Origin: Clostridia bacterium
GTDB taxonomy: Bacteria > Bacillota > Clostridia > Oscillospirales > CAG-272
Assembly (NCBI GenBank): GCA_017473865.1
Contig: JAFUJB010000002.1
Location: 1-64,000 of the forward strand
DNA length: 64,000 bases
Direction: 5' to 3'
Position numbers and translations under genes: made by a program. Of this stretch, positions 1 through 64,000 are shown piece after piece. The notes under the pieces are model-generated. The model made no database searches. It had not been told where the DNA came from and saw only the letters and a program-made list of their open reading frames with translations. Every line of letters starts with the position of its first letter. Within the stretch, counting starts at the first letter, position 1.

Positions 1-2493
1 AGTTACTGCATATCCATTTTCAACGAAATACCATTGACCGTCTACAAGTCTCCATCCGTTTTCCGTATAGTAGAAATAGCCGTCTCCGGTAATATATGCA
101 AGACCTACGCTGTCTTCTACAAAGCCGTTTGTTACCATAGCTCCTGTTTCGGACAAGTAACACCAACCCACGCTATCAGCTCTCCACGCGTTTGTTACAG
201 CATAGCCGTTTTCAACATAGTACCAAGTTCCGTAGTAGTCAACCCAGCCGTTCGTATCATAGTAGAAGTATCCGTTTTTTGTAATATATGCCCAACCAAC
301 GCTGTCTCTTACGAATGCATCGATTACCCATTTGCCTTCTTCGTCGAGGAAACACCAGCCCGTGCTGTCTTCTCTCCAAGCGTTTACTACTTTTTCATCA
401 TTTTCATAGTAGTACCAAATACCGCCTTCTTGTTGCCAACCGTTCTTTTCAAAACTGTTTGAATTGTGGTATACGCCGTCCCAGTAACCACTATCGTCAA
501 GCCAGCACCAGCCAACGCTATCTTTCAACCACACGTTTGTAAGCATAGCTCCGTCTTCGCCAAGGTAGCACCAGCCTATGCTGTCGAGCCGCCAAGTATT
601 TATTACGGCGTAGCCGTTTTCGAGGAAATACCACGTATCATTGTGGTATAACCAATTGTTTCTGCCTTTGAAATAACCGTCGTCTTCGATATATGCAAGA
701 CCTATGTTATCTCTTACGAAAGTATCTTTAACATATTTGCCGTTTTCATCGAGGTAGCGTCGACCGCCGAAATCCGTTGCCCACGCATTTTCGAGACGGT
801 AACCGTTTTCAATATAGTAGCGATCATTCTCGTAATTGAGCCAACCGGTAACGTCGGTGAAAATGCCGCTTTCGTTAACGTATGCCCATCTGTCGCCGTC
901 TTTTATAAAGCTGAAGTAAACTTTGTAACCGTTTTCGTCGCAATAGAAACGTTCGCCAAAGCAGGTAACCCAGCTGTTACGTACGCGGTAGCCGTCTTCG
1001 CCAACAAAAACAGGGAAGTTACCGGTGTCTTTATATACCCAATCATTTGTAACCAAAACGCCGTTGTAGCCGAGATATCTTTCGCCGTGTTCAGCCATTC
1101 TCCAGGCATCTCTCACGAGCATATTGTCTTCGTAATAATACCAGTTATTGTTTTCAAATATCCAACCGTTCGGGCGGTTATGGCCACAATGTATACAAAC
1201 CTCGCTCTGATCGTCGGCGTATTCATGATCTCCCACATATCTTGTAAAACTGCAGTTTTCGCAGGTGGAGTCGCATTTATTTAAAAAGAAGTGAAGTGTT
1301 CCTTCGGAATCCTCTTCAAAAATATTGAAGAAATTATCGCGTCCGTATTCTGTTGCAGTACACACGGGAACAGAGAAGTCGCAGTTTGACCAATCGTGAT
1401 GAAGCTCAGTCATCTGAGTGTCAGTTAAATTAAAATATTGAGAATATGCTGCGCCTTCTTCGCCGCCAATGGGGTCGTCAAAGGTGATATCGCATTGATA
1501 CCACTCTCCGCCGATCTTTACTGCGTTCCACTTATGTCCTCCGCCCGCAGTGCCGATAACGCCCGTGCAGGGAATACCTACAGCCTTACAAAGAGTTTGG
1601 AATGCTTCCGCATACGATTCGCATACGCCGTAACCGTTTACCAATATGCCGTATGCCGTCCAGTTATCGTTTGCAAGCCCGTCCCAAAGCTTGTTGTTAA
1701 CAGCATCAAGATTATAATAAGAATTACGGAGAATTTTCGCATAAACGAGTCTTTCTTTGACTACGTCAGGAGCATTCGAGGGAATAGTTGAGATAAAGGT
1801 ATCTACTGTTTGGTCAAACGTAGCTTTTTTGTCGAGTATTCTTGATTTGAGTTCCTCTGTAAGTTCTCCACGTCCATACCCTGAACTATCGCCGTCATTA
1901 TTGCCAATTGAATATGTAATTGATATAGAGTATTTGTTTGTGCCCTCAGTGTAGATAGCGCATGTGCTTGCCGCGTAAAAATATTGAGGATTATCAAAAA
2001 GATAGCCGAAATAGAAGGTAGAAGCCTCAGTGCCGTCTGCGAAAGAAAACGTTTCTGTTCTTTCACCAAGATTATCTAAAGTTTGTGCAAACGAACGGTA
2101 AAATGCCTTATATTCATCGTTATACAATGAATAAAGATAATTTTGTTCTATAGCCACGGGTGTGTGCTGTTGATTTGTTGTATAAGAATAGTCGGGGAGT
2201 TTGGTCGAATATTGTGGCTGCCTGTTGACAGTTACAACGTTCTGCTCATCAAGTATTTCGCCGAGGGTTATGCTTGACGCCAAGGGTGAGAGTTCGACTA
2301 CCTTAGTGCCGTCACTATATTCGGTTACAGTTGAATTCTGCTCTATGTATTCAGAAAACGAGTCAAGTATAGCCTGAGATTTCGCGTCCTTGCCCGTTGT
2401 AAGCTCAACGTTTTGGGCATCAAGTGCAAAAAGCACCATAGCTGACATAATCAGAAAAATAGTGCAAATAACGAAAATCAATGACCTTTTCAA
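1..2493 (-). CDS. Secreted transglutaminase-like protein with cell-wall-binding-type repeats (C-terminus cut by window edge)
   Basis: The reading frame is open for 831 codons from a TTG at 2493 to the left edge, so the 3' end is missing. The TTG is preceded by AAGGAG at 2503-2508 with 8-base spacing; an in-frame ATG at 2502 would overlap that site. Residues 1-25 form a signal peptide or anchor. A transglutaminase-like core carries Cys291 (motif GVCESYAEAF), His320 (GGGHKWNAV) and Asp335 (YQCDITFDD), the expected papain-like triad and spacing. Residues about 406-435 hold five Cys in CxxC-like pairs, possibly a small zinc knuckle. From about residue 440 onward there are tandem aromatic repeats of the NGW...WYYxENGY type, as in choline/cell-wall-binding modules. 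Likely an extracellular enzyme or peptidase held on the envelope; the substrate is unknown. Confidence 0.85.
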   Translation of the reverse strand, partial: MKRSLIFVICTIFLIMSAMVLFALDAQNVELTTGKDAKSQAILDSFSEYIEQNSTVTEYSDGTKVVELSPLASSITLGEILDEQNVVTVNRQPQYSTKLPDYSYTTNQQHTPVAIEQNYLYSLYNDEYKAFYRSFAQTLDNLGERTETFSFADGTEASTFYFGYLFDNPQYFYAASTCAIYTEGTNKYSISITYSIGNNDGDSSGYGRGELTEELKSRILDKKATFDQTVDTFISTIPSNAPDVVKERLVYAKILRNSYYNLDAVNNKLWDGLANDNWTAYGILVNGYGVCESYAEAFQTLCKAVGIPCTGVIGTAGGGHKWNAVKIGGEWYQCDITFDDPIGGEEGAAYSQYFNLTDTQMTELHHDWSNCDFSVPVCTATEYGRDNFFNIFEEDSEGTLHFFLNKCDSTCENCSFTRYVGDHEYADDQSEVCIHCGHNRPNGWIFENNNWYYYEDNMLVRDAWRMAEHGERYLGYNGVLVTNDWVYKDTGNFPVFVGEDGYRVRNSWVTCFGERFYCDENGYKVYFSFIKDGDRWAYVNESGIFTDVTGWLNYENDRYYIENGYRLENAWATDFGGRRYLDENGKYVKDTFVRDNIGLAYIEDDGYFKGRNNWLYHNDTWYFLENGYAVINTWRLDSIGWCYLGEDGAMLTNVWLKDSVGWCWLDDSGYWDGVYHNSNSFEKNGWQQEGGIWYYYENDEKVVNAWREDSTGWCFLDEEGKWVIDAFVRDSVGWAYITKNGYFYYDTNGWVDYYGTWYYVENGYAVTNAWRADSVGWCYLSETGAMVTNGFVEDSVGLAYITGDGYFYYTENGWRLVDGQWYFVENGYAVT

Positions 2494-2581
2494 AAGAATC
2501 ATCTCCTTAAATATTATTACGTATATGATTATACAACTGTAAATCAAAAAAGTCAAATGTAATAAAAGACAATGAGAATCG

Positions 2582-2610
2582 TTTACATTAAAGCGGCGGT
2601 GTGGTATAAT
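2582..2610 (+). promoter_or_regulatory. Sigma-A promoter of the 2633 gene
   Basis: TTTACA (2582-2587), 17-base spacer, TATAAT (2605-2610), 22 bases before the ATG. Confidence 0.7.
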
Positions 2611-2632
2611 AAAATAAAGTGAGGTGTTTAAG

Positions 2633-3142
2633 ATGGATTCACAAGGACAAAATTTATTTGACATCAAAAAAATTTCTTCTGAAATACAACAACTTTTGCC
2701 CGATATTGAATGGGAAATAGATTCCGGTTTTGATTATATTTCCTTGACTTATCCAAATGTTAAAAACCCACGCTTTCCTTTAATTGTTTCCATAAACGAG
2801 GAAGAAGGTATTTTCGTCGATTTAAGTAATTGCGGTGGTATTTTAGAATGTCATTCCGATGTTTCTGAAGTAGTCGAACTTATTCAAGACGTACTTAATG
2901 ATAAACTGGCAGTAGCAATTGCCTATCCTGATGAAGAAAAATTTGAAAAACAAATACGATATTCAATGATGGCTTCTTATGTGTTAGACAACAGTGAAGA
3001 TATATCCGATTTTGAAAATTTCATTAGTAGAATCTCTAAACCGCGTTCTTTTCTTAATAGACTGAATGTCTTTGCGTTTCATGGAATTATTGAAGTTTCC
3101 AACTGGTCGGGAAGCAGATATTATAAGTTTTATCGCAAATAG
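2633..3142 (+). CDS. Hypothetical protein, 169 residues
   Basis: I do not recognise this family. The start is placed at ATG 2633 because GAGGTG lies at 2621-2626; a GTG at 2624 would overlap that site. The product is acidic, soluble and without signal peptide or membrane segment, with alternating strand- and helix-like stretches. It has its own sigma-A promoter and a strong terminator at 3143-3171, so it is a monocistronic unit. It sits directly outside the left spoVAC-fragment boundary of the radical SAM cassette. Codon use is AT-rich compared with the core genes. No function is proposed. Confidence 0.75.
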   Translation: MDSQGQNLFDIKKISSEIQQLLPDIEWEIDSGFDYISLTYPNVKNPRFPLIVSINEEEGIFVDLSNCGGILECHSDVSEVVELIQDVLNDKLAVAIAYPDEEKFEKQIRYSMMASYVLDNSEDISDFENFISRISKPRSFLNRLNVFAFHGIIEVSNWSGSRYYKFYRK

Positions 3143-3171
3143 AAATCGTCGCCATCTCGGCGACGATTTTT
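3143..3171 (+). terminator. Terminator after the 2633 gene
   Basis: Perfect 11-bp stem AAATCGTCGCC/GGCGACGATTT, 5-base loop, then TT. It may also serve the minus-strand spoVAC fragment. Confidence 0.8.
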
Positions 3172-3173
3172 GG

Positions 3174-3305
3174 TTAAAACAATGTCGTTATCCAATAAAT
3201 CAAGCCGTAAACCACACTCGCCACGGTACCATACACAATAACAGGCCCAGCTATTGTAAACATCTTCGCACCGACGCCCAAGACAAAGCCCTCTGCTGAT
3301 GTCAT
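3174..3305 (-). pseudogene. spoVAC: 3'-terminal fragment of a second spoVAC
   Basis: Read on the minus strand, this stretch encodes the last 41 or so residues of SpoVAC (LGVGAKMFTIAGPVIVYG... to ...WITTLF) and the stop. It differs from the intact copy at 8387-8839 by only two residues in that region. The DNA is identical over the last 38 bp examined (3184-3221 versus 8397-8434), then diverges mainly at third codon positions. Nothing homologous to the rest of the gene lies upstream. Because the differences are mostly synonymous, this copy evolved as an intact gene until recently. It forms a direct repeat with the intact gene around the 3398-8323 cassette. Confidence 0.85.
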
Positions 3306-3332
3306 CTTAGGACACACCAGTTTTGGGGTCTA

Positions 3333-3361
3333 TTTACTTTCGAAGCAAAATATGGTATAAT
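3333..3361 (+). promoter_or_regulatory. Sigma-A promoter of the permease/radical SAM operon
   Basis: TTTACT (3333-3338), 17-base spacer, TATAAT (3356-3361). No terminator-like hairpin or riboswitch is visible in the short leader before ATG 3398. Confidence 0.7.
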
Positions 3362-3397
3362 TGTAATCACACTTTGAAAAAAGGATAATAACCATAT

Positions 3398-4546
3398 ATG
3401 AAAAATAAAAAACTTACATTTCTGGAATCACTCATGTTGGTGGCTGGTGCAGGTATCGGAACGGGAATTTTGACCATTCCGTACGCCATCGTTAAAATTG
3501 GTGTGTTCGGTACACTTGTTGCTCTCGTATTTGCTTATGCAGCGAGTGCATTTATGTATCTGATCATCGCGGATCTTACGCGTAATTCCGAGAAACCCGA
3601 AGATCTCCTTGCAATTCTTAACGAGCATCTATTCAGTGGAAAGGGTAAAAAAGCTCTTAACATTGCTTTTCTCGTTCTGCTCGTGCTTCTTTTACTTGAG
3701 AACTTGGTCGTATATATTCTTTGTGCCGGCAATGTGCTGACGGATCTGTTGGGTTTGAATGACACGGTTACAAAAATTATATTCTACACTCTCGCATCTG
3801 TTGTGATTGTTTTTGGTGTTAAGGGTATGGGCGTTGGTGAAAAGCTCTCTATGCTATTAATTGGCGGCGTCGTTCTTGTGCTGATGGTGTTGTCGTTCAT
3901 CAACGTAAAAGGTTCGCTGAACTTTTCCTTTGGCACACCAAACACCGTTTTTGCTGTGTACGGTCTTTTTATGTTTGCCTTTTCCGCTATTTTTTCGATC
4001 ATTCAAGTTTGCAACCATATCGAAAAGAAGGAACAAACGGGTAAGGCTATCATTGGCGGTCTTACTCTCAACGCGTTGATTACGGCTGCATTTGCCGTTG
4101 CGGTCATACTTGGCTCTGACACGGTTACCGAAATCGCTACCATCGGTCTTGCCCAGAGCATCGGAATCCCTGTTGTAAGGATTCTGTGCTCACTCCTTGT
4201 ATTACTTGCTATGTTTACTTCCTTTTGGTCAAGTGGATTCGCCTTTTCGGATGTTGTAAGCGGACAATTTGGACTATCCACAAAGATCTCTTGGTTCATC
4301 GCAACTGTTCCTTCACTGATCATTGCCGTACTTCTTCCACTTGGAATACTTGATTATGTTCAAATCGGTGCAGGCGCACTCTCTATCGTTCTCGTTATTG
4401 TTGTTCTACCTGCCTATTTCAATGCCGTAAAAAATCCAAAACAAAAACTTTTACTCGGCAAATTTTCACGAAACAAAGTTATGATTTCCGCCATCGCTGT
4501 AGCAATCGTTCTCATGGCGATTTCTTCGTTTATTCCGATCAACTGA
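3398..4546 (+). CDS. Aromatic amino acid-type permease (HAAAP/APC superfamily)
   Basis: A 382-residue integral membrane protein with about 11 hydrophobic segments. The N-terminus has the glycine-rich GAGIGTGILTIPYA signature of the hydroxy/aromatic amino acid permease group in the APC superfamily, which imports Trp, Tyr, Ser or Thr with protons. AAGGAT lies 11 bases before the ATG. It is the first gene of a tight operon with two cobalamin-binding radical SAM enzymes and a GNAT-like protein, so it may bring in the substrate or export the product of that pathway. The substrate cannot be read from the sequence. Family assignment is good; specificity is unknown. Confidence 0.8.
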   Translation: MKNKKLTFLESLMLVAGAGIGTGILTIPYAIVKIGVFGTLVALVFAYAASAFMYLIIADLTRNSEKPEDLLAILNEHLFSGKGKKALNIAFLVLLVLLLLENLVVYILCAGNVLTDLLGLNDTVTKIIFYTLASVVIVFGVKGMGVGEKLSMLLIGGVVLVLMVLSFINVKGSLNFSFGTPNTVFAVYGLFMFAFSAIFSIIQVCNHIEKKEQTGKAIIGGLTLNALITAAFAVAVILGSDTVTEIATIGLAQSIGIPVVRILCSLLVLLAMFTSFWSSGFAFSDVVSGQFGLSTKISWFIATVPSLIIAVLLPLGILDYVQIGAGALSIVLVIVVLPAYFNAVKNPKQKLLLGKFSRNKVMISAIAVAIVLMAISSFIPIN

Positions 4547-4570
4547 TTGCAGAAAGGATTTTAATTTACT

Positions 4571-5920
4571 ATGAAAATAGCGTTACTTTCACCAGCAGGC
4601 GCGATGCACAGATATAACGGTATGTTTCACAAGGGGCTTCACTATGCGCCCATAACGCTTGCGCTCCTCGCCGCGCTTGTCCCGGAGGAACTTAAAGCCG
4701 AGGTCGTGATCTATGATGAAACTGCTGAAGCAATTCCGCTTGACACTGATGCCGACATTATTGCTATTACCTGCATTACGGGCACTTCGTCAAGATGCTA
4801 CCGCTATGCCGACTACTTCCGGAGCGTTGGAAAAACGGTGCTTCTCGGCGGTGTTCATCCTACACTCATGCCCGATGAAGCAGCAAAACACGCTGATGCC
4901 GTTCTCACAGGTCTTGGAGAAAAGACCTTTCCGCAGGCTCTACTCGATATCCGTGACGGATGTCTGAAGCCAATATATCGCGGAGAAGGCTGTCCAGATA
5001 TTGCTGGAAGACCCCTACCCCGAAAAGATCTGCTCAACAAGAAAAAATATATAACCCTCAACACCGTAGAAGCGGTAAGAGGTTGTAATCACTCATGCAC
5101 CTTCTGCGCCTATCCTGCAGCATTTGGTAAGGGGGTCATCACACGTCCCATTGCGGACGTCATTGCAGAGATTAAGACGTTCAAGGGAAAAGAGGTCATC
5201 TTTCCCGATGTGAATCTGATTTCTGACTTGGAATACGCCAAGGAGCTTTTCACGGCCATGATTCCCCTTAAAAAGTGGTGGATGGGGCTGACAACTACAG
5301 CTATTGGCCACAATGATGAATTGCTCGATATCTTCCAAAAAAGTGGCTGTAAAGGCATTCTCATAGGCTTTGAATCAGTCAATCAAGAAACGCAGCAAGG
5401 TATACATAAGGGGGTTAACCACGTTGAAGAATACAAGGAACTGATGGACAAGCTTCATCGCAGAGGTATTATGGTTATGGGTTGCTTTGCCTTTGGTGCG
5501 GACGAAGACGGCCCCGACGTATTCAAACGCACCGTTGAACTTTGTATCGAAGCCAGGATTGACCTGCCGCGTTTTTCTATCATCACACCTTTTCCTGGTA
5601 CGGAATTCTACCGCGAGCTTGATAGTCGGGGTCGTATCATAGAACGCGATTTTGCTATGTATGATGTCGAACACTGCGTATATCAGCCAAAGCAGATGAC
5701 CAAAGAAGAGCTGGAAGCAGGTGTCGCATGGGCATGGAAAGAAACCTACTCTTGGAAAAGTATTTGGAAACGGCTTGATCTAACTAAATTTAGAACCATG
5801 AAAAGCCTTTATATGCTCGTCAATATTGGGTACAGAAAATATGCAAAAGGATTTGAAATATTCGGTGCAGATATTATGACGGATAACAGCGATATTCCTA
5901 TGCCGAAAGGAGAAAAGTAA
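4571..5920 (+). CDS. Cobalamin-binding-domain radical SAM enzyme (class B-like), first copy
   Basis: A 449-residue protein. Residues 1-130 look like a B12-binding Rossmann domain (DADIIAITCITG..., LLGGVHPTLMPDEA), and as in many class B enzymes there is no DxHxxG loop. Residues 165-380 are a radical SAM barrel with the 4Fe-4S motif CNHSCTFC (Cys172, Cys176, Cys179), followed by GFESVNQETQ and ITPFPGTEFY. Relatives include class B methyltransferases and BchE/HpnJ-type ring or carbon-skeleton enzymes. The start has GAAAGGA 9-10 bases upstream. It lies 24 bases after the permease and 1 base before the second radical SAM gene, implying coordinated production. The reaction is unknown. Confidence 0.9.
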   Translation: MKIALLSPAGAMHRYNGMFHKGLHYAPITLALLAALVPEELKAEVVIYDETAEAIPLDTDADIIAITCITGTSSRCYRYADYFRSVGKTVLLGGVHPTLMPDEAAKHADAVLTGLGEKTFPQALLDIRDGCLKPIYRGEGCPDIAGRPLPRKDLLNKKKYITLNTVEAVRGCNHSCTFCAYPAAFGKGVITRPIADVIAEIKTFKGKEVIFPDVNLISDLEYAKELFTAMIPLKKWWMGLTTTAIGHNDELLDIFQKSGCKGILIGFESVNQETQQGIHKGVNHVEEYKELMDKLHRRGIMVMGCFAFGADEDGPDVFKRTVELCIEARIDLPRFSIITPFPGTEFYRELDSRGRIIERDFAMYDVEHCVYQPKQMTKEELEAGVAWAWKETYSWKSIWKRLDLTKFRTMKSLYMLVNIGYRKYAKGFEIFGADIMTDNSDIPMPKGEK

Positions 5921-5921
5921 A

Positions 5922-7262
5922 ATGAAAATAACCTTTATACTTCCTGCAATAGGAAAAAAGCCGGGGCAGAAATATTTGCGCAGTTGGCTGATGGAACCAC
6001 TCACTATTGCTGTGCTTAACTCTATGATTCCCGAAGTTTATGAACGAGAATTTTTTGACGATAGAATTGAAAACATCAATTACGACACAAATACCGATAT
6101 CGTTTTTATCACGGTTGAGACCTACACCGCTAAAAGAGCATATTTTATCGCGTCCGAGTTTCAAAAGCGCGGTAAGAAGGTCGTTATGGGCGGTTATCAC
6201 GTAACCCTTTGTCCTGAAGAAGTATCCGAGAACGCAGATGCTATTATGGTTGGCAACGCAGACCGTATCATTTCTTCTGTTATTAGCGACCTTGAAGCAG
6301 GAACTTTACAGAAACGCTATGACGGCGGTACTTGCATTGCCTACAAAATGCCAAACAGAAGCATTTATGCCGATAAGATGAAGAAATACCTACCCGTATC
6401 CCTTGTAGAAACAGGGCGCGGATGTTATCACAACTGTGAGTTTTGCTCTATCGCACAATATTATCATTCGCATTACATACACAGAGATGTCACAGATATC
6501 ATCAACGAGATCAAATCCTGCAAGCACAAGATATTTTTCTTCGTGGACGACAGTATATTTTCGGATAAAGCCTTTGCACGTGAACTGTTTAAAGAATTGA
6601 AAAAGCTCAATATTATTTGGACAACTCAGATCACTCTTGACATCGCAAGAGACGAAGAAATGCTCCGTTTGATGAAGGAAAGCGGATGTGAGATGGTACT
6701 TATCGGATTTGAATCCATTGAGAGCGATAATCTCAAACAAATGAACAAAGGCTGGACAGAACGCCTTGGGGAGAGAGATGCTTTGATACAGAAGATACAC
6801 GATGTGGGCATCGGCATATATGCAAGCTTTGTTTTCGGCTTTGACTCGGACAACGAGGACACTTTTAAAGCGACGCTTGACTTCTGTCAAAAGCATCAGT
6901 TTTTCGTTGTTGCATTCAACCACCTTTTAATTTTTCCCAACACAAAGACTTATGATTCCTTCAAGGCGGATAATCGTTTGATTTCTGAGAAATGGTGGTT
7001 GCAAAGAGGATATACCTTCGGCACGATCACGTTTACTCCCAAGCAGTTGACGCCCGAATCACTGCGTACATTCTGCAAGCAGTATAAAAAAGAGTTTTTT
7101 CGATTTGGTTCGATTTTTAAACGTGGTAGAACTATGTTATCCAGAACCAACCGCTTTATGATCAATATTGCTTTTTGGTTTATCAATATACTTTTCCATT
7201 TTGAAGTTGATAAGCGGGCAGGAATTCCAATCGGTGAAAATTTAGAGGAAAGCAAAAAATGA
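5922..7262 (+). CDS. Cobalamin-binding-domain radical SAM enzyme, second copy
   Basis: A 446-residue protein with the same architecture as its upstream neighbour: B12-binding-like N-domain (VVMGGYHVTLCPEE near residue 90) and a radical SAM domain with CYHNCEFC (Cys168, Cys172, Cys175), then GFESIESDNLKQMNKG. Outside the motifs the two proteins are clearly different, so they probably do successive or distinct steps rather than being a fresh duplication. It starts 1 base after the previous stop, with AAAGGAGAAAAG just upstream, and overlaps the next gene by 4 bases (ATGA), a sign of translational coupling. The substrate is not predictable. Confidence 0.9.
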   Translation: MKITFILPAIGKKPGQKYLRSWLMEPLTIAVLNSMIPEVYEREFFDDRIENINYDTNTDIVFITVETYTAKRAYFIASEFQKRGKKVVMGGYHVTLCPEEVSENADAIMVGNADRIISSVISDLEAGTLQKRYDGGTCIAYKMPNRSIYADKMKKYLPVSLVETGRGCYHNCEFCSIAQYYHSHYIHRDVTDIINEIKSCKHKIFFFVDDSIFSDKAFARELFKELKKLNIIWTTQITLDIARDEEMLRLMKESGCEMVLIGFESIESDNLKQMNKGWTERLGERDALIQKIHDVGIGIYASFVFGFDSDNEDTFKATLDFCQKHQFFVVAFNHLLIFPNTKTYDSFKADNRLISEKWWLQRGYTFGTITFTPKQLTPESLRTFCKQYKKEFFRFGSIFKRGRTMLSRTNRFMINIAFWFINILFHFEVDKRAGIPIGENLEESKK

Positions 7263-8323
7263 GCGAGTTAAAATGCAAGGCGTCAGCTACCGACGGTAGA
7301 GAGATACTACAGATTCTTGAAAGCTCCGCTGCCAAGGGCAATATTGAACTTTTATATACCCGCCGTCCCGATGCTTATGAATCTTATATGAAAGAGTCGG
7401 GCGAGGCGCGTGTGTTTGTTTCAAAAGCCGGAGATCGTACCATTGGCACTTGTGCTGAAATTATACGCGAAGTATATATAAATGGTGAGATATGCAAAGC
7501 CGCCTATATTTGTGGGCTGAAAAAAGATGCAGCATACAACGGAGGCATTGGATTTGGAGCAAGATTTATCAGAGAACTCTGGCGTGATGATATAGATTGT
7601 TATTACTGCTCGGTAGTATCGGATAATAAAGATGCTCAAAAAATGTTTAAAAAAAGCACGCGCATCGTTTCGATGAAACCTATTACCGAATATACCACGT
7701 TTATCTTGAATACAAAAATCAAAGTAAGATCACCTATACATGATCTCACTTTTAGAAAAGCCACTGAAAACGACCTTAAAACGCTTATTGAATTTCTAAA
7801 TAAGCAGGGACGGAAAAATGACCTTTTCCCTGTAATAACATCACTTGAACAGTTTCACAATCTAACACATGAAAATTTTTATATTCTAAGTAAAGATAAT
7901 CAGATTGTTGCAACTGCTGCACTTTGGAATCAAACAGGATACAAACAATATGTCGTAAAAAAATACCGCAAAATAATGAAATTGGCTTGTATAGCTAATC
8001 CCATTCTATCTCTTTTAGGCTACATTAAACTTCCAAAGGAAAATGTAACGCTTGATTTTCCTATGCTCTCGTTTTTCGTAAGTGAAAATGACAACCCAAA
8101 ATACTATCGCATTTTTCTCAACGAGGTGAAACGCGAGGTTAGCAAGAAATACAAAATGTTTGTAATTGGACTACCCAAAAAACATTTTGCTTGGCCAATA
8201 TTCAAGAGTATGCCATCTATCCATTTCGATACAACGATATACGAAGTAACTTTCCCTTGGGGCAAGCAAGGCTGCAAGAAAATAAGTGCTGATAATATAT
8301 ACCCAGAATGTGCCTTGCTGTAA
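7259..8323 (+). CDS. GNAT-like acyltransferase, possibly tandem domains
   Basis: A 354-residue soluble protein. The N-terminal half resembles a GNAT fold: an acetyl-CoA pyrophosphate-loop-like YNGGIGFGA at about residues 93-101 and a following SDNKDAQKMFKK helix typical of motif B. The C-terminal half (from about residue 160, LTFRKATENDLKTL) begins like a second GNAT domain but lacks a clear motif A. It overlaps the preceding radical SAM gene by 4 bases (ATGA), so it is the last gene of the operon and is followed by a terminator. It could acylate the product of the radical SAM enzymes; that is inference. Confidence 0.65.
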   Translation: MSELKCKASATDGREILQILESSAAKGNIELLYTRRPDAYESYMKESGEARVFVSKAGDRTIGTCAEIIREVYINGEICKAAYICGLKKDAAYNGGIGFGARFIRELWRDDIDCYYCSVVSDNKDAQKMFKKSTRIVSMKPITEYTTFILNTKIKVRSPIHDLTFRKATENDLKTLIEFLNKQGRKNDLFPVITSLEQFHNLTHENFYILSKDNQIVATAALWNQTGYKQYVVKKYRKIMKLACIANPILSLLGYIKLPKENVTLDFPMLSFFVSENDNPKYYRIFLNEVKREVSKKYKMFVIGLPKKHFAWPIFKSMPSIHFDTTIYEVTFPWGKQGCKKISADNIYPECALL

Positions 8324-8352
8324 ATATTGCTCTTGAAATCAAAAGCAACATA

Positions 8353-8383
8353 AAAATGCTTGACCAACTTGGTCAAGCATTTT
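8353..8383. terminator. Bidirectional terminator between cassette and spoVAC
   Basis: Perfect 13-bp stem AAAATGCTTGACC/GGTCAAGCATTTT with a 5-base loop. The A/T flanks let it serve the cassette on plus and spoVAC on minus. Confidence 0.85.
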
Positions 8384-8386
8384 GTG

Positions 8387-8839
8387 TTAGAATAGCGTCG
8401 TTATCCAATAAATCAAGCCGTAAACCACACTCGCTACAGTACCATACACAATCACCGGCCCCGCAATAGTAAACATCTTTGCGCCGACGCCGAGGATATA
8501 TCCCTCCGCTTTTGTGTCGAGGGCAGGGGATACGACCGCGTTTGCAAATCCCGTTATGGGAACTAGTGTTCCTGCGCCCGCGTGTTTTGCAAGCTTGTCA
8601 AAAACTCCGACAGAGGTAAAAAATGCCGAAAGAAAAATTAGCGTTACGGGAACAAGTATTTTTACGGTATCTTCCTTTAAACCAATTTTTAGATAGAAAT
8701 TGAACATAAGTTCCGCAAATGAACAGATAAGTCCCCCCACAATAAAGGCTTTTACACAGTCAAGCAAAAGGGGGGATTTTTGCGCGGTCTTGTCTGCATA
8801 TTTTTGATATTGTGTTTTCTTGTTGCTGATATCAATCAC
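8387..8839 (-). CDS. spoVAC: Stage V sporulation protein AC
   Basis: A 150-residue membrane protein matching SpoVAC: N-terminal YQKYADKTAQKSPLLLDCVKAF, then GGLICSFAELMF, FFTSVGVFDKLAKHAGAG, VPITGFANAVVSPALD and AKMFTIAGPVIVYG. SpoVAC belongs to the SpoVA channel that moves dipicolinic acid through the inner forespore membrane. The best start is GTG 8839, directly against AAAGGAG, which is unusually close, so the start is less certain than the identity. CATACTA at 8868-8874 (minus strand) resembles a forespore sigma-G -10 element, but I see no good -35. No spoVAD or spoVAE lies beside it, so the usual operon is split here. Its 3' end is repeated at 3174-3305. Confidence 0.93.
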   Translation of the reverse strand: MIDISNKKTQYQKYADKTAQKSPLLLDCVKAFIVGGLICSFAELMFNFYLKIGLKEDTVKILVPVTLIFLSAFFTSVGVFDKLAKHAGAGTLVPITGFANAVVSPALDTKAEGYILGVGAKMFTIAGPVIVYGTVASVVYGLIYWITTLF

Positions 8840-8894
8840 TCCTTTTTTTAAATCTTTTTTTCAAATCTAGTATGTACAGATTTTTTTAAAATAT

Positions 8895-8931
8895 AAAAAA
8901 GACGGTGAGTGAGATTTGCCCACACACCGTC
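8895..8931 (-). terminator. Terminator of the SLH-protein gene
   Basis: Stem GACGGTG/CACCGTC (8901-8907/8925-8931) with extra inner pairs, then a U tract on the minus strand. Confidence 0.8.
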
Positions 8932-8945
8932 TGGTAATAATTGAT

Positions 8946-10247
8946 TTATTGCATTTCATATACCTTGCAAAAGATATCCGCCGCTTGAATATTCGTAATG
9001 CAGTCATTGGGCAAAAAATTGCCGTCTTTAACGTCGGTCATAATTTTCATTTCTGCAAGTGTCATAATTTCATCCTCTGCCCAAGAGGGAATGTCTGAAA
9101 TGTCATTGAATACAGTTTTTTCAGTGTATTTGTCAGCGTTTATAATATTGCTTACAATAACAGCCGCCTCAGCTCTTGTTATAGGCGTATTGGGGTAGAA
9201 GAACACACCCTGCTCGGTCTTTGTTCCGCTTATGATTCCCGTATTTGCAGCGTATGCGACGTATGATTTAAGGTTTGAGGGAATGTCGCTGTCGTCTTCA
9301 AATCCTGTTTCTGCTACGAATACTTTTCCGCTGTTGCCTGATGCTTTAAGAGCCATTGCTACAAACTCGGCTTTTGTAACGGTCGAATTAGGCATAAAAC
9401 AGAGCTTTCCGTCGATGAGTTTACCGGACATAATATTATAATTAGTAGCTTTTGCCGCGCTGTTATGACTTTGGTGTCTTAACATATCGCTGAAGAATGT
9501 ATCTTTTTCGTTTTTCTCAATTTCTATATTTATCCAGGCGCTGTCGGACCGATTACCGTATTGATCGTATACCACGTATTCAAAGCTGTCTTTTCCGTAG
9601 TAGTCGGATGCGGGAGTATATGTAAAACCGCCGTTTTCTTTATCTGTAATAGATACGATGCCGTGTTTTGCTTCCGTTTTTATTTCAAAGCACAGTTCGT
9701 CATCCTCTGCATCAACTGCCGAAAGGGTTGAATATACCATAATATTTTTCTGGGTGGTCAGTCTTTGACCGCCCATCGTATTGCGGATTATGGTGGGGGC
9801 GGTGTTTATTTCGGGTAAAAAATACATACTGCAAAGCACTGAACTTTCAATGGAAGAATTGCCGGAATAAAAGCTAAACGACGCCGTTTTTATATTATTC
9901 GACGTGGGAGAAAACGACAGATCCTTTATGTCGGAGCGAAAAACGGTCTGGTTTGCGATTACGGGAACGTCTTTAAGATACAACCTGCCTTCGAATTCGG
10001 AGGGGAGCGACGAGATAGTAATCGAATCTACAGAGTCAATATTAAAAAAGTTGTCAAAATCGGCTTTTGAAAAATGCATTTCCGTATTAGTAATGCCGCA
10101 TTTTTTCATTTGCAAATCCGAGGCTATGACTGCAAGCGCCGGGGAAATGGGAGCGTTGTTTTGTTTGGCTGACAGTGTAGTGCAAAACGCGGAAATGAGC
10201 AGCACGGTAAGCAAAATGAGGAGCAGTGCTTTTCTTGGGTGTTTCAT
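8946..10247 (-). CDS. S-layer homology domain surface protein with cadherin/Ig-like domain
   Basis: A 433-residue exported protein. The signal peptide is at residues 1-28. Around residues 155-250 there is an Ig/cadherin-like domain with DAEDDELCFEIKT, YTPASDYYGKDSFEYVVYD and YGNRSDSAWINIEI, as in tandem-type extracellular modules. From about residue 255 to the end lie three SLH repeats (TKAEFVAMALKASG, PITRAEAAVIVSNII, and FNDISDIPSWAEDEIMTLAE), which bind pyruvylated secondary cell-wall polymers. GGAGG sits 8 bases before the ATG. It has a terminator just downstream. Probably a structural or adhesive cell-surface protein; no enzymatic motif is visible. Confidence 0.85.
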   Translation of the reverse strand: MKHPRKALLLILLTVLLISAFCTTLSAKQNNAPISPALAVIASDLQMKKCGITNTEMHFSKADFDNFFNIDSVDSITISSLPSEFEGRLYLKDVPVIANQTVFRSDIKDLSFSPTSNNIKTASFSFYSGNSSIESSVLCSMYFLPEINTAPTIIRNTMGGQRLTTQKNIMVYSTLSAVDAEDDELCFEIKTEAKHGIVSITDKENGGFTYTPASDYYGKDSFEYVVYDQYGNRSDSAWINIEIEKNEKDTFFSDMLRHQSHNSAAKATNYNIMSGKLIDGKLCFMPNSTVTKAEFVAMALKASGNSGKVFVAETGFEDDSDIPSNLKSYVAYAANTGIISGTKTEQGVFFYPNTPITRAEAAVIVSNIINADKYTEKTVFNDISDIPSWAEDEIMTLAEMKIMTDVKDGNFLPNDCITNIQAADIFCKVYEMQ

Positions 10248-10283
10248 ATAATCTACCTCCGAAATTTTGTTAATAAAATTGCA

Positions 10284-10312
10284 TTGAAATATATAATCTT
10301 TTGTAGTATAAT
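10284..10312 (+). promoter_or_regulatory. Sigma-A promoter of the DUF3810 gene
   Basis: TTGAAA (10284-10289), 17-base spacer, TATAAT (10307-10312). Confidence 0.7.
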
Positions 10313-10363
10313 AATTATGTTAAAGATTAAAGATATATGTATAAAAAAACGGGAGAAATCCAA

Positions 10364-11545
10364 ATGGACGAAAAGCAGACTGTGATAGAGGCGGAAACGG
10401 TTAACAATATAACAGATGAAAAAAACAAAGTTAAGCATATAGGCTTTAAGGGGATTATCAAAAGATATTGTCCCGTTTTTTCTCTTGTGCTTTTTTGCTT
10501 GTTTATAGTCGCCGGAAGTATTCATATAGCCTGTCTTGCAAGCGAGAGGTTTGCCGATTTTTATAATTGTAACATAGGTTCGCTTGTGAGGGCTGCTCTT
10601 GCATATCTTACGTCATGGATCCCTTTTTCGCTTGCAGAAACTATCATAATTGCTCTGCCTCTTATAGCGTTTGTTTTGATGTATTTCAGCATTAAGGCTT
10701 ACAAAAAGTCGGAAGAAGCATCGGTAAGATGTATCGTAGTATTGCTTTCCATACTATCTTTTATGTATTCGATATTCGTACTCGGTTACGGAATGGGATA
10801 TCACGGCTCGCCGCTTTCAGAAAAGCTTTCTCTTGAAGAAAAGGCGGTTACTTCTCAGGAGCTTAAAGATACTGCGGTAATACTGCTGGGCGAGATCGAG
10901 CCTTTGCTCGATGAGATATCGTACAAGACCGATGGCTCGTCCTGTATGCCTTATTCGCTTGACGATATGAACGTCAAGCTTAACGGCACATATAAAGAAG
11001 TATGTAAAAAATATACGTTTATTCAAAATCTTAAGTCAAAACTAAAATATATTGCGCTTAGCGAGCCTATGACGTATACGCATATTTCAGGTGTGTATTC
11101 ATACTATACCGGCGAAGCAAACCTTAACATTAATTTCCCCGACTACAGTCTGCCCTTTACTGCGGCACATGAGCTTGCGCACCAGAGGGGAATTGCGCCC
11201 GAAAATGAGGCGAATTTTGTCGCTTTCCTCGTTTGCAAGGACAGCGATGACGCATATATCAGATACAGCGCATATCTCAATATGTTTGAATACGTTACAA
11301 ACGCACTTTACAGAGCCGATCCCGAATCGTACTATGATATTATTTACAGCGTTGATTCGAGAATAAGGGGCGAGCTTGTCGCATACAGCAATTTCTTTGA
11401 AAAATACAGAGAATCGGTTGCCTCCGACGTCAGCGACGCCGTAAATGATACCTACCTGAAGACTCAGGGAGTAAAAGAGGGAAGTGCAAGTTACGGTATG
11501 GTGGTTGACCTTACCGTCGCTTACTACAAAAAGAACCAAAAGTAA
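10364..11545 (+). CDS. DUF3810-type membrane protein with metalloprotease-like HExxH
   Basis: A 393-residue protein. ATG 10364 is chosen because GGGAG (10351-10355) lies 8 bases upstream; an upstream ATG at 10337 is only weakly supported. Three membrane segments occur in the first 140 residues. The extracellular part carries FTAAHELAHQRG, an HExxH motif, followed by ENEANFVAFL, which supplies a possible third zinc-binding Glu, as in DUF3810 proteins thought to be zinc peptidases. The substrate is unknown. It is divergent from the SLH gene, with 116 bases between the two starts. Confidence 0.8.
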   Translation: MDEKQTVIEAETVNNITDEKNKVKHIGFKGIIKRYCPVFSLVLFCLFIVAGSIHIACLASERFADFYNCNIGSLVRAALAYLTSWIPFSLAETIIIALPLIAFVLMYFSIKAYKKSEEASVRCIVVLLSILSFMYSIFVLGYGMGYHGSPLSEKLSLEEKAVTSQELKDTAVILLGEIEPLLDEISYKTDGSSCMPYSLDDMNVKLNGTYKEVCKKYTFIQNLKSKLKYIALSEPMTYTHISGVYSYYTGEANLNINFPDYSLPFTAAHELAHQRGIAPENEANFVAFLVCKDSDDAYIRYSAYLNMFEYVTNALYRADPESYYDIIYSVDSRIRGELVAYSNFFEKYRESVASDVSDAVNDTYLKTQGVKEGSASYGMVVDLTVAYYKKNQK

Positions 11546-11786
11546 CGCGCGAAGACTGTTTTGCATACAATGGCAGTAGTTTGATAAAACAAAAAGGCAA
11601 ACAATGACGTATTGTAAATAAAATGTAAACAAATGAAACAAATTGTTCATTATTGATTATCATTATGTTATAATAGATTGGTTATATATGTGTTAATATA
11701 TAGCGTTTATAGATTATCTTGTTTGCTCATAATAAAAGACGGTACATAATTGTTGCTTGATGATTATGCAACAGAACGGAGATATA

Positions 11787-13079
11787 ATGGAAAAATTGAT
11801 AATAAACGGTGGGAAACCGCTGTTTGGGGACATTGAAGTAAGCGGAATGAAAAATGCCGCGCTTCCTGTAATACTTGCAACTATTCTTGTAGACGATATA
11901 TGTGTCATTGAAAATATACCGAACGTAAGCGACGTTGCTCTTGCTTTTGAGATTATTCAGAGCATGGGCGGTTCTGTCAGAAGAATCAATAAAACTACTG
12001 CTGAGATCGACACGAGAGGTGTCAAAGCGGGCGTAGCTCCTTATGAACTCGTCAGAAAAATGAGAGGTTCATACTATATCGTAGGAGCAGAGCTTGGCAG
12101 ATTCGGAAAAGGAAAGGTAGGACTTCCCGGAGGATGCGACCTCGGCGTAAGACCTATCGACCAGCATATAAAAGGTTTTGAAGCTTTGGGCGCTGAGGTA
12201 ACTATTGAAGGCGGTTGTATTGAGGCAGTCGCAGAAAACGGACTTACCGGAAGCAATATCTATTTTGACGCTGTAACGGTTGGCGGAACGCTTAACGTTA
12301 TGATTGCTGCATCCAGAGCAAAGGGCGTAACGATCATTGAAAACGCGGCTCGTGAGCCTCATATAGTTGACCTTGCAAACTTCCTCAACACCTGCGGCGC
12401 GAAGATTTCGGGTGCAGGTACTGACACTATCAAGATTACGGGTGTTGAAAAAATGAGGGGTTGCACCTATGCTATTATCCCCGATATGATCGAAGCCGGA
12501 ACGTTTATGATTGCTGCGGCTGTAACGGGCGGCAAATTGAATATAAGAAACGTTATTCCCAAGCACCTTGAATCCATTTCTGCAAAAATGGAAGAAATGG
12601 GTATTGCCGTTGAAGAATATGACGACTACGTAACCGTCTACCGCAAGACTGACACACTTCAGAGAATAAACCTGAAGACGCTTCCTTATCCCGGATTCCC
12701 GACGGATATGGGACCTCAGATGTGCGTTCTTATGTGTCAGGCGCACGGAGTAAGCCTTTTGAATGAAGGTATTTTCTCTAACCGTTTCAGATACGTTGAC
12801 GAGCTTCGCAGAATGGGAGCTTGTATTAAAGTTGACGACAGAACCGCGATAATTGAAGGCGGTCAGCCGTTGTCAGCGGCAAATCTGAGAGCAGTTGACC
12901 TCAGAGCAGGTGCGGCAGTCGTACTTGCAGGTCTTATCGCATCGGGCAGAACCGAAATTGAGGACATTTATCATATCGAACGCGGTTACGATAATCTGGT
13001 TGAAAAGCTTCGCGGGGTAGGCGCAAACATCAAGAAGGTAATCCTTCCCGATCCCGCAACCTATGAAAAAGCACTGTAA
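11787..13079 (+). CDS. murA: UDP-N-acetylglucosamine 1-carboxyvinyltransferase
   Basis: A 430-residue EPT-family enzyme. It transfers enolpyruvate from PEP to UDP-GlcNAc, the first committed step of peptidoglycan synthesis, in the cytosol. Key residues are visible: Lys22-Asn23 in SGMKNAALP, and the catalytic Cys117 in LPGGCDLG, so fosfomycin sensitivity is expected of this form. The start ATG 11787 follows GGAG with 5-base spacing; the ATG codons at 11757 and 11763 lack a ribosome site. A TATAAT at 11669-11674 lies about 110 bases upstream, with a poor -35. The gene is followed by a terminator. Confidence 0.95.
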   Translation: MEKLIINGGKPLFGDIEVSGMKNAALPVILATILVDDICVIENIPNVSDVALAFEIIQSMGGSVRRINKTTAEIDTRGVKAGVAPYELVRKMRGSYYIVGAELGRFGKGKVGLPGGCDLGVRPIDQHIKGFEALGAEVTIEGGCIEAVAENGLTGSNIYFDAVTVGGTLNVMIAASRAKGVTIIENAAREPHIVDLANFLNTCGAKISGAGTDTIKITGVEKMRGCTYAIIPDMIEAGTFMIAAAVTGGKLNIRNVIPKHLESISAKMEEMGIAVEEYDDYVTVYRKTDTLQRINLKTLPYPGFPTDMGPQMCVLMCQAHGVSLLNEGIFSNRFRYVDELRRMGACIKVDDRTAIIEGGQPLSAANLRAVDLRAGAAVVLAGLIASGRTEIEDIYHIERGYDNLVEKLRGVGANIKKVILPDPATYEKAL

Positions 13080-13085
13080 ATTATA

Positions 13086-13119
13086 AAAGTGATGGCGTTT
13101 TTGATGCCGTCACTTTTTT
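13086..13119 (+). terminator. Terminator of murA
   Basis: Interrupted stem AAGTGA.GGC / GCC.TCACTT followed by TTTTTT. Confidence 0.75.
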
Positions 13120-13120
13120 G

Positions 13121-13284
13121 TTATAATGATTATAGAATGTCGAAACGGTTTAAGGCATTTCGACAAGCCGATATTCATTGCAACGGCTAAAGACAAATTT
13201 CCAAAGAAATTTGTTACCAAATCTGCGATTTGGTGTCGAAATAGTGTCTAAAAGCACTATTTTGACTTTCTATAACCGTTATAA
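13121..13284. repeat. 164-bp multi-hairpin element (MITE-like or structured RNA)
   Basis: The ends pair: 13121-13145 with 13260-13284, about 21 of 25 positions. Inside are five hairpins in series: 13139-13145/13158-13164 (7 bp), 13166-13170/13184-13188 (5 bp), 13193-13201/13206-13214 (9 bp perfect), 13216-13223/13227-13234 (8 bp perfect) and 13239-13246/13255-13262 (8 bp perfect). No open frame. It fills most of the gap between murA and the alcohol dehydrogenase. It could be a miniature inverted-repeat element or a non-coding RNA; no second copy is seen in the window. Confidence 0.6.
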
Positions 13285-13335
13285 GCAATATAGCGGTATA
13301 TTATATACTTAAGTAAAAATAAAAGGAGAACAGTT

Positions 13336-14505
13336 ATGCGCGATTTTACATACTATGCGCCCACAAAGGTACATTTCGGCAGAGACAAGCACAAGGACGT
13401 CGGAAAGATAATAAAAGAATACGGTTTTAAAACAATAATGATGCAGTACGGAATGTCCAGCATCAAAAAGAGCGGGCTTTATGATGAAGTAATGACATCA
13501 CTCAATGAAGCGGGTATAAAAGTAGTTGAAATGGGCGGTGTTGAACCTAACCCCAACATAAATTTTGTCAGAAATGCTATCAAAGTTGCAAGAGAAAATA
13601 ACGTTGAAATGATTCTTGCCGTAGGCGGCGGAAGCGTTATCGACTCTTGCAAATATACTGCAGCGGGAGTAAATTACGACGGCGACGTATGGGATTTCCC
13701 CACACGAAAAGCGTTTGTGGAAAACGGATTGCCTATAGGCTGTATACTGACACTTGCGGCGGCAGGAAGTGAAATGAGCTCGTCGGCAGTAATAACGAAT
13801 TCAGAGCTTAATATGAAGCGAGGCTTCAACAGCGAATATAACAGATGCCTGTTTGCGATATGCAATCCCGAACTGACCTATTCGGTAAGCAAATATCAAA
13901 CCGCGTGTGGTATTGTTGATATTATGGCGCACACGATGGAAAGATATTTTATTCCCTGTGAACCTACCGAGCTTACCGACAGAATTGCCGAAAGTATTCT
14001 GAAATCGGTTATAAACGCGGGGAAAACTCTTATGGCAAATCCTTGCGACTATGAAGCCAGAGCGACGATGATGTGGGCGTCAAGCCTTTCGCATAACGAC
14101 CTTACGGGTTGCGGCAGAGAAAACTCTTTGCCCGTACATCAGCTTGAACACGCGCTCAGCGGCGAATATGAAAATATTGCTCACGGCGCCGGACTTGCAG
14201 TCCTCTTTCCCGCTTGGGCAGAGTACGTTTATAAATGCGATATAAGCCGTTTTGCACAGTTTGCAAGAAGGGTATGGGACGTAGACGAAACTGACGACAC
14301 AACAGCCGCAGAAAAGGGCATAAAGGAAATGTCGGATTTTTTTGCCGAGATCGGAATGCCTACAAAGCTTCGCGATTTTGATATTCCCGAAAGCTGTCTT
14401 GATAAGCTTTCCGAGCTTTGTACTTTCGGCAGGAGCAGAGAGATAGCAACCTATGTTTCGCTCGACTTTGACAAGATAAAAGAAATATTTAAAATGTGTT
14501 ATTAA
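13336..14505 (+). CDS. Iron-containing alcohol dehydrogenase (butanol dehydrogenase-like)
   Basis: A 389-residue group III (Fe) alcohol dehydrogenase, closest in feel to BdhA/YugJ NAD(P)H-dependent butanol dehydrogenases. The dinucleotide-binding GGGSVID occurs near residue 100. Metal ligands expected in the family are present as an Asp near IVDIMAHTMERYF, and His in VHQLEHALSG and NIAHGAGLAVLFP. The enzyme would reduce aldehydes to alcohols to regenerate NAD(P)+ during fermentation. AAAGGAG lies 7-9 bases before the ATG. Monocistronic, with a strong terminator. Confidence 0.9.
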   Translation: MRDFTYYAPTKVHFGRDKHKDVGKIIKEYGFKTIMMQYGMSSIKKSGLYDEVMTSLNEAGIKVVEMGGVEPNPNINFVRNAIKVARENNVEMILAVGGGSVIDSCKYTAAGVNYDGDVWDFPTRKAFVENGLPIGCILTLAAAGSEMSSSAVITNSELNMKRGFNSEYNRCLFAICNPELTYSVSKYQTACGIVDIMAHTMERYFIPCEPTELTDRIAESILKSVINAGKTLMANPCDYEARATMMWASSLSHNDLTGCGRENSLPVHQLEHALSGEYENIAHGAGLAVLFPAWAEYVYKCDISRFAQFARRVWDVDETDDTTAAEKGIKEMSDFFAEIGMPTKLRDFDIPESCLDKLSELCTFGRSREIATYVSLDFDKIKEIFKMCY

Positions 14506-14540
14506 AAAAAGCATATTGGTTTTACCAATATGCTTTTTTT
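14504..14540 (+). terminator. Terminator of the alcohol dehydrogenase
   Basis: 13-bp perfect stem AAAGCATATTGGT/ACCAATATGCTTT with a 3-base loop and T tract. Confidence 0.9.
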
Positions 14541-14630
14541 ATATCACGAGATCTACGTGATAGTTGCGTGGTTCGATTGAGGTTAACCTTTGAGGAGAAA
14601 AAGAATAATAAATAATACAAATAAAAAGGG

Positions 14631-14785
14631 TGTTGCGGAAAGGCTCCCTCCGGGAGGGAGCTGGATTTTTTGCGGAGCAAAAGACTGAGGGAGAGTGCGT
14701 TATGGTAAAAAAATATTTACTGTAAGTTACGCAGGCTCCTTCCACCACTTCGTGGTCCCCCTTCCTCCCGGAGGAAGGCTTTTAT
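14631..14785. repeat. Composite palindromic intergenic repeat (family A)
   Basis: Two G/C-rich palindromes. The first is AAGGCTCCCTCC...GGAGGGAGCTG followed by a GACTGAGGGAGAG tail; the second, inverted, is GGCTCCTTCC...CTTCCTCCCGGAGGAAGGC. Related units lie at 30259-30310 (inverted) and 42989-43035. The rest of the 14506-14861 gap shows no gene. Confidence 0.65.
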
Positions 14786-14837
14786 TACAACCCGTTTACG
14801 TATAGCTAATAATTGATGGCTGGCAGGCAAAAATAAA

Positions 14838-14862
14838 AAATCCCCGATAGAGGGATTTTTAT
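14838..14862 (-). terminator. Terminator of the 14862 gene
   Basis: Stem AAAAATCCC/GGGATTTTT with a short loop; T tract on the minus strand. Confidence 0.75.
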
Positions 14863-15428
14863 TATTTTGCCGGATTTTCTATTGACTGACTAAGCGAATC
14901 GTCGGATTTCTTTTTTAGTATGCGCGTTTGGATTACGACCTTAATAATTGCAAAAGAAATTACAAGTGCAAAGATACCAATGAGTAATATGTATTTCGGT
15001 TTTAAGGTACATAGCCAAGGTTCATTAGAAGCAAAAAACCAACGAATAAAACAACCGTATGATAAGTCGAATAACAATGCCAGTACAATATTGGTAGTGA
15101 CAATTCTTTTTGGAGATGTAGGCGTACCCAACCGGTGGTTTATAAATTTCCGTTCAATAAAGTGTAATGTAATTAACGGTAACACCGTAAAAATTGGAAT
15201 TAAGATTAGTAGTGCCCCCCAATGTAGACTCAAGATTTCAATGCCTACGGCTAAAACGTGAGCCGCTTCTATAATAAAAAAATTAAGGAAGAGAAGCTTT
15301 GCTGTCTTGTCCGTCATTCGCAGTTTTTTGTACAAAACCACATCGGCACACTTTGCAAATAAAATGATAACAAAGTTTGGAATGGTATAAAGCCAATATA
15401 TTGGAAACCAGTACTGAAAATAATTCAT
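14862..15428 (-). CDS. Hypothetical integral membrane protein, 188 residues
   Basis: I do not recognise the family. There are about five hydrophobic segments, with a short polar loop FIERKFINHRLGTPTSP in the middle and a basic, polar C-terminal tail after the last segment. The N-terminus (MNYFQYWFPIYWLYTIP) is hydrophobic and aromatic. AGGAGG lies 8-13 bases upstream of the ATG on the minus strand. The gene is followed by its own terminator and has no obvious operon partner; the small membrane protein gene upstream on the same strand is separated by about 70 bases. Confidence 0.7.
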   Translation of the reverse strand: MNYFQYWFPIYWLYTIPNFVIILFAKCADVVLYKKLRMTDKTAKLLFLNFFIIEAAHVLAVGIEILSLHWGALLILIPIFTVLPLITLHFIERKFINHRLGTPTSPKRIVTTNIVLALLFDLSYGCFIRWFFASNEPWLCTLKPKYILLIGIFALVISFAIIKVVIQTRILKKKSDDSLSQSIENPAK

Positions 15429-15501
15429 ATTATTGTGCCTCCTGTATTTTTCTATATTATAACTATACTACTTTGGTTTGAGAGATAAAGAGTAATTGTA
15501 A

Positions 15502-15972
15502 TTAATGACCCGCTATATCAAGGAGATCGCTATCCGGATGCCAAGAATTAAAGAAATAAATTGATATATATTCTGCTTCTTCTGCAACAACAGTATCAAA
15601 TTTAAGTTTTCTATGTTCCAGATACTTTGAAGAAATTTCACTATCTTTTTGTGCACTATAACCCACAAATTCAAATTGTGCATCAAGTTCTGAAATCAAG
15701 GAATCTATATTCTCAACAGAATCCTTATGGAGCAATACAATACCAAAATACTGTATGCCATTTCCATTTCCATTTAACTTGCCATATACGCTCTTTTCTT
15801 CAATTATGTCAGTTCCTGTAGAATCGGAAATAGTATTTGTAAATACATCCATAAGTGAATCAAGAATCTTTTCGTTTTTATTTTCTTTGGTATGTTTTGA
15901 TGCAAACACAGTTACTAAAACTATTGTTAGTACCAGTAGAACAACTATCGAAATAATAACATTCCTTTTCAT
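15502..15972 (-). CDS. Hypothetical N-anchored protein, 156 residues
   Basis: The start is placed at ATG 15972 because AGGAGG lies upstream at about 13 bases and the protein then begins with a clean signal anchor (MKRNVIISIVVLLVLTIVLV). The remainder is a soluble, acidic domain of about 125 residues of unknown family with no cysteine pattern or recognised motif. It is downstream of the 25-codon peptide gene and a terminator (16049-16092), so transcripts from the promoter at 16208-16236 could reach it only by read-through. Confidence 0.65.
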   Translation of the reverse strand: MKRNVIISIVVLLVLTIVLVTVFASKHTKENKNEKILDSLMDVFTNTISDSTGTDIIEEKSVYGKLNGNGNGIQYFGIVLLHKDSVENIDSLISELDAQFEFVGYSAQKDSEISSKYLEHRKLKFDTVVAEEAEYISIYFFNSWHPDSDLLDIAGH

Positions 15973-16048
15973 AAATACCTTATATCCTCCTAAAAATTGT
16001 TTAATTATCTCTTGTAAATAGGTGAACAATCCGCGCTTTTGGAAAGAA

Positions 16049-16092
16049 GAAAAAACGCACACCTAACCGCGTCAATGCGCGGTAGATGTACG
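16049..16092 (-). terminator. Terminator right after the 25-codon peptide gene
   Basis: About 14-15 bp imperfect stem (CGTACATCTACCGCG with a G/C/T-rich partner), loop CATTGA, then TTTTTT on the minus strand. It starts 2-3 bases after the peptide stop codon. Confidence 0.75.
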
Positions 16093-16094
16093 TT

Positions 16095-16172
16095 TTATAA
16101 AACAAATTTCGGAAAATATTTTTGAAAAGGTAGATGCGTAGCTCTGTGAATAGTCGGACCTCGATTTGTCAT
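16095..16172 (-). CDS. 25-residue peptide gene
   Basis: ATG 16172 to TAA 16095. AAGGAG is 8 bases before the ATG, a consensus promoter ends about 36 bases upstream, and a strong terminator begins 2-3 bases after the stop. The product is short, basic and aromatic: MTNRGPTIHRATH, then LPFQKYFPKFVL. There is no signal peptide. Such a complete unit (promoter, ribosome site, frame, terminator) supports real expression. It may be an independent small protein, or a leader peptide attenuating the 15502-15972 gene. There is no run of one amino acid to suggest amino acid sensing. Confidence 0.6.
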   Translation of the reverse strand: MTNRGPTIHRATHLPFQKYFPKFVL

Positions 16173-16207
16173 ACTAAATTTCTCCTTATATTACGATCTC
16201 TGTGTAT

Positions 16208-16236
16208 ATTATACCACACATTCCATTGTGTGTCAA
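16208..16236 (-). promoter_or_regulatory. Consensus sigma-A promoter of the peptide gene
   Basis: On the minus strand: TTGACA (16231-16236), 17-base spacer, TATAAT (16208-16213). Confidence 0.8.
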
Positions 16237-16300
16237 TGAATTATGTTAATTTTAAAGCGAATTAACAAAATTGGGGTGTTTTTTGTTGGCAATAAATAGC

Positions 16301-16376
16301 GGGAGCTTCGCTCCCGAACCCACACAAGAGGGCACTTTTGAAAAAGTGCCCTCTTGACTCCCTCAAAACTTTTCAT
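16301..16376. repeat. Dispersed repeat family B, copy 1
   Basis: About 73 bp, of which about 69 match 30467-30540. It contains GGGAGCTTCGCTCCC and the hairpin GAGGGCACTTTT/AAAAGTGCCCTC. Confidence 0.85.
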
Positions 16377-16658
16377 AACGGGTTCTGTAAATTTGGTAGG
16401 GGTCGGCGCCCTCGACGACCCGAAAAAAACAAAAGGGAGGGCAATCACATAACGGCTTCCGCAAACCCCTGTTGCAAGGTTTCTTTGCCCCGCTTCGCTT
16501 TAAACGGGACGTCGAGGTAGGGGTTCCCCGAAACGCACGAAGTAAGTTTTTGGGGGTCTCGTGTGCGCCGTCCCCTTACCGAATTTGGTGTGAATTATAA
16601 ATTATGAGTCCTTAATTAAGTCATACGAAGCACTGCTTTTGTGGGCACAAAAGCAAAG
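16377..16658. other. Non-coding, G/C-rich repeat debris
   Basis: No credible gene. It contains fragments (GGGGTCGGCGCC, AAACGGGACGTCG, CGGCTTCCGCAAACCCC) that recur in altered order in 30380-30570, so it looks like the continuation of the family B repeat. Confidence 0.6.
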
Positions 16659-16681
16659 CCCCGCGCAAAGCGGGGCTTATA
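16659..16681 (-). terminator. Terminator of the XRE-regulator gene
   Basis: 8-bp stem AGCCCCGC/GCGGGGCT with a 5-base loop, followed on the minus strand by a T-rich stretch. Confidence 0.65.
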
Positions 16682-16682
16682 T

Positions 16683-17762
16683 TTATTCGTTAATAAGACG
16701 TTGAAATTCCTTATGTTCACGCAGAACATTAAATTTTTTATTCTCTGTTATTTCTTTTTTCCAACTATCAATGAAATGATGTTCAACACGAGAGTCAGTA
16801 CAATAATCAGAATAACGATCAAGAAGTAAACACGTATATTCTCCTTTTTGATCTTGCATATATTTATCAAATTGGGTTGCATATTGTTTTGCCTTCTTCA
16901 AGTGCTCGATTGCATCCTCACAATTTAAGTTTATTGCCATTATTTCAGCTCGTTTCATACTTATCAAATACATACCACTATTAAAAGCATTCAAGTTATC
17001 ATCATCAATGATGATCCGCAAAATTTTTTCTTCTGCTTCAAGTGCTTTTTCTACGTAGCGTTGATCACAGTTATCATATACCCACATTTCCATCAATGCT
17101 GTGCACAAACTACCTAAACCTTTTTTAAGCATTTTCTGGCGGTGATCAGTAAGTTCATCACCTTTGAGACATACCGCAAGCAATGATTCGCGGCTTGTTT
17201 GCGGTGCTTCCGGATACATAAGAGCATATTTTTTTGCCTCATCAATTCTGTTCAAGCTTTTATTGGAAAATACAAGTCCGGATATCGCCTCGTTTTTGAG
17301 ATAAGGATCATCACAGTTTTCTAAAATCATTAAGTTATGATGAATAGAACTTTCCAACAAATCCCTTCCTTTTTCTGTTCCTCGATATTTTATATCGATT
17401 CCAACATACCATTCGACACTTGCTAACCAATGTAAATAGCGAAAATCGCCCGGATATTCCATAACGGCTTGTTGTGCAATTTCCAAGTCGGCTTCTATAT
17501 TCACCTTATTCCAAAACTCGTAATATTCCGCATCAAAATATGCCTTTCTCTCATCTGTGATTTCTGGTGTTAGACAGAGAAGCTCATCGGAAGAAACGTG
17601 AAAAAGTCTGGTCAAAGGTGCAATCAAAGATATATCCGGACTGCTTAAACTGCACTCCCATTTTGAAACTGCTTGATAGGAAACGCAAAGATAGTCCGCA
17701 AGCTTTTCTTGTGTCAAATCATTCTTTTTTCTTAACTGTTTAATTTTTTCGCCAATAGTCAT
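16683..17762 (-). CDS. XRE-family transcriptional regulator with helical C-domain
   Basis: A 359-residue protein. Residues 4-60 form a helix-turn-helix of the Cro/C1 (XRE) type: IGEKIKQLRKKNDLTQ, then YQAVSKWE and PDISLIAPLTRLFHVS. The remaining 290 residues are soluble and helical, resembling degenerate TPR-like repeats as in peptide-responsive regulators; no peptide-binding site can be assigned. GAGGTG lies 5-7 bases upstream of ATG 17762. It stands alone, with a terminator downstream and 150 bases of non-coding DNA upstream. Target genes are unknown; the flanking genes give no clear clue. Confidence 0.85.
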   Translation of the reverse strand: MTIGEKIKQLRKKNDLTQEKLADYLCVSYQAVSKWECSLSSPDISLIAPLTRLFHVSSDELLCLTPEITDERKAYFDAEYYEFWNKVNIEADLEIAQQAVMEYPGDFRYLHWLASVEWYVGIDIKYRGTEKGRDLLESSIHHNLMILENCDDPYLKNEAISGLVFSNKSLNRIDEAKKYALMYPEAPQTSRESLLAVCLKGDELTDHRQKMLKKGLGSLCTALMEMWVYDNCDQRYVEKALEAEEKILRIIIDDDNLNAFNSGMYLISMKRAEIMAINLNCEDAIEHLKKAKQYATQFDKYMQDQKGEYTCLLLDRYSDYCTDSRVEHHFIDSWKKEITENKKFNVLREHKEFQRLINE

Positions 17763-17885
17763 AAATTCACCTCGTAAAATGATTGAATCCGGATTCTGTA
17801 TTTATTGTAGCATACACCCAAATCTAATACAATAACTTGTTTTTCGACCGTAAAGCAACCGCTGGTTGAGTTTGCGAACAAAAGT

Positions 17886-17915
17886 TTGGCGTACCTGCGA
17901 TAAAGCAGATACGCC
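17886..17915 (-). terminator. Possible terminator of the DUF2079 gene
   Basis: 12-bp near-perfect hairpin TTGGCGTATCTGC with its complement around a 6-base loop. The T tract after it is short. Confidence 0.5.
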
Positions 17916-17920
17916 AAGGA

Positions 17921-19660
17921 TTATTTTGCTTTATAAATTGCAATAACGCCTTCTTCCACAAAAGAAAGCTCAAAATCTTTTGCCTCATTTCTCAGAAACT
18001 CGTTGTGTTCGTTCTTGCTCCAACGAAGGTCAAATACAGCATAATCGGTCTTTTCGTCTGTGTATGCTATTTCGTATACCTCATCTCTGTTCCACAGTGC
18101 AGGAATAAAGAAAGTAGTCGATTTTATACTTGCATCCTTTGGAATGGTTTCAAGTGCGCCGTTGATCAGGGTTATCTCCTCTTTCTCTTCTGAAAGGGTT
18201 TCAAAGGCATCTATCCTGTAAAGGTTGACCGATGTAAAGAATATCAATGATGCGCAAATACCGCACAAGAGCAGATTTTTTGCTGTCTTTGGCTTAAGCT
18301 CGCTTACGTTTATTATGGACAGATAAAACAGAAAAGCAACCGATGCGTAGGTATACTGAAAGGCAATATCGTATTGATAGACGTAATCGGTCATCAGATT
18401 TATGAGTATCATCGGGAAAAGCAGAATTATATTTGAGGGCTTTTTAATGGCAAACGGCAGAAATGCCAACGGAACAAGCATAAGTATCAAAAACTCTATC
18501 TTTTCGTTGCTGAGAAGCTGTGTGAAAACGTATGAAGGGTTCTTTATCACGTTCAATACAACGTCATAGATACTGCCATCATCGCCAAACAGAAAGTTGT
18601 CGTATCTGTAGGTCATGATCCCTTGGCCGTATATACTCATAAGCTTTGTAACCACAGAGAAATATATTGCCGACATCGCGCACATTAATGCGCCTTTTAG
18701 CTTGCCTTTGTTTGAGAAAAGCAGATACAGTCCGAAAAACAGAACGTATATCGGAGCATCCTCTTTAACCATCATTGTGAGAAGCGCGAATATATAGGTG
18801 GGAATTGCCTTTTTCTTTTCGGCAAAATAGAACAGCCACAAAAGCATTACAGTCAAAAAACAGTTTTCGTGGAAGTAGTAGAAATTATTTGCGATGACCG
18901 TCGGGTGAAGAACGTACATTATTATAAATGCAAGAGTCTTGTTGTTTGAAAGACCGAAGTGCTTCGACAGTTTATATAGAGGAATAACCCCCAATGCGAC
19001 CGCAATTGCCTGAACTGCAAGTATGGTACACGGGTTGGGGAATAACCAATATATCGGCAAAGCTATATAAAGAATGGGAGAAAAATGTACTGCAAAATGC
19101 GACAGAAGCATATCTCTCTCGCAGGTAGTGTAGGGGACGAATGTCTCTGCCATATAGTGATACATCTGCGAAAAAATGCCGAAGTCGAAGTTTGGAGTTC
19201 TGTGGCTTAAGTGTTTTGCAATCGTAATTCCGCCTACGAAAAATACAAAAAGCGAGGCAAGTACAATTATGAGAGCAATAGTAATTTTTTTACTTAACTG
19301 CGGAAATGACAGTTTTTCTGAAAAATAGAATATAAATCCACCCACAACAAGCGACGTGAGCAGAGCGAAAAAGACGTCTTTGCTCTGGTAGTTTGTCAGT
19401 ATGAACAAATAGACCAAAAGTGAAATAAGTATATATCCGTCAAGTCTTTCATCCAGTGTAAAAAACAGCAATAAAAACAGGCATACGACTGCCACCAGAT
19501 AAAGAGTAAAATTAATTGAGATAAAATATTCCGCGGTGTTGAAATCGTACGGGGAAAAAGCCGTTTCAAAGAGTGAAACGGCTATAATAGCGATTATCAG
19601 TTTTGTTACAATATTTTTGCAGGAAAGACTTTGAAGCTTTTCTTTAAAAAAATCTGTCAT
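17921..19660 (-). CDS. DUF2079 membrane protein (GT-C-like fold)
   Basis: A 579-residue polytopic membrane protein with about 12-13 hydrophobic segments, matching DUF2079: HRTPNFDFGIFSQMYHYMAET, then LSHFAVHFSPILYIALPIYW and FYYFHENCFLTVMLLWLFYF. These conserved Asp and His residues sit in loops, as in GT-C glycosyltransferases, to which the family is probably related; activity is unproven. Start ATG 19660 (MTDFFKEKLQSLSC) follows AAAGGA at 12 bases; an ATG at 19696 would extend it by 12 unlikely residues. Probably acts in surface polysaccharide or lipid-linked sugar metabolism. Confidence 0.8.
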   Translation of the reverse strand: MTDFFKEKLQSLSCKNIVTKLIIAIIAVSLFETAFSPYDFNTAEYFISINFTLYLVAVVCLFLLLFFTLDERLDGYILISLLVYLFILTNYQSKDVFFALLTSLVVGGFIFYFSEKLSFPQLSKKITIALIIVLASLFVFFVGGITIAKHLSHRTPNFDFGIFSQMYHYMAETFVPYTTCERDMLLSHFAVHFSPILYIALPIYWLFPNPCTILAVQAIAVALGVIPLYKLSKHFGLSNNKTLAFIIMYVLHPTVIANNFYYFHENCFLTVMLLWLFYFAEKKKAIPTYIFALLTMMVKEDAPIYVLFFGLYLLFSNKGKLKGALMCAMSAIYFSVVTKLMSIYGQGIMTYRYDNFLFGDDGSIYDVVLNVIKNPSYVFTQLLSNEKIEFLILMLVPLAFLPFAIKKPSNIILLFPMILINLMTDYVYQYDIAFQYTYASVAFLFYLSIINVSELKPKTAKNLLLCGICASLIFFTSVNLYRIDAFETLSEEKEEITLINGALETIPKDASIKSTTFFIPALWNRDEVYEIAYTDEKTDYAVFDLRWSKNEHNEFLRNEAKDFELSFVEEGVIAIYKAK

Positions 19661-19741
19661 AAGAATAGAGCATCCTTTAAACATAGTTATCTGCAAAAAT
19701 TATAGCATTTAATGCAATTTATGTCAACTGCATACCAAGGG

Positions 19742-19921
19742 TTATTTCTTTTTGTGAGTTCGTTTTGAAGTGGGGACATTAAGCATATCGGATATGTTTT
19801 CCGACTCGGAATTGTTTTCGGGAAGGGTAACCATATAGCCCGTACAATCGTTTGATGATGCAATTCTGTTTTCAAGCATAGCTTTTTCGAGGTGTTCGGT
19901 GCTTTTCTCTTTGTTTTTCAT
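19742..19921 (-). CDS. Small acidic/basic protein, 59 residues
   Basis: ATG 19921 to TAA 19742, with AAAGG 9 bases upstream. The product starts MKNKEKSTEHLEKAM, continues ASSNDCTGYMVTLPEN and ends in a very basic tail (TSKRTHKKK). There is no membrane segment. The ASxxDCTGxM...P core reminds me of a group of short unannotated clostridial proteins, but I cannot confirm that. It lies between the DUF2079 gene (80 bases downstream) and the NlpC/P60-like lipoprotein gene upstream, all on the minus strand. Confidence 0.6.
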   Translation of the reverse strand: MKNKEKSTEHLEKAMLENRIASSNDCTGYMVTLPENNSESENISDMLNVPTSKRTHKKK

Positions 19922-20009
19922 TTTCTTGTGCCTTTCTTGTTTTTTACAAAGATATTATTTGTTTGTGCAAGAAAGAATATACAGAAGTTAGGTCGATTGC
20001 TTTTTTATA

Positions 20010-20046
20010 AAAAACAAAAAATGTGTGCGGGCGATGCCCACACACA
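20010..20046 (-). terminator. Terminator of the lipoprotein gene
   Basis: Stem AAATGTGTGTGGGC/GCCCGCACACATTT, then a long T-rich run on the minus strand. Confidence 0.85.
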
Positions 20047-20048
20047 TT

Positions 20049-21254
20049 TTAATGGTTAATATCAAAGGTATAATCAGCGAGTGTTTTTGTACCCGATGCA
20101 AGAGAAGCCTTTAATGTGAATTTATAAGTGCCGTTTTCGTATTGGTCGTTCTTGGGGGAGTATTTTACGTTTTCAAGAGATACTTTTTTTGAGTTGGGAT
20201 AGAACGTATTATTGTACATTTCTTTGCCGTCTTGATTTGTAATTATGATTTCGACTTTCATTATATAATGATTGGAAGAAATCGTTCCCGAAAGACTGCT
20301 TGCTTCGGCAATTTCTTCAGCCGAGGTAAGTCCGTCGGCTTTTATATACGGAGCATCCGGCGTTTCGATATAGTCAACCGGTCGAACCGGAACAAAATAG
20401 TCTTTCAAAAGTGCGCTGAAAGTTATTTTTCTGTCTACCCACCAAGTAGTATTTACCGGCGATACGTTGTTCCAGACGTTAGTCTGTTCAATTGTCGTAA
20501 CATAACTTTTTGTAATATCAATGGTGTTATATTCCGTATATTCGACGTGAGCTTTTCCGCTTACAATTCTGGCGTGTCCCGCATCCTGAACAACAATATG
20601 CTTCATGAGTACGTCTCCGGGTCTGAGCTGTGCGTATGCTTTGCACATAATCTCTGTTGATGTGTTTTCTATAATCACCGAGGTGTCGCGTTTTGTCAGG
20701 TTTGAGTTCCAGTCTCCGATAGCAACAAATCCTGTGTTGTTTTTGGGGAGCATATCTTCTGTGCTCTTAAAGGTTATCGACGGGCATACCTGAATAAGCG
20801 ACATATATACCGCGTCGTAACAAGCGTTTCCGATACAATCATGTGCAGAGGTTCCGCCGACGTATACTCCGTTATCAACGTTTGCGAGAAATTCCTGCAT
20901 TGAACCTTTTGAATCAACGAGGAAGGGAAGACCGTAGTATTTTTCTCCCTTTTTGTAGGTCAGGTTGTATTTCCAGGCCTGATACTTTCCGTAAAGCAAA
21001 AACGTGGTCTTCGGAGTCCATTCGATTGTAGCCATATTTCTCATATAGTTTACGACGTACTCGCGCGGAGCTTTTGGATATTCAAACATTGAATTATCTT
21101 CGTCATCACCCGGAACATATTTATCGTCATCGTTCTGAACGTCAGATGTGTCGATATCATCCTTGTCGTTGTTGTCCGTCTTTGAATTGTTTGCGCAAGC
21201 GACTGCAAACAGACATACGATCAGACAGAGAAAAATCACAAAAAGCTTTTTCAT
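20049..21254 (-). CDS. Lipoprotein with NlpC/P60-like domain (paralog 1)
   Basis: A 401-residue lipoprotein. ATG 21254 has GAGG 8 bases upstream and gives a signal ending in AVAC, with lipidated Cys20; an upstream ATG at 21296 lacks these. An Asp/Asn-rich linker (residues 21-58) follows. The globular part has Cys145 in DCIGNAC, a PGDVLM strand and His227 in GHARIVSG, arranged like the Cys-His pair of NlpC/P60 (papain-like) cell-wall hydrolases. The last 100 residues form a beta-rich domain. Sequence around these motifs parallels the next gene, which has no signal. A cell-wall or peptide-cleaving role outside the membrane is inferred. Confidence 0.7.
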   Translation of the reverse strand: MKKLFVIFLCLIVCLFAVACANNSKTDNNDKDDIDTSDVQNDDDKYVPGDDEDNSMFEYPKAPREYVVNYMRNMATIEWTPKTTFLLYGKYQAWKYNLTYKKGEKYYGLPFLVDSKGSMQEFLANVDNGVYVGGTSAHDCIGNACYDAVYMSLIQVCPSITFKSTEDMLPKNNTGFVAIGDWNSNLTKRDTSVIIENTSTEIMCKAYAQLRPGDVLMKHIVVQDAGHARIVSGKAHVEYTEYNTIDITKSYVTTIEQTNVWNNVSPVNTTWWVDRKITFSALLKDYFVPVRPVDYIETPDAPYIKADGLTSAEEIAEASSLSGTISSNHYIMKVEIIITNQDGKEMYNNTFYPNSKKVSLENVKYSPKNDQYENGTYKFTLKASLASGTKTLADYTFDINH

Positions 21255-21380
21255 AAATATTACCTCTTGTATTTTAATACACCGCCGAACAATCAAGTTA
21301 TTCGACGGTGATCAAAACGTGTTTTATATTATTTCCGCAAAAGACGTGTTGTAATCGGGAATTTTTTTGTTGCAGTTATT

Positions 21381-22472
21381 TTAAACAGTAAATTCAAAAG
21401 ACTCAAAGTCTACGCCGCCGCGAGCGATAGCAACACGGTATTTGAAAGTATAAGTGCCCGAAGGAAGTGTCGCGATATCAAGGTCAGCGTTCATATCTTC
21501 GAGGTTAAGGTTATACTTGTTCATAACGTTGTAGGTAAGAGACTTTCTGACAACTTTGCCGTCTTTATCCTTGATTGTTGCATAAGCGTAGTCGAGCGGG
21601 AAGGTGCACGTAACAGTGCCTTTTACGCCGTTTTTGATTGTATCTGCATTGTTTTCGCCGTCGTAGATGATATAAGCGTCTTTTGACTTTTCGCCGTTTG
21701 AGTAAATTTCAAGCGTGATAGGCATGAAGTGCTTTTCATAGAGTGTATCAAAGCTATAGTGGCGGTTAACAAACCAAGTTGTAGGAATGTCAACGGTTTT
21801 GTCCCAAGTGTTTGTCTGTTCGATAACGATAACTTCACTCTTTTCGCCGTCGATCATACCGTATTCGTCATAAACGATGATGGATTCCTGGCTAACCATT
21901 CTTACGTGGCCGGAGCCGGTCTTCTTTGAGAAGTAAATAACGTCGCCGGGCTTCATCATGCCGTAAGCTTCGTAGATCTTTGCCTTTGAGTTGTGGTTCC
22001 AGATATCGAAAGAGTCGTAAGCATCGCCGTACAATTCATAAGGGATTTTAATATCGTTGGGGAATTTGAAGATTCCGGCATAGCTCTTCTGTGGCTTTGT
22101 ACCGCCCATATTACCGTTGCTGATAAGCTGCTGGAATGCGCGAGCCATAGAGGAAGAACAGTGGTTGCCGATGAGATCGTCAAAGTAGTGTGATTCATAA
22201 GAGAATACACCGTCTTTTACAAACTGTTCAAAAGCATCAAGACCGCATTTTGTGTCGGTATAGGGCATGCCGTAGTATGTAACACCTGCTTTGTATTCAA
22301 GTGCAGCTTTGTAATCGTATGATTTTTTCATAACAACGTTCATATCTACGTCGGGAGTCCATTTTACCTGAGCCATTTTCATCATATAGCCGAGAACTAT
22401 CTCTCTGTAGTCTCCTGTAGGTGCAGGAAATGTTGCAACTTTACAGTTGTTTTGGATTTTTACGTTTGTCAT
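21381..22472 (-). CDS. NlpC/P60-like protein without signal peptide (paralog 2)
   Basis: A 363-residue protein related to the neighbouring lipoprotein through its length (shared YMxxMAxxxWTP, YYGxP, IGNxC, PGDV, GHxRxVS and IEQTNxW). Cys105 (LIGNHC) and His189 (SGHVRMVS) are the shared candidates for a papain-like Cys-His pair, and PGDVIYF is typical of NlpC/P60. There is no signal or lipobox, so it appears cytosolic unless exported by another route. AAGGAG lies 8-9 bases before ATG 22472. It is upstream of the lipoprotein gene on the same strand with about 125 bases between, so they may be cotranscribed. Confidence 0.7.
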   Translation of the reverse strand: MTNVKIQNNCKVATFPAPTGDYREIVLGYMMKMAQVKWTPDVDMNVVMKKSYDYKAALEYKAGVTYYGMPYTDTKCGLDAFEQFVKDGVFSYESHYFDDLIGNHCSSSMARAFQQLISNGNMGGTKPQKSYAGIFKFPNDIKIPYELYGDAYDSFDIWNHNSKAKIYEAYGMMKPGDVIYFSKKTGSGHVRMVSQESIIVYDEYGMIDGEKSEVIVIEQTNTWDKTVDIPTTWFVNRHYSFDTLYEKHFMPITLEIYSNGEKSKDAYIIYDGENNADTIKNGVKGTVTCTFPLDYAYATIKDKDGKVVRKSLTYNVMNKYNLNLEDMNADLDIATLPSGTYTFKYRVAIARGGVDFESFEFTV

Positions 22473-22706
22473 AACAAAATCTCCTTAAAAAATATATAAA
22501 ATTTCATTTATCATAAATAAATGGTTTTAACGGCTCTGTGCAGTGTTATACAGAAACCCATAATAAATGTAACATAAAAGACAAAATAATTCAACCGTTT
22601 AAACAAAAAAATACGCTAAAAACAATATAATTTAATATTTTTTAATTATATTGCCTAAAAATATAACCTAATAATTTATGTAATGCACAATTTGAAAAAT
22701 CCTACC

Positions 22707-22735
22707 TTTACAATTTGGCAGAAAAGCTGTATAAT
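22707..22735 (+). promoter_or_regulatory. Sigma-A promoter of the nucleoside phosphorylase operon
   Basis: TTTACA (22707-22712), 17-base spacer, TATAAT (22730-22735). Confidence 0.75.
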
Positions 22736-22769
22736 TATTGTGTATAAAAAAGAAAAAGAGGCGGTATTA

Positions 22770-23519
22770 ATGAGTATTCAGTATCATATAGCCTGTAAAG
22801 AGGGCGACGTCGGTGAGATATGCATATTACCCGGTGATCCCGGCAGGTGCGAAAAAATCGCGAAATATTTTGATAATCCGCGCAAGGTAGCACAAAACCG
22901 TGAGTACGTAACCTATACAGGCGAGCTTTGCGGAAAAACGGTATCTGTTACTTCAACCGGAATAGGCGGCCCGTCGGCATCAATCGCTATGGAAGAGCTG
23001 ACGAAGATAGGCGTAAAAACGTTTATCAGAGTAGGAACTTGCGGCGGAATAAATATGAAAGTAAAATCGGGTAACGTAGTTATAGCGACAGGTGCTGTCA
23101 GAAACGAAGGCACAAGCCGTGAATATGCACCCATCGAATATCCCGCGACGGCTGATTTTGACGTAACGACTGCGCTTGTAAAGGCGGCAAAAAAACTTGG
23201 ATATGAATATCATACGGGTGTCGTTCAGTGCAAGGATTCGTTCTATGGACAACATTCCCCCGAAAAGAGCGCTGTTTCATACGAGCTTTTGCAAAAATGG
23301 GAAGCGTGGAAAAAACTTGGTGTACTTGCAAGTGAGATGGAGTCGGCGGCTCTGTTCGTAGCGGCGGCAAATCTGGGTGTTCGGTGCGGCTCTGTTTTCA
23401 GCGTTGTATGGAATCAGGAAAGAAAAGCCCAAGGCTTTATTGAAGAAGATTGCCACGATACCGAAATGGCAATTAAAACGGCTGTTGAAGCCATAAAAAT
23501 CCTAATAAACGAGGACTGA
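22770..23519 (+). CDS. udp: Uridine phosphorylase-type nucleoside phosphorylase
   Basis: A 249-residue enzyme of the NP-I (PNP/UDP) family. It cleaves nucleosides with phosphate to a base and ribose-1-phosphate. Motifs seen: [11 protein letters not shown] (phosphate site), GTCGGI near residue 92, [11 protein letters not shown], and [11 protein letters not shown] (ribose binding). The EMESA and REYAP forms favour uridine over purine nucleoside phosphorylase, but a DeoD-like specificity cannot be excluded. GAGG lies 8 bases before ATG 22770. It heads a likely operon with a PAP2 phosphatase 6 bases downstream. Confidence 0.85.
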
Positions 23520-23524
23520 TTGTT

Positions 23525-24427
23525 ATGGATTATTTGTATTTGCTTGAAAAGATACGTAACCCATTTTTTGACAAGCTTTTTGCTGTTATAACCGAGCTTG
23601 GATATGAGCTTGTCGCATTGGGGGTTATATGCATTATTTTCTGGTGCATAAATAAAAATACGGCATACAAGATCGGCTTTGCATATTTTGCATCGGGAAT
23701 GCTCATTCAAGGACTGAAAATAACGTTCAGAGTGGATAGACCGTGGATAAAAGATCCGAATTTTAAGCCCGTTGGCAACGCTATCGAAAAGGCAACGGGG
23801 TATTCGTTCCCTAGCGGACACACACAGAGCGCAACAACCCTTTTCGGCTCTCTTGCAATAATACTCAAAAAGACATGGGCAAAGGTTTTGTGTGTTGTAC
23901 TTTTTCTTCTGGTCGGCTTCTCAAGAAACTATCTTGGTGTACACTATGCGTCCGACGTTATCGTATCAATGCTCCTTTCGCTTATTTGCGTATTCGTTTT
24001 TGTAAAAATATTTGAGAAAATCGAAAATAACAAAAAATACGACTGGCTTGTAGCTCTGGTACTTATAGCCGTATCGGTAGGTGTTTGCATTTATTCATTT
24101 GTATTGAAGGGCAAAGGAATCATTACTGAAGCAAAATACGTTGAAGACTGTTGCAAGACAGCGGGCGCGGGAATAGGCTTTGCAATCGGTTGGTTTGTCG
24201 AAAGAAAGTGGATCGGTTTTGTTGAAAAAACGCCGAAAATGTGGCATCAGATAGTAAAAGTTATCATTGGCATTGCAATCACACTCGCCTTGAAAGAGCT
24301 GCCCAAAAAGCTGTTCGGCGATACTGCTGTCGTCGGTTTGATAAGATATATGCTCGTAACTCTCTGGGTGTGTGGAATTTATCCTTTTATACTCAAAAAA
24401 GTATTTAATAACAAAGAAACGGAATAA
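23525..24427 (+). CDS. PAP2-family membrane phosphatase
   Basis: A 300-residue polytopic protein with the three PAP2 motifs: KITFRVDRP (65-73), PSGH (96-99) and SRNYLGVHYASD (133-144), giving catalytic His99 and His140. Such enzymes remove phosphate from lipid phosphates such as undecaprenyl diphosphate or phosphatidic acid on the outer membrane face. The C-terminal third adds several more membrane helices beyond a basic PAP2 domain. It begins 5 bases after the phosphorylase stop; GAGGA sits about 10 bases before the ATG. The esterase gene follows after 5 bases, so the three are one operon. Confidence 0.9.
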   Translation: MDYLYLLEKIRNPFFDKLFAVITELGYELVALGVICIIFWCINKNTAYKIGFAYFASGMLIQGLKITFRVDRPWIKDPNFKPVGNAIEKATGYSFPSGHTQSATTLFGSLAIILKKTWAKVLCVVLFLLVGFSRNYLGVHYASDVIVSMLLSLICVFVFVKIFEKIENNKKYDWLVALVLIAVSVGVCIYSFVLKGKGIITEAKYVEDCCKTAGAGIGFAIGWFVERKWIGFVEKTPKMWHQIVKVIIGIAITLALKELPKKLFGDTAVVGLIRYMLVTLWVCGIYPFILKKVFNNKETE

Positions 24428-24432
24428 TTATT

Positions 24433-25515
24433 TTGAAAAATTACGAAGGACTTTACAAAGAAGAACCCGAAAAAGCAAAAGTATACAGAAAAGGTTATCT
24501 TGACTCTGTAGTCGCTCTTGCGGAAGATGCGGCTGACAAAAAGCAGAGAGAAAGAGAAGCCTATATTTCCCCTGAAAAAATCAAGAAGAACAGAGAAAAA
24601 TATCTGTCCGATTTCAAGAATATAATTGGAAGCCCGTTGTTTGACAGAAAAGTAAAAAACACCGTAAGCAAGATATTTGTGGGGCTTGACGGACAAGGGT
24701 ATATATACAGACTTGTTTTTGAGTTTGAAAAGAACATAAAATTCGAAGGACTGCTTTTTGTGCCGTTTGATGCAAAAGAAAAATTGCCTCTCGTAGTCGC
24801 AATACACGGCGGAGAGGGAACTCCCGAGCTTATGTCGGATATATACGGCGAGAACTATTATTCTCACATAACGAGAAGACTGCTTGACAGAAACGTAGCC
24901 GTTTTCTGTCCGCAGCTGCTTATATGGGACGGCAAAAAATTCGGCAATAAGTTTGACCGGTTTGAGCTTGACGCTAAATTTAAAATGCTTGGAAGCAGTA
25001 TCACTTCATTTGAGTGTGAATGTATGATGGGGGCAATTGATGCGTTATGCGAAAACGACGTTATCGACAGTGAAAAAATAGGCGTAACGGGACTGTCATA
25101 CGGTGGATATTATTCACTTGTTCTTGCTGCACTTGACAGCAGAATAAAAGCGGTTTATTCTGCCTGCGTATTTAACGACAGAGCGAAAAACCCAAGACCT
25201 GATTTTGTATATGCGAATATGGCGGGTAAATTTGGCGATGCCGAGATGGCGGCGCTGATATATCCGAGAGCTTTGTATATCGAAGTGGGGAAGAATGACG
25301 GGATTTTTAAGGTTAACGGGGCGATAACCGAGGCAGAAAGACTTAAAAACTATTATGCCGATACCCGTGAAAAGCTTGTATTCAGCGTAACAGAAAACGG
25401 GCACAAATATTCAGACACCGACGAGGGAATAGATTTTCTAATTGAAAAGGTTCGAATCCAGTCATCTCGACAATCAAAGGGCTACAAAAAAGATGTAGCC
25501 AAAGAAAAACTCTGA
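24433..25515 (+). CDS. Alpha/beta-hydrolase (acetyl-xylan-esterase/dienelactone-like)
   Basis: A 360-residue soluble serine hydrolase starting at TTG 24433. The triad is visible: Ser222 in GLSYGG, Asp289 in VGKNDGIF and His324 in ENGHKY; an oxyanion-loop HGGEG is at residues 125-129. It looks like the abhydrolase/prolyl-oligopeptidase group with an N-terminal lid; the substrate is unknown. The last 18-19 residues (after EKV at about 340) are encoded by DNA resembling a tRNA T-arm and do not look like family sequence, so the natural C-terminus has probably been replaced by a repeat. Third gene of the udp-PAP2 operon, ending in a terminator. Confidence 0.8.
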   Translation: MKNYEGLYKEEPEKAKVYRKGYLDSVVALAEDAADKKQREREAYISPEKIKKNREKYLSDFKNIIGSPLFDRKVKNTVSKIFVGLDGQGYIYRLVFEFEKNIKFEGLLFVPFDAKEKLPLVVAIHGGEGTPELMSDIYGENYYSHITRRLLDRNVAVFCPQLLIWDGKKFGNKFDRFELDAKFKMLGSSITSFECECMMGAIDALCENDVIDSEKIGVTGLSYGGYYSLVLAALDSRIKAVYSACVFNDRAKNPRPDFVYANMAGKFGDAEMAALIYPRALYIEVGKNDGIFKVNGAITEAERLKNYYADTREKLVFSVTENGHKYSDTDEGIDFLIEKVRIQSSRQSKGYKKDVAKEKL

Positions 25516-25620
25516 TTTCATCAGGGTTTTTTCTTTTTTGTAGGCAAAATTTTAGTTATTAGGTTGAGCGTACAAAAAAAGATATTTTTCTCGAGCAAGA
25601 CTTGAACTCTCACCAATTGC
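25445..25620. repeat. tRNA T-arm-like repeat at the operon end
   Basis: GGTTCGAATCCAGTCATC (plus, 25448-25465) and GAGTTCAAGTCTTGCTCGAG (minus, near 25591-25615) look like tRNA 3' ends on opposite strands, without the rest of a tRNA. A 41-codon minus-strand frame between them (ATG near 25645, GGAG 8 bases upstream) belongs to the commonly seen spurious class. The remaining bases to 25816 hold no gene I can support. Confidence 0.45.
25505..25532 (+). terminator. Terminator of the udp-PAP2-esterase operon
   Basis: Stem AAAACTCTGA/TCAGGGTTTT with a TTTCA loop and T tract, overlapping the last codons of the esterase. Confidence 0.75.
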
Positions 25621-25816
25621 TTTTTTTCTTGCGTGTATGTTCTCATATTTTCAACTCCTATATTGAATGTAATCCTGCTATTCTCAAGAATATCAAGGTC
25701 TTTTCATGTCTGCCGGAGGGATGCATAAAGTCTATAAAAAGACTGTAGTTAAATGGTTCATCTTGTATAGTGTATTGTTGAGCGGCTATTTTTTATCGCA
25801 AATCGATAAATTATTA

Positions 25817-25845
25817 TTGACATTTTTAAAGAAAGGTGATATACT
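25817..25845 (+). promoter_or_regulatory. Strong sigma-A promoter
   Basis: TTGACA (25817-25822), 17-base spacer, TATACT (25840-25845). Confidence 0.85.
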
Positions 25846-25875
25846 GAAAGCAACAGATACAGGAGGTTTATTCGT

Positions 25876-25962
25876 ATGGAACAGAAGTTTTTTTCAAAAT
25901 GGTTAAAAGTAATTTTAATCGGAGCTGCGATTTGCGGACTGGTCGTTATTTTTAGCGCATAA
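25876..25962 (+). pseudogene. N-terminal remnant of a DUF2975-type membrane protein (28 codons)
   Basis: ATG 25876 with AGGAGG 9 bases upstream encodes MEQKFFSKWLKVILIGAAIC and a hydrophobic end before TAA at 25960. The start strongly resembles the first transmembrane segment of DUF2975 proteins, which normally run to about 160 residues; here the frame ends after one segment. Either a truncated gene or a real 28-residue membrane peptide. It retains a strong promoter and ribosome site. Confidence 0.55.
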
Positions 25963-25977
25963 GAAAGGTGGGTAAAT

Positions 25978-26583
25978 ATGACGAAGACGAAAAAATTTTT
26001 GAATATCTCTCTTTGGGTGTGTATGGTTTTTGGAGTTCTTGCAACTATTTTGGTATCGGGCAAAATACCGTACGAAACATATATTTATACCGGAGAGAGA
26101 ATAATACGCCAGTCATGGCACGATATTGTTCGCGTTTTAATATGGATATTTCTCGCAATAATAGCTGTTTCAGGTGTTTGGCTTAGCGTTTTAAAAATAA
26201 TTGAAATGGTAAAGCAAGAGAAAAAGAATGGTTGCAGGATTGCTTGGAAAGTAATAAAACTTCTCTTTTTGTGGGTGATCATTTTTGTTGTTTTATTTGT
26301 AATATCATCCGGTTTGTATTTTCGATTTACTGCGCGGTATGAAGGTAATACGTATTATGAATTTTCAGACGGAAATCACACCATAGTAATTGAAGAAGAG
26401 TCACTTTTGCATTTTAAAGATTTCCGTGTTTTTCAGATAAATGAAGACAATACCGCAATATGTATTGGCAGGGAAAAGACGGACATCGGAACCAGGAAAT
26501 ATGATATAGAGTGGTTTGATGAATACGTTATGATAACTTATTATCGTAAAAAAGCAAGAACTCTGGAATGTAAATTTCAATAA
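25978..26583 (+). CDS. Hypothetical membrane protein, 201 residues
   Basis: Three hydrophobic segments (about residues 8-28, 50-75 and 92-112) are followed by a soluble C-terminal domain of about 90 residues (YEGNTYYEFSDGNHTIVIEE...) that looks beta-rich. I do not recognise the family. AAAGGTGG lies 7-9 bases before the ATG, 15 bases after the 28-codon remnant, so both are read from the promoter at 25817-25845. The context of a DUF2975 remnant suggests a small membrane-protein locus, where a regulator is often adjacent; none is present here. Confidence 0.75.
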   Translation: MTKTKKFLNISLWVCMVFGVLATILVSGKIPYETYIYTGERIIRQSWHDIVRVLIWIFLAIIAVSGVWLSVLKIIEMVKQEKKNGCRIAWKVIKLLFLWVIIFVVLFVISSGLYFRFTARYEGNTYYEFSDGNHTIVIEEESLLHFKDFRVFQINEDNTAICIGREKTDIGTRKYDIEWFDEYVMITYYRKKARTLECKFQ

Positions 26584-26616
26584 AAAAACTGCAACGTTTT
26601 CGCGTTGCAGTTTTTT
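26583..26616 (+). terminator. Terminator of the 25978 gene
   Basis: 13-bp perfect stem AAAAACTGCAACG/CGTTGCAGTTTTT with a 6-base loop. Confidence 0.9.
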
Positions 26617-26666
26617 ACCTTAACTTTTCACTTTTCATTTTCCACTCTTCATTCTTCATTAACAAC

Positions 26667-26695
26667 AGAGAGGGTGTGCTCCGCACACACTCTCT
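26667..26695. repeat. AGAGAGTGTGTG hairpin (family C), copy 1
   Basis: AGAGAGGGTGTGC paired with GCACACACTCTCT; relatives at 35573-35606, 48999-49031 and 61270-61308. Confidence 0.8.
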
Positions 26696-26704
26696 ATGTT
26701 GTGT

Positions 26705-26742
26705 TAAAAAAAGGCATAGGACCGATGTCCTATGCCATTTTT
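26705..26742 (-). terminator. Terminator of groES-groEL
   Basis: 10-bp perfect stem GGCATAGGAC/GTCCTATGCC with CGAT loop and T tracts on both sides. Confidence 0.9.
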
Positions 26743-28377
<1,635 letters not shown>

Positions 28378-28400
28378 TTACCTCCTAAATAATGCGCCGA

Positions 28401-28811
<411 letters not shown>

Positions 28812-28900
28812 TTATTAACATTTAATTAACATTTATGCTGCCAAGTAATAAAATAGCGCCCGAAAGAATATAAATCCATAAAAACAAAATGGAGAAAACT

Positions 28901-30220
28901 GTGCAGAACATACTTGATTTTTTTAACACGTTTATATTCGGACCTGCGTTGCCCTTTGTAGTATTTGCCTTTGGGGGATGGCTTTTTATAAAATACGGTT
29001 TGTTTATTATATGCAGACCGCAGAAGATAATATCAGTAATTACGAGAAAAAACACAAAAGACGGCATTTCTCCCTTCAAAACGGCAATGTTAGCTTTGGC
29101 GAGTACGCTGGGGGTAGGGAACATAGTAGGGGTATCGACCGCCATATATTCGGGGGGACCTGGGGCGGTATTCTGGCTGACTTTAAGCGCATTTGCCGCA
29201 ATGCCCCTCAAATACGGTGAGGTCGTTCTCGCAATGAAAACGCGCGAAAATAAAAACGGAGAATACAGAGGCGGCGCAATGTATTATATGCGTAAGCTTC
29301 TTAAAAGCAAAACGCTGCCCGTCATCTTTGCATTTCTGTGCATTGTAAACGCGTTCACCGTTGGAAATATCGTACAGATAAACGCGGTAACAGAGTCTTT
29401 TGAAAAGTTCTTTTCAGCCAAGCCGATTTTTATCGGTACTTTGATGTCAGTCATAATTTTTCTGTCCATATCAAAGGGGACGAAAAGGGTGTCGGGAATT
29501 ACGTCAAAGCTTATACCGCTTGCAACTGCTATCTATACTCTCCTGTCGCTCTATATAATTATTGTAAACTTCGGCAAGCTCGGAAGCGTTTTGAGTCTGA
29601 TCATAAAAGAAGCTTTCAGCGTTAAAGCGGCGATAGGCGGTGTAGGCGGATATGCGATAACAAGGGCAATGCGCTACGGTGTCGCGAGGGGGATAATGTC
29701 AAACGAAGCGGGCAGCGGAACGTCGCCTATCGCGCACGCAAAGTCTAACCTTGAAAGTCCCGCTGAACAAGGCTTTTGGGGCATATTCGAGGTGTTTGCC
29801 GATACGGTTGTAATGTGTAATCTGACGGCTCTCGTCATACTGTTTTCATATACCGAAGGAGTAGTTGAAAAAGGCTTGACGGGAATGGAGCTTGTACTCT
29901 TTTCCTATTCAAAATATGCAGGGAATATTGCAGGATATATAATCGTCATATCCGTATTTTTGTTTGCATACGCAACGGTAATATGCCAAGGCTTCTACGG
30001 CAGAGAATGTGTATACTATCTCTCCGAAAAAAAGGCGTATACAAGTATATATACGCTGCTTTATTGCCTCGCTGTCGTCTATGCTTCGCAAATATCGGGC
30101 AAGCTTCTCTGGAGTCTTACCGACTTCAATATCTCTCTTATGACCTTGATAAATACCGTATGTATACTCATACTTTCAAATGAAATAAAAAAAGAAACGG
30201 ATGCGTATTTTGCTGAGTGA
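28901..30220 (+). CDS. Sodium:alanine symporter (AGCS family)
   Basis: A 439-residue membrane transporter of the alanine/glycine:cation symporter family. Motifs seen: STLGVGNIVGVSTAIYSGGP in the N-half, GGAMYYM, and GIMSNEAGSGTSPIAHA in the second half, where the family signature lies. About 10-11 membrane segments. I prefer GTG 28901 because GGAG (28891-28894) is 6 bases upstream; an ATG at 28889 has no ribosome site. It is divergent from groES-groEL and stands alone. It would import alanine or glycine with Na+. Confidence 0.9.
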   Translation: MQNILDFFNTFIFGPALPFVVFAFGGWLFIKYGLFIICRPQKIISVITRKNTKDGISPFKTAMLALASTLGVGNIVGVSTAIYSGGPGAVFWLTLSAFAAMPLKYGEVVLAMKTRENKNGEYRGGAMYYMRKLLKSKTLPVIFAFLCIVNAFTVGNIVQINAVTESFEKFFSAKPIFIGTLMSVIIFLSISKGTKRVSGITSKLIPLATAIYTLLSLYIIIVNFGKLGSVLSLIIKEAFSVKAAIGGVGGYAITRAMRYGVARGIMSNEAGSGTSPIAHAKSNLESPAEQGFWGIFEVFADTVVMCNLTALVILFSYTEGVVEKGLTGMELVLFSYSKYAGNIAGYIIVISVFLFAYATVICQGFYGRECVYYLSEKKAYTSIYTLLYCLAVVYASQISGKLLWSLTDFNISLMTLINTVCILILSNEIKKETDAYFAE

Positions 30221-30258
30221 AAACTATTTACCATAATAAATCGAAGTATTCAACCCAT

Positions 30259-30310
30259 CTTAGTCTCGCGTACGCTCGACAGCTCTCCCGAAGGGAGAGC
30301 CTTTTTGGCG
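30259..30310. repeat. Palindromic repeat family A, inverted copy
   Basis: GACAGCTCTCCCGAAGGGAG followed by AGCCTTTTT is the reverse complement of the unit seen at 42989-43035. Confidence 0.75.
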
Positions 30311-30753
30311 AGTGTAACCACTTGCCCTCGTCAGAGGAAGCCGAGAAAGAAAACGCTCTCGCGTTTTCTTGGAAAGGCACAAATAGTCAGGGGCTTCGCC
30401 CCCGAACCCCCGTTCGCTGAACATTATGGCTTCCACAAAACCGTGTTGTCTTGCGGCGTTGCCGCCAGGAGCTTCGCTCCCGAACCCACACAAAAGGACA
30501 CTTTTGGAAAAGTGCCCTCTTGACTCCCTCAAAACTTTTCTTATTGGGTTAACGGGACGTCGCCCATACAAATTGTTAACGCGCGTTAAAGGGTTCAGCC
30601 GGGAGGGAACTGTCGAGCGACTGAGAGACTGAAGGAGAAAGGGCTTCAATGAAGTAAACTTAAATTTAAAGTCACGCGGGCTCATTTCGTCACGTTTCAT
30701 GCCACCGCCCCAAAGGTGTAGGCAAAAAGTTACACTATATCGCAAAAAATATA
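30311..30753. other. Non-coding repeat cluster
   Basis: No credible gene in about 440 bases. It contains several related palindromes, including GGGGCTTCGCCCCCG, the family B unit at 30467-30540, and a CCGGGAGGGAACTGTCGAG unit near 30600. Open frames here are repeat artefacts. Confidence 0.6.
30467..30540. repeat. Dispersed repeat family B, copy 2
   Basis: About 69 of 73 bases match 16301-16376, including the hairpin arms around the A/T-rich centre ACTTTTGGAAAAGT. Confidence 0.85.
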
Positions 30754-30782
30754 TTGACATTTCTTGTGAAATAATGTAGAAT
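30754..30782 (+). promoter_or_regulatory. Sigma-A promoter of the 30820 lipoprotein gene
   Basis: TTGACA (30754-30759), 17-base spacer, TAGAAT (30777-30782). Confidence 0.8.
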
Positions 30783-30819
30783 ACCTCGCGTTAAATGCTA
30801 AAAAAGAGGTAATCAATCT

Positions 30820-31755
30820 ATGAAATCAATTAATAAGCTTATGTTAACGTTTTTGTTGTGCGTAGTAGTTGTTTTTTGTGCTTGTGGCAAGGAAGATATA
30901 ACTAACACTCCAATTGATAATGAAACTATTTTGGATGATACAACCGCCGACAGTACCGGAACGACAGTTTTATTTGAAACGACGGGAACACCCGAAGATG
31001 AAACCACTACCCACGTTTCAGAAACCACCATACTTGTAGAAGAAACCTCTACAGAGACTTCTGTACCCGAAGAAGAAACAACAGTAACTCCTGAGTCTAC
31101 AAATGCCCCTGAAACTACAGAAGCTATAAAAGCTCCTAATACAACACAAGTTGATTTACCACACAATCATAACTATTATCGCCCCCAACATCCTTGGGTA
31201 TATGTAAATAATGGTGTTTGGGATGGTTCGGGGTGGCATGATGAGCAAAACAGAGGGAAAATTCGTCCGACTTGTACCGAAAGAGGATTTACAGTTTATG
31301 TTTGTTCTGACTGCGGACATGTAAAATATGATGATTACGTGTCAGCTCTTGGTCATAGTTATACAACTTGGTATGTTGTAAAAGAAGCTACAACTACAGA
31401 AACTGGCATTAAGGAATGTAGGTGTAGCAGATGTGGTAAAGCACCTATCACTGAAGAAATTCCTAAGAAGGATGCGGTTGCAGATGAATGCTTTATCGAT
31501 CCTCGAATTACAAAGCGTAAAATTTTTGGAAAGACTGTGTATGAATATGGTGACTGTGACGTTTGTGATAGACGTACTTGGGGTAATGTTCTTTCAATAT
31601 TTATTTTAGATAATGGTGGACTTCATGTAATTTATGATGACAAAAATGGTGAAATGGTAGAATTTGATGTTTTACCTTTAGATAACTATGCAAGTGGTGG
31701 AAATATACTTGATGATGGAACTTATACAACTTCGTACGTTGGTGCTTTTTCTTAA
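30820..31755 (+). CDS. Thr-rich lipoprotein with Cys-pair domain
   Basis: A 311-residue exported protein. The signal (residues 1-22) ends in VVFCACG, giving a probable lipidated Cys22, though position -3 is atypical. Residues 25-112 form a Thr/Glu/Ser-rich flexible spacer. Residues about 145-210 contain PTCTERGFTVYVCSDCGH, YVSALGHSY and CRCSRCG, the Cys-pair module seen in many clostridial surface proteins. The C-terminal 90 residues include CDVCDRR and are of unknown type. AGAGGT lies about 7 bases before ATG. Monocistronic with two terminators. Probably a cell-surface protein. Confidence 0.75.
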   Translation: MKSINKLMLTFLLCVVVVFCACGKEDITNTPIDNETILDDTTADSTGTTVLFETTGTPEDETTTHVSETTILVEETSTETSVPEEETTVTPESTNAPETTEAIKAPNTTQVDLPHNHNYYRPQHPWVYVNNGVWDGSGWHDEQNRGKIRPTCTERGFTVYVCSDCGHVKYDDYVSALGHSYTTWYVVKEATTTETGIKECRCSRCGKAPITEEIPKKDAVADECFIDPRITKRKIFGKTVYEYGDCDVCDRRTWGNVLSIFILDNGGLHVIYDDKNGEMVEFDVLPLDNYASGGNILDDGTYTTSYVGAFS

Positions 31756-31811
31756 AATAGTGCAGAAAAGCTATATTTGTGTTGATTAAATGGGTGTTTG
31801 AAGTTTTTTGC

Positions 31812-31835
31812 CCCGCTTTTTTACAAAAAAGCGGG
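31812..31835 (+). terminator. Terminator of the 30820 lipoprotein gene
   Basis: 11-bp perfect stem CCCGCTTTTTT/AAAAAAGCGGG with a 2-base loop. Confidence 0.7.
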
Positions 31836-31840
31836 AAATA

Positions 31841-31874
31841 AAATGGGTACGCGTTTTGCGTACCCATATTTTTT
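31841..31874. terminator. Bidirectional terminator between lipoprotein and hom genes
   Basis: 10-bp perfect stem ATGGGTACGC/GCGTACCCAT with a 5-base loop and A/T tracts on both sides. Confidence 0.85.
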
Positions 31875-31877
31875 ATA

Positions 31878-33071
31878 TTAAAGAATTTCGAGACAAGAAA
31901 GAACGTCGAGCTTTTCAAGGAGCTTGTCGAGGTCGGCTTTTTTGATTTCGTTTGTAATAAACGCAAATTCGCCGTCTTTGTCAGATAAAGCTTTGTATTC
32001 ACCGAATACTTCTTTAACAGCGTTTTCGCCCGACTTTGTGCATACGTAGTATTTTGCAACCTTTTCACATGCACATGCAAGGTCGTTTCTTTCTGCTTTT
32101 GCCCACTGCTGATTTTTAAGCTCGGGCCTGCCTGCAATGTCAACGATGTCGGCAACAACTGCACTTGCCGTAGGCATCATACCTGCGCCTCTGCCGATAA
32201 ATATTACGTCGTCAACAGCGTTTCCGTTTACCATAACTCCGTTGAATACGTCGTCAACCTTGGAAAGAAGGTTTGTATAGGGAACAAGTCGGGGAGCAAC
32301 CGAAACAGCCATCTTGCCGTTAACGTCTTTTGCCTGACCGATGAGCTTAATGGAATATCCTGCCTCTGCGGCATTCTTTACGTCTTCAAGTCTGATCTTT
32401 GAAATACCCTGAGTTGAAACCTCGGAGGGATTGATAAGCTTTCCGAATGCAATTGCTGCAAGTATACAAATCTTTCTGCAAGCGTCAATACCTTCAACGT
32501 CAGCAGTGGGATTAGCTTCTGCATAGCCTTTCTGCTGAGCTTCTTTGAGGGCAACCTCAAACGTCTTACCGAAGTCGATCATCTGTGTGAGAATGTAGTT
32601 TGTTGTACCGTTGAGAATACCGTTGATCTCGTTAATCTTGTTTGCCGCAAGGCATGTTCCGAGAGGACGGAGAACGGGAATACCGCCGCCTACACTTGCT
32701 TCAAACAGATATCTTGCGTTATTTTCTGCGGCAAGCTTAAGAAGCTCGTCGCCCTTTTCGGCAACTACCTCTTTGTTTGACGTAACTACTGATTTACCTT
32801 TCTTGAGAGCCTGTTCCGAGAAATCGAATGCAGGGTGAAGACCGCCCATAGCCTCTGCAACAATGCTTACTTCGTCGTCGTTGAGAATAATATTGTAGTC
32901 GTGAACTACTTTATCGGCAAAGGGACTGTCGGGGAAATCTCTCAGGTCGAGGATATATTTGACGTTGACTTCGTCGCCAACGTGTTCTTTTATAATTTCT
33001 TTATTCATTGTGAGCACTTCGGCAACGCCGCTTCCGACAACGCCAAAGCCTAAGATTGCTATGTTGATCAT
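31878..33071 (-). CDS. hom: Homoserine dehydrogenase
   Basis: A 397-residue enzyme reducing aspartate semialdehyde to homoserine for Thr/Met synthesis. Visible: N-terminal Rossmann GFGVVGSGVAEVL, the SVGGGIPVLRPLG and INGILNGTTNYILTQM substrate-domain motifs, and YAEANPTADVEGIDACRK. A short C-terminal ACT-like region (from about residue 325) suggests Thr feedback, but it is not long enough to be sure. GAGG lies about 8 bases before ATG 33071. It is 18 bases downstream of the transglutaminase-like gene and probably cotranscribed with it. Confidence 0.95.
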   Translation of the reverse strand: MINIAILGFGVVGSGVAEVLTMNKEIIKEHVGDEVNVKYILDLRDFPDSPFADKVVHDYNIILNDDEVSIVAEAMGGLHPAFDFSEQALKKGKSVVTSNKEVVAEKGDELLKLAAENNARYLFEASVGGGIPVLRPLGTCLAANKINEINGILNGTTNYILTQMIDFGKTFEVALKEAQQKGYAEANPTADVEGIDACRKICILAAIAFGKLINPSEVSTQGISKIRLEDVKNAAEAGYSIKLIGQAKDVNGKMAVSVAPRLVPYTNLLSKVDDVFNGVMVNGNAVDDVIFIGRGAGMMPTASAVVADIVDIAGRPELKNQQWAKAERNDLACACEKVAKYYVCTKSGENAVKEVFGEYKALSDKDGEFAFITNEIKKADLDKLLEKLDVLSCLEIL

Positions 33072-33089
33072 AATTTTACCTCGTGTTTT

Positions 33090-34271
33090 TTATTCGTTGA
33101 TATAATATATCTGAACCGTAACGGAATAGCCGTCTTTGGTTGCAATAAATGCCTGATATGAGCGTGAGAGGATGGACTTTTCGTATTCACCGTTAACTTT
33201 GTCAATTGCTTTCAGCAAGCTTTCTTTGTAATCCTCTTGGTTGTTTGTGTATATGGGATAAATCTCAAAATACTTTTCTTTTTCTTCGACTGCGTTTTTG
33301 ATCTGATTATATGCGATTTCTTCAAATTTATCGGGGGAAACGACCTTTGCGCCTTTTTGCGAATAGTAGTTTTCCGTTGAAGAACAGCGCGGCAGCTTGA
33401 AATCCTTATACATCAGATGCGATTTTGAAATTTCCGAGTCGGAAAGATTGAAAAATCCGTGAAACGCAAAGTCTGACAGCGCTTCTATGTCGGGATCGTT
33501 CCAAGTACAGTCTATATGATAATATTGGTCATCTTGTTTTACGATGTTCCAAAGATGAGGCTCAACGTCGGTGGCACCTTCGACGATAATACATTCGATA
33601 CCGCATCTGTTGAGCAGTATTTTATACGCCGCAGAATAGCCGTCGCAATATGCAAGCTTGTTTATCAATGCTCCGTAAGCCGTATGAGCTGTGAGCGGAA
33701 TGTTTTTTTGGTTAGTTGTCGTACCGGCATAGGTACAGTGTTTTGTCAAAAAGTCGTGAATGGCGACTGCCTTTTCAAAATCCGACATATCCTCGGTGGC
33801 GTATGCGACGCCTGCCGCGCTTACCGCTTCAATCTCCATTTTCATATTATTGATATCAGAAACCGAGAACAGAAAGTTCATTTCGACGTAGGACTTATAG
33901 TCATCGCAAAACAGCTTGAAGGATGCGGTATCGAGATAAAAATATTCGGGACAATCAAAGGAAATCGCTTTTGCGACTCTCTTGAACTCATCTTCCGAGT
34001 ATTTATAGGGAAGTATCTCGGTGCCTCTCTTATAAGCCTTTGCAGACTCTGAAATAGCTTTGAAAAGTAATTGTTCTTTATATGTCAACTGATTAAAATA
34101 GTAAAGCTCGTCTGAATGTTCCGATTCCAATTCGGATACTTTTTTCTCTTGTATGCGGTATCTCATTTCGATGGAAGCATATATTGCACCAATGCAGATA
34201 GCGCAGAATATCAAAATATATATGGGAATGAGGATAAGCAACCGTTTTTTGCTTTTTTTGATAGATATCAT
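33090..34271 (-). CDS. Membrane-anchored transglutaminase-like protein
   Basis: A 393-residue protein. One membrane segment (residues 10-32) anchors it; the rest faces outward. A transglutaminase-like core has Cys209 (YCDGYSAAYK), His239 (PHLWNIVK) and Asp254 (YHIDCTWNDPD), so the triad is complete. The GAGGAG site abuts ATG 34271 without normal spacing, so the exact start is unsure. Its promoter at 34295-34323 also feeds homoserine dehydrogenase 18 bases downstream. Role unknown: a protease or cross-linking function in the envelope is the family expectation. Confidence 0.85.
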   Translation of the reverse strand: MISIKKSKKRLLILIPIYILIFCAICIGAIYASIEMRYRIQEKKVSELESEHSDELYYFNQLTYKEQLLFKAISESAKAYKRGTEILPYKYSEDEFKRVAKAISFDCPEYFYLDTASFKLFCDDYKSYVEMNFLFSVSDINNMKMEIEAVSAAGVAYATEDMSDFEKAVAIHDFLTKHCTYAGTTTNQKNIPLTAHTAYGALINKLAYCDGYSAAYKILLNRCGIECIIVEGATDVEPHLWNIVKQDDQYYHIDCTWNDPDIEALSDFAFHGFFNLSDSEISKSHLMYKDFKLPRCSSTENYYSQKGAKVVSPDKFEEIAYNQIKNAVEEKEKYFEIYPIYTNNQEDYKESLLKAIDKVNGEYEKSILSRSYQAFIATKDGYSVTVQIYYINE

Positions 34272-34294
34272 CTCCTCAATGCATACTAAAGCCC

Positions 34295-34323
34295 ATTATA
34301 ACACACATTTTTTTTGATTTCAA
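34295..34323 (-). promoter_or_regulatory. Sigma-A promoter of the transglutaminase-like/hom operon
   Basis: On the minus strand: TTGAAA (34318-34323), 17-base spacer, TATAAT (34295-34300). Confidence 0.75.
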
Positions 34324-34383
34324 TATCTGTATACACATTTTAATTAAATTTGGCAAAATGTAGTATAAAAAAAAGAAAAGGAC

Positions 34384-34412
34384 TTGTATTATTTAAAAAG
34401 ATATTGTATAAT
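34384..34412 (+). promoter_or_regulatory. Sigma-A promoter of the oxidoreductase gene
   Basis: TTGTAT (34384-34389), 17-base spacer, TATAAT (34407-34412). Confidence 0.7.
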
Positions 34413-34469
34413 TAATCAGTAAACTAATAGCAAATAAAAAACAATTACATATTTTCGGAGGAAACCACT

Positions 34470-35516
34470 ATGAAAAAGGTAAAATGGGGTGTAATCGGCG
34501 CGGGCGGTATTGCTGACCGTCGTACAATACCCGGTATGATGCTTGCAGACAACGCAGAGCTTGTTGCAGTAATGGAAATCAATATGGAGCTTGCAGAAAA
34601 GATCAGAGCGAAGTATGGTTGTAAATATGCATACGACAATTATCAGGAGCTTATTGACAATCCCGAAGTTGAAGCAATTTACATCGCATCTCCCGTATTT
34701 GCTCACGTTGAACCTGCAATGGCAGTTGCAAAGGCAAAGAAGCACCTTCTTTGTGAAAAGCCCATCGCTATGACTGTTGAACAGACAAAAGAGATTATCG
34801 AGGCTTGCAAGGCAGCCGGCGTTAAATATGCAACAGGCTTTATGATGAGATTCGGTGCATATCATATGGCAATCAAGAAGCTCATCGAAGAAGGCAAGAT
34901 CGGTAACGTTGTATCCGCGAGAGCACAGCTTTCCGGTTGGTTCCCGGAATCAGCAAAGAACTGGCGTCAGGACAAGAAGCTTTCGGGCGGCGGTGCACTT
35001 GTTGATATGGCTGTACACTGCATTGATATTCTTGAATATATGATTGGCTCAGAAACAGAAGAAGTAGCGGCTTTTGTTGATACAAGAACGTTTACTTACA
35101 ACGTTGACGACTCTGCAAACATTCTTATCAAGCTCGGTAACGGTGCTGTTGGTTACGTTGACGCACACTTTAACGTTCCCGATGCGGCTGTAAAGAACCG
35201 TGTTGAAATCTACGGAACGAAGGGCTCGGTTATCTGCGAAAAGACCATCGGTCAGATCGATGAAGGTAACGTTGAGGTTTATATGTCCGAAGACAAGGGC
35301 TACGATGCTCAGCAGGACAGAACAGATTCCGAAGCAGTCAAACTCGACGTTGAGTTTGGCAATATGTACACAAGAGAGATCGAATCTTTCTCCAATTCAA
35401 TTCTTAACGATGCGGAAGTTGCAATTCCCATGGAAGTCGGTCTCCACATTCAGCAGGTTACTGACGCTGCATACAGATCGGCAGAAAACAAGAAGATCGA
35501 AAAAGTACTTAAGTAA
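34470..35516 (+). CDS. Gfo/Idh/MocA family oxidoreductase
   Basis: A 348-residue NAD(P)-dependent dehydrogenase. The Rossmann motif GVIGAGGIADRRTIPGM is at residues 7-23, the family's CEKPIAM (catalytic Lys97) at 95-101, and GGGALVDMAVHCIDILEYM in the C-domain, the expected active-site His motif. Family members oxidise or reduce sugars, inositols or sugar acids; the substrate is not identifiable. GGAGG lies about 9 bases before ATG. Monocistronic, with its own promoter and terminator; codon use is strongly biased, suggesting good expression. Confidence 0.9.
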   Translation: MKKVKWGVIGAGGIADRRTIPGMMLADNAELVAVMEINMELAEKIRAKYGCKYAYDNYQELIDNPEVEAIYIASPVFAHVEPAMAVAKAKKHLLCEKPIAMTVEQTKEIIEACKAAGVKYATGFMMRFGAYHMAIKKLIEEGKIGNVVSARAQLSGWFPESAKNWRQDKKLSGGGALVDMAVHCIDILEYMIGSETEEVAAFVDTRTFTYNVDDSANILIKLGNGAVGYVDAHFNVPDAAVKNRVEIYGTKGSVICEKTIGQIDEGNVEVYMSEDKGYDAQQDRTDSEAVKLDVEFGNMYTREIESFSNSILNDAEVAIPMEVGLHIQQVTDAAYRSAENKKIEKVLK

Positions 35517-35525
35517 TTTAACAAC

Positions 35526-35556
35526 GTGGGTATATGAGCTTCGCGCATATACCCAC
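35526..35556 (+). terminator. Terminator of the oxidoreductase
   Basis: 11-bp perfect stem GTGGGTATATG/CATATACCCAC; the T-rich stretch after it is weak. Confidence 0.65.
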
Positions 35557-35572
35557 ATATTGTTTAAATACC

Positions 35573-35612
35573 AGAGAGAGTGTGTGCCATAGCACACACT
35601 CTCTCTGTTTTG
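35573..35612. repeat. AGAGAGTGTGTG hairpin (family C), copy 2
   Basis: 15-bp perfect stem AGAGAGAGTGTGTGC/GCACACACTCTCTCT with a 4-base loop, followed by GTTTTG, so it may also terminate. Confidence 0.85.
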
Positions 35613-35624
35613 ATAATAAAGCCT

Positions 35625-36041
35625 TTATGCTGTTTGTTCTTTTTGAAACGTTTGTATAAGCTTTTTTGATAGAAAAAAGGCGGGAATACAAAGCAGAAAC
35701 CAAAGAACTGAATATAAAAGACATATCTGTCCGCAGACGTTCAGCGGAGTTTTTGAATAGTCCCATACGTTCCATCCGAGCCATACGTTGACGATACATC
35801 CCGTTATAAATTCATTGAAAGTAATAAACAATGCGCCGAGACAATATTTCAATATAGGCGGCGTGTAAGAGAAAGCTTTTTCAAATGCGTATATTCCGAG
35901 CAGGCACACTCCTGCACATATACCCATTGACCAGTGGGTATATCCCCGCCACAGTATTTCGAGGAACATATACGCTATACCGCCAAGTGTAAATACGGTT
36001 GGATATTCAAAATATTTATATAACAAAGTGACCACCCCCAA
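35625..36041 (-). CDS. PF06541-type membrane protein (putative ABC transporter permease)
   Basis: Up to 138 residues with four membrane segments. GIAYMFLEILWRGYTHWSM and WLGWNVWDYSKTPLNVCGQI are hallmarks of PF06541, annotated as type IV ABC permease although the function is unproven. The frame opens with TTG 36041; TTG 36023 is also possible. Neither has a good ribosome site and the first lies inside a hairpin (36030-36059), so the start is uncertain. It follows the YfhO gene on the same strand by 28 bases. Confidence 0.75.
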   Translation of the reverse strand: MGVVTLLYKYFEYPTVFTLGGIAYMFLEILWRGYTHWSMGICAGVCLLGIYAFEKAFSYTPPILKYCLGALFITFNEFITGCIVNVWLGWNVWDYSKTPLNVCGQICLLYSVLWFLLCIPAFFLSKKLIQTFQKEQTA

Positions 36042-36059
36042 GTTTGAGGGTGGTCAGCA
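36030..36059 (-). terminator. Hairpin after the YfhO gene
   Basis: 8-bp perfect stem GACCACCC/GGGTGGTC around TCAAACTTGG-type loop. The T tract is poor and the hairpin covers the possible start of the next gene. Confidence 0.5.
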
Positions 36060-36069
36060 TTTTTATTGT

Positions 36070-38835
36070 TTATTCAGTTTCTTCGGTATTTTCTGTTTTT
36101 TCTTGTTTATCGGAAACTTTTTCAACTTCGGAAAAATCAAAGTTCTGATAGAATTCGTCTATTGATTCTTTAACCTTTAATGCTTTCTTTTTTCTGGATT
36201 TTTTGATTGAAAGATCAAGTATAACGATGACGGCAAAGAGTATAATGCCCATACAAGAAATGACAGAGCCCTGAACGAAGCAGTCGGGCAGATATTTCAG
36301 CTCAAGCACGTGTTCGCCCTGAGGGATCTCGGCTGCGAGCAGGGAATTAGCCGTCATTGTGAGCGGCAGTTCTTCTCCATCACAAATTATATGCCATCCC
36401 TCGTCGTAGGGAATTGACGTAAAGAGCAGTTCTTCTTTTTCATCAACGGTAATCTTTCCTTTAAAATAGGTAGCCGTATATTCGTCGATAGCAAAGCTGT
36501 TTTCGTTAAGTCTTGCAAATACGTCTTTAAATACCTCTGTATCAAGCGACCAGAAATATTTTTGATCGCGCAGAATATAGAGGTTTTCGTCTTGAAGAGT
36601 TGCTCTCAGTTTTACGGTTTCGTCTTCGTCAAAGCTGCCGAGAGAAATAATGCGGTCTGTCTCATTATCAAAGAAGGTGCCCCAATCTCTGTTATTAAGC
36701 GAAAGATCGACCTTTCTCGGATAGTCTGAAGGGTAGAAGAAGAATATCTCGTCTGTCGTACCCGCCGTAAACATATAGCTTATCGAGGCGTCGAGCGACG
36801 TATTCATAGGGGTATATTTTAGATATTCGTGAGTTGCATATTCCGAGCGTGTATTCTGCAAAGATTCCGTTACGTTTTCAATCGGCTTGAAAAGCATAAC
36901 CGTTTCTTTTTCGCCGAGCATAGCCGTAACAGTAGCGTTAAGAAGCTCAAAAGGAGTGGAGAAGAAATTAAAATCAACCTCTTCCATCTGTGTGGACACC
37001 GCAAACGCAATGCTCATTGCATAGGGGTTTTTGTATATTCTGTGGTCGTCGGTTTTGTGTATTTGTTCGTAGAGCTCGCTGTTTTGGTCTGTATCGATTA
37101 TATACTTAATGCCAAGCAGCGAATCGGAAACAGGAGTACCGCCGAGGTATTTCGACCAGTGGGATTTAGACGAATAACCAAGCTGGTTAAGAAGCTTGAT
37201 AACCGAAGCATTCAGCGTTGACGTAGAGCTTGACAGACCGTTTATATCGAGGGTCATATTGTCATTGGTTTTTCTGTGCGACGTTTTTTCCATACGGTAG
37301 AACGAATCGTCTTTGTTATGGATATAGTCGACAAGCGGATCAAGCTCATCAATAAACTCTCTGTACGACGTTCTTGAACTGAAAACGACGTCTCTGTCGA
37401 GCGAATCGAGGTTTAGATAGCCGTTAATAAGCAGTTCGGTCGAAACGATAATTGCAAGAATAAGAGCGGTGAAATTTTCGCCTTTTTCTTTGTGATGGAA
37501 ATAAAGGGTAATAAGATAAACACCGGCGAGTATAAGACTGAGCCAGATGCACAGAATGCCGTCAATATATTCATACTCCTGATTTTGCACTGATACGATA
37601 ATAAATATAAGAGCAAGGCAAACCGCGACTACGTGGTTAAACTTTATCTCTTTTATAAAGCAAAACGCCTTATGCGCAAAGGTAACCATCAAGAAACACA
37701 GCATAAAGCTGTAACGGTAGTTGAGCCAGTTAGGGTTCTGCAGTCCGTGCCAGAATATGTCGATTGTCGAGCCGGAGAAAGAGAAGAGTAGTGCTGAAAG
37801 TATAAGCGCGGACCATATTTTTTCACGGGGGGATATTTTTTTCGTGATGAAGTAAATGGGGAGAAGTATGAGCGTAAGTACTCCGCAGTATATAAACGGC
37901 AGTCCGCTCGGACGTACGGTGTCGTACGAGTTGGGGAGCATTTTTGCAAAAAGCTCAAAGAAATTGAACTTAGTATTTAAGTCGTATTTCGGATCTGAAA
38001 AATCGTTCTTGCCGAATTTAAGAGAGTAGTATACGGTAAAGATTATTACTGCCGCCATCGCTATGGCAATAAGCGAGAAAAGCAATATACGCAAGAATGA
38101 TTTAATGAAGTGATACGATTCGCCGGTTTCATTGTATTCATCCGAATATCCGTATGCAAAATAATAGAAGAATGAATACAGAACAATGAAAATGCAGACC
38201 ATATAACCAATATAGAAATTGGACATAACGGTGATTGCAAGTATAATTGTATACAGGATATACTTCTTTTTGTTTATAAGACTTTCAAGACCGAGAATAA
38301 GAATGGGCAAGAAGAGTAAAGCGTCTATCCACATTGTGTTGTGGCCGTTAACGACAGCGTACGCCGTAAGCGCGTACATTGTTGAAAAAATAACGGTTGC
38401 AAACCTATTTTTTGCTCTGCCCGAGTAGTGAAGATATACGGCAAAGTTAAAGCCGGAGAGACCTGCTTTAAGAATAAATATGGTAAGGAGAGCTTCCGTT
38501 ATGGATTTTTCGGGGAAGAATGCGATTAGGAGGTTAAAGGGGCTTGCAACGTAATATGCAAACATACCCATAAATTCGCCGCCCATAGCTCTTTGCCACG
38601 AATAGAGCAGACTGCCGTCGCCGTGCAAAATGTCGCGCAGTTCTTCAAAGAAATACACGTACTGTGCGTTCAGGTCGAGTACAAGTACCGATTCTTCGCC
38701 TAATGGGTATACGTCTCTCAAGAGATAGATTATTAAAAACAGCAGTGCGGGAACTGCAAATGCCAAAAGAAGATACGGGCTGAATCTGATTTTTTTGTCT
38801 TGTTTTATTTCAGTTGATAAATTCAAATCCGTCAT
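36070..38835 (-). CDS. YfhO-family membrane protein
   Basis: A 921-residue protein with about 13 membrane helices in the first 480 residues, a large outer domain and a last helix near 860, ending in a charged tail. SWQRAMGGEFMGMFAYYVASPFNLL, YALTAYAVVNGHNTMWIDALL and NPNWLNYRYSFM are typical of YfhO, a GT-C-like family needed for glycosylation of lipoteichoic acid in Bacillus. It probably transfers sugars from a lipid carrier to a surface polymer. It overlaps the DUF951 gene upstream by 4 bases (ATGA). Confidence 0.9.
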   Translation of the reverse strand: MTDLNLSTEIKQDKKIRFSPYLLLAFAVPALLFLIIYLLRDVYPLGEESVLVLDLNAQYVYFFEELRDILHGDGSLLYSWQRAMGGEFMGMFAYYVASPFNLLIAFFPEKSITEALLTIFILKAGLSGFNFAVYLHYSGRAKNRFATVIFSTMYALTAYAVVNGHNTMWIDALLFLPILILGLESLINKKKYILYTIILAITVMSNFYIGYMVCIFIVLYSFFYYFAYGYSDEYNETGESYHFIKSFLRILLFSLIAIAMAAVIIFTVYYSLKFGKNDFSDPKYDLNTKFNFFELFAKMLPNSYDTVRPSGLPFIYCGVLTLILLPIYFITKKISPREKIWSALILSALLFSFSGSTIDIFWHGLQNPNWLNYRYSFMLCFLMVTFAHKAFCFIKEIKFNHVVAVCLALIFIIVSVQNQEYEYIDGILCIWLSLILAGVYLITLYFHHKEKGENFTALILAIIVSTELLINGYLNLDSLDRDVVFSSRTSYREFIDELDPLVDYIHNKDDSFYRMEKTSHRKTNDNMTLDINGLSSSTSTLNASVIKLLNQLGYSSKSHWSKYLGGTPVSDSLLGIKYIIDTDQNSELYEQIHKTDDHRIYKNPYAMSIAFAVSTQMEEVDFNFFSTPFELLNATVTAMLGEKETVMLFKPIENVTESLQNTRSEYATHEYLKYTPMNTSLDASISYMFTAGTTDEIFFFYPSDYPRKVDLSLNNRDWGTFFDNETDRIISLGSFDEDETVKLRATLQDENLYILRDQKYFWSLDTEVFKDVFARLNENSFAIDEYTATYFKGKITVDEKEELLFTSIPYDEGWHIICDGEELPLTMTANSLLAAEIPQGEHVLELKYLPDCFVQGSVISCMGIILFAVIVILDLSIKKSRKKKALKVKESIDEFYQNFDFSEVEKVSDKQEKTENTEETE

Positions 38836-39047
38836 ATATTATCCTCTCCTTTTTTGCATAAAGCGTATTCGACTTTTTTTATATTTTTTTCAAGCTTTAC
38901 ACGCGGAACTGTAAGGTCGTGCCCGCATCCCGTACATTTTATTCTTATATCGCTGCCTGTACGCAAAACCTCAAACGAGGAAGAGCCGCAGGGGTGCTTT
39001 TTTTTCATAATGAGCGTATCGCCCTTTTCGAACTTCGGAATGTTCAA
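38832..39047 (-). CDS. DUF951 protein
   Basis: A 71-residue protein starting at TTG 39047, with AGAGG 8 bases upstream. It matches DUF951: GDTLIMKKKHPCGSSSFEVL, and RIKCTGCGHDLTVPR. Cys20 and the CTGCGH pair could bind zinc. Function unknown; in many Firmicutes it neighbours ParB, YchF or other core genes, but here it is translationally coupled to the YfhO gene through an ATGA overlap. Confidence 0.9.
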   Translation of the reverse strand: MNIPKFEKGDTLIMKKKHPCGSSSFEVLRTGSDIRIKCTGCGHDLTVPRVKLEKNIKKVEYALCKKGEDNI

Positions 39048-39134
39048 AACAAGTACCTCTCAAGTAGTATTATTTCTACAAACATAAATTATATCATAAA
39101 TGGAGATTATTGTAAATAAATTATTTGTTAAAGA

Positions 39135-39162
39135 TTGCAAAAAGTAAAAAACGTGATAGAAT
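39135..39162 (+). promoter_or_regulatory. Probable sigma-A promoter of cinA
   Basis: TTGCAA (39135-39140), 16-base spacer, TAGAAT (39157-39162). Confidence 0.55.
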
Positions 39163-39199
39163 ATATAATAAGAATATGATCAAAACGGAGTAAGGTAAG

Positions 39200-40444
39200 A
39201 TGAAAATTAATTGCGCGGAAATACTTTGCGTTGGAACCGAAATACTTATCGGTGATATAGTCAACACCAACGCGGCATATATATCAAAAAGACTTGCGGC
39301 GCTGGGGGTTAACCAATACCATCAGGGCGTTGTGGGAGATAACCCGCAGAGACTGAAGATTTTTTTGAAGGAAGCATTAGATAGGGCTGACCTTGTTATA
39401 TTAACGGGCGGACTTGGCCCCACCTATGACGATTTGACCAAAGAGACAGTTGCTGAAATTATGGGCAAAAAAATGGCGCTTCACCAAGAGTCGTATGAAA
39501 GACTAAAGGAATTTTTCGTACAGCGTAATATCGAAATGACGGAAAACAACGTAAAGCAGGCGTATATGCCTGAAGAATGTATGGTTTTGCAGAACGACTG
39601 GGGAACCGCTCCGGGAGCTATTATAGAAAATAAAGAAGAAAATAAGGCGGCGATAATTCTTCCCGGTCCCCCGCGGGAGATGAAACCTATGTTCGAAAAA
39701 TACGTCGTGCCTTATATTGAAAGCCTGAGCGATAGCGTATTTACGAGCAAAAATGTAAATATTTTCGGTATGGGCGAGTCAAAGGTTGAGAGCATACTGA
39801 TTGATTTAATGCAGAACTCAACCAATCCTACGGTTGCCCCCTACGCCGCAGACGGCGAGGTAAGACTGCGCGTTACGGCAAAAACCGCAGAAAAAGAGGA
39901 GGGCGAAAAGCTTTGCTCTGAGATGATCGAAAAACTTATGCAGACCGAAGTCGGCAAATATATATACGGGGTAGATACGACGGTTGAAGAAGCTCTGGTA
40001 AAAAAGCTTACCGAAAAAAACAAGAAGATAGCGGTGGCGGAATCGTGTACGGGAGGGCTTGTTACGGGCAAAATAACAAGCGTCAGCGGTTCGTCTGCCG
40101 TTCTTGACGGAAGCGTAGTCTCTTATGCTAATGAAATAAAAGCAAGTCTGCTGAACGTTGAGAAAAACGTACTCGATACGTTTGGAGCAGTGTCTGAACA
40201 GTGTGCTTTGCAGATGGCGGACGGCGTAAGAAAGCTTATGAACGCCGATATAGGAATAAGTATCACGGGAATTGCGGGACCTACGGGAGGAACTCCTGAA
40301 AAGCCGGTAGGTACTGTATACATTGCGGTCAGCACAGAAGAGGGAAGTGAGTGTCAAATGCTTACCCTCAGAAACAACGGTCGCGAATACGTAAGAAACG
40401 TATCGGCAAAGAACGTTTTGCATCTTGCTATGAATGCATTTTGA
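39200..40444 (+). CDS. cinA: CinA-like protein (nicotinamide mononucleotide deamidase / competence-damage)
   Basis: A 414-residue two-domain protein. The N-domain (1-250) is MoaB/MogA-like: CVGTEILIGDIVNTNAAYIS and TGGLGPTYDDLTKE, with ADP-ribose pyrophosphatase activity in relatives. The C-domain (from about 255) is the NMN amidohydrolase: AVAESCTGGLVTGKITSVSG with catalytic Ser, and ISITGIAGPTGGTPEKPVG. It acts in NAD salvage. GGAG lies about 8-9 bases before the ATG. Monocistronic, with a strong terminator. No recA lies adjacent. Confidence 0.95.
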   Translation: MKINCAEILCVGTEILIGDIVNTNAAYISKRLAALGVNQYHQGVVGDNPQRLKIFLKEALDRADLVILTGGLGPTYDDLTKETVAEIMGKKMALHQESYERLKEFFVQRNIEMTENNVKQAYMPEECMVLQNDWGTAPGAIIENKEENKAAIILPGPPREMKPMFEKYVVPYIESLSDSVFTSKNVNIFGMGESKVESILIDLMQNSTNPTVAPYAADGEVRLRVTAKTAEKEEGEKLCSEMIEKLMQTEVGKYIYGVDTTVEEALVKKLTEKNKKIAVAESCTGGLVTGKITSVSGSSAVLDGSVVSYANEIKASLLNVEKNVLDTFGAVSEQCALQMADGVRKLMNADIGISITGIAGPTGGTPEKPVGTVYIAVSTEEGSECQMLTLRNNGREYVRNVSAKNVLHLAMNAF

Positions 40445-40455
40445 GTAAAAACAAT

Positions 40456-40497
40456 ATGTCTGTATACGGCGGAGTCCGTATACAGACAATTTTTTTA
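40456..40497 (+). terminator. Terminator of cinA
   Basis: 12-bp perfect stem GTCTGTATACGG/CCGTATACAGAC followed by ATTTTTTTATTT. Confidence 0.9.
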
Positions 40498-40515
40498 TTT
40501 TTATTGAAAAATGTA

Positions 40516-40544
40516 TTGACAAAAGAAAGGTAATGTGCTATGAT
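40516..40544 (+). promoter_or_regulatory. Sigma-A promoter of the amino acid ABC operon
   Basis: TTGACA (40516-40521), 17-base spacer, TATGAT (40539-40544). No riboswitch fold is recognised in the 85-base leader. Confidence 0.8.
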
Positions 40545-40629
40545 ACGTACATCGACTTTATCAAAGTAAAGTAATAAAGCGACAGAACATGATTAAAGCG
40601 TCAAAAAAGGCGCTTCGGAGGTACTTATT

Positions 40630-41430
40630 ATGAAAAAAATATTATCATTGGTTATGAGCGTTTTGCTCATTATCGGAACGGTTTTCGCATTTGCATCTTG
40701 CGGCAAAAAAGATGACAACAAGCTTGTTTGCGGTGTAACACTTTTTGAAAACATGAATGAAAAAGACGAAAACGGCAACTGGACAGGTTTTGAATCCGAA
40801 TTCGCAATTGAAGTTGGTAAGATTCTCGGTATGGAAGTTGAATTCCAGATCATCGACTGGGGACAGAAGTACAATGAGGTTAACTCCGGCGCAATCGACT
40901 GCATTTGGAACGGTTTTACTGCAAACTCCAGCGATGACGGCATCAAAAGATCCGATCTCGTTGATTTCTCATACGGCTATATGCTCAACCAGCAGTGCAT
41001 CGTTGTTAAGAAGGACAAAGTTGATACATACAAGACAGAAGCTGACCTCAGCGGTAAGAAGGCTTGCGTTGAAGGCGGTTCTGCAGGCGCGGCATACGCT
41101 AAAACCGTAACAGACGAAGACAAGATCTTTACGGCAACAGCTCAGATCAATGCTTTCACAGAGGTTAAGTCGGGAGCTGTAGATTTCATCGTTGTTGACA
41201 TTCTTCTTGCTCAGAATATCTGCGGTAAGGGAGACTATGAAGACCTCGCAATCGTTGAAGCGATCGAGCTCGAATCCGAGATCTATGCGGTTGGCTTCAA
41301 AAAGGGCTCTGACCTTACAGAAAAGGTAAACGCAGCAATCAAGACTCTCGAAAAAAATGGCAAACTTATGGAGCTCGCAAAGAAATACGGCTTTGAAAAC
41401 GTACTTAAGGTTACCGAAACGATCGAATAA
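40630..41430 (+). CDS. Polar amino acid ABC transporter, substrate-binding lipoprotein
   Basis: A 266-residue lipoprotein; the signal ends in FAFASC with lipidated Cys22. The mature part is a type II periplasmic-binding protein of the SBP_3 (GlnH/HisJ/FliY) family: GFESEFAIEVGKIL, WGQKYNEVNSGAIDCIWNGFT (includes the alpha-amino-acid contacts), and VVDILLAQNI. Substrate probably a polar amino acid such as cystine, glutamine or histidine, not resolvable here. GGAGG lies 8 bases before ATG. First gene of a three-gene operon with permease and ATPase. Confidence 0.93.
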   Translation: MKKILSLVMSVLLIIGTVFAFASCGKKDDNKLVCGVTLFENMNEKDENGNWTGFESEFAIEVGKILGMEVEFQIIDWGQKYNEVNSGAIDCIWNGFTANSSDDGIKRSDLVDFSYGYMLNQQCIVVKKDKVDTYKTEADLSGKKACVEGGSAGAAYAKTVTDEDKIFTATAQINAFTEVKSGAVDFIVVDILLAQNICGKGDYEDLAIVEAIELESEIYAVGFKKGSDLTEKVNAAIKTLEKNGKLMELAKKYGFENVLKVTETIE

Positions 41431-41464
41431 TAAAGGGTAACATTAATAAAAAGGAAATATAGTA

Positions 41465-42109
41465 ATGGGATTTTGGGAAGTAACATTAAGTTTGCTTGGC
41501 GGACTTAAATACACCTGCCTGATATTTGCGCTAACACTCGTGTTAGCGCTTCCTTTAGGTTTGGTGATAGCTTTCGGCTCAATGTCAAAATTCAAGCCGT
41601 TTGCTTATCTTGTAAAAACATTTGTATGGATCATACGCGGTGTACCGCTTATGCTTCAGGTCATCATATTTTTCTACGTGCCGGGATTTCTTCTCGGAAC
41701 ACCCCTTCTTTCGCGTTTTGCCTCGGTAATTGCAGCGTTTGTAATCAACTACGCCTGTTATTTTTCCGAGATCTACCGCGGCGGAATCGAGAGTATTCCG
41801 AAAGGACAGTATGAAGCGGGACAAGTGCTTGGTATGACCAAGACTCAGGTTTTTTTCAAGGTTGTACTTATGCAGGTCGTCAAGAGAATTCTTGCACCTA
41901 TGTCAAATGAGGTTATAACGCTTGTTAAGGATACTGCTCTTGCGAGAGTAATTATGATCGTTGAAGTGATTCAGGCAGCGCAGAACTTTGCGGCATACGG
42001 ACTTATGTGGCCTCTGTTCTATACAGCGGTTTTCTATCTCGCATTCGTTGGCTTACTTACCATTCTTTTTGGTTGGTTTGAAAAGAAGCTTGACTACTAT
42101 AGGATATAG
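41465..42109 (+). CDS. Polar amino acid ABC transporter, permease
   Basis: A 214-residue membrane protein of the HisM/ArtQ group with 5 membrane segments. The EAA loop is visible as EAGQVLGMTKTQVFFKVVLMQ, which couples to the ATPase. It starts with ATG 41465 after AAGGAAA. One permease gene only, so it probably works as a homodimer. It follows the binding protein by 34 bases and precedes the ATPase by 18. Confidence 0.93.
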   Translation: MGFWEVTLSLLGGLKYTCLIFALTLVLALPLGLVIAFGSMSKFKPFAYLVKTFVWIIRGVPLMLQVIIFFYVPGFLLGTPLLSRFASVIAAFVINYACYFSEIYRGGIESIPKGQYEAGQVLGMTKTQVFFKVVLMQVVKRILAPMSNEVITLVKDTALARVIMIVEVIQAAQNFAAYGLMWPLFYTAVFYLAFVGLLTILFGWFEKKLDYYRI

Positions 42110-42127
42110 GTTTGAAAGGAGCTTTTT

Positions 42128-42907
42128 ATGGCAGTTTTTGAAGCAAGAAATATAATAAAAAGTTTCGGCAAGACCGAGGTTCTCAAAGGCGTCAGCTTTT
42201 CAATTGAAAAGGGCGAAGTGTTGTGTGTTATCGGTTCGAGCGGAAGCGGTAAGACCACTCTTTTGCGCTGTGTAAACTTCCTTGAAACTCCTGATGTTGG
42301 GCGGTTTTATCTGAATGGAGATCTCTTATTTGATGCGGCTGACAAAAAAGCGAAGACCGACGAGGAGATAAGACAAAAGCGTCTGCATTTCGGACTCGTT
42401 TTCCAGTCTTTTAACCTTTTTCCGCAGTATACTGCTTTGGAAAACGTATCTCTTGCCCCCCTTCTTCATGCAAAGGAGCGTCCCGATTATAAGGAGAATA
42501 AAAAACAGATAAGAGAAGAAATTTTATCTCATTCCTCTGACCTTCTCAGAAAAGTAGGACTCGGGGACAAGATGGATAATTACCCCTGTCAGATATCGGG
42601 CGGTCAGCAGCAACGTGTTGCAATTGCCCGTGCGCTTGCTCTTAAACCTGACGTACTCTGTTTTGACGAGCCAACGTCGGCGCTTGACCCTGAAATTACC
42701 GTTGAAGTTCTTGCAGTAATGAAAGAGCTTGCGGCGGAGGATATGACAATGCTTGTTGTAACTCACGAAATGGGATTTGCAAGAGAAGTATCTGATAAGG
42801 TAATCTTTATGGACGAGGGCGTAATTGCCGAGCAGGGAAACGCAAAAGAAGTATTTGACAATCCTCAGTCAAAGAGACTTCAGGAATTTTTAAGTGTAAT
42901 GAAATAA
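42128..42907 (+). CDS. Polar amino acid ABC transporter, ATP-binding protein
   Basis: A 259-residue ATPase of the GlnQ group. Walker [10 protein letters not shown] (residues 37-45), Q-loop [12 protein letters not shown], signature ISGGQQQR, Walker [15 protein letters not shown] and switch His in VVTHEMGFA are all present. A 20-residue insert around [15 protein letters not shown] is longer than in GlnQ. GAAAGGAG lies 5-8 bases before ATG. Last gene of the operon, followed by a terminator. Confidence 0.96.
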
Positions 42908-42937
42908 ACAATGCGGATATGTACCGCTAGTTTTTAA

Positions 42938-42971
42938 AAAAAGTATGGGTTTGCTTGCCCATACTTTTTTG
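42938..42971 (+). terminator. Terminator of the ABC operon
   Basis: 12-bp perfect stem AAAAAGTATGGG/CCCATACTTTTT with an 8-base loop. Confidence 0.9.
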
Positions 42972-42988
42972 TTATAAGGTAATTTTAA

Positions 42989-43035
42989 GGCTCTCCCCGC
43001 GGGAGAGCTGTCAGCGCAGCAGACTGAGAGGGGAA
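42989..43035. repeat. Palindromic repeat family A, copy
   Basis: AAGGCTCTCCCCGCGGGAG followed by AGCTGTCAGCGCAGCAGACT and GAGAGGGG; related to 14631-14700 and inverted 30259-30310. Confidence 0.75.
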
Positions 43036-43044
43036 AAACAAAAA

Positions 43045-43076
43045 ATCACGGCACACCCGAACGGGTATTCCGTGAT
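43045..43076. repeat. 32-bp palindromic repeat (family D), copy 1
   Basis: Outer stem ATCACGG/CCGTGAT and inner stem ACCCG/CGGGT. Identical over all 32 bases to 45044-45075, on the other side of the ClC gene. Confidence 0.9.
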
Positions 43077-43131
43077 TATGATGCGAGTGTTCACGACGAA
43101 ACTAATCAAAAGTTGAAGTTAAAGCCGGATT

Positions 43132-44733
43132 CTATTCGAGACGCATGATTTTGTCAATTTCTTCGCATTGGTCTCCGACCAGCACTTCAAATTCGTTAGC
43201 GGTTGCCACGGGATCATAGGTCGTATAATGTACGGTAAGGATATCCCCCTCGGCAATTCCTATCTTGTTTGTTTTGTTTGGGCCTCTTTCTATTGACAGC
43301 ATAGTGCAGGAAGCGGGCCAAAGAATGTCACGGATGTCCTTGTCGATTACGAAGGATCCTTTGTATACAGTCAGCGGCACCTCGATAACATGAGGCATTT
43401 TTCCCTTATGGATCGCATGCGCTTTTGATTTAATGACCGTGCTTGTAAAGTCGGAGAGGCCGGATACCTCAACCATAATAAATGCAGCCGTAACGGCAGC
43501 GGTTAACAAAAGAATATTATTAAAACCGCCGAGCGATTCAAATGCGAATAGGCATGCAGTCACAGGAATACGCATAGATGCTCCTAAAAACGACACCATA
43601 CCGATGACAACCAAAAGAGCGTAATATTCTTCACTTATAAAGTTGAGCGATATAAACAACTCGGCGCAAATCGTGCCCAAAATAGCACCAAAGGCAAGTG
43701 TGGGAAGGAAAATACCGCCCGTAACTCCGGCAGTATTTGATACCATCATAAAAATAGCGCGTATGATGAAAAAGCTGATGAGAAGATACCAGAAGTTTTC
43801 TGTCTCAAGGCGATGTTCGCCGATAAGATGCTCTATAAGATGGTGTCCTGATCCGAGTATTTTCGAGAAGAAGAAACCCACAAGGGAGACAAACGCAAAA
43901 ATAACAGGAAGCTTAATCTTTACAGAAAGGGATTTAAGCTTTTTTCTTAAAAAAATATCTACGAGATTATAGAGTTTGATAAAGAGTATTGAGCATACAC
44001 CGCACAAGAGTCCGATAATTATAGGTATGTAGATCAGATTGAGAGGGAGTGTGGGGAGCAGGCTCGTTTCAAAAAGAGTGGCGGATTCCATACCAAAAGC
44101 AGCTAAAAGATGTGACATCAATTGGCTGACAATAACAGAGACGGAAACGACCGAAAAAAGAAGCGGAGAAAAGGTCTTGTGTAATTCTTCCATCGAAAAC
44201 ATTACCGCGGTTATGGGTGATCCCGTTGCCAATGCAAAGCCAGAAGCAGCACCGCCGACCATCATATAACGTCGCCATCCTCGGTGTTTTTTTCTGCCGA
44301 CAACTTGAATAACGCCGTCACCGATCGCGGTACCCATCTGCACACAAGGTCCTTCCGTTCCAAGCGGAACGCCGACAAGAAACGTGATCAATGCAGAAAT
44401 AGGAAGAAAGAAAATGCTTTTTACCCAGTTGAAATTTACGATTCCGCGTATTGCCGCAATCGACGTGGGGATGCCTCCTCCGCGACAACTGTGTGAGAAT
44501 GTTATTATAAGGCTTGCGATGAATCCCATAAGAAGAGCGCCGGCAATCAGCAAGGGGAGAAACCGTGGCTCGTGCTGTACCTTTTCATATAGTCTTTCGG
44601 ATAATTCCACAACATAGCTTGAGGCAATTTTGAAGGCAATGACAAAGAGCGATGAAACAACTCCCGTGATGATAGAAAACACAAGACAAGGGATAAGAAG
44701 ATTTTTTATGTAATGAGAGCGATATTTGTTCAT
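43132..44733 (-). CDS. ClC-type chloride channel/antiporter with C-terminal TrkA-C-like domain
   Basis: A 533-residue protein. ATG 44733 (MNKYRSHYIK) is taken because AGGA precedes it by 11 bases; a longer frame begins at 44814 but adds unlikely residues. The ClC signatures are present: GGGIP (85-89), GTEGP (125-129, with gating Glu127) and GGIFLPTLAFGA. The last 85 residues (VPLTVYKGSFVIDKDI, MLSIERG, EGDILTVHY) resemble TrkA-C/RCK-C ligand-binding domains. It moves chloride or related anions, perhaps in exchange for protons. It stands alone between copies of the 32-bp palindrome. Confidence 0.93.
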   Translation of the reverse strand: MNKYRSHYIKNLLIPCLVFSIITGVVSSLFVIAFKIASSYVVELSERLYEKVQHEPRFLPLLIAGALLMGFIASLIITFSHSCRGGGIPTSIAAIRGIVNFNWVKSIFFLPISALITFLVGVPLGTEGPCVQMGTAIGDGVIQVVGRKKHRGWRRYMMVGGAASGFALATGSPITAVMFSMEELHKTFSPLLFSVVSVSVIVSQLMSHLLAAFGMESATLFETSLLPTLPLNLIYIPIIIGLLCGVCSILFIKLYNLVDIFLRKKLKSLSVKIKLPVIFAFVSLVGFFFSKILGSGHHLIEHLIGEHRLETENFWYLLISFFIIRAIFMMVSNTAGVTGGIFLPTLAFGAILGTICAELFISLNFISEEYYALLVVIGMVSFLGASMRIPVTACLFAFESLGGFNNILLLTAAVTAAFIMVEVSGLSDFTSTVIKSKAHAIHKGKMPHVIEVPLTVYKGSFVIDKDIRDILWPASCTMLSIERGPNKTNKIGIAEGDILTVHYTTYDPVATANEFEVLVGDQCEEIDKIMRLE

Positions 44734-44873
44734 ATTATAACTGATCCTAATTTTTAAAGTCACGTCCGCATATTGTAGCACAAACATTGAGTATTTGCAA
44801 TAATAAATTATCATTTTGCAAAGGAAAATGAAATAATATGGCAGTTATTTTGATTGCACCTATTTGACCTAGT

Positions 44874-45043
44874 TTTTCATTCCCATTACATTGGTCGATG
44901 GAAATGCCGCATATGCAGGGAAATATTCCGATACTGTTACGTTTATAGCTCTTTGGGAGGATAAATAAGGAGGGATAGAATGAAGAAATAAACGGTTTTA
45001 CTGTTATGCTTCTTACTGCTGTTTTCGTACGGCATAACAAAAC
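44874..45043 (+). pseudogene. Remnant of a two-gene surface-protein locus
   Basis: Read on plus, 44881-44968 encodes the end of a surface-type domain (VDGNAAYAGKYSDTVTF... to a TAA at 44966), with no start and a TAG shortly upstream. A strong AAGGAGGG follows, then ATG 44980, but the codons read Met-Lys-Lys-stop; beyond the TAA the same frame gives TVLLLCFLLLFSYG, a typical signal peptide, and then runs into the 32-bp palindrome. The rest of 44734-45208 shows no gene. Confidence 0.6.
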
Positions 45044-45075
45044 ATCACGGCACACCCGAACGGGTATTCCGTGAT
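45044..45075. repeat. 32-bp palindromic repeat (family D), copy 2
   Basis: Identical to 43045-43076. Here it is flanked by AAAAC and GTTTTG, so it could terminate transcription in either direction. Confidence 0.9.
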
Positions 45076-45180
45076 GTTTTGTTCTTTTCTCTTTTCTCTC
45101 TTATCTTTTATCTGGAAAAGTCGCGTGTTTTTAAGAGAAAAGTGAAGAGAGAATAGTGAAAAGTGAAGAGAACAAAAAGA

Positions 45181-45202
45181 AAAAGCCGCTATTCGCGACT
45201 TT
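45181..45202 (-). terminator. Terminator of tRNA-Leu
   Basis: 7-bp stem AAGTCGC/GCGGCTT (one G:T), 5-base loop, then TTTCTTTTT on the minus strand. Confidence 0.7.
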
Positions 45203-45208
45203 TCTTTT

Positions 45209-45292
45209 TGGTGCGAGAAACGGGACTTGAACCCGTACGGTAAATCCACACGCCCCTCAAACGTGCGCGTCTGCCAGTTCCGCCACTCTCGC
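45209..45292 (-). tRNA. tRNA-Leu (anticodon GAG)
   Basis: Minus-strand cloverleaf with acceptor GCGAGAG/TTCTCGC, D-arm TGGCGGAACTGGCAGAC, anticodon stem CACGT/GCGTG with loop TTGAGGG (GAG at 34-36), a long variable arm as in class II tRNAs, T-arm with GGGTTCAAGTCCC, and an encoded CCA at 45209-45211. Reads CUC/CUU. It has its own promoter and terminator. Confidence 0.95.
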
Positions 45293-45320
45293 AAAGTGTG
45301 CTGTACAAGCAACATTTAGT

Positions 45321-45348
45321 ATTATACACATTTTTTTGCCATTGTCAA
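45321..45348 (-). promoter_or_regulatory. Sigma-A promoter of tRNA-Leu
   Basis: On the minus strand: TTGACA (45343-45348), 16-base spacer, TATAAT (45321-45326). Confidence 0.8.
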
Positions 45349-45370
45349 TATGTTTTCGAAAAAATTATAA

Positions 45371-45399
45371 ATATATTTTTAAGGGCACTTTCATATACT
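45371..45399 (+). promoter_or_regulatory. Possible sigma-E promoter of spoIIID
   Basis: ATATATT (45371-45377), 14-base spacer, CATATACT (45392-45399), near the mother-cell sigma-E consensus. Expected because spoIIID is sigma-E-dependent in Bacillus. Confidence 0.45.
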
Positions 45400-45431
45400 G
45401 TACCAAGCATTTTTAAGGGTTGGTGTTTTAT

Positions 45432-45689
45432 ATGAATAACTACAATTCAAAATTCCGAGAACGCAGCGAACTGTTTGCCGAATATATAGTCGAAAACAAC
45501 GCAACCGTAAGGCAAACGGCACATTTTTTTGCAATAAGCAAAAGCACTGTTCACAAAGATCTGGTAACAAAATTGAGATACATAAATCCAAGTCTTTACA
45601 GCGAGGTAAAGAAAGTACTCGATACAAACAAGGCTGAACGCCACCTGCGAGGCGGGGAAGCGACAAAAAGAAAATATAAAAATATATAA
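45432..45689 (+). CDS. spoIIID: Sporulation transcriptional regulator SpoIIID
   Basis: An 85-residue DNA-binding protein. FRERSELFAEYIVENNATVRQTA, the helix-turn-helix FFAISKSTVHKDLVTKL, INPSLYSEVKKVLDTNKAERHLRGGEATKRKYK all match SpoIIID, slightly shorter than the 93-residue Bacillus protein. It activates or represses mother-cell genes after sigma-E and connects to sigma-K. ATG 45432 is preceded by AAGGGTTGGTG; an in-frame GTG at 45420 is less likely. Next to tRNA-Leu with a possible sigma-E promoter. Confidence 0.97.
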   Translation: MNNYNSKFRERSELFAEYIVENNATVRQTAHFFAISKSTVHKDLVTKLRYINPSLYSEVKKVLDTNKAERHLRGGEATKRKYKNI

Positions 45690-45714
45690 TATGATTACAA
45701 AATTCCCTCACAAC

Positions 45715-45743
45715 TTGACAGAATACGCTAAAAAAGGTATAAT
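45715..45743 (+). promoter_or_regulatory. Consensus sigma-A promoter of the AraC gene
   Basis: TTGACA (45715-45720), 17-base spacer, TATAAT (45738-45743). Confidence 0.9.
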
Positions 45744-45786
45744 AATATCAAGAGGAAGTTTGAAAAAACATCACGGAGGGGATAAG

Positions 45787-46650
45787 ATGCCAAAGAGAAT
45801 AATGATTACGGAATATCCCGTAGAGTACGTTCCGTTCAATCCCCCGGAAAATAAATGCTTTTACGGGTTCCCTGAGAATCAGGATCTTCCCGACAGTAAT
45901 ATAGCGTCAATGCATTATCATTCGAGCTATCAGATAGGCGTATGTCTTTCGGGGAACGGAGTTTTCCTACTTGAAAACGATATATATGCTGTAAAAGCAG
46001 GGGATGCGGTACTCATTGCCCCCGACGTTATTCATTGCTCAAAGAGTATTAAAAATAGCAATTGCAACTGGGATTTCGTATATTTTGATCCCTTTGAGAT
46101 GAAAAACAGATATCCCGAGCTTATCTTGCCGAAAAGCTGTATCTGCACTCAGGAAAACGAGGGAGAGCTGAATACGCTTCTCAAAAAGATAATTCAAGAG
46201 GGCAGAACGTGCCGCGACGAATATGAAAGACTTTCGGCACTGTATTTTTATACTTATTCGTTGCTTTCAATGCGTAAGGGAGCAGTCCCCGATGCCTCGG
46301 CAGAGGCAGAAAGTATAAAAAATGCTGAAGAAACCGATATATACAACATTATGCCCGCCCTCAAGGAGATAGCTTTCAGATTTGACGAATCTATATCCGT
46401 GGCAGAACTTGCAGATATATGTAATCTGAGCGAATCTCATTTTACCCGTATTTTTAAGAAGAGTACGGGGATGTCTCCCTATAACTATACGCTTAAATTC
46501 AGAGCAAAAGTAGGCGCGGCGCTTTTGAAGGCTACCGAAAAAACGGTTAATGAGATTTCCGACTGCGTAGGCTTTAAAAATGCGAGTGATTTCTACAGAC
46601 AGTTTACAAAATATTATTCTTGTTCACCGATGGATTATAGAAAGTCATAG
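45787..46650 (+). CDS. AraC-family transcriptional regulator
   Basis: A 287-residue regulator. ATG 45787 follows GGAGG by 7 bases; upstream starts have no ribosome site. The N-domain is a cupin (HYHSSYQIGVCLSGNG, GDAVLIAPDVIHCSKS) that would sense a small ligand such as a sugar. The C-domain carries two helix-turn-helices: SISVAELADICNLSESHFTRIFKKSTG and VNEISDCVGFKNASDFYRQF. AraC proteins usually act on a nearby operon, but the next gene is an unknown zinc-ribbon membrane protein and no sugar genes are adjacent. Confidence 0.93.
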   Translation: MPKRIMITEYPVEYVPFNPPENKCFYGFPENQDLPDSNIASMHYHSSYQIGVCLSGNGVFLLENDIYAVKAGDAVLIAPDVIHCSKSIKNSNCNWDFVYFDPFEMKNRYPELILPKSCICTQENEGELNTLLKKIIQEGRTCRDEYERLSALYFYTYSLLSMRKGAVPDASAEAESIKNAEETDIYNIMPALKEIAFRFDESISVAELADICNLSESHFTRIFKKSTGMSPYNYTLKFRAKVGAALLKATEKTVNEISDCVGFKNASDFYRQFTKYYSCSPMDYRKS

Positions 46651-46681
46651 TTTTTTATGACCAAACAGAAAGGATGTTACT

Positions 46682-47464
46682 ATGTCGCGTTTTATCGGTT
46701 CATTTATGGATGACAACGAGCTTGACAGACCCGATCTGAACAAGTGTCCCGATTGCGAATGTTTTTTTCCGCAAGACAACTGCCCAATATGCGGTAAGGA
46801 ATGCCCGGAAGAAATGCGCGCGGGAAACAGAAAGAAACAAAAAAAGAAAAAAGAGCGTAACGGAAAGTCTAAAGTCGTTGAGTATGTCGACTGGTACCAC
46901 CGTTGGTGGTTCATCATTCTGATGCTTTTCATCTTTCCGATTATAGGCATTATTCTTCTTGCAGGCAGCCCTTACAGAAAGAATGTGAAAATAACCATAA
47001 TTGCCGTTGCTGTAATATATACCATAGTTTCGACGTTTGGCATTGGAACGATAATCGGAGGTATTAAAAACACCTTTGAAAAGCCGGTCGACAGTACGCT
47101 TTCTTATGAAGAATATACACAGAAATGTACGATGGTAAGCCCCGAAGATTTTTACAGAAGCCCCGAAGAATATAAAAAAGATTTTGTCGGAATGAACCTT
47201 GTGGTCAAAGGCTTTTTCTATTATCTCGAAGGCAGTTACACAAACCGTAAATTCAATGATTATATAGTTTGTGAATACGTTGAAAACGGCAATACATTCG
47301 TGATCCTTGTCCGTGACTGCCGTTCTGGAGGAAAAAACCTTGTTGCAGGCGACAAAATTACGGTATTCGGCGAAGGAGCGGGGAATGTGAGTGTTACCGA
47401 TCAAGAATATAACACAAAATCAGGTCCCTGCATCAATGCGGCATTTATTGATTTAAGTGAATAA
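46682..47464 (+). CDS. Zinc-ribbon membrane protein of unknown function
   Basis: A 260-residue protein. A Cys-rich N-terminus (Cys22, 25, 27, 34, 37, 41 in CPDCEC...CPICGKEC) resembles a double zinc ribbon, followed by a very basic stretch and two membrane segments (about residues 75-95 and 100-122). The outer C-domain (residues 135-260) is beta-rich and OB-like (LVVKGFFYYLEGS, VILVRDC, DKITVFGEGAG). Family not recognised. AAAGGA lies 7-8 bases before ATG. It follows the AraC regulator by 31 bases and ends in a terminator, so it may be cotranscribed. Confidence 0.75.
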   Translation: MSRFIGSFMDDNELDRPDLNKCPDCECFFPQDNCPICGKECPEEMRAGNRKKQKKKKERNGKSKVVEYVDWYHRWWFIILMLFIFPIIGIILLAGSPYRKNVKITIIAVAVIYTIVSTFGIGTIIGGIKNTFEKPVDSTLSYEEYTQKCTMVSPEDFYRSPEEYKKDFVGMNLVVKGFFYYLEGSYTNRKFNDYIVCEYVENGNTFVILVRDCRSGGKNLVAGDKITVFGEGAGNVSVTDQEYNTKSGPCINAAFIDLSE

Positions 47465-47467
47465 CCA

Positions 47468-47502
47468 AAAGCGCACAGTTGATTTGCTGTGTGCTTTTTT
47501 AC
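47468..47502 (+). terminator. Terminator of the 46682 gene
   Basis: Stem AAAGCGCACAG/CTGTGTGCTTT (one G:T) with T tract. Confidence 0.8.
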
Positions 47503-47547
47503 GTAACCGATTTCGAAAATATAATATATATAAATTCAAAAATACTA

Positions 47548-47576
47548 TTTACAAAAGAGCAATTTTAATGTAAAAT
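47548..47576 (+). promoter_or_regulatory. Sigma-A promoter of the pyrH operon
   Basis: TTTACA (47548-47553), 17-base spacer, TAAAAT (47571-47576). Confidence 0.7.
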
Positions 47577-47620
47577 GATTAAGATAGATAAATTGTGCGT
47601 TATTTACGGAGGATGTAAAA

Positions 47621-48343
47621 ATGGCAGACACAAAACCTGTATACAAAAGAGTATTGCTCAAGCTTTCCGGCGAAGCACTTGCAAAGGATTGCGGTAAAGG
47701 CGAAATACTCAATTATGACTTTATAAACGAAGTATGCGCGTCTGTAAAAAAATGCGTAGAGCTTGGAGTTCAGGTAGCCATCGTTGTCGGTGGAGGTAAC
47801 ATTTGGCGCGGCGGCAGACAGGGTGCGAAAATGAACAGAAGCAGAGCTGACCATATGGGTATGCTTGCAACTGTAATTAACTCTCTTGCACTTCAGCAGG
47901 CTTTTGAAGAAGTAGGTACAGAGGCAGTTGTAATGACTGCTATTGATATGGAGAGAATAGCAGATCCTTTTACACAGCGCGATGCGGTAAAACACCTTGA
48001 AAACGGTAAGGTAGTTATTTTTGGCGGCGGTACGGGATGTCCTTATTTCTCGACAGATACGGGAGCTGTACTCCGTGCTGCAGAAATTAACGCAGATGCC
48101 GTACTTATGGCAAAAAATATTGATGGAGTTTATACAGCAGACCCCAAGCTTGATAAAAACGCTAAAAAGCTTGACGAGATAAGCTACGTTGACGTGCTTA
48201 ACAACGGGCTTAAGGCTCTTGACTGGACGGCGGCTTCGTTTGGACTTGAAAATAAGCTCACTATTCAGATGTTTGCTCTTGACGATCCCGAAAATATAAT
48301 CCGTGTTATCAAGGGCGAAAAGCTTGGCACCATTCTTAAATAA
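47621..48343 (+). CDS. pyrH: UMP kinase
   Basis: A 240-residue bacterial UMP kinase of the amino acid kinase fold. It makes UDP from UMP and ATP. Motifs: YKRVLLKLSGEALA, IVVGGGNIWRGG, RADHMGMLATVINSLAL, FGGGTGCPYFSTDTGAVLRA and KNIDGVYTADP. GGAGG lies 9-10 bases before ATG. First gene of the long core operon leading to polC; rpsB and tsf, which usually come just before it, are absent from this window. Confidence 0.97.
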   Translation: MADTKPVYKRVLLKLSGEALAKDCGKGEILNYDFINEVCASVKKCVELGVQVAIVVGGGNIWRGGRQGAKMNRSRADHMGMLATVINSLALQQAFEEVGTEAVVMTAIDMERIADPFTQRDAVKHLENGKVVIFGGGTGCPYFSTDTGAVLRAAEINADAVLMAKNIDGVYTADPKLDKNAKKLDEISYVDVLNNGLKALDWTAASFGLENKLTIQMFALDDPENIIRVIKGEKLGTILK

Positions 48344-48385
48344 GTTAAAAAATAAACAGTTAAAAATATATCGGAGGACTTTATT

Positions 48386-48940
48386 ATGAAACTCGCAACA
48401 AAAGACTATGAAAACAAAATGCAGAAATCCATTTCCGCATACCAGAACGAACTTGAATCCATCAGAGTAGGCAGAGCAAATCCTGCTGTTCTTAACAAGA
48501 TCACTGTAGATTACTACGGTGTACCCACCCAGATCAACCAGATGTCCGAAGTAAAGGTTACAGACGCCAGAACGATCGTAATTTCACCCTGGGATGCAAC
48601 GACTCTCAAGAGCATTGACAGAGCGATCACAGCATCCGACCTCGGCATTACTCCCGCAAACGACGGTAAGGTACTCAGACTTACGTTCCCCCAGCTTACA
48701 GAAGAAAGACGTAAGGAAATTTCCAAGCAGATTTCGAAGATGGGCGAAGATGCAAAGGTTGCAGTCAGAAATATCCGCCGTGACTTTAACGATAAGGCAA
48801 AGGATATGAAGAAAAAGAACGAAATGACTGAAGACGAACAGAAGCAGTCGGAAAAAGAAATTCAGGATTTGACAGATAAATACATTAAAGAAATAGATGC
48901 CATTACAGCCCGTAAAGAAAAGGAAATCATGGATATCTGA
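48386..48940 (+). CDS. frr: Ribosome recycling factor
   Basis: A 184-residue factor of standard length that splits the post-termination ribosome with EF-G. Motifs: ESIRVGRANPAVLNKITVDYYG, ISPWDATTLKSIDRAI, and VRNIRRDFNDKAKDMKK. GGAGG lies 8-9 bases before ATG. It follows pyrH by 42 bases. Downstream, 60 bases hold a family C hairpin (48999-49031) before uppS. Confidence 0.97.
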   Translation: MKLATKDYENKMQKSISAYQNELESIRVGRANPAVLNKITVDYYGVPTQINQMSEVKVTDARTIVISPWDATTLKSIDRAITASDLGITPANDGKVLRLTFPQLTEERRKEISKQISKMGEDAKVAVRNIRRDFNDKAKDMKKKNEMTEDEQKQSEKEIQDLTDKYIKEIDAITARKEKEIMDI

Positions 48941-48998
48941 CAAAACACACGGGTGTGTGCCTAAAGAATGGCGCACGCCCATTTTATTGATTGATAAC

Positions 48999-49031
48999 AG
49001 AGAGTGTGTGGGTAAAGCCCACACACTCTCT
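48999..49031. repeat. AGAGAGTGTGTG hairpin (family C), copy 3, inside the core operon
   Basis: 14-bp perfect stem AGAGAGTGTGTGGG/CCCACACACTCTCT with a 5-base loop, between frr and uppS. No T tract follows, so it should not terminate efficiently; it ends 5 bases before the uppS ribosome site. Confidence 0.85.
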
Positions 49032-49048
49032 TGGTTGGAGTTTTTACT

Positions 49049-49774
49049 ATGTTTGGTATAAAGAAAAAGCAAAAAAGCGAAAAAATAATGGCAGATGAGA
49101 ATCTGAAGCACATTGCCTTTATTATGGACGGTAACGGAAGATGGGCGAAGCAAAAGGGAATGCCCAGAGAGTTTGGGCACAAAAAGGGTGCTGAGACTAT
49201 GAAAAATATAGTCAGATACTGCGGCTCGATAAACGTTAACTGCGTAACGGTATATGCCTTTTCCACGGAAAACTGGAAGCGTCCCGAAGCGGAAGTAAAC
49301 GCTATTATGGAGCTTCTCGGACAGTATATCGACTATCTTTACACGGTTATGGAAAAAGACGATATACAGGTTCATTTTCTTGGCGACAAGGGAAGATTTA
49401 CGCCTGAACTGAGAGCAAGGCTTGAGAAGGCTGAGGCAGATTCGGCAAAATACAGTAAGATACTTAACGTCGCTCTTAATTACGGCGGCAGAGACGAGAT
49501 TGTACACGCCGTAAATGCTCTTATCAAGCAGGGCAAGACTGAAATAACCGAACAAGACATAGAAGCAAATCTTTATACCTCGCACTGTCCGCCCCCCGAT
49601 CTTATCGTAAGAACGGCGGGAGAGATAAGAACGTCAAACTTTCTTATGTGGCAGGGAGCATACTCGGAGCTTTATTTTACCGATGTGTTGTGGCCTGATT
49701 TTTCGGAAGAGGACGTTGACAATGCGGTCAAAGAATATTACAAGCGCACGAGGCGCTTCGGCGCTGTCGTCTGA
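49049..49774 (+). CDS. uppS: Isoprenyl transferase (undecaprenyl diphosphate synthase)
   Basis: A 241-residue cis-prenyltransferase that builds undecaprenyl diphosphate from FPP and IPP for cell-wall carriers. Motifs: HIAFIMDGNGRWAKQ (catalytic Asp27), GHKKGAETM, TVYAFSTENWKRP, and DLIVRTAGEIRTSNFL. ATG 49049 has GGAG (49037-49040) 8 bases upstream; a GTG at 49031 lies in the hairpin. The RTAGEIRTSNF form replaces the usual RTSGE Ser with Ala, a tolerated variant. It precedes cdsA by 20 bases. Confidence 0.95.
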   Translation: MFGIKKKQKSEKIMADENLKHIAFIMDGNGRWAKQKGMPREFGHKKGAETMKNIVRYCGSINVNCVTVYAFSTENWKRPEAEVNAIMELLGQYIDYLYTVMEKDDIQVHFLGDKGRFTPELRARLEKAEADSAKYSKILNVALNYGGRDEIVHAVNALIKQGKTEITEQDIEANLYTSHCPPPDLIVRTAGEIRTSNFLMWQGAYSELYFTDVLWPDFSEEDVDNAVKEYYKRTRRFGAVV

Positions 49775-49794
49775 CGGCGGTTTTGGAGGTTTTT

Positions 49795-50634
49795 ATGAAA
49801 ACAAGAGTTATAACTGCGGTTGTTTGTATAGCGTTGTTTATACCCGTACTCATATTTTCGGATACGGTTGTATTTCCCATCGTGCTCTCCGCGGCTGCCG
49901 TTATCGGCGTATATGAAATGCATAAGTGCATAGATATGAAAAAATGGTTTGTTATGGCGCCATCGGTTTTGTATGCATTGGCATTGCCATTATGTGCACG
50001 TCTCTTTTACTTTGAAAATGAACAGGGTTTTTACGGTTTTGCACACAAGGTGCTTGTCGTTTATATGTTTGTAATGTTTGTCCTTGCGGTTTTTTCAAAG
50101 GGGAAAATAGATATTTCAAGTGTTCTTGCGGCAACGATTACTACTTGCTTTATTGTAAACGGATTTTCAAGCATAGTACTGCTCCGCGATTTTACAAACG
50201 GACAGTATTTTTACCTGCTCGTATTCCTTTGCCCTTGGATTACAGACACTTTTGCATATTTTACGGGTTATTTTCTTGGAAAGCACAAGCTTATCCCCGA
50301 CGTAAGCCCAAAGAAAACAGTCGAGGGAGCTGTCGGCGGCACGGTTTGTTGCTCGCTTATGCTTGTTTTGTACGGATTTATTCTTACAAAGCTTGTTGAC
50401 GGAATGAACGCTAATTATATAGCATTGGCGCTTGTCGGTATCGTTCTTTCCATTGTGTCGCAGTGCGGCGACTTAATATTCTCGCTCATTAAGAGAAAAT
50501 ACGGAATTAAGGACTACGGTAATCTTATGCCCGGACACGGCGGCGTGCTTGACAGATTTGATTCTGTAATTGCGACAGCACCTTTTGTACTTATGATGTT
50601 TGGTATGTCGGGCATATTCAAGCTGTTTTATTAA
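49795..50634 (+). CDS. cdsA: Phosphatidate cytidylyltransferase
   Basis: A 279-residue membrane enzyme making CDP-diacylglycerol from phosphatidate and CTP, the branch point of phospholipid synthesis. About 8 membrane segments. The C-terminal signature is clear: SLIKRKYGIKDYGNLMPGHG and GVLDRFDS. ATG 49795 has GGAGG 6-7 bases upstream; a TTG at 49783 is an artefact. It sits between uppS and dxr with short gaps. Confidence 0.95.
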   Translation: MKTRVITAVVCIALFIPVLIFSDTVVFPIVLSAAAVIGVYEMHKCIDMKKWFVMAPSVLYALALPLCARLFYFENEQGFYGFAHKVLVVYMFVMFVLAVFSKGKIDISSVLAATITTCFIVNGFSSIVLLRDFTNGQYFYLLVFLCPWITDTFAYFTGYFLGKHKLIPDVSPKKTVEGAVGGTVCCSLMLVLYGFILTKLVDGMNANYIALALVGIVLSIVSQCGDLIFSLIKRKYGIKDYGNLMPGHGGVLDRFDSVIATAPFVLMMFGMSGIFKLFY

Positions 50635-50651
50635 AAAAGAGGGAATAAAAA

Positions 50652-51818
50652 ATGACCGAAAAAAAGACAATAGAAAAGAGCATAGCGATTTTCGGCTCAA
50701 CGGGTTCTATCGGAACTCAGAGTATTGAAGTTGCAAGAAAGCATAACATAAAAGTTAAGGCGCTGACCGCAAGAGGCGATATTGAAAAGCTAGAAGAACA
50801 GATAAGAGAATTTAATCCTCAATACTGTGCGGTTCTTGACGAAGAAAAGGCGAAAATATTGAAACAAAAAGTAGCCGACACAAGCACTTGCGTTACGGGC
50901 GGGGAGAAAGCTATTGAAGAACTTGCTTATAATGTAAAATGCGATATGCTTCTCAACTCGATTATAGGAAAAGCGGGACTCCGCCCCACACTTGCTGCTA
51001 TCGAATCGGGGAAAAATATTGCTCTTGCAAACAAGGAGACTCTTGTAACTGCGGGAACTATTGTTATGAACAAGGCGAGAGAAAAAGGCGTATCTGTGTT
51101 GCCCGTTGACTCGGAGCATTGTGCGATTTTTCAATGTCTTGAAGGCTATCCGAAAAAGCAGGTAAGCCGACTTATTCTGACTGCTTCGGGCGGGCCCTTT
51201 TTTGGAAAGAAGAGGGAAGAGCTTGCGGGGATAACTCCCGAAATGGCACTCGCTCACCCGACGTGGAATATGGGGCAAAAAATTACCATTGACTCGGCAA
51301 CTCTTATGAATAAGGGCTTTGAAGTTATCGAAGCCTGCCACCTTTTTGATATAGACGTCGAAAAAGTTGACGTTGTAGTTCACAGAGAGAGCATAATACA
51401 TTCAATGGTGGAATATATTGATAATGCTGTTTTGGCGCAGATGGGCGTTCCCGATATGCGAACCTGCATACAGTACGCAATAACTTATCCCGACAGATTT
51501 GATGGGCTGCAGGAAAAGCTTGACCTTGCCAAAGTAGGCAAGATGACGTTTGCAGAACCCGACAAAGAAACGTTTGTATTGCTTGACCTTGCATATAAAT
51601 CTATGAAAATGGGCGGACTTATACCCGCTGTACTTAACGGCGCAAACGAAGAGGCGGTATATTTATTCTTGAATCACAAGATTTCGTTTACCGACATTAT
51701 GGATATGGTAAAAGAGGTAGTATTGGGTTACAAGAATATTGACACGCCTACAATTGAACAAATCGAAGAGGCGGACAGAAACGCACGCAGACTTGTAAGA
51801 GAGCTTGCTTGCAGATAA
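50652..51818 (+). CDS. dxr: 1-deoxy-D-xylulose-5-phosphate reductoisomerase
   Basis: A 388-residue NADPH enzyme making MEP, the second step of the MEP isoprenoid route, target of fosmidomycin. Motifs: IFGSTGSIGTQSIEV, ALANKETLVTAG, LPVDSEHCAIFQCL (metal-binding Asp/Glu), TASGGPFFGK and HPTWNMGQKITIDSATLMNK. GAGG lies about 8-9 bases before ATG. With ispG downstream, the operon carries two MEP-pathway genes. Confidence 0.98.
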   Translation: MTEKKTIEKSIAIFGSTGSIGTQSIEVARKHNIKVKALTARGDIEKLEEQIREFNPQYCAVLDEEKAKILKQKVADTSTCVTGGEKAIEELAYNVKCDMLLNSIIGKAGLRPTLAAIESGKNIALANKETLVTAGTIVMNKAREKGVSVLPVDSEHCAIFQCLEGYPKKQVSRLILTASGGPFFGKKREELAGITPEMALAHPTWNMGQKITIDSATLMNKGFEVIEACHLFDIDVEKVDVVVHRESIIHSMVEYIDNAVLAQMGVPDMRTCIQYAITYPDRFDGLQEKLDLAKVGKMTFAEPDKETFVLLDLAYKSMKMGGLIPAVLNGANEEAVYLFLNHKISFTDIMDMVKEVVLGYKNIDTPTIEQIEEADRNARRLVRELACR

Positions 51819-51853
51819 CACCGCTAAATACTTGAAAAGAGGAAAAAACTGCA

Positions 51854-52876
51854 TTGACTGTAATAATTGCAATACTGATATTCGGATTTCTCATATTTAT
51901 TCACGAGCTTGGACACTACCTGACGGCAAGACTGTTTAAGGTAGGTATAAACGAATTTGCGCTCGGTATGGGGCCGAAAATATTAACCAAAACATCAAAG
52001 AAAACAGGAATAGCATACTCCCTCAGGCTGTTGCCTATAGGCGGATTTGTAAGCATGGTGGGAGAGGATGAAGACAGCAACGACGAGAACGCTTTGAACA
52101 ACAAGCCCGTATGGCAGAGAATGATAATCGTTGCGGCGGGTGCGTTTATGAACGTGCTTGTCGGTGTTCTTGTGGTTCTCATAATCGTTTGCTCGACAAA
52201 AAACCTTGCTACGAATATAGTTGCGGAATTTAACGAAAATTCAGTACTGCAGGACTATGGGCTCATGGTCGATGACCAAATAATCAAAATAGGCAAACAG
52301 TCCGTATATACGGGAAGAGATATGGTTGAAGCGGTAATGTTCGAAGGAGCCGGTCCCGTTGACGTAACCGTAAAAAGAGACGGAAAAAAAGTCGTATTGG
52401 AGGACGTTGAATTTCCTAAAATCTCGCAGGGGAAAATGACTTTCGGAAGAATTGATTTCAAGGTCTATGGCGAGCGAAGAAGCTTTAGCAACATAATAAA
52501 GCATACTGTGTTTTACAGCAAATCCACCGTTAATATGATATGGAAATCACTTTTATATCTGGTAACGGGCAAAGTAGGAGTCGAGCAGATGTCGGGACCC
52601 ATCGGGGTAACGTCGGCAATTGGCGATGCAGCAAAGTCAGGACTTACAAATTTGCTTGACCTTACTGCAATGCTTGCTTTGAATCTCGGCATATTCAATA
52701 TGCTTCCTTTTCCCGCACTCGACGGCGGACGTTTTGTATTTATGTTATACGAGCTTATATTCAGAAAGCCCGTCAAGAGAGAAGTAGAAGGGTATATACA
52801 CTTCGCGGGGCTTTGCCTGCTTATGCTTCTTATGCTTATAGTAGGCTTTAATGACGTAAAAAATCTGTTTAAATAA
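51854..52876 (+). CDS. rseP: RIP zinc metalloprotease RseP/RasP
   Basis: A 340-residue site-2 protease starting with TTG 51854, AAGAGG upstream. Zinc motif HELGH at residues 17-21 in the first membrane segment; a single PDZ domain (about 115-190, ENSVLQDYGLMVDDQIIKI); the NxxPxPxLDGG-type motif appears as NMLPFPALDGGR. It cleaves membrane proteins within the bilayer, such as anti-sigma factors and signal-peptide remnants. It keeps the standard dxr-rseP-ispG order. Confidence 0.96.
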   Translation: MTVIIAILIFGFLIFIHELGHYLTARLFKVGINEFALGMGPKILTKTSKKTGIAYSLRLLPIGGFVSMVGEDEDSNDENALNNKPVWQRMIIVAAGAFMNVLVGVLVVLIIVCSTKNLATNIVAEFNENSVLQDYGLMVDDQIIKIGKQSVYTGRDMVEAVMFEGAGPVDVTVKRDGKKVVLEDVEFPKISQGKMTFGRIDFKVYGERRSFSNIIKHTVFYSKSTVNMIWKSLLYLVTGKVGVEQMSGPIGVTSAIGDAAKSGLTNLLDLTAMLALNLGIFNMLPFPALDGGRFVFMLYELIFRKPVKREVEGYIHFAGLCLLMLLMLIVGFNDVKNLFK

Positions 52877-52894
52877 TAAATTTGGGAGAAAAAG

Positions 52895-53956
52895 ATGGAA
52901 AGACGTACATCCAAAAAAGTTAAAGTCGGTAATACGTATATCGGCGGCGATTCGAAAATATCGGTACAGTCGATGACCAACACCGATTCAGCCGATTTTG
53001 AAGCAACCTACAGACAGATAAAAAGACTTGAAGAATGCGGCTGTAACATTGTCAGAATGACGGTGCCCGATATGGATGCGGTAAAAACCGTTTATTCCAT
53101 CAAGAATTCGGATATAAAAATCCCCATAGTAGCCGACATACATTTTGACTATAAAATGGCTATCGAGGCGGCGAATGCAGGGGCTGACAAGATAAGAATT
53201 AACCCCGGAAATATAGGCAGTGAAGACAGAGTAAAGATGGTCGTAGATACCTGCTTTGAAAAAAATATTCCCATAAGAATAGGCGTAAACAGCGGGTCTT
53301 TGGAAAAATCAATACTTGAAAAATACGGCAGACCTTCGGGCGAGGCTTTGGCGGAGAGTGCACTATACCACGCGTCATTGCTTGAAAAGTTTGACTTTAC
53401 GAATATTATACTTGCAGTCAAATCGTCAAGGGTTGCCGATATGATAAAAGCAAACAGAATTCTTGCAAGCAAGACTGAATACCCGTTACATCTCGGCGTT
53501 ACCGAGGCCGGAACGGTACATAAAGGCGTGATAAAATCAGCCGCAGGTATAGGAAGCCTGCTGCTTGATGGAATAGGCGATACAATAAGAGTATCACTTA
53601 CTGCAGACCCTACTGAAGAAATCAGAGAGGGTAAGGCGATACTGTCTGCATTGGGACTTACTGAAGAATGCGGAATAAACATAATTTCGTGTCCCACCTG
53701 CGGAAGAACAAAGATAGATCTTATCGGAATCGCAAATGAATTTGAGAAAAGAACGGCGGACTTGAAAGTCAACAAGAGAATCGACGTTGCTATTATGGGC
53801 TGTGTAGTTAACGGCCCCGGTGAAGCCAAGGAGTGCGACATAGGCATTGCAGGCGGTGTCGGAGAAGCTGTACTTTTCAAAAAGGGTGAAATTATAAGAA
53901 AAATTGACGAAAACAGAATTATAGACGAGCTCATCGAAGAAATAAAAAGAATGTAA
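52895..53956 (+). CDS. ispG: 4-hydroxy-3-methylbut-2-en-1-yl diphosphate synthase
   Basis: A 353-residue 4Fe-4S enzyme converting MEcPP to HMBPP in the MEP pathway. Motifs: VQSMTNTDSADFEATYRQI, VADIHFDYKMAIEA, RINPGNIGSEDRV, and cluster ligands in ISCPTCGRT and MGCVVNGPGEAKE. Length fits the short bacterial type. GGGAG lies 9 bases before ATG. It follows rseP by 18 bases and precedes polC by 17. Confidence 0.98.
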   Translation: MERRTSKKVKVGNTYIGGDSKISVQSMTNTDSADFEATYRQIKRLEECGCNIVRMTVPDMDAVKTVYSIKNSDIKIPIVADIHFDYKMAIEAANAGADKIRINPGNIGSEDRVKMVVDTCFEKNIPIRIGVNSGSLEKSILEKYGRPSGEALAESALYHASLLEKFDFTNIILAVKSSRVADMIKANRILASKTEYPLHLGVTEAGTVHKGVIKSAAGIGSLLLDGIGDTIRVSLTADPTEEIREGKAILSALGLTEECGINIISCPTCGRTKIDLIGIANEFEKRTADLKVNKRIDVAIMGCVVNGPGEAKECDIGIAGGVGEAVLFKKGEIIRKIDENRIIDELIEEIKRM

Positions 53957-53973
53957 AAAAACAGGGTGGAATA

Positions 53974-56900
53974 ATGTCAAAGACACTTATTGAGCTGTTC
54001 AACAGATTTGACGCAGGAGACACCAAATACGAGAGATTATTAAAAGAATGTCCCGTCAAAAACGTAAAAATAAATAAAGAACTGAAATTTGTAGAGGTTG
54101 ATATCGAACCGAGTGAAGTCGTAGACAAAAAGACCATATACGGTCTGGAAGAGGCATTAAGAAAGTGTTATGCGCTTCAAAGTGTACGCATAAAGACCGT
54201 ATACAAACCTGAATGGTTCGGACGCGATTACATTCCCGAGGTATTGCTTGAAGCGGGCAGACGGGGAGCGATTTCGCGCGGTTTTTTCAATGAATATAAT
54301 CTTGAAATGACCGAAAATAAGATAAAACTTGAGATATCTTTCACAAACGGCGGTATTGAGCTTTTGTATTCAGCAAAGACACCCAATGTAATTTCAGAGG
54401 TTATCTTTGAAGAGTTCGGTCTCAGATACGACGTTGAGATCGTGCGCGACGAAAACGGCGGCATTGATTTTGAAGCTTTTGTAAAAGAGCAGGAGAAAGG
54501 ATTTGCCGAAAAGATAAACAGAGCGGAAAAACAGAGAGAAGAACAGCAGAGAGTAATTGACATAAAGGCAGAAAAAGACGAAGAAAAGAAAAATCTTGAA
54601 AGAGTTACCGCGCTCGGAGAAAAAGAAAACGTATTTGAAAAGCTTGAAGGCGGCATAATTCACGTAGGCGACACCGATTTTGACACTACTGAGGCAGAAT
54701 ATATTTACGGCGAAAAATTTGATCTTGAGCCAGTTCCTATGAGAAGCTTAGACAAGCCTCTGCGCCATGCTGTAATATTTGGCGAGGTGTTTCAGGCTGA
54801 AGCCAAAGAAAACAGAAACGGTGACAAGGTTATATTTGAATTTGCCGTAACCGATAACGATTCGTCTATATTTTGTAAAATGGTTCTTGAGTCAGACGAA
54901 TCACAGATTACTCGCGAGATAAAGTCGGGCGACGTTCTTGCAATAAAGGGTAACGTGAGATTTGACAAGTTTGCAAACGAGCTTGTTATGAACGTTCTTG
55001 ATATCGCAAGGATCAAGAAAATTACAAGACAGGACAAGTCCGAAGAAAAAAGAGTAGAGCTACATTTACATACCTGTATGTCGTCAATGGACGCAATTAT
55101 CGCCCCCGAGGATGCAATCAAGCTCGCGCAGAAATGGGGACATAGGGCTATTGCGATAACCGACCACGGAAACGTGCAGGCATTCCCGAGGGCAATGTAT
55201 GCTTCCGAAAAGACGGGAATGAAAGTAATCTACGGTATGGAAGCGTATTTTGTTGACGATACGGCACGTGTCGTATACGGAGACAAGACTGCAAACTTTA
55301 CCGACGATGAGTTCTGTATATTTGACATTGAAACAACGGGACTCTCAGCACAGACCTGCAAGATAACCGAGATCGGCGCTGTAATATTTAAAAATGGTGA
55401 AGTAACCGACGTTTTCAGTACCTACGTCGATCCCGAATGTCCCATCCCTCAAAATATAATTGAGATTACGGGCATTACCGACGATATGGTAAAGGGTGCA
55501 CCCAAGACCGAAGAAGCGGTCAAAAATTTCCTCGAATTTGTTGGAGACAGAATACTTATTGCCCACAACGCTTCATTTGACATAGGCTTTATCAAAAAGG
55601 CGTGTGAGGATCACAAGATACATTTTAAACCCACTTACATTGATACGGTCGCTCTGTCGAGATTTTTAAATCCCGATTTAAAAAAGCATAAGCTCAACAT
55701 TCTTGCCGAGTACTACAACCTTGGAGAGTTCGGACACCACAGAGCGTATAACGACGCTGAAATGCTTTCAAAGATATTCGGCGTTATGTGCCAAAAGCTA
55801 AAAAAAGAGGGCGCGAGAGATACCGAAGAAATGGCGAGAATTATGGGTGAAAAAGCAGACCCGTTAAAGCTCCGACCGTATCATATGGTACTTCTTGCAA
55901 AAAATAAAATAGGCTTAAAGAATCTTTACAAGCTTGTTTCGAAGGGATATCTTGATTATTTCTACAGGAATCCACGTGTGCCAAAGACGGTTTTGAACGA
56001 GCATCGGGACGGTCTTATCATCGGCTCAGCTTGCGAGGCGGGCGAGCTTTTCTCCGCAATTATTGCGGGAAAACCTATGAACGAGCTTATCAAAATTGCA
56101 AAATATTACGATTATCTTGAGATACAGCCCCTTTCAAATAACCGCTTTATGATTGCAAAGGGACTTGCAAAAGACGAAGAAGACCTCAAGAACTTTAACC
56201 GCAAGGTAATAGAAGTCGCAAGGGCGGCGAAATTGCCCGTATGCGCAACCTGCGACGCGCACTTTATCGAAAAGCGCGACGAGATTCACAGAAAAATGCT
56301 TCAGTTTGACCGAGGCTTTGCGGATGAGGGTGATTCTGAGTTATACTTCAGAACTACCGACGAAATGCTTGAAGAATTTTCATATCTCGGCGAAGACACT
56401 GCACGTGAGGTTGTAATTACAAATCCCAATCTTATAAACGATATGGTTGAGCAGATACGTCCTATTCCTACGGGCTTCTATCCTCCAAGCCTCCCCGGAT
56501 GTGAAGAGGAACTGCAGGAAATGTGCTGGAAGAGAGCTAAGGAATGGTATGGCGATCCTTTGCCCGAGCTTGTAAAAAACAGACTTGAAAGGGAACTGAA
56601 CCCCATTATAGGCAACGGCTTTGCCATTATGTATATTATTGCGCAAAAGCTTATCGCAAACAGTGAAGCGGCAGGATATCTCGTCGGTTCAAGAGGCTCG
56701 GTAGGTTCGTCGTTTGCCGCGACGATGTGCGGTGTAACCGAGGTTAACCCTCTGCCGCCACACTACAGATGTCCCAAGTGTAAGTACAGCTATTTCTTTA
56801 ACGACGGTTCGGTAGGCTCGGGCTTTGACCTTCCCGACAAGGACTGCCCCGAGTGCGGAACAAATATGATACACGACGGACACGATATACCGTTTGAGAC

Positions 56901-58350
56901 GTTCCTTGGCTTTAAGGGCGAGAAAACACCCGATATTGACCTTAACTTCTCGGGGGTAGTTCAGGCGGATGCGCACAAATACACCGAAGTACTTTTCGGT
57001 GAAGAAAACGTGTTCAGAGCAGGTACTCTTGGAACTTTGGCTGACAAAAAAGCCTTTATGCTTGTAAACAAATATCTTGAAAACAAGGGCGTTTCGGTAA
57101 ACAGAGCTGAATTACAAAGACTGATAAACAAATGTCTCGGCATAAAGCTGACGACGGGACAGCATCCCGGCGGTGTAATAGTTATTCCTCACGAATACGA
57201 CATCTACGATTTTTCACCTGTTCAGCATCCTGCAGAAGATAAGACCAGCTCGACTATTACGACTCACTTTGAGTTCAGCCACCTTCACGATACTATATTA
57301 AAACTTGACATACTTGGACACGATGTGCCCACCAAATACAAGATGCTCGAAAACTATTCGGGTATAAGTATTCTTGACGTGCCGATGAACGACAAAAAGG
57401 TTATGTCGCTTTTCACCTCTCCCAACGCTCTTGGCGTAACAGAGGAGGATATCGGCAGTCAAACGGGTACGTTTGGCTTGCCTGAGTTCGGTACGGGCTT
57501 TACAAGACAGATGCTTATTGATACACAGCCGAAATATTTCTCCGACCTTTTGCAGATATCGGGACTTTCACATGGCACGGGCGTATGGCTTGGTAACGCG
57601 AAGGACCTTATCAAAGAGGGTACTTGTACGATTTCGGAATGTATCGGTACAAGAGACAACATAATGGTCTATTTGCAGTATAAGGGACTTGAAAACGGCG
57701 ACGCATTTAATATTATGGAAAACGTCCGTAAGAAGAACAAGACCTTAACACCTGAAATGGAAGCAAAAATGAGGGAGCATAACGTACCCGAGTGGTACAT
57801 TGATTCTTGTAAAAAGATAGAATATATGTTCCCGAAAGCTCACGCCGCCGCATACGTTATGTCGGCTATCCGTCTCGGCTGGTACAAGGTATATCATCCC
57901 GTTGCATTCTATGCTGCATATTTTACCGCCGCTCCCGACGGTTTTGACGGAGAAACGGTAATGGGCGGAAGAAGCAAGGTGCTTCAGCTTATGGATCTTA
58001 TCAAGGAAAAGGGAAAGGAAGCATCCGCAACAGAAAAAGAACAGTTTACTGCTATGCAGCTTGTAAACGAGGCTATGGCGAGGGGGGTAAAATTCTTACC
58101 CGTTAACCTGTATAAATCGGATGCAAAGGCGTTTTTGCCCGAAGACGGCAAGATCAGAATACCCTTTGCTTGTCTTGCGGGACTTGGCGAAAGCGTAGCT
58201 TTGAATATTGTTAAAGCAAGGGATGAAAATCCCCTTTCGATTGAAGAACTTGCCGAAAAAGCAAAACTCTCAAAGAAGATCATTGAACTTTTGCGAGTGA
58301 ATGGAGCGCTTGGAGACTTACCCGAACAGAATCAGATATCGTTTTTCTAA
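53974..58350 (+). CDS. polC: DNA polymerase III, PolC-type alpha subunit
   Basis: A 1458-residue replicative polymerase, close to the 1437 of Bacillus. Domains in order: N-terminal region (1-200) with a coiled-coil-like Glu/Lys-rich segment; OB fold (about 260-345, HAVIFGEVFQAEAK); PHP domain (about 360-440 and after the insert; ELHLHTCMSSMD); an embedded 3'-5' exonuclease (about 447-610; FDIETTGLS, HNASFDIGF, HRAYNDAEM); then the polymerase with GSRGSVGSSFAATM, a zinc-like CPKCKY...CPECG pair, and TPDIDLNF. GGTGGAA precedes ATG. No proS between ispG and polC, unlike Bacillus. Confidence 0.98.
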   Translation: MSKTLIELFNRFDAGDTKYERLLKECPVKNVKINKELKFVEVDIEPSEVVDKKTIYGLEEALRKCYALQSVRIKTVYKPEWFGRDYIPEVLLEAGRRGAISRGFFNEYNLEMTENKIKLEISFTNGGIELLYSAKTPNVISEVIFEEFGLRYDVEIVRDENGGIDFEAFVKEQEKGFAEKINRAEKQREEQQRVIDIKAEKDEEKKNLERVTALGEKENVFEKLEGGIIHVGDTDFDTTEAEYIYGEKFDLEPVPMRSLDKPLRHAVIFGEVFQAEAKENRNGDKVIFEFAVTDNDSSIFCKMVLESDESQITREIKSGDVLAIKGNVRFDKFANELVMNVLDIARIKKITRQDKSEEKRVELHLHTCMSSMDAIIAPEDAIKLAQKWGHRAIAITDHGNVQAFPRAMYASEKTGMKVIYGMEAYFVDDTARVVYGDKTANFTDDEFCIFDIETTGLSAQTCKITEIGAVIFKNGEVTDVFSTYVDPECPIPQNIIEITGITDDMVKGAPKTEEAVKNFLEFVGDRILIAHNASFDIGFIKKACEDHKIHFKPTYIDTVALSRFLNPDLKKHKLNILAEYYNLGEFGHHRAYNDAEMLSKIFGVMCQKLKKEGARDTEEMARIMGEKADPLKLRPYHMVLLAKNKIGLKNLYKLVSKGYLDYFYRNPRVPKTVLNEHRDGLIIGSACEAGELFSAIIAGKPMNELIKIAKYYDYLEIQPLSNNRFMIAKGLAKDEEDLKNFNRKVIEVARAAKLPVCATCDAHFIEKRDEIHRKMLQFDRGFADEGDSELYFRTTDEMLEEFSYLGEDTAREVVITNPNLINDMVEQIRPIPTGFYPPSLPGCEEELQEMCWKRAKEWYGDPLPELVKNRLERELNPIIGNGFAIMYIIAQKLIANSEAAGYLVGSRGSVGSSFAATMCGVTEVNPLPPHYRCPKCKYSYFFNDGSVGSGFDLPDKDCPECGTNMIHDGHDIPFETFLGFKGEKTPDIDLNFSGVVQADAHKYTEVLFGEENVFRAGTLGTLADKKAFMLVNKYLENKGVSVNRAELQRLINKCLGIKLTTGQHPGGVIVIPHEYDIYDFSPVQHPAEDKTSSTITTHFEFSHLHDTILKLDILGHDVPTKYKMLENYSGISILDVPMNDKKVMSLFTSPNALGVTEEDIGSQTGTFGLPEFGTGFTRQMLIDTQPKYFSDLLQISGLSHGTGVWLGNAKDLIKEGTCTISECIGTRDNIMVYLQYKGLENGDAFNIMENVRKKNKTLTPEMEAKMREHNVPEWYIDSCKKIEYMFPKAHAAAYVMSAIRLGWYKVYHPVAFYAAYFTAAPDGFDGETVMGGRSKVLQLMDLIKEKGKEASATEKEQFTAMQLVNEAMARGVKFLPVNLYKSDAKAFLPEDGKIRIPFACLAGLGESVALNIVKARDENPLSIEELAEKAKLSKKIIELLRVNGALGDLPEQNQISFF

Positions 58351-58407
58351 ATTGTTATTTTCTCTTAAGGGGAAATAACGAAAAAACAATTCCAAAAGGA
58401 AACTGAT

Positions 58408-60573
58408 ATGGTATTTTCAGCAAAGACTTTAAAAAACCAATTGGCGCTGTTTAAGCCGCTTTTGAACAGTTGTTCGCTTAAGACAATGAGAAAAGGGCAG
58501 AACAAGATAGGCGAGCTTATGGCGTCCAAGCATAAAGACAGAATAATCGAAAAAGAGCATAGTTTTGATAACTTTAAGGGTGCGTGGATAATTCCCAAGG
58601 ACGAGCGTCGTCATGGAGTAATACTCTATCTTCACGGTGGCGGATATACTTGCGGTGATCTTGAATATGCCAAAGGGTTTGCCGCAACGCTTGCCGTTGA
58701 AACGGGAACGAGAGTTTTTTGTTCTGCATACAGACTGGCGCCTGAGTATCCTTTTCCCGCGGCTTTGGATGATGCTTTTCAAAGCTATAAGTACTTGCTT
58801 GAAAAAGGCTATAAGCCAAGCGACGTAACGCTTTGCGGAGAAAGTGCCGGCGGCGGACTTTGTTATTCACTTTGTCTGAGGCTGAAGCAAGAGCAGATAG
58901 ACCTGCCATGTTCCATAATCAGCATATCTCCTTGGACCGATCTTACGATGTCGGGAAAGACTATGGAAACAAACAAAGACAAAGACCCGACGATGACAAA
59001 GGAAATGCTCGAATTTTTCTCCGACAGCTATACTACCGACAAGAGAAACGTATTTGTGTCTCCCATTTTCAGCGATCTGTCGGATATGCCGTCTTCGCTT
59101 ATTTTTGTGGGTGAAGAGGAGGTATTGCTTGACGATGCAAGAATACTTCACACAAAGCTCTTGTCTAAAAAATGTCATTCGAAGCTTATAATAAAGCCGG
59201 ACAGATGGCACGGATACTTGCTTTTCGGCCTTGAAGAAGACAGAAAAGATTTTGAACTGATCGGAAGATTTCTCAACAAATATATGGGAAAGGAAACAAA
59301 ACTGCGTTGGCTTAAGCTTGACAATGCGGCAAAGATATACCCCGCCGCACAAAGACAAAACTGGAGCAACGTTTTTCGTGTTTCCGCAACTTTAAAAGAG
59401 GAAGTTGACAAAGATGTACTTTCGTCTGCTCTTGACGTAACTCTGCGCCGTTTTCCGTCTATTGCGGTAAAACTGCAAAAGGGCGTATTCTGGTACTATC
59501 TTGAGCAGCTTTCGGAATTGCCCGAAATAAGCGAAGAAAGCAGTTATCCTCTTACAAAAATGTCCAAAAAAGACATTGAAAAATGTGCATTCAGAATTAT
59601 AGCGTATAAGAAGAGAATAGCCGTCGAGCTTTTCCATTCGCTTACTGACGGTACGGGAGCATTAATATTTCTGAAGAGTCTTGTTGCTGAATATCTGCAG
59701 CAAAAATATAAAATATCAATTCCTGCCGAAAACGGAGTACTAGGCAGACTTGAAGACCCATCGCCCGAAGAACTTGAAGACAGCTTCCAAAAATATTCGG
59801 GAAGAATAAGCGCGAGCAGAAAAGAAAACACCGCGTGGCATATGTGGGGAACACCCGAGAAAAACGGATTTTTGCATAATACCTGCTTTGAGATACCTGT
59901 TAATCAGGTGCTTGAAAAAGCTCACGAGAAAAAAGTAAGTTTAACGACTTATTTATGCGCTGTAATGATGATGGCGCTTCAGGAGCTTCAGAAAGAAAAG
60001 GTTCCCAATATAAACAGAAGAAAGCCCATAAAGGTGCTTATTCCCGTAAATCTGCGAAATCTTTTCCCAAGCAAGACCTTGAGAAACTTTGCGCTCTATA
60101 CAACTCCTGAAATATTGACCAAGCTCGGAGAGTACAATTTCGACGAGATATGCAATATAATCGTTCATACAATGGGTAATGAAATTACCCAAAAGCAAAT
60201 GAGTATGAAGATTGCCGCAAACGTAAACAGTGAGCGGATTATGGCGGTAAGAGTGATGCCGCTCTTTATAAAAAATATCGTAATGAAAGCAATATTTGAC
60301 ACCGTTGGAGAATGTAAGTCGTGTCTGAGTCTTTCAAATCTCGGAAACGTAAAGATTCCTGAGGTTATGAAAGAATACGTAGAACGGTTTGATTTTATTC
60401 TCGGTGTTCAGGCGGCTGCGCCCTATAATTGCGGTGTGCTTTCATACAACGATACACTGTACGTCAATTTTATCCGCGACATAAAAGAGCCTGAGCTTGA
60501 ATACTATTTTCACAAAGTATTGAAGGATATGGGAATTGATTCTACAGTTCAGAGTAACAAAGGAGGTATATAA
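58408..60573 (+). CDS. Esterase-acyltransferase fusion (HSL-type hydrolase + condensation/DGAT-like domain)
   Basis: A 721-residue two-domain soluble protein. Residues 1-290 are an HSL-type alpha/beta hydrolase: oxyanion HGGG (76-79), nucleophile Ser146 in GESAGG, an acidic patch at 236-243 that should hold the Asp, and His268 (RWHGY). Residues 300-721 resemble the chloramphenicol-acetyltransferase/condensation superfamily that includes alcohol acetyltransferases and wax-ester/DGAT enzymes: HSLTDG (His410, Asp414), RKPIKVLIPVNLRNLFPSKT and SNLGNVKIP. AGGA lies 7 bases before ATG. It follows polC by 57 bases and abuts the zinc-ribbon membrane gene. It probably makes or edits an ester; the substrate is unknown. 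Confidence 0.8.
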   Translation: MVFSAKTLKNQLALFKPLLNSCSLKTMRKGQNKIGELMASKHKDRIIEKEHSFDNFKGAWIIPKDERRHGVILYLHGGGYTCGDLEYAKGFAATLAVETGTRVFCSAYRLAPEYPFPAALDDAFQSYKYLLEKGYKPSDVTLCGESAGGGLCYSLCLRLKQEQIDLPCSIISISPWTDLTMSGKTMETNKDKDPTMTKEMLEFFSDSYTTDKRNVFVSPIFSDLSDMPSSLIFVGEEEVLLDDARILHTKLLSKKCHSKLIIKPDRWHGYLLFGLEEDRKDFELIGRFLNKYMGKETKLRWLKLDNAAKIYPAAQRQNWSNVFRVSATLKEEVDKDVLSSALDVTLRRFPSIAVKLQKGVFWYYLEQLSELPEISEESSYPLTKMSKKDIEKCAFRIIAYKKRIAVELFHSLTDGTGALIFLKSLVAEYLQQKYKISIPAENGVLGRLEDPSPEELEDSFQKYSGRISASRKENTAWHMWGTPEKNGFLHNTCFEIPVNQVLEKAHEKKVSLTTYLCAVMMMALQELQKEKVPNINRRKPIKVLIPVNLRNLFPSKTLRNFALYTTPEILTKLGEYNFDEICNIIVHTMGNEITQKQMSMKIAANVNSERIMAVRVMPLFIKNIVMKAIFDTVGECKSCLSLSNLGNVKIPEVMKEYVERFDFILGVQAAAPYNCGVLSYNDTLYVNFIRDIKEPELEYYFHKVLKDMGIDSTVQSNKGGI

Positions 60574-61269
60574 ATGTATTGTGTAAAATGCGGAGTCAGC
60601 CTTGCTGACACAGAAAAAATATGTCCTCTTTGCGGTACAAAGGTATATCATCCTGAAATAAAGCAGGGCGAAGGGGAAGACCTTTACCCAAAGCATAAAT
60701 ATCCGAAATCAAGGAGAGCGACGTATCTTTTGCAGATATTTCTTACTTTTGCGACAGTACTCGCTGCTGTTATCGTATTTTTGTGCGATATAAAGATTAT
60801 GGGGACTGTAACGTGGTCGGGTTACGTTATGGGAGGACTTATTACAGGATATATTTTTATTGTATTGCCAAGCTGGTTCAAGAATCCTAACCCCGTAATT
60901 TTTGTGCCGATTGATTTTACCGTTGCTGGAGTATTCCTGCTCTATATAAGCCTTTATACAAAGGGCGGATGGTTTTTGAGTTTTGCATTTCCCGTTGTGG
61001 GCGGCATAGGATTGCTTGTAACTGCGTTGACTGTATTACTCAAATACCTCAAAAAAGGCAAGCTCTTTGCCATAGGCGGATTTTTTATGCTTCTCGGAGC
61101 GTTTATGATGCTTGCTGAATTTATGATGATAATAACCTTCAAAGTCGGAAGATTCCTCGGATGGTCGATATATCCCCTCGTATCTCTAGGAATGATTGGT
61201 GCATTTCTTATATTCCTTGCAATCTATCGTCCCGCAAGGGAACTAATGGAAAGAAAATTTTTTATTTAA
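60574..61269 (+). CDS. DUF6320-like zinc-ribbon membrane protein
   Basis: A 231-residue protein. The N-terminus is a zinc ribbon (Cys3, Cys6, Cys17, Cys20 in CVKCG...CPLCG), followed by six hydrophobic segments from about residue 45 to 225. The pattern matches proteins annotated as DUF6320 that neighbour acyltransferase genes in gut Clostridia; I recall this only from general knowledge. The ATG follows directly on the upstream stop codon, and its AGGAGG lies inside the end of the fusion gene, so they are translationally coupled. It may recruit or regulate the fusion enzyme at the membrane. Confidence 0.75.
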   Translation: MYCVKCGVSLADTEKICPLCGTKVYHPEIKQGEGEDLYPKHKYPKSRRATYLLQIFLTFATVLAAVIVFLCDIKIMGTVTWSGYVMGGLITGYIFIVLPSWFKNPNPVIFVPIDFTVAGVFLLYISLYTKGGWFLSFAFPVVGGIGLLVTALTVLLKYLKKGKLFAIGGFFMLLGAFMMLAEFMMIITFKVGRFLGWSIYPLVSLGMIGAFLIFLAIYRPARELMERKFFI

Positions 61270-61308
61270 ACAAGAGAGAGTGTGTGCTGAGCATACACTC
61301 TCTCTTGT
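61270..61308. repeat. AGAGAGTGTGTG hairpin (family C), copy 4
   Basis: 18-bp stem (ACAAGAGAGAGTGTGTGC with one G:T partner) and 3-base loop, after the 60574 gene; a T-rich stretch follows, so it may terminate. Confidence 0.85.
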
Positions 61309-61320
61309 TGCATTTTAATA

Positions 61321-61356
61321 ATGGCTGTATATAGGAAAACACCCATATACAGCCAT
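61321..61356. other. 12-bp hairpin
   Basis: Perfect stem ATGGCTGTATAT/ATATACAGCCAT with a 12-base loop, in the convergent gap before pfkA; role unknown. Confidence 0.6.
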
Positions 61357-61361
61357 ATTGT

Positions 61362-61400
61362 ATAAATAAAAAATGTGTGTGAGGATTCTCACACACATTT
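61362..61400 (-). terminator. Terminator of pfkA
   Basis: 13-bp perfect stem AAATGTGTGTGAG/CTCACACACATTT with a 4-base loop and T tract on the minus strand. Confidence 0.9.
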
Positions 61401-61409
61401 TTATATTAA

Positions 61410-62492
61410 TCAGTGAGCCATTTCGTAAGCTATCTGGTAGAGATTGCGGATTTTTTCGCGTCTCTTTTCGCAGTAAGCCTTCATTTCAGCTACCTGTTCA
61501 GCAGTATAGCTGTCGAGGTCGCCTTCTGCGAGCGTACCTTTATACATACGGTCGAGCTTCAATGCATAATTGATGTCCGTAGGAGTAATGTTGCCGTCGC
61601 GAACACCGACAACAAGGTCGGATTTGCCTTCGAGAAGAAGACGAACAGCTTCGCTACCCATCTGTGTTGCTATCATTCTGTCGCGAAGTGAGGGATCGCC
61701 GCCTCTGAGTACGTGAGCGGGTCTTACGAACTTAGTTTCAATACCCGTCTTTTCCTGAAATCTCTTTGCAAACTTTTCAGAGTACTGGGGATCCTTGAGA
61801 AGAGCGGGAACACCTTCAGCAATACATACGATGAAGTTTCTCTTGTTGTTCTTTTTTGACTCAATAATCTGAGAAATAACCTTGTCTTCGTCAAATTCAA
61901 CTTCGTTGATAATTATTGCCGAAGCACCCGTTGCAATGCCTGCTTCGACAGTAACCCAACCGGCGTTTCTTCCCATAATTTCAACAACGTTACAGCGAGC
62001 GTGTGATTCGCAAGTATCTCTGAGTCTGTCAATAAGGTTAATAGCAGTATTAACGGCTGTATCAAAACCGATTGTATATTCTGTGGAAGCAATATCGTTG
62101 TCGATTGTAGCGGGAATACCGATTGTGGGGATACCTCTTATTGAAAGGTCGGTAGCACCTCTGAACGTACCGTCTCCTCCGATTGCGATAATACCGTCGA
62201 TCTCATTTTCTCTGCAAGTCTGAATTGCCTTCTGCATGCCCTCTTCTTCTTTAAATTCGTGGCAGCGGTCAGAATACAGAGCAGTACCGCCTCTTGAAAT
62301 AATATTGGAAACGTCTCTTGCAGTAAAACGTTTGAGCTGGGGATGAACAAGACCCTTGTAGCCTTTGTAAATACCCATAACTTCAACGTCCTTGGCAAGA
62401 GCTGCTCTTGTAACTGCGCGGAGCGCCGCATTCATACCGGGAGCGTCTCCGCCCGATGTAAGTACGCCAATTCTTCTGAATTTCTTTGCCAT
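61410..62492 (-). CDS. pfkA: 6-phosphofructokinase
   Basis: A 360-residue glycolytic kinase: fructose-6-phosphate to fructose-1,6-bisphosphate. Motifs: VLTSGGDAPGMNAALRA, IIAIGGDGTFRGA, IPATIDNDI (catalytic Asp), and MGRNAGW. The GGDGT form (Gly after Asp) fits ATP use; in the next motif Ala stands where ATP enzymes often have Gly and PPi enzymes Lys, so ATP is favoured. AGAGGA lies 7-8 bases before ATG. Its promoter is at 62542-62570. No pyruvate kinase gene follows. Confidence 0.95.
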   Translation of the reverse strand: MAKKFRRIGVLTSGGDAPGMNAALRAVTRAALAKDVEVMGIYKGYKGLVHPQLKRFTARDVSNIISRGGTALYSDRCHEFKEEEGMQKAIQTCRENEIDGIIAIGGDGTFRGATDLSIRGIPTIGIPATIDNDIASTEYTIGFDTAVNTAINLIDRLRDTCESHARCNVVEIMGRNAGWVTVEAGIATGASAIIINEVEFDEDKVISQIIESKKNNKRNFIVCIAEGVPALLKDPQYSEKFAKRFQEKTGIETKFVRPAHVLRGGDPSLRDRMIATQMGSEAVRLLLEGKSDLVVGVRDGNITPTDINYALKLDRMYKGTLAEGDLDSYTAEQVAEMKAYCEKRREKIRNLYQIAYEMAH

Positions 62493-62541
62493 GGTTTGTT
62501 CCTCTTTTGTTTAAAAGTCGTTATTTTTACATTACCTGTCT

Positions 62542-62570
62542 ATTCTAATATAAAACAAGTCAAAAATCAA
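62542..62570 (-). promoter_or_regulatory. Sigma-A promoter of pfkA
   Basis: On the minus strand: TTGATT (62565-62570), 17-base spacer, TAGAAT (62542-62547). Confidence 0.6.
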
Positions 62571-62618
62571 TATATTTTGTCTTAATTTTTTGAAATTTTG
62601 CTTTCAAAAATTAAATTA

Positions 62619-63188
62619 TTATATTTTACCGAGAAAAAGGGGCATAACCTGTTGGCCCGACATTGCTTTTTCGAGTGTTTCGGGCAGCATTTCAAACTTT
62701 GCAATGAGAGATGAAGGTTTTTTGTCGGGGTCATCCTGATGCATCGGAACAAAATATATATTTTTCCTGCTTGACAGTTTTCCGATGTTTACGAGATTTG
62801 CCGACAATGCGTCGTTCGTTGCAAGAGCGATGACGAGAGGTTTGTTATTTCGCAGATGCGATTTTGCTGCCATAGTAACTGCTGAGTCTGTAATTCCGTT
62901 TGCAATTTTTGAAAGAGTATTGCCTGTACAGGGGCAGATTATCATAGCATCCGGACGTAGCTTCGGCCCTATTGGTTCAGCATCCTGAATGGTGTGGATA
63001 ACCTTTTTGCCGCATATTTCTTCAAATTTAGAGATATGATGCTCCGCCTTACCGAAGCGGGTGTCGGTCGAATACGTTTTTTCGCTCATAACGGGCAGAA
63101 AATCAACTCCGCCATGCGCCATAGCTTCAAGTATGTCGAACGAGTGTTGAAGAGTGCAGAACGAGCCGCACATTGCGTAACATATCAT
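62619..63188 (-). CDS. dpaB: Dipicolinate synthase subunit B
   Basis: A 189-residue flavoprotein-like subunit (SpoVFB) of dipicolinate synthase, which makes the spore core solute from dihydrodipicolinate. Motifs: YAMCGSFCTLQHSFDILE, FGKAEHHISKFEEICGK, PDAMIICPCTGNTLSKIANGITDSAVTMAAK and KPLVIALATNDALSAN. It overlaps dpaA by 4 bases (ATGA) and is translationally coupled. No aspartate kinase or dapA follows as in Bacillus; the next gene is pfkA after 126 bases. Confidence 0.96.
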   Translation of the reverse strand: MICYAMCGSFCTLQHSFDILEAMAHGGVDFLPVMSEKTYSTDTRFGKAEHHISKFEEICGKKVIHTIQDAEPIGPKLRPDAMIICPCTGNTLSKIANGITDSAVTMAAKSHLRNNKPLVIALATNDALSANLVNIGKLSSRKNIYFVPMHQDDPDKKPSSLIAKFEMLPETLEKAMSGQQVMPLFLGKI

Positions 63189-64000
63189 AATGCTACCCCC
63201 TTATAATAGGATAGTACGGTATCAGCGATGATTTTACCTGCGGTTACGGGAGCGACTTTACCGGGAAGCGAAAGTGCGAATATGACCTTTATGCCGATTA
63301 GTTTTGCGTATTCGTTGTCAACTCCTCCGGGGGAGGATGCAAGATCAATAATTACGGCATTTTCGTCGATATTATCGAGCACCTCTCTTGTTAATACGAG
63401 GGCGGGAACCGTGTTGAATATTACCGAGTTTTTGGATACGGTTTCGCAAAGGTCTTCAAACTTATAAGTTTTACAACCCTCTGCTTCTGCCCATGCAAGA
63501 ACTTCGTCTTTTCTGGCGTAGACGGTTACGTCTGCATCAAGCTTTTTGAGCGTTTTTGCGAGGATCTTTCCGATCCTGCCATAGCCGAGTATAGCACATT
63601 TTGCGCCGTTTACCGTAGTTTTCAGCTCATTCATCGCAATTGCGAGGGCTCCCTCTGCCGTCGGGATTGCATTATGGATGGCAAAACGTTCGGATTTATA
63701 ATAATCGAAGGGAAATGCACCCTTTTGCTTGAGCATTAAAAGAAAAGCGTCAGACATTTTGCCGCCCGCGACAATCATGTCTTTTTGGACGTTTTCGATT
63801 ATGTCGGTCAACAATATATCCTTGTCGCATAATGGACAAAACAATCTTACGTTGTCTGTTGTAAACGGGAGGGGTAGTATGACGAGCTTTGCGTCTTCCA
63901 TTGCCTCGGGAAGCGATTGCGCTTGTTGTATGCTTGAATCTGTTTTTAGTCCGTAGACAACCGCATTGTATTTATTTTTTAACATTTCGTGTGCTGCATA
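63185..64000 (-). CDS. dpaA: Dipicolinate synthase subunit A (5' end beyond window)
   Basis: The frame is open to the right edge (272 codons), so the start lies outside. An internal Met at 63985 is not the start: the codons before it (YAAHE) continue the family's N-terminal Rossmann region, NKYNAVVYGL. Motifs: GAKCAILGYGRIGKILAKTL (NAD(P)-binding) and VIIDLASSPGGVD. With DpaB it makes dipicolinic acid in the mother cell. Expected to be sigma-K-dependent; its promoter is not visible. Confidence 0.96.
   Translation of the reverse strand, partial: YAAHEMLKNKYNAVVYGLKTDSSIQQAQSLPEAMEDAKLVILPLPFTTDNVRLFCPLCDKDILLTDIIENVQKDMIVAGGKMSDAFLLMLKQKGAFPFDYYKSERFAIHNAIPTAEGALAIAMNELKTTVNGAKCAILGYGRIGKILAKTLKKLDADVTVYARKDEVLAWAEAEGCKTYKFEDLCETVSKNSVIFNTVPALVLTREVLDNIDENAVIIDLASSPGGVDNEYAKLIGIKVIFALSLPGKVAPVTAGKIIADTVLSYYKGVAL

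Follow-up and report, generated by a model that had tools for sequence, protein, structure and literature searches.

A probable site-specific array of gene cassettes in the 3' part of spoVAC in gut Clostridia

In an integron, cassettes that mostly hold a single gene stand in tandem at one fixed site, with a recombination site between cassettes and an enzyme encoded outside them. To our knowledge, integrons are the main known case of cassette arrays in which single genes are exchanged at a fixed place. The spoVAC arrays described here, first noticed in the window (the whole 64,000-nt stretch of Clostridia bacterium DNA that was analysed), resemble integrons: cassettes that differ in content and mostly hold one gene follow one another at one fixed site, and the enzyme is not in the cassette. 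By contrast, serine recombinases rather than IntI are implied (PF00589 had no match on the window's contig, C17), a coding gene tail appears to stand where integrons have attC, and many cassettes come with a promoter and are oriented towards the anchor gene. SCC and ECC elements (CcrAB, rlmH 3' end), as the excerpted account in PMC6222049 presents them, share with the spoVAC arrays large serine recombinases (LSRs), the 3' part of a conserved gene as attB, direct repeats, variable cargo and remnants. Unlike SCC and ECC, the spoVAC arrays target codon 112 of spoVAC instead of the rlmH 3' end, imply three LSRs instead of two, consist of recombinase-free cassettes of ≈1 kb (a Pfam scan of the window cassette found no serine recombinase), repeat a gene tail of 117 nt that ends in its own stop codon, and have a promoter module common to cassettes. 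The array works like an integron or an SCC and is neither.

Triplet serine-integrase ICEs, according to the available part of PMC4701971, carry three adjacent LSR genes in the same orientation near the attachment site and are bounded by 2-8 bp repeats; the targets named there are mutT, traG, and hsdM. The helper that we propose resembles them in its three tandem LSRs beside the attachment site (5/5 contigs) and in a 2-3 nt repeat (genome G152), whereas its target is spoVAC and recombinase-free cassette arrays occupy the same site. The gin element in gerE involves three serine recombinases, with girA-girB as an operon and girC apart (PMC5595907, in extract). Like skin and gin, the G152 serine recombinase element interrupts a sporulation gene, spoVAC, which in Bacillus encodes part of the channel through which spores are loaded with dipicolinic acid (PMC13059800, in extract). 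In contrast to skin and gin, the array leaves the window spoVAC complete and uninterrupted, so that no excision is needed. No report of spoVAC tail arrays was found in open-licence PMC articles, preprints excluded; in the accessible passages of PMC6907783, spoVAC comes up solely as part of the cargo of a gut island.

The spoVAC locus of the window

The original prediction, made from the window sequence, held that an element had entered the 3' end of spoVAC and restored the gene, leaving a tail fragment behind four intervening genes. The repeat is real: two directly repeated segments of 137 nt (3166-3302 and 8379-8515), 83% identical, lie 5213 nt apart. The window's genome contains three spoVAC matches, namely the intact gene (C17:8390-8839, minus), the tail (C17:3177-3317, minus, covering residues 103-150 at 87% identity; E 1e-20, well beyond chance), and, on contig C8, a 29% match that falls inside a spoVAEB-like gene adjoining spoVAD. 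The fragment had been drawn as 41 codons (3174-3305); it is a spoVAC tail, but homology is confined to codons 112-150 and the stop codon, and bases 3294-3318 are a conserved cassette-end motif instead of spoVAC. This 117-nt tail segment (T) lies 5.2 kb downstream of intact spoVAC, and the four genes between the copies are on the opposite strand (Table 1).

Table 1. Features of the window locus, in order from intact spoVAC outward
Feature	Position	Strand	Basis
Intact spoVAC, 150 codons, GTG start; attachment gene	8387..8839	-	PF03862 E 3e-41
T of intact spoVAC, codons 112-150; read as cassette 1's contribution	8390..8506	-	
Core dinucleotide GA of intact spoVAC	8506-8505		
Hairpin terminator TGCTTGACC/GGTCAAGCA, common to spoVAC and the convergent cassette genes	8353..8384	.	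From sequence by eye
Cassette 1 minus its T: terminator, four-gene cargo on +, promoter, arm P	3294..8386	.	
GNAT-like protein, 354 aa	7259..8323	+	PF13527 E 1e-4, 22.8 bits, below 25-bit cut-off
Radical SAM protein 2, 446 aa	5922..7262	+	PF04055 E 5e-19; PF02310 (B12-binding) E 6e-6, below its cut-off
B12-binding radical SAM protein 1, 449 aa	4571..5920	+	PF04055 E 2e-18, PF02310 E 9e-10
Amino-acid permease, tryptophan/tyrosine-type, 382 aa	3398..4546	+	PF03222 E 1e-9
Cassette 1 promoter-like site TTTACT-17-TATAAT	3333..3361	+	One mismatch to pattern
Arm P, right end of cassette 1: GGTGTGTCCTAAGATGACATCAGCA, joined to GA	3294..3318	-	Alignment with other right ends
Displaced spoVAC tail: T (3177-3293) and stop	3174..3293	-	Repeat, matches, dN/dS to intact copy 0.04
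Hairpin beyond displaced tail	3143..3169	.	From sequence by eye
Cassette 2 cargo, 172 aa, no Pfam family	2624..3142	+	
Cassette 2 promoter TTTACA-17-TATAAT, same type as common promoter module	2582..2610	+	Consensus compared by eye

Over codons 113-150 the displaced and intact copies differ by 15 synonymous and 3 non-synonymous changes (dN/dS 0.04), the mainly synonymous divergence that had been predicted, and by this pattern the two tails look as though they came from different functional spoVAC genes. Entry of an element into the 3' part of spoVAC with restoration of the gene agrees with our reading. A 38-nt identical run between the copies was also found (3184-3221), but it stops 7 nt before the stop codon and therefore not at the gene's very end; we place the crossover not in this run but at the GA of codon 112. 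No integrase lies between the copies, as had been noted, and mobilisation in trans best fits the evidence among the options offered. The alternative of a lone degraded element gave way to one member of a tandem cassette array found in many Oscillospirales assemblies. Neither of the contrary cases named beforehand appeared. Diverged synonymous sites, a common border motif, and diverse cargo speak against local tandem duplication. The other case was a relative with the same gene order and no repeat; in G001, of the same genus, T is absent and a single 323-aa ORF separates spoVAC from spoVAD, so that its gene order differs from the window's.

A second cassette, which the original prediction had missed, lies beyond the fragment; no arm P is recognisable past its promoter in the window sequence.

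Tail arrays and their borders in other genomes

Downstream T hits, several of them weak, were present in 40/107 loci with intact spoVAC (1-6 per locus, all on the same strand), where the 107 loci had been chosen by likeness to the window's spoVAC; in a kinship-based sample, 5/59 relatives had spoVAC fragments. The array data are all from metagenome assemblies, L001 and L002 were omitted as duplicates of the window, G067=G226 and G072=G201 were each taken as one genome reached twice, and a single query was used to look for spoVAD. Because an intact spoVAC was the condition for choosing the 40 array loci, they do not test whether the gene stays open. That the host gene is open with the element's last codons is seen in the complete window spoVAC and in the tail exchange of loci L034 and L060. 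Loci L110-L112 start with fragments, and in the L111 and L112 genomes intact spoVAC is on another contig or 12 kb upstream.

T copies bounded 69 cassettes with a median length of 990 bp, which remained from 72 intervals after two shorter than 250 nt and L096 were dropped (L096 is near-identical to L074; it was left out of cassette and pair counts and kept in the 40/107 loci and the right-end rows). By mechanical ORF calls (at least 50 aa), 49/69 cassettes hold a single ORF; the longest ORF is opposite to spoVAC in 53/69, and 62 representatives contain 94 Pfam families. A 43-bp promoter module is common to 33/69 cassettes, where it stands beside 22 ORF clusters, compared to 0/69 shuffles. Sequence of the GGCTTG type, related to the window terminator, occurs at the left end of 29 of the 69.

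Two candidate features of the system were rejected. The window cargo is not a fixed unit: radical SAM protein 2 has copies 82-90% identical in 4 other genomes of 394, and the four-gene operon is present in 4 genomes besides the window's, again of 394 and from four families, with neither T nor arm in the stretches examined, which implies that this cargo has, or had, other ways of travelling as well. Carriage by phages or plasmids gained no support: the spoVAC tail has matches in 7 phage and 16 plasmid records, and the eight inspected (L174-L181) contain no arm or second T and match upstream of codon 112 as well.

Recognisable T copies begin at one border, where the arm TGnGTCCTAnnTTGACAnnAGCA is joined to the GA of codon 112, so written in 100/100 aligned intact spoVAC genes; the intercassette site is P plus the spoVAC tail. 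The 72 right-end rows were anchored on AGCAGARGG, whose conservation is therefore by construction; beyond the anchor, GTCCTA is 93-97% conserved and CA (-4, -3) 99%. These rows include a chance match (L071), two split fragments listed twice, and L096 repeating L074; four fragments without a recognisable arm were listed apart. The exact 28-bp border motif occurs in 6/295 genomes of the order, and its reversed control in none.

Homologous cassettes are alike through P (0.87 in the last 25 nt; 11 pairs), and their right-hand T thirds are near background (0.71/0.69/0.76 versus 0.68/0.69/0.73). On the left-hand side the T thirds stand above background (0.80/0.79/0.83; 12 pairs), and left exceeded right identity in 21 of the 27 pairs that have both, with 5 against and 1 tie, the pairs not being independent. 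The cassette common to L034 and L060 is identical over 584/584 nt and 96% alike in the last 90 nt; its left T is identical over 117/117 nt, and the preceding 120 nt of spoVAC are 72% alike. Co-inheritance of the left T is only partial in most homologous pairs, which requires a second process to be assumed. Codons 142-147, the conserved 3' core ATTTATTGGATAAC, had been suggested as the crossover point because within-array identity ends there; this idea was dropped in view of the border at GA and the whole left T common to L034 and L060, and we now take the fading of identity to reflect homologous mixing between T copies. To judge by dN/dS, which is 0.079 among T fragments and 0.073 among intact spoVAC genes, the T copies look once functional. 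Target-site duplication by a transposase was also discarded, since it fits host-like T and is contradicted by the 15:3 pattern in the window and by the identical left T of L034 and L060.

Serine recombinase triplets at the same site

Elements with three tandem LSRs end in a like arm and T, with the LSR genes 0.1-0.4 kb away, in 5/5 informative cases, that is, in-clade triplets whose contig extends past the third gene. L151 was found by its arm, and L212, L220, L221, and L222 by recombinase likeness alone; four triplets are cut. The triplet clade has 100/100 support, and the 6 outgroup triplets have no T. All three L151 proteins contain PF00239 and PF07508. Upstream of LSR1 are CHC2-type primase-like, RecD2-like helicase, and YqaJ proteins; no relaxase was found among the 7 upstream proteins scanned, on short contigs.

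In G152 a triplet element interrupts spoVAC and brings no tail. Its ends read attL ..TTTAAAAAA-GA-TGAGAGTG and attR ..GACACAAGCA-GA-AGGCTATG, and two relatives of the same genus (G126 and G165) have the empty site ..TTTAAAAAAGAAGG with spoVAD directly behind. The common core of attL and attR is 2-3 nt (GA/AGA) in this one element. Its left end, the one triplet left end seen, has no T, unlike the cassettes, and the arms of G152 and L222 have only the TTGACACAA-n-CAGA half in common with cassette arms, not GTCCTA.

A search of 26 genome entries (24 distinct genomes, the window's included) found no in-clade triplet and identities of at most 36% to the third L151 recombinase, which among 394 genomes of the order had a match above 50% only in G152. 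Apart from the finds by recombinase likeness, L151 is the only locus examined with a triplet beside T.

A model of cassette insertion and its alternatives

We consider it probable that spoVAC carries a site-specific gene-cassette array in its 3' part, into which serine recombinases acting in trans insert at codon 112, each cassette supplying a new spoVAC tail. A cassette would consist of T (codons 112-150, with stop and terminator), cargo mostly facing spoVAC, a promoter that would drive it, and arm P. As a circle with P joined to T at GA, it would recombine at the GA of host codon 112; spoVAC would keep its 5' part and take the cassette's tail, and would thus stay functional. The old tail would be pushed outward to mark the border to the older cassette, so that repeated insertion would build an array with the newest cassette adjoining spoVAC. 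The enzymes would most likely come from the three-tandem-LSR module on separate mobile elements using the same site, and cassettes, having no LSRs, would depend on them in trans for movement. The 5' two thirds of the T copies would then be mixed by homologous recombination between them. The sequences directly show the arrays, their borders and common ends, the diverse cargo, the triplets beside a like arm and T, and one interrupted and one empty site; from these we infer the mobility of cassettes by means of these LSRs, as well as circles, insertion order, promoter-driven expression, and T mixing. Several points count against the model: the array genomes searched have no in-clade triplet, the arms of G152 and L222 lack GTCCTA, the G152 triplet element breaks spoVAC and supplies no tail, and the left T is mostly co-inherited only in part. 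In addition, serine integrases usually join attP with attB only (PMC3783163, in extract), whereas a P-T circle would join an attR-like site with attB.

We regard it as evenly balanced whether this is an integron equivalent of its own kind in gut Clostridia, with serine recombinases in trans, a spore-gene tail as site, and standardised expression cassettes (tail and terminator, gene, promoter and arm) across bacterial families. If so, an independent system with another enzyme class in uncultured gut Clostridia would imply that this architecture arose more than once, and would explain the spread of small accessory genes among Oscillospirales. The arm plus spoVAC tail would then offer an annotation signature for finding cargo, and the system would point to recombinases with a short defined site. 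The invariant first two bases of codon 112 (100 intact genes) and the exchange-tolerant tail raise the question of why spoVAC serves as harbour.

The cassettes could instead be remnants of complete triplet-LSR elements that integrated in tandem and decayed, with no mobility of their own. This is rather unlikely, although complete triplet elements use the same site, the array genomes searched have no in-clade triplets, and some parts look decayed (an in-frame stop in 3/66 T fragments; window cassette 2 without an arm). The lack of T at the G152 left end, the promoter module beside so many ORF clusters, and the compact single-ORF design are unlike random decay of such elements, as is the finding that L034 and L060, from two genomes, have nearly the same single-gene cassette and an identical left T. 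Insertion by RecA-type homologous recombination only, in which circular DNA with a spoVAC tail crosses over anywhere in T with no dedicated recombinase, would account for mosaic T copies, within-array identity raised over codons 112-137 and fading after ≈138, and host-like T in several arrays. We judge it very unlikely, given that right-hand homology ends at GA in aligned pairs, that arm P, though conserved, has no evident homology to spoVAC, that triplet LSR genes adjoin arm and T in every informative case, and that attL and attR of G152 have so little in common.

Both the 2-3 nt common core at the border and the absence of arm P from all 20 recombinase loci examined (L131-L150) argue against a tyrosine recombinase, such as a resident Xer-type enzyme, as the cassette mover, which we hold to be the least probable of these explanations and highly improbable. 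Xer-like enzymes of 327-349 aa do occur in 12/14 genomes with recombinase loci examined, but they are 40-88% alike between genomes, as for housekeeping genes; a PF00589 match lies 16 kb upstream of spoVAC on the G073 array contig, the only such case in 10 genomes with known array contigs. With only the resident-type Xer common (PF00589, 22 genome entries) and arm P absent there, a tyrosine recombinase was rejected as the main enzyme, and insertion by serine recombinases in trans is the reading we prefer.

The G073 array contig (C19) has a second PF00589 match besides that at 16 kb, more than 80 kb from spoVAC.

The displaced spoVAC tail and cassette arrays

The original prediction that the 3' end of spoVAC is repeated in the window, with mostly synonymous divergence between the copies, was confirmed. 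The repeat covers 137 nt at 83% identity, its copies lie 5213 nt apart, and codons 113-150 of the two tails show 15 synonymous and 3 non-synonymous changes (dN/dS 0.04). The two residues that differ between the displaced and intact tail proteins are adjacent to each other. The window, which covers the first 64 kb of contig C17, comes from a 1.3-Mb, 70% complete genome assembly. Its bases 1-19 are the reverse complement of the first bases of contig C8 of the same genome, on which spoVAD and a spoVAEB-like gene lie from position 1235 onward. These contig ends make likely the gene order spoVAC - cassettes - other genes - spoVAD - spoVAEB, by a join based on the 19-nt overlap only, and with this join about 9.6 kb would likely separate genes that are adjacent elsewhere.

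Features at the spoVAC locus of the window
Feature	Position	Strand
spoVAC	8387-8839	minus
GNAT-like gene	downstream of spoVAC	plus
Two radical SAM genes encoding B12-binding domains, one of these domains under the cut-off	downstream of spoVAC, after the GNAT-like gene	plus
Permease gene	last of four plus-strand genes before the tail copy	plus
Second spoVAC tail copy, codons 112-150 and stop	3174-3293	
Further cassette ORF, 172 aa	2624-3142	
Promoter of further cassette, TTTACA-17-TATAAT	2582-2610	
Repeat-rich gene leaving the contig start, seemingly continued on C8 (19-nt overlap)	1-2510	minus

Short spoVAC-tail fragments were present in 5 of 59 relatives (genomes G003, G007, G011, G045, and G056), in series in three of them. 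Among 107 loci that were selected for similarity to the spoVAC of the window and contain the intact gene, 40 had 1-6 further tail matches, some of them weak (under 51 bits), and all on the same strand and downstream. Successive tails enclose 69 cassettes (minimum length 250 nt) with a median of 990 nt, 60 of them under 2 kb; a single ORF is present in 49, and the longest ORF is directed against spoVAC in 53. Among loci with enough flank, spoVAD lies within 300 nt after spoVAC at 0/39 array loci compared to 19/63 fragment-free loci. Assembly error is disfavoured, because the array contigs derive from several assembly projects and their tails have diverged.

At locus L112 (G076:C1:39613-51867), the first array fragment lies about 12 kb from spoVAC, and the interval, in which no tail matched, is either an unrelated insertion or one cassette of very large size. 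An intact spoVAC in G191 (C279:10627-12235), from another genus of the family of genome G152, has a second tail match (64% identical) 1 kb downstream. In G001, of the same genus as the window, spoVAC and spoVAD are separated by a 323-aa ORF on the opposite strand (L126:11768-14933), and a cassette-type hairpin follows spoVAC; this interval contained no tail copy and no right-end arm, and the ORF is perhaps an old cassette whose right end was lost. Six faecal 'Bacteriophage sp.' records (MT835673, MT835844, MT837002, MT837074, MT837175, and MT837791; L174-L179) look like bacterial DNA within virome assemblies, because the spoVAC match extends upstream of codon 112, with spoVAD nearby in three.

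Cassette ends and the point of exchange

Alignment of 72 right-end rows on AGCAGARGG revealed a common arm outside this anchor (consensus TGnGTCCTAnnTTGACAnnAGCA) that is fused to the GA of codon 112 and shows 93-97% conservation of GTCCTA and 99% of CA. Of 295 order genomes, 6 contain the exact 28-base motif and 0 the reversed control. Upstream of the arm, a 43-bp module is common to 33/69 cassettes (at least 75% identity) compared to 0/69 shuffles (one each), and adjoins ORFs of 22 clusters, which BLASTP at 1e-5 does not connect. Read on the opposite strand, the module contains a promoter sequence directed into the cargo: TT(T/G)ACA-N16-18-TATAAT was found exactly in 32/66 right ends (shuffle expectation 0.0) and with one mismatch in 40/66 (expectation 0.55). 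At the left end, a hairpin often follows the stop, and GGCTTG is present in 29/69 cassettes.

On the right side, homologous cassettes from different genomes are alike through the last arm base and at background level within the 117-nt tail (T); on the left side, T retains some excess likeness. One low likeness value over the last 25 nt (0.32) is due to a one-base length difference. Loci L034 and L060 share a cassette that aligns over 584/584 nt, with 96% identity in the last 90 nt and a left T identical at all 117 bases, and the preceding 120 bases of spoVAC are 72% identical. This sharing of cassette and T beside differing spoVAC sequence implies that T travels at the cassette's left end and that the exchange point is GA. 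T copies within one array show raised likeness over codons 112-137, and therefore a second process is needed, which we propose would be homologous recombination among T copies. The dN/dS in T is 0.079 for fragments and 0.073 for intact genes, with synonymous sites near saturation; such nearly equal conservation would be expected of tails that are for some time part of functional genes.

The likely recombinase and a rival explanation

A scan of IMG/VR with the arm returned one contig (L151), with three tandem large serine recombinases, each containing PF00239 and PF07508. The arm and T lie ≈0.1 kb beyond the end of these genes, and two further cassette ends come after them. The third recombinase had one match above 50% in 394 order genomes, in G152, and a profile of the middle one recovered further viral-collection contigs. 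Nine triplets group with the L151 type (clade support 100/100). Four of these are cut by contig ends, and the five that extend past the third gene (L151, L212 of G152, L220, L221, and L222) all reach an arm and a spoVAC tail within 0.1-0.4 kb; L151 was obtained through its arm, and the other four through recombinase likeness. Outgroup triplets had no tail in their stretches (0/6), although the sequence of L226 and L228 stops 150-225 bp after the third gene. An intact, array-less spoVAC at L051 is preceded, ≈1.7 kb upstream, by the end of a more distant large serine recombinase (L051:3-1301; 28% identity).

In G152, the tail is directly followed by spoVAD and a spoVAEB-like gene, and the 5' part of spoVAC, on a separate contig, ends at codon 112 and continues into foreign sequence. 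The uninterrupted gene reads ..TTTAAAAAAGAAGG.. in G126 and G165 of the same genus, and attL and attR of G152 read ..TTTAAAAAAGATGAG.. and ..ACAAGCAGAAGG.., respectively; a third genome of this genus, G092, had no spoVAC match. The common core of the att sites is GA or AGA, which matches the expectation for serine integrases, given the repeats of 2-8 bp described for triplet elements in PMC4701971.

Insertion of recombinase-less cassettes at codon 112 in trans, the preferred reading, has to be weighed against the accretion and decay of full elements. Among 26 genome entries that bear arrays or fragments and represent 24 distinct genomes, no triplet of the L151 clade was found and no match exceeded 36% identity, and the arms of G152 and L222 agree with cassette arms in their second half only. 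Four other genomes have the four-gene cargo of the window at places unrelated to spoVAC. Genome G011 (L114-L118 and L119, G011:C48) has an uninterrupted, normal spoVAC-spoVAD pair on one contig and 11 tail matches on five other small contigs, which may be mis-binned or may represent an array distant from spoVAC. Moreover, the presumed circular cassette, with the arm joined to T, would require attR-like x attB pairing, which is unusual for serine integrases according to PMC3783163. Therefore, accretion and decay stays a live rival to insertion in trans.

Cargo and class of the system

One protein of at least 100 aa was taken from each cluster, and these 62 representatives matched 94 Pfam families, each in one protein except DMP19, which was in two. 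Among the families listed are oxidoreductases, ROK, ornithine cyclodeaminase, glycosidase, NMN transporter, the transposon protein TnpV, and type I restriction subunits, the last probably from the L044 cassette. This content looks like general accessory genes.

The system is an unusual assembly of ordinary parts. The layout of the spoVAC array works like that of an integron, but one defining integron test was negative; SCC/ECC elements are nearer by enzyme class and target type, but one defining test for them was likewise negative. There is a fair chance that the spoVAC cassette system merits its own class.

A cassette protein of 430-452 aa recurs in six arrays (L038, L046, L058, L065, L069, and L112) on the spoVAC strand, opposite to most cargo. 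The permease - radical SAM - radical SAM - GNAT operon has a patchy distribution, and its copies away from spoVAC (L234, L235, L236, and L237, in four genomes of four families) show 73-78% nucleotide identity to that of the window.
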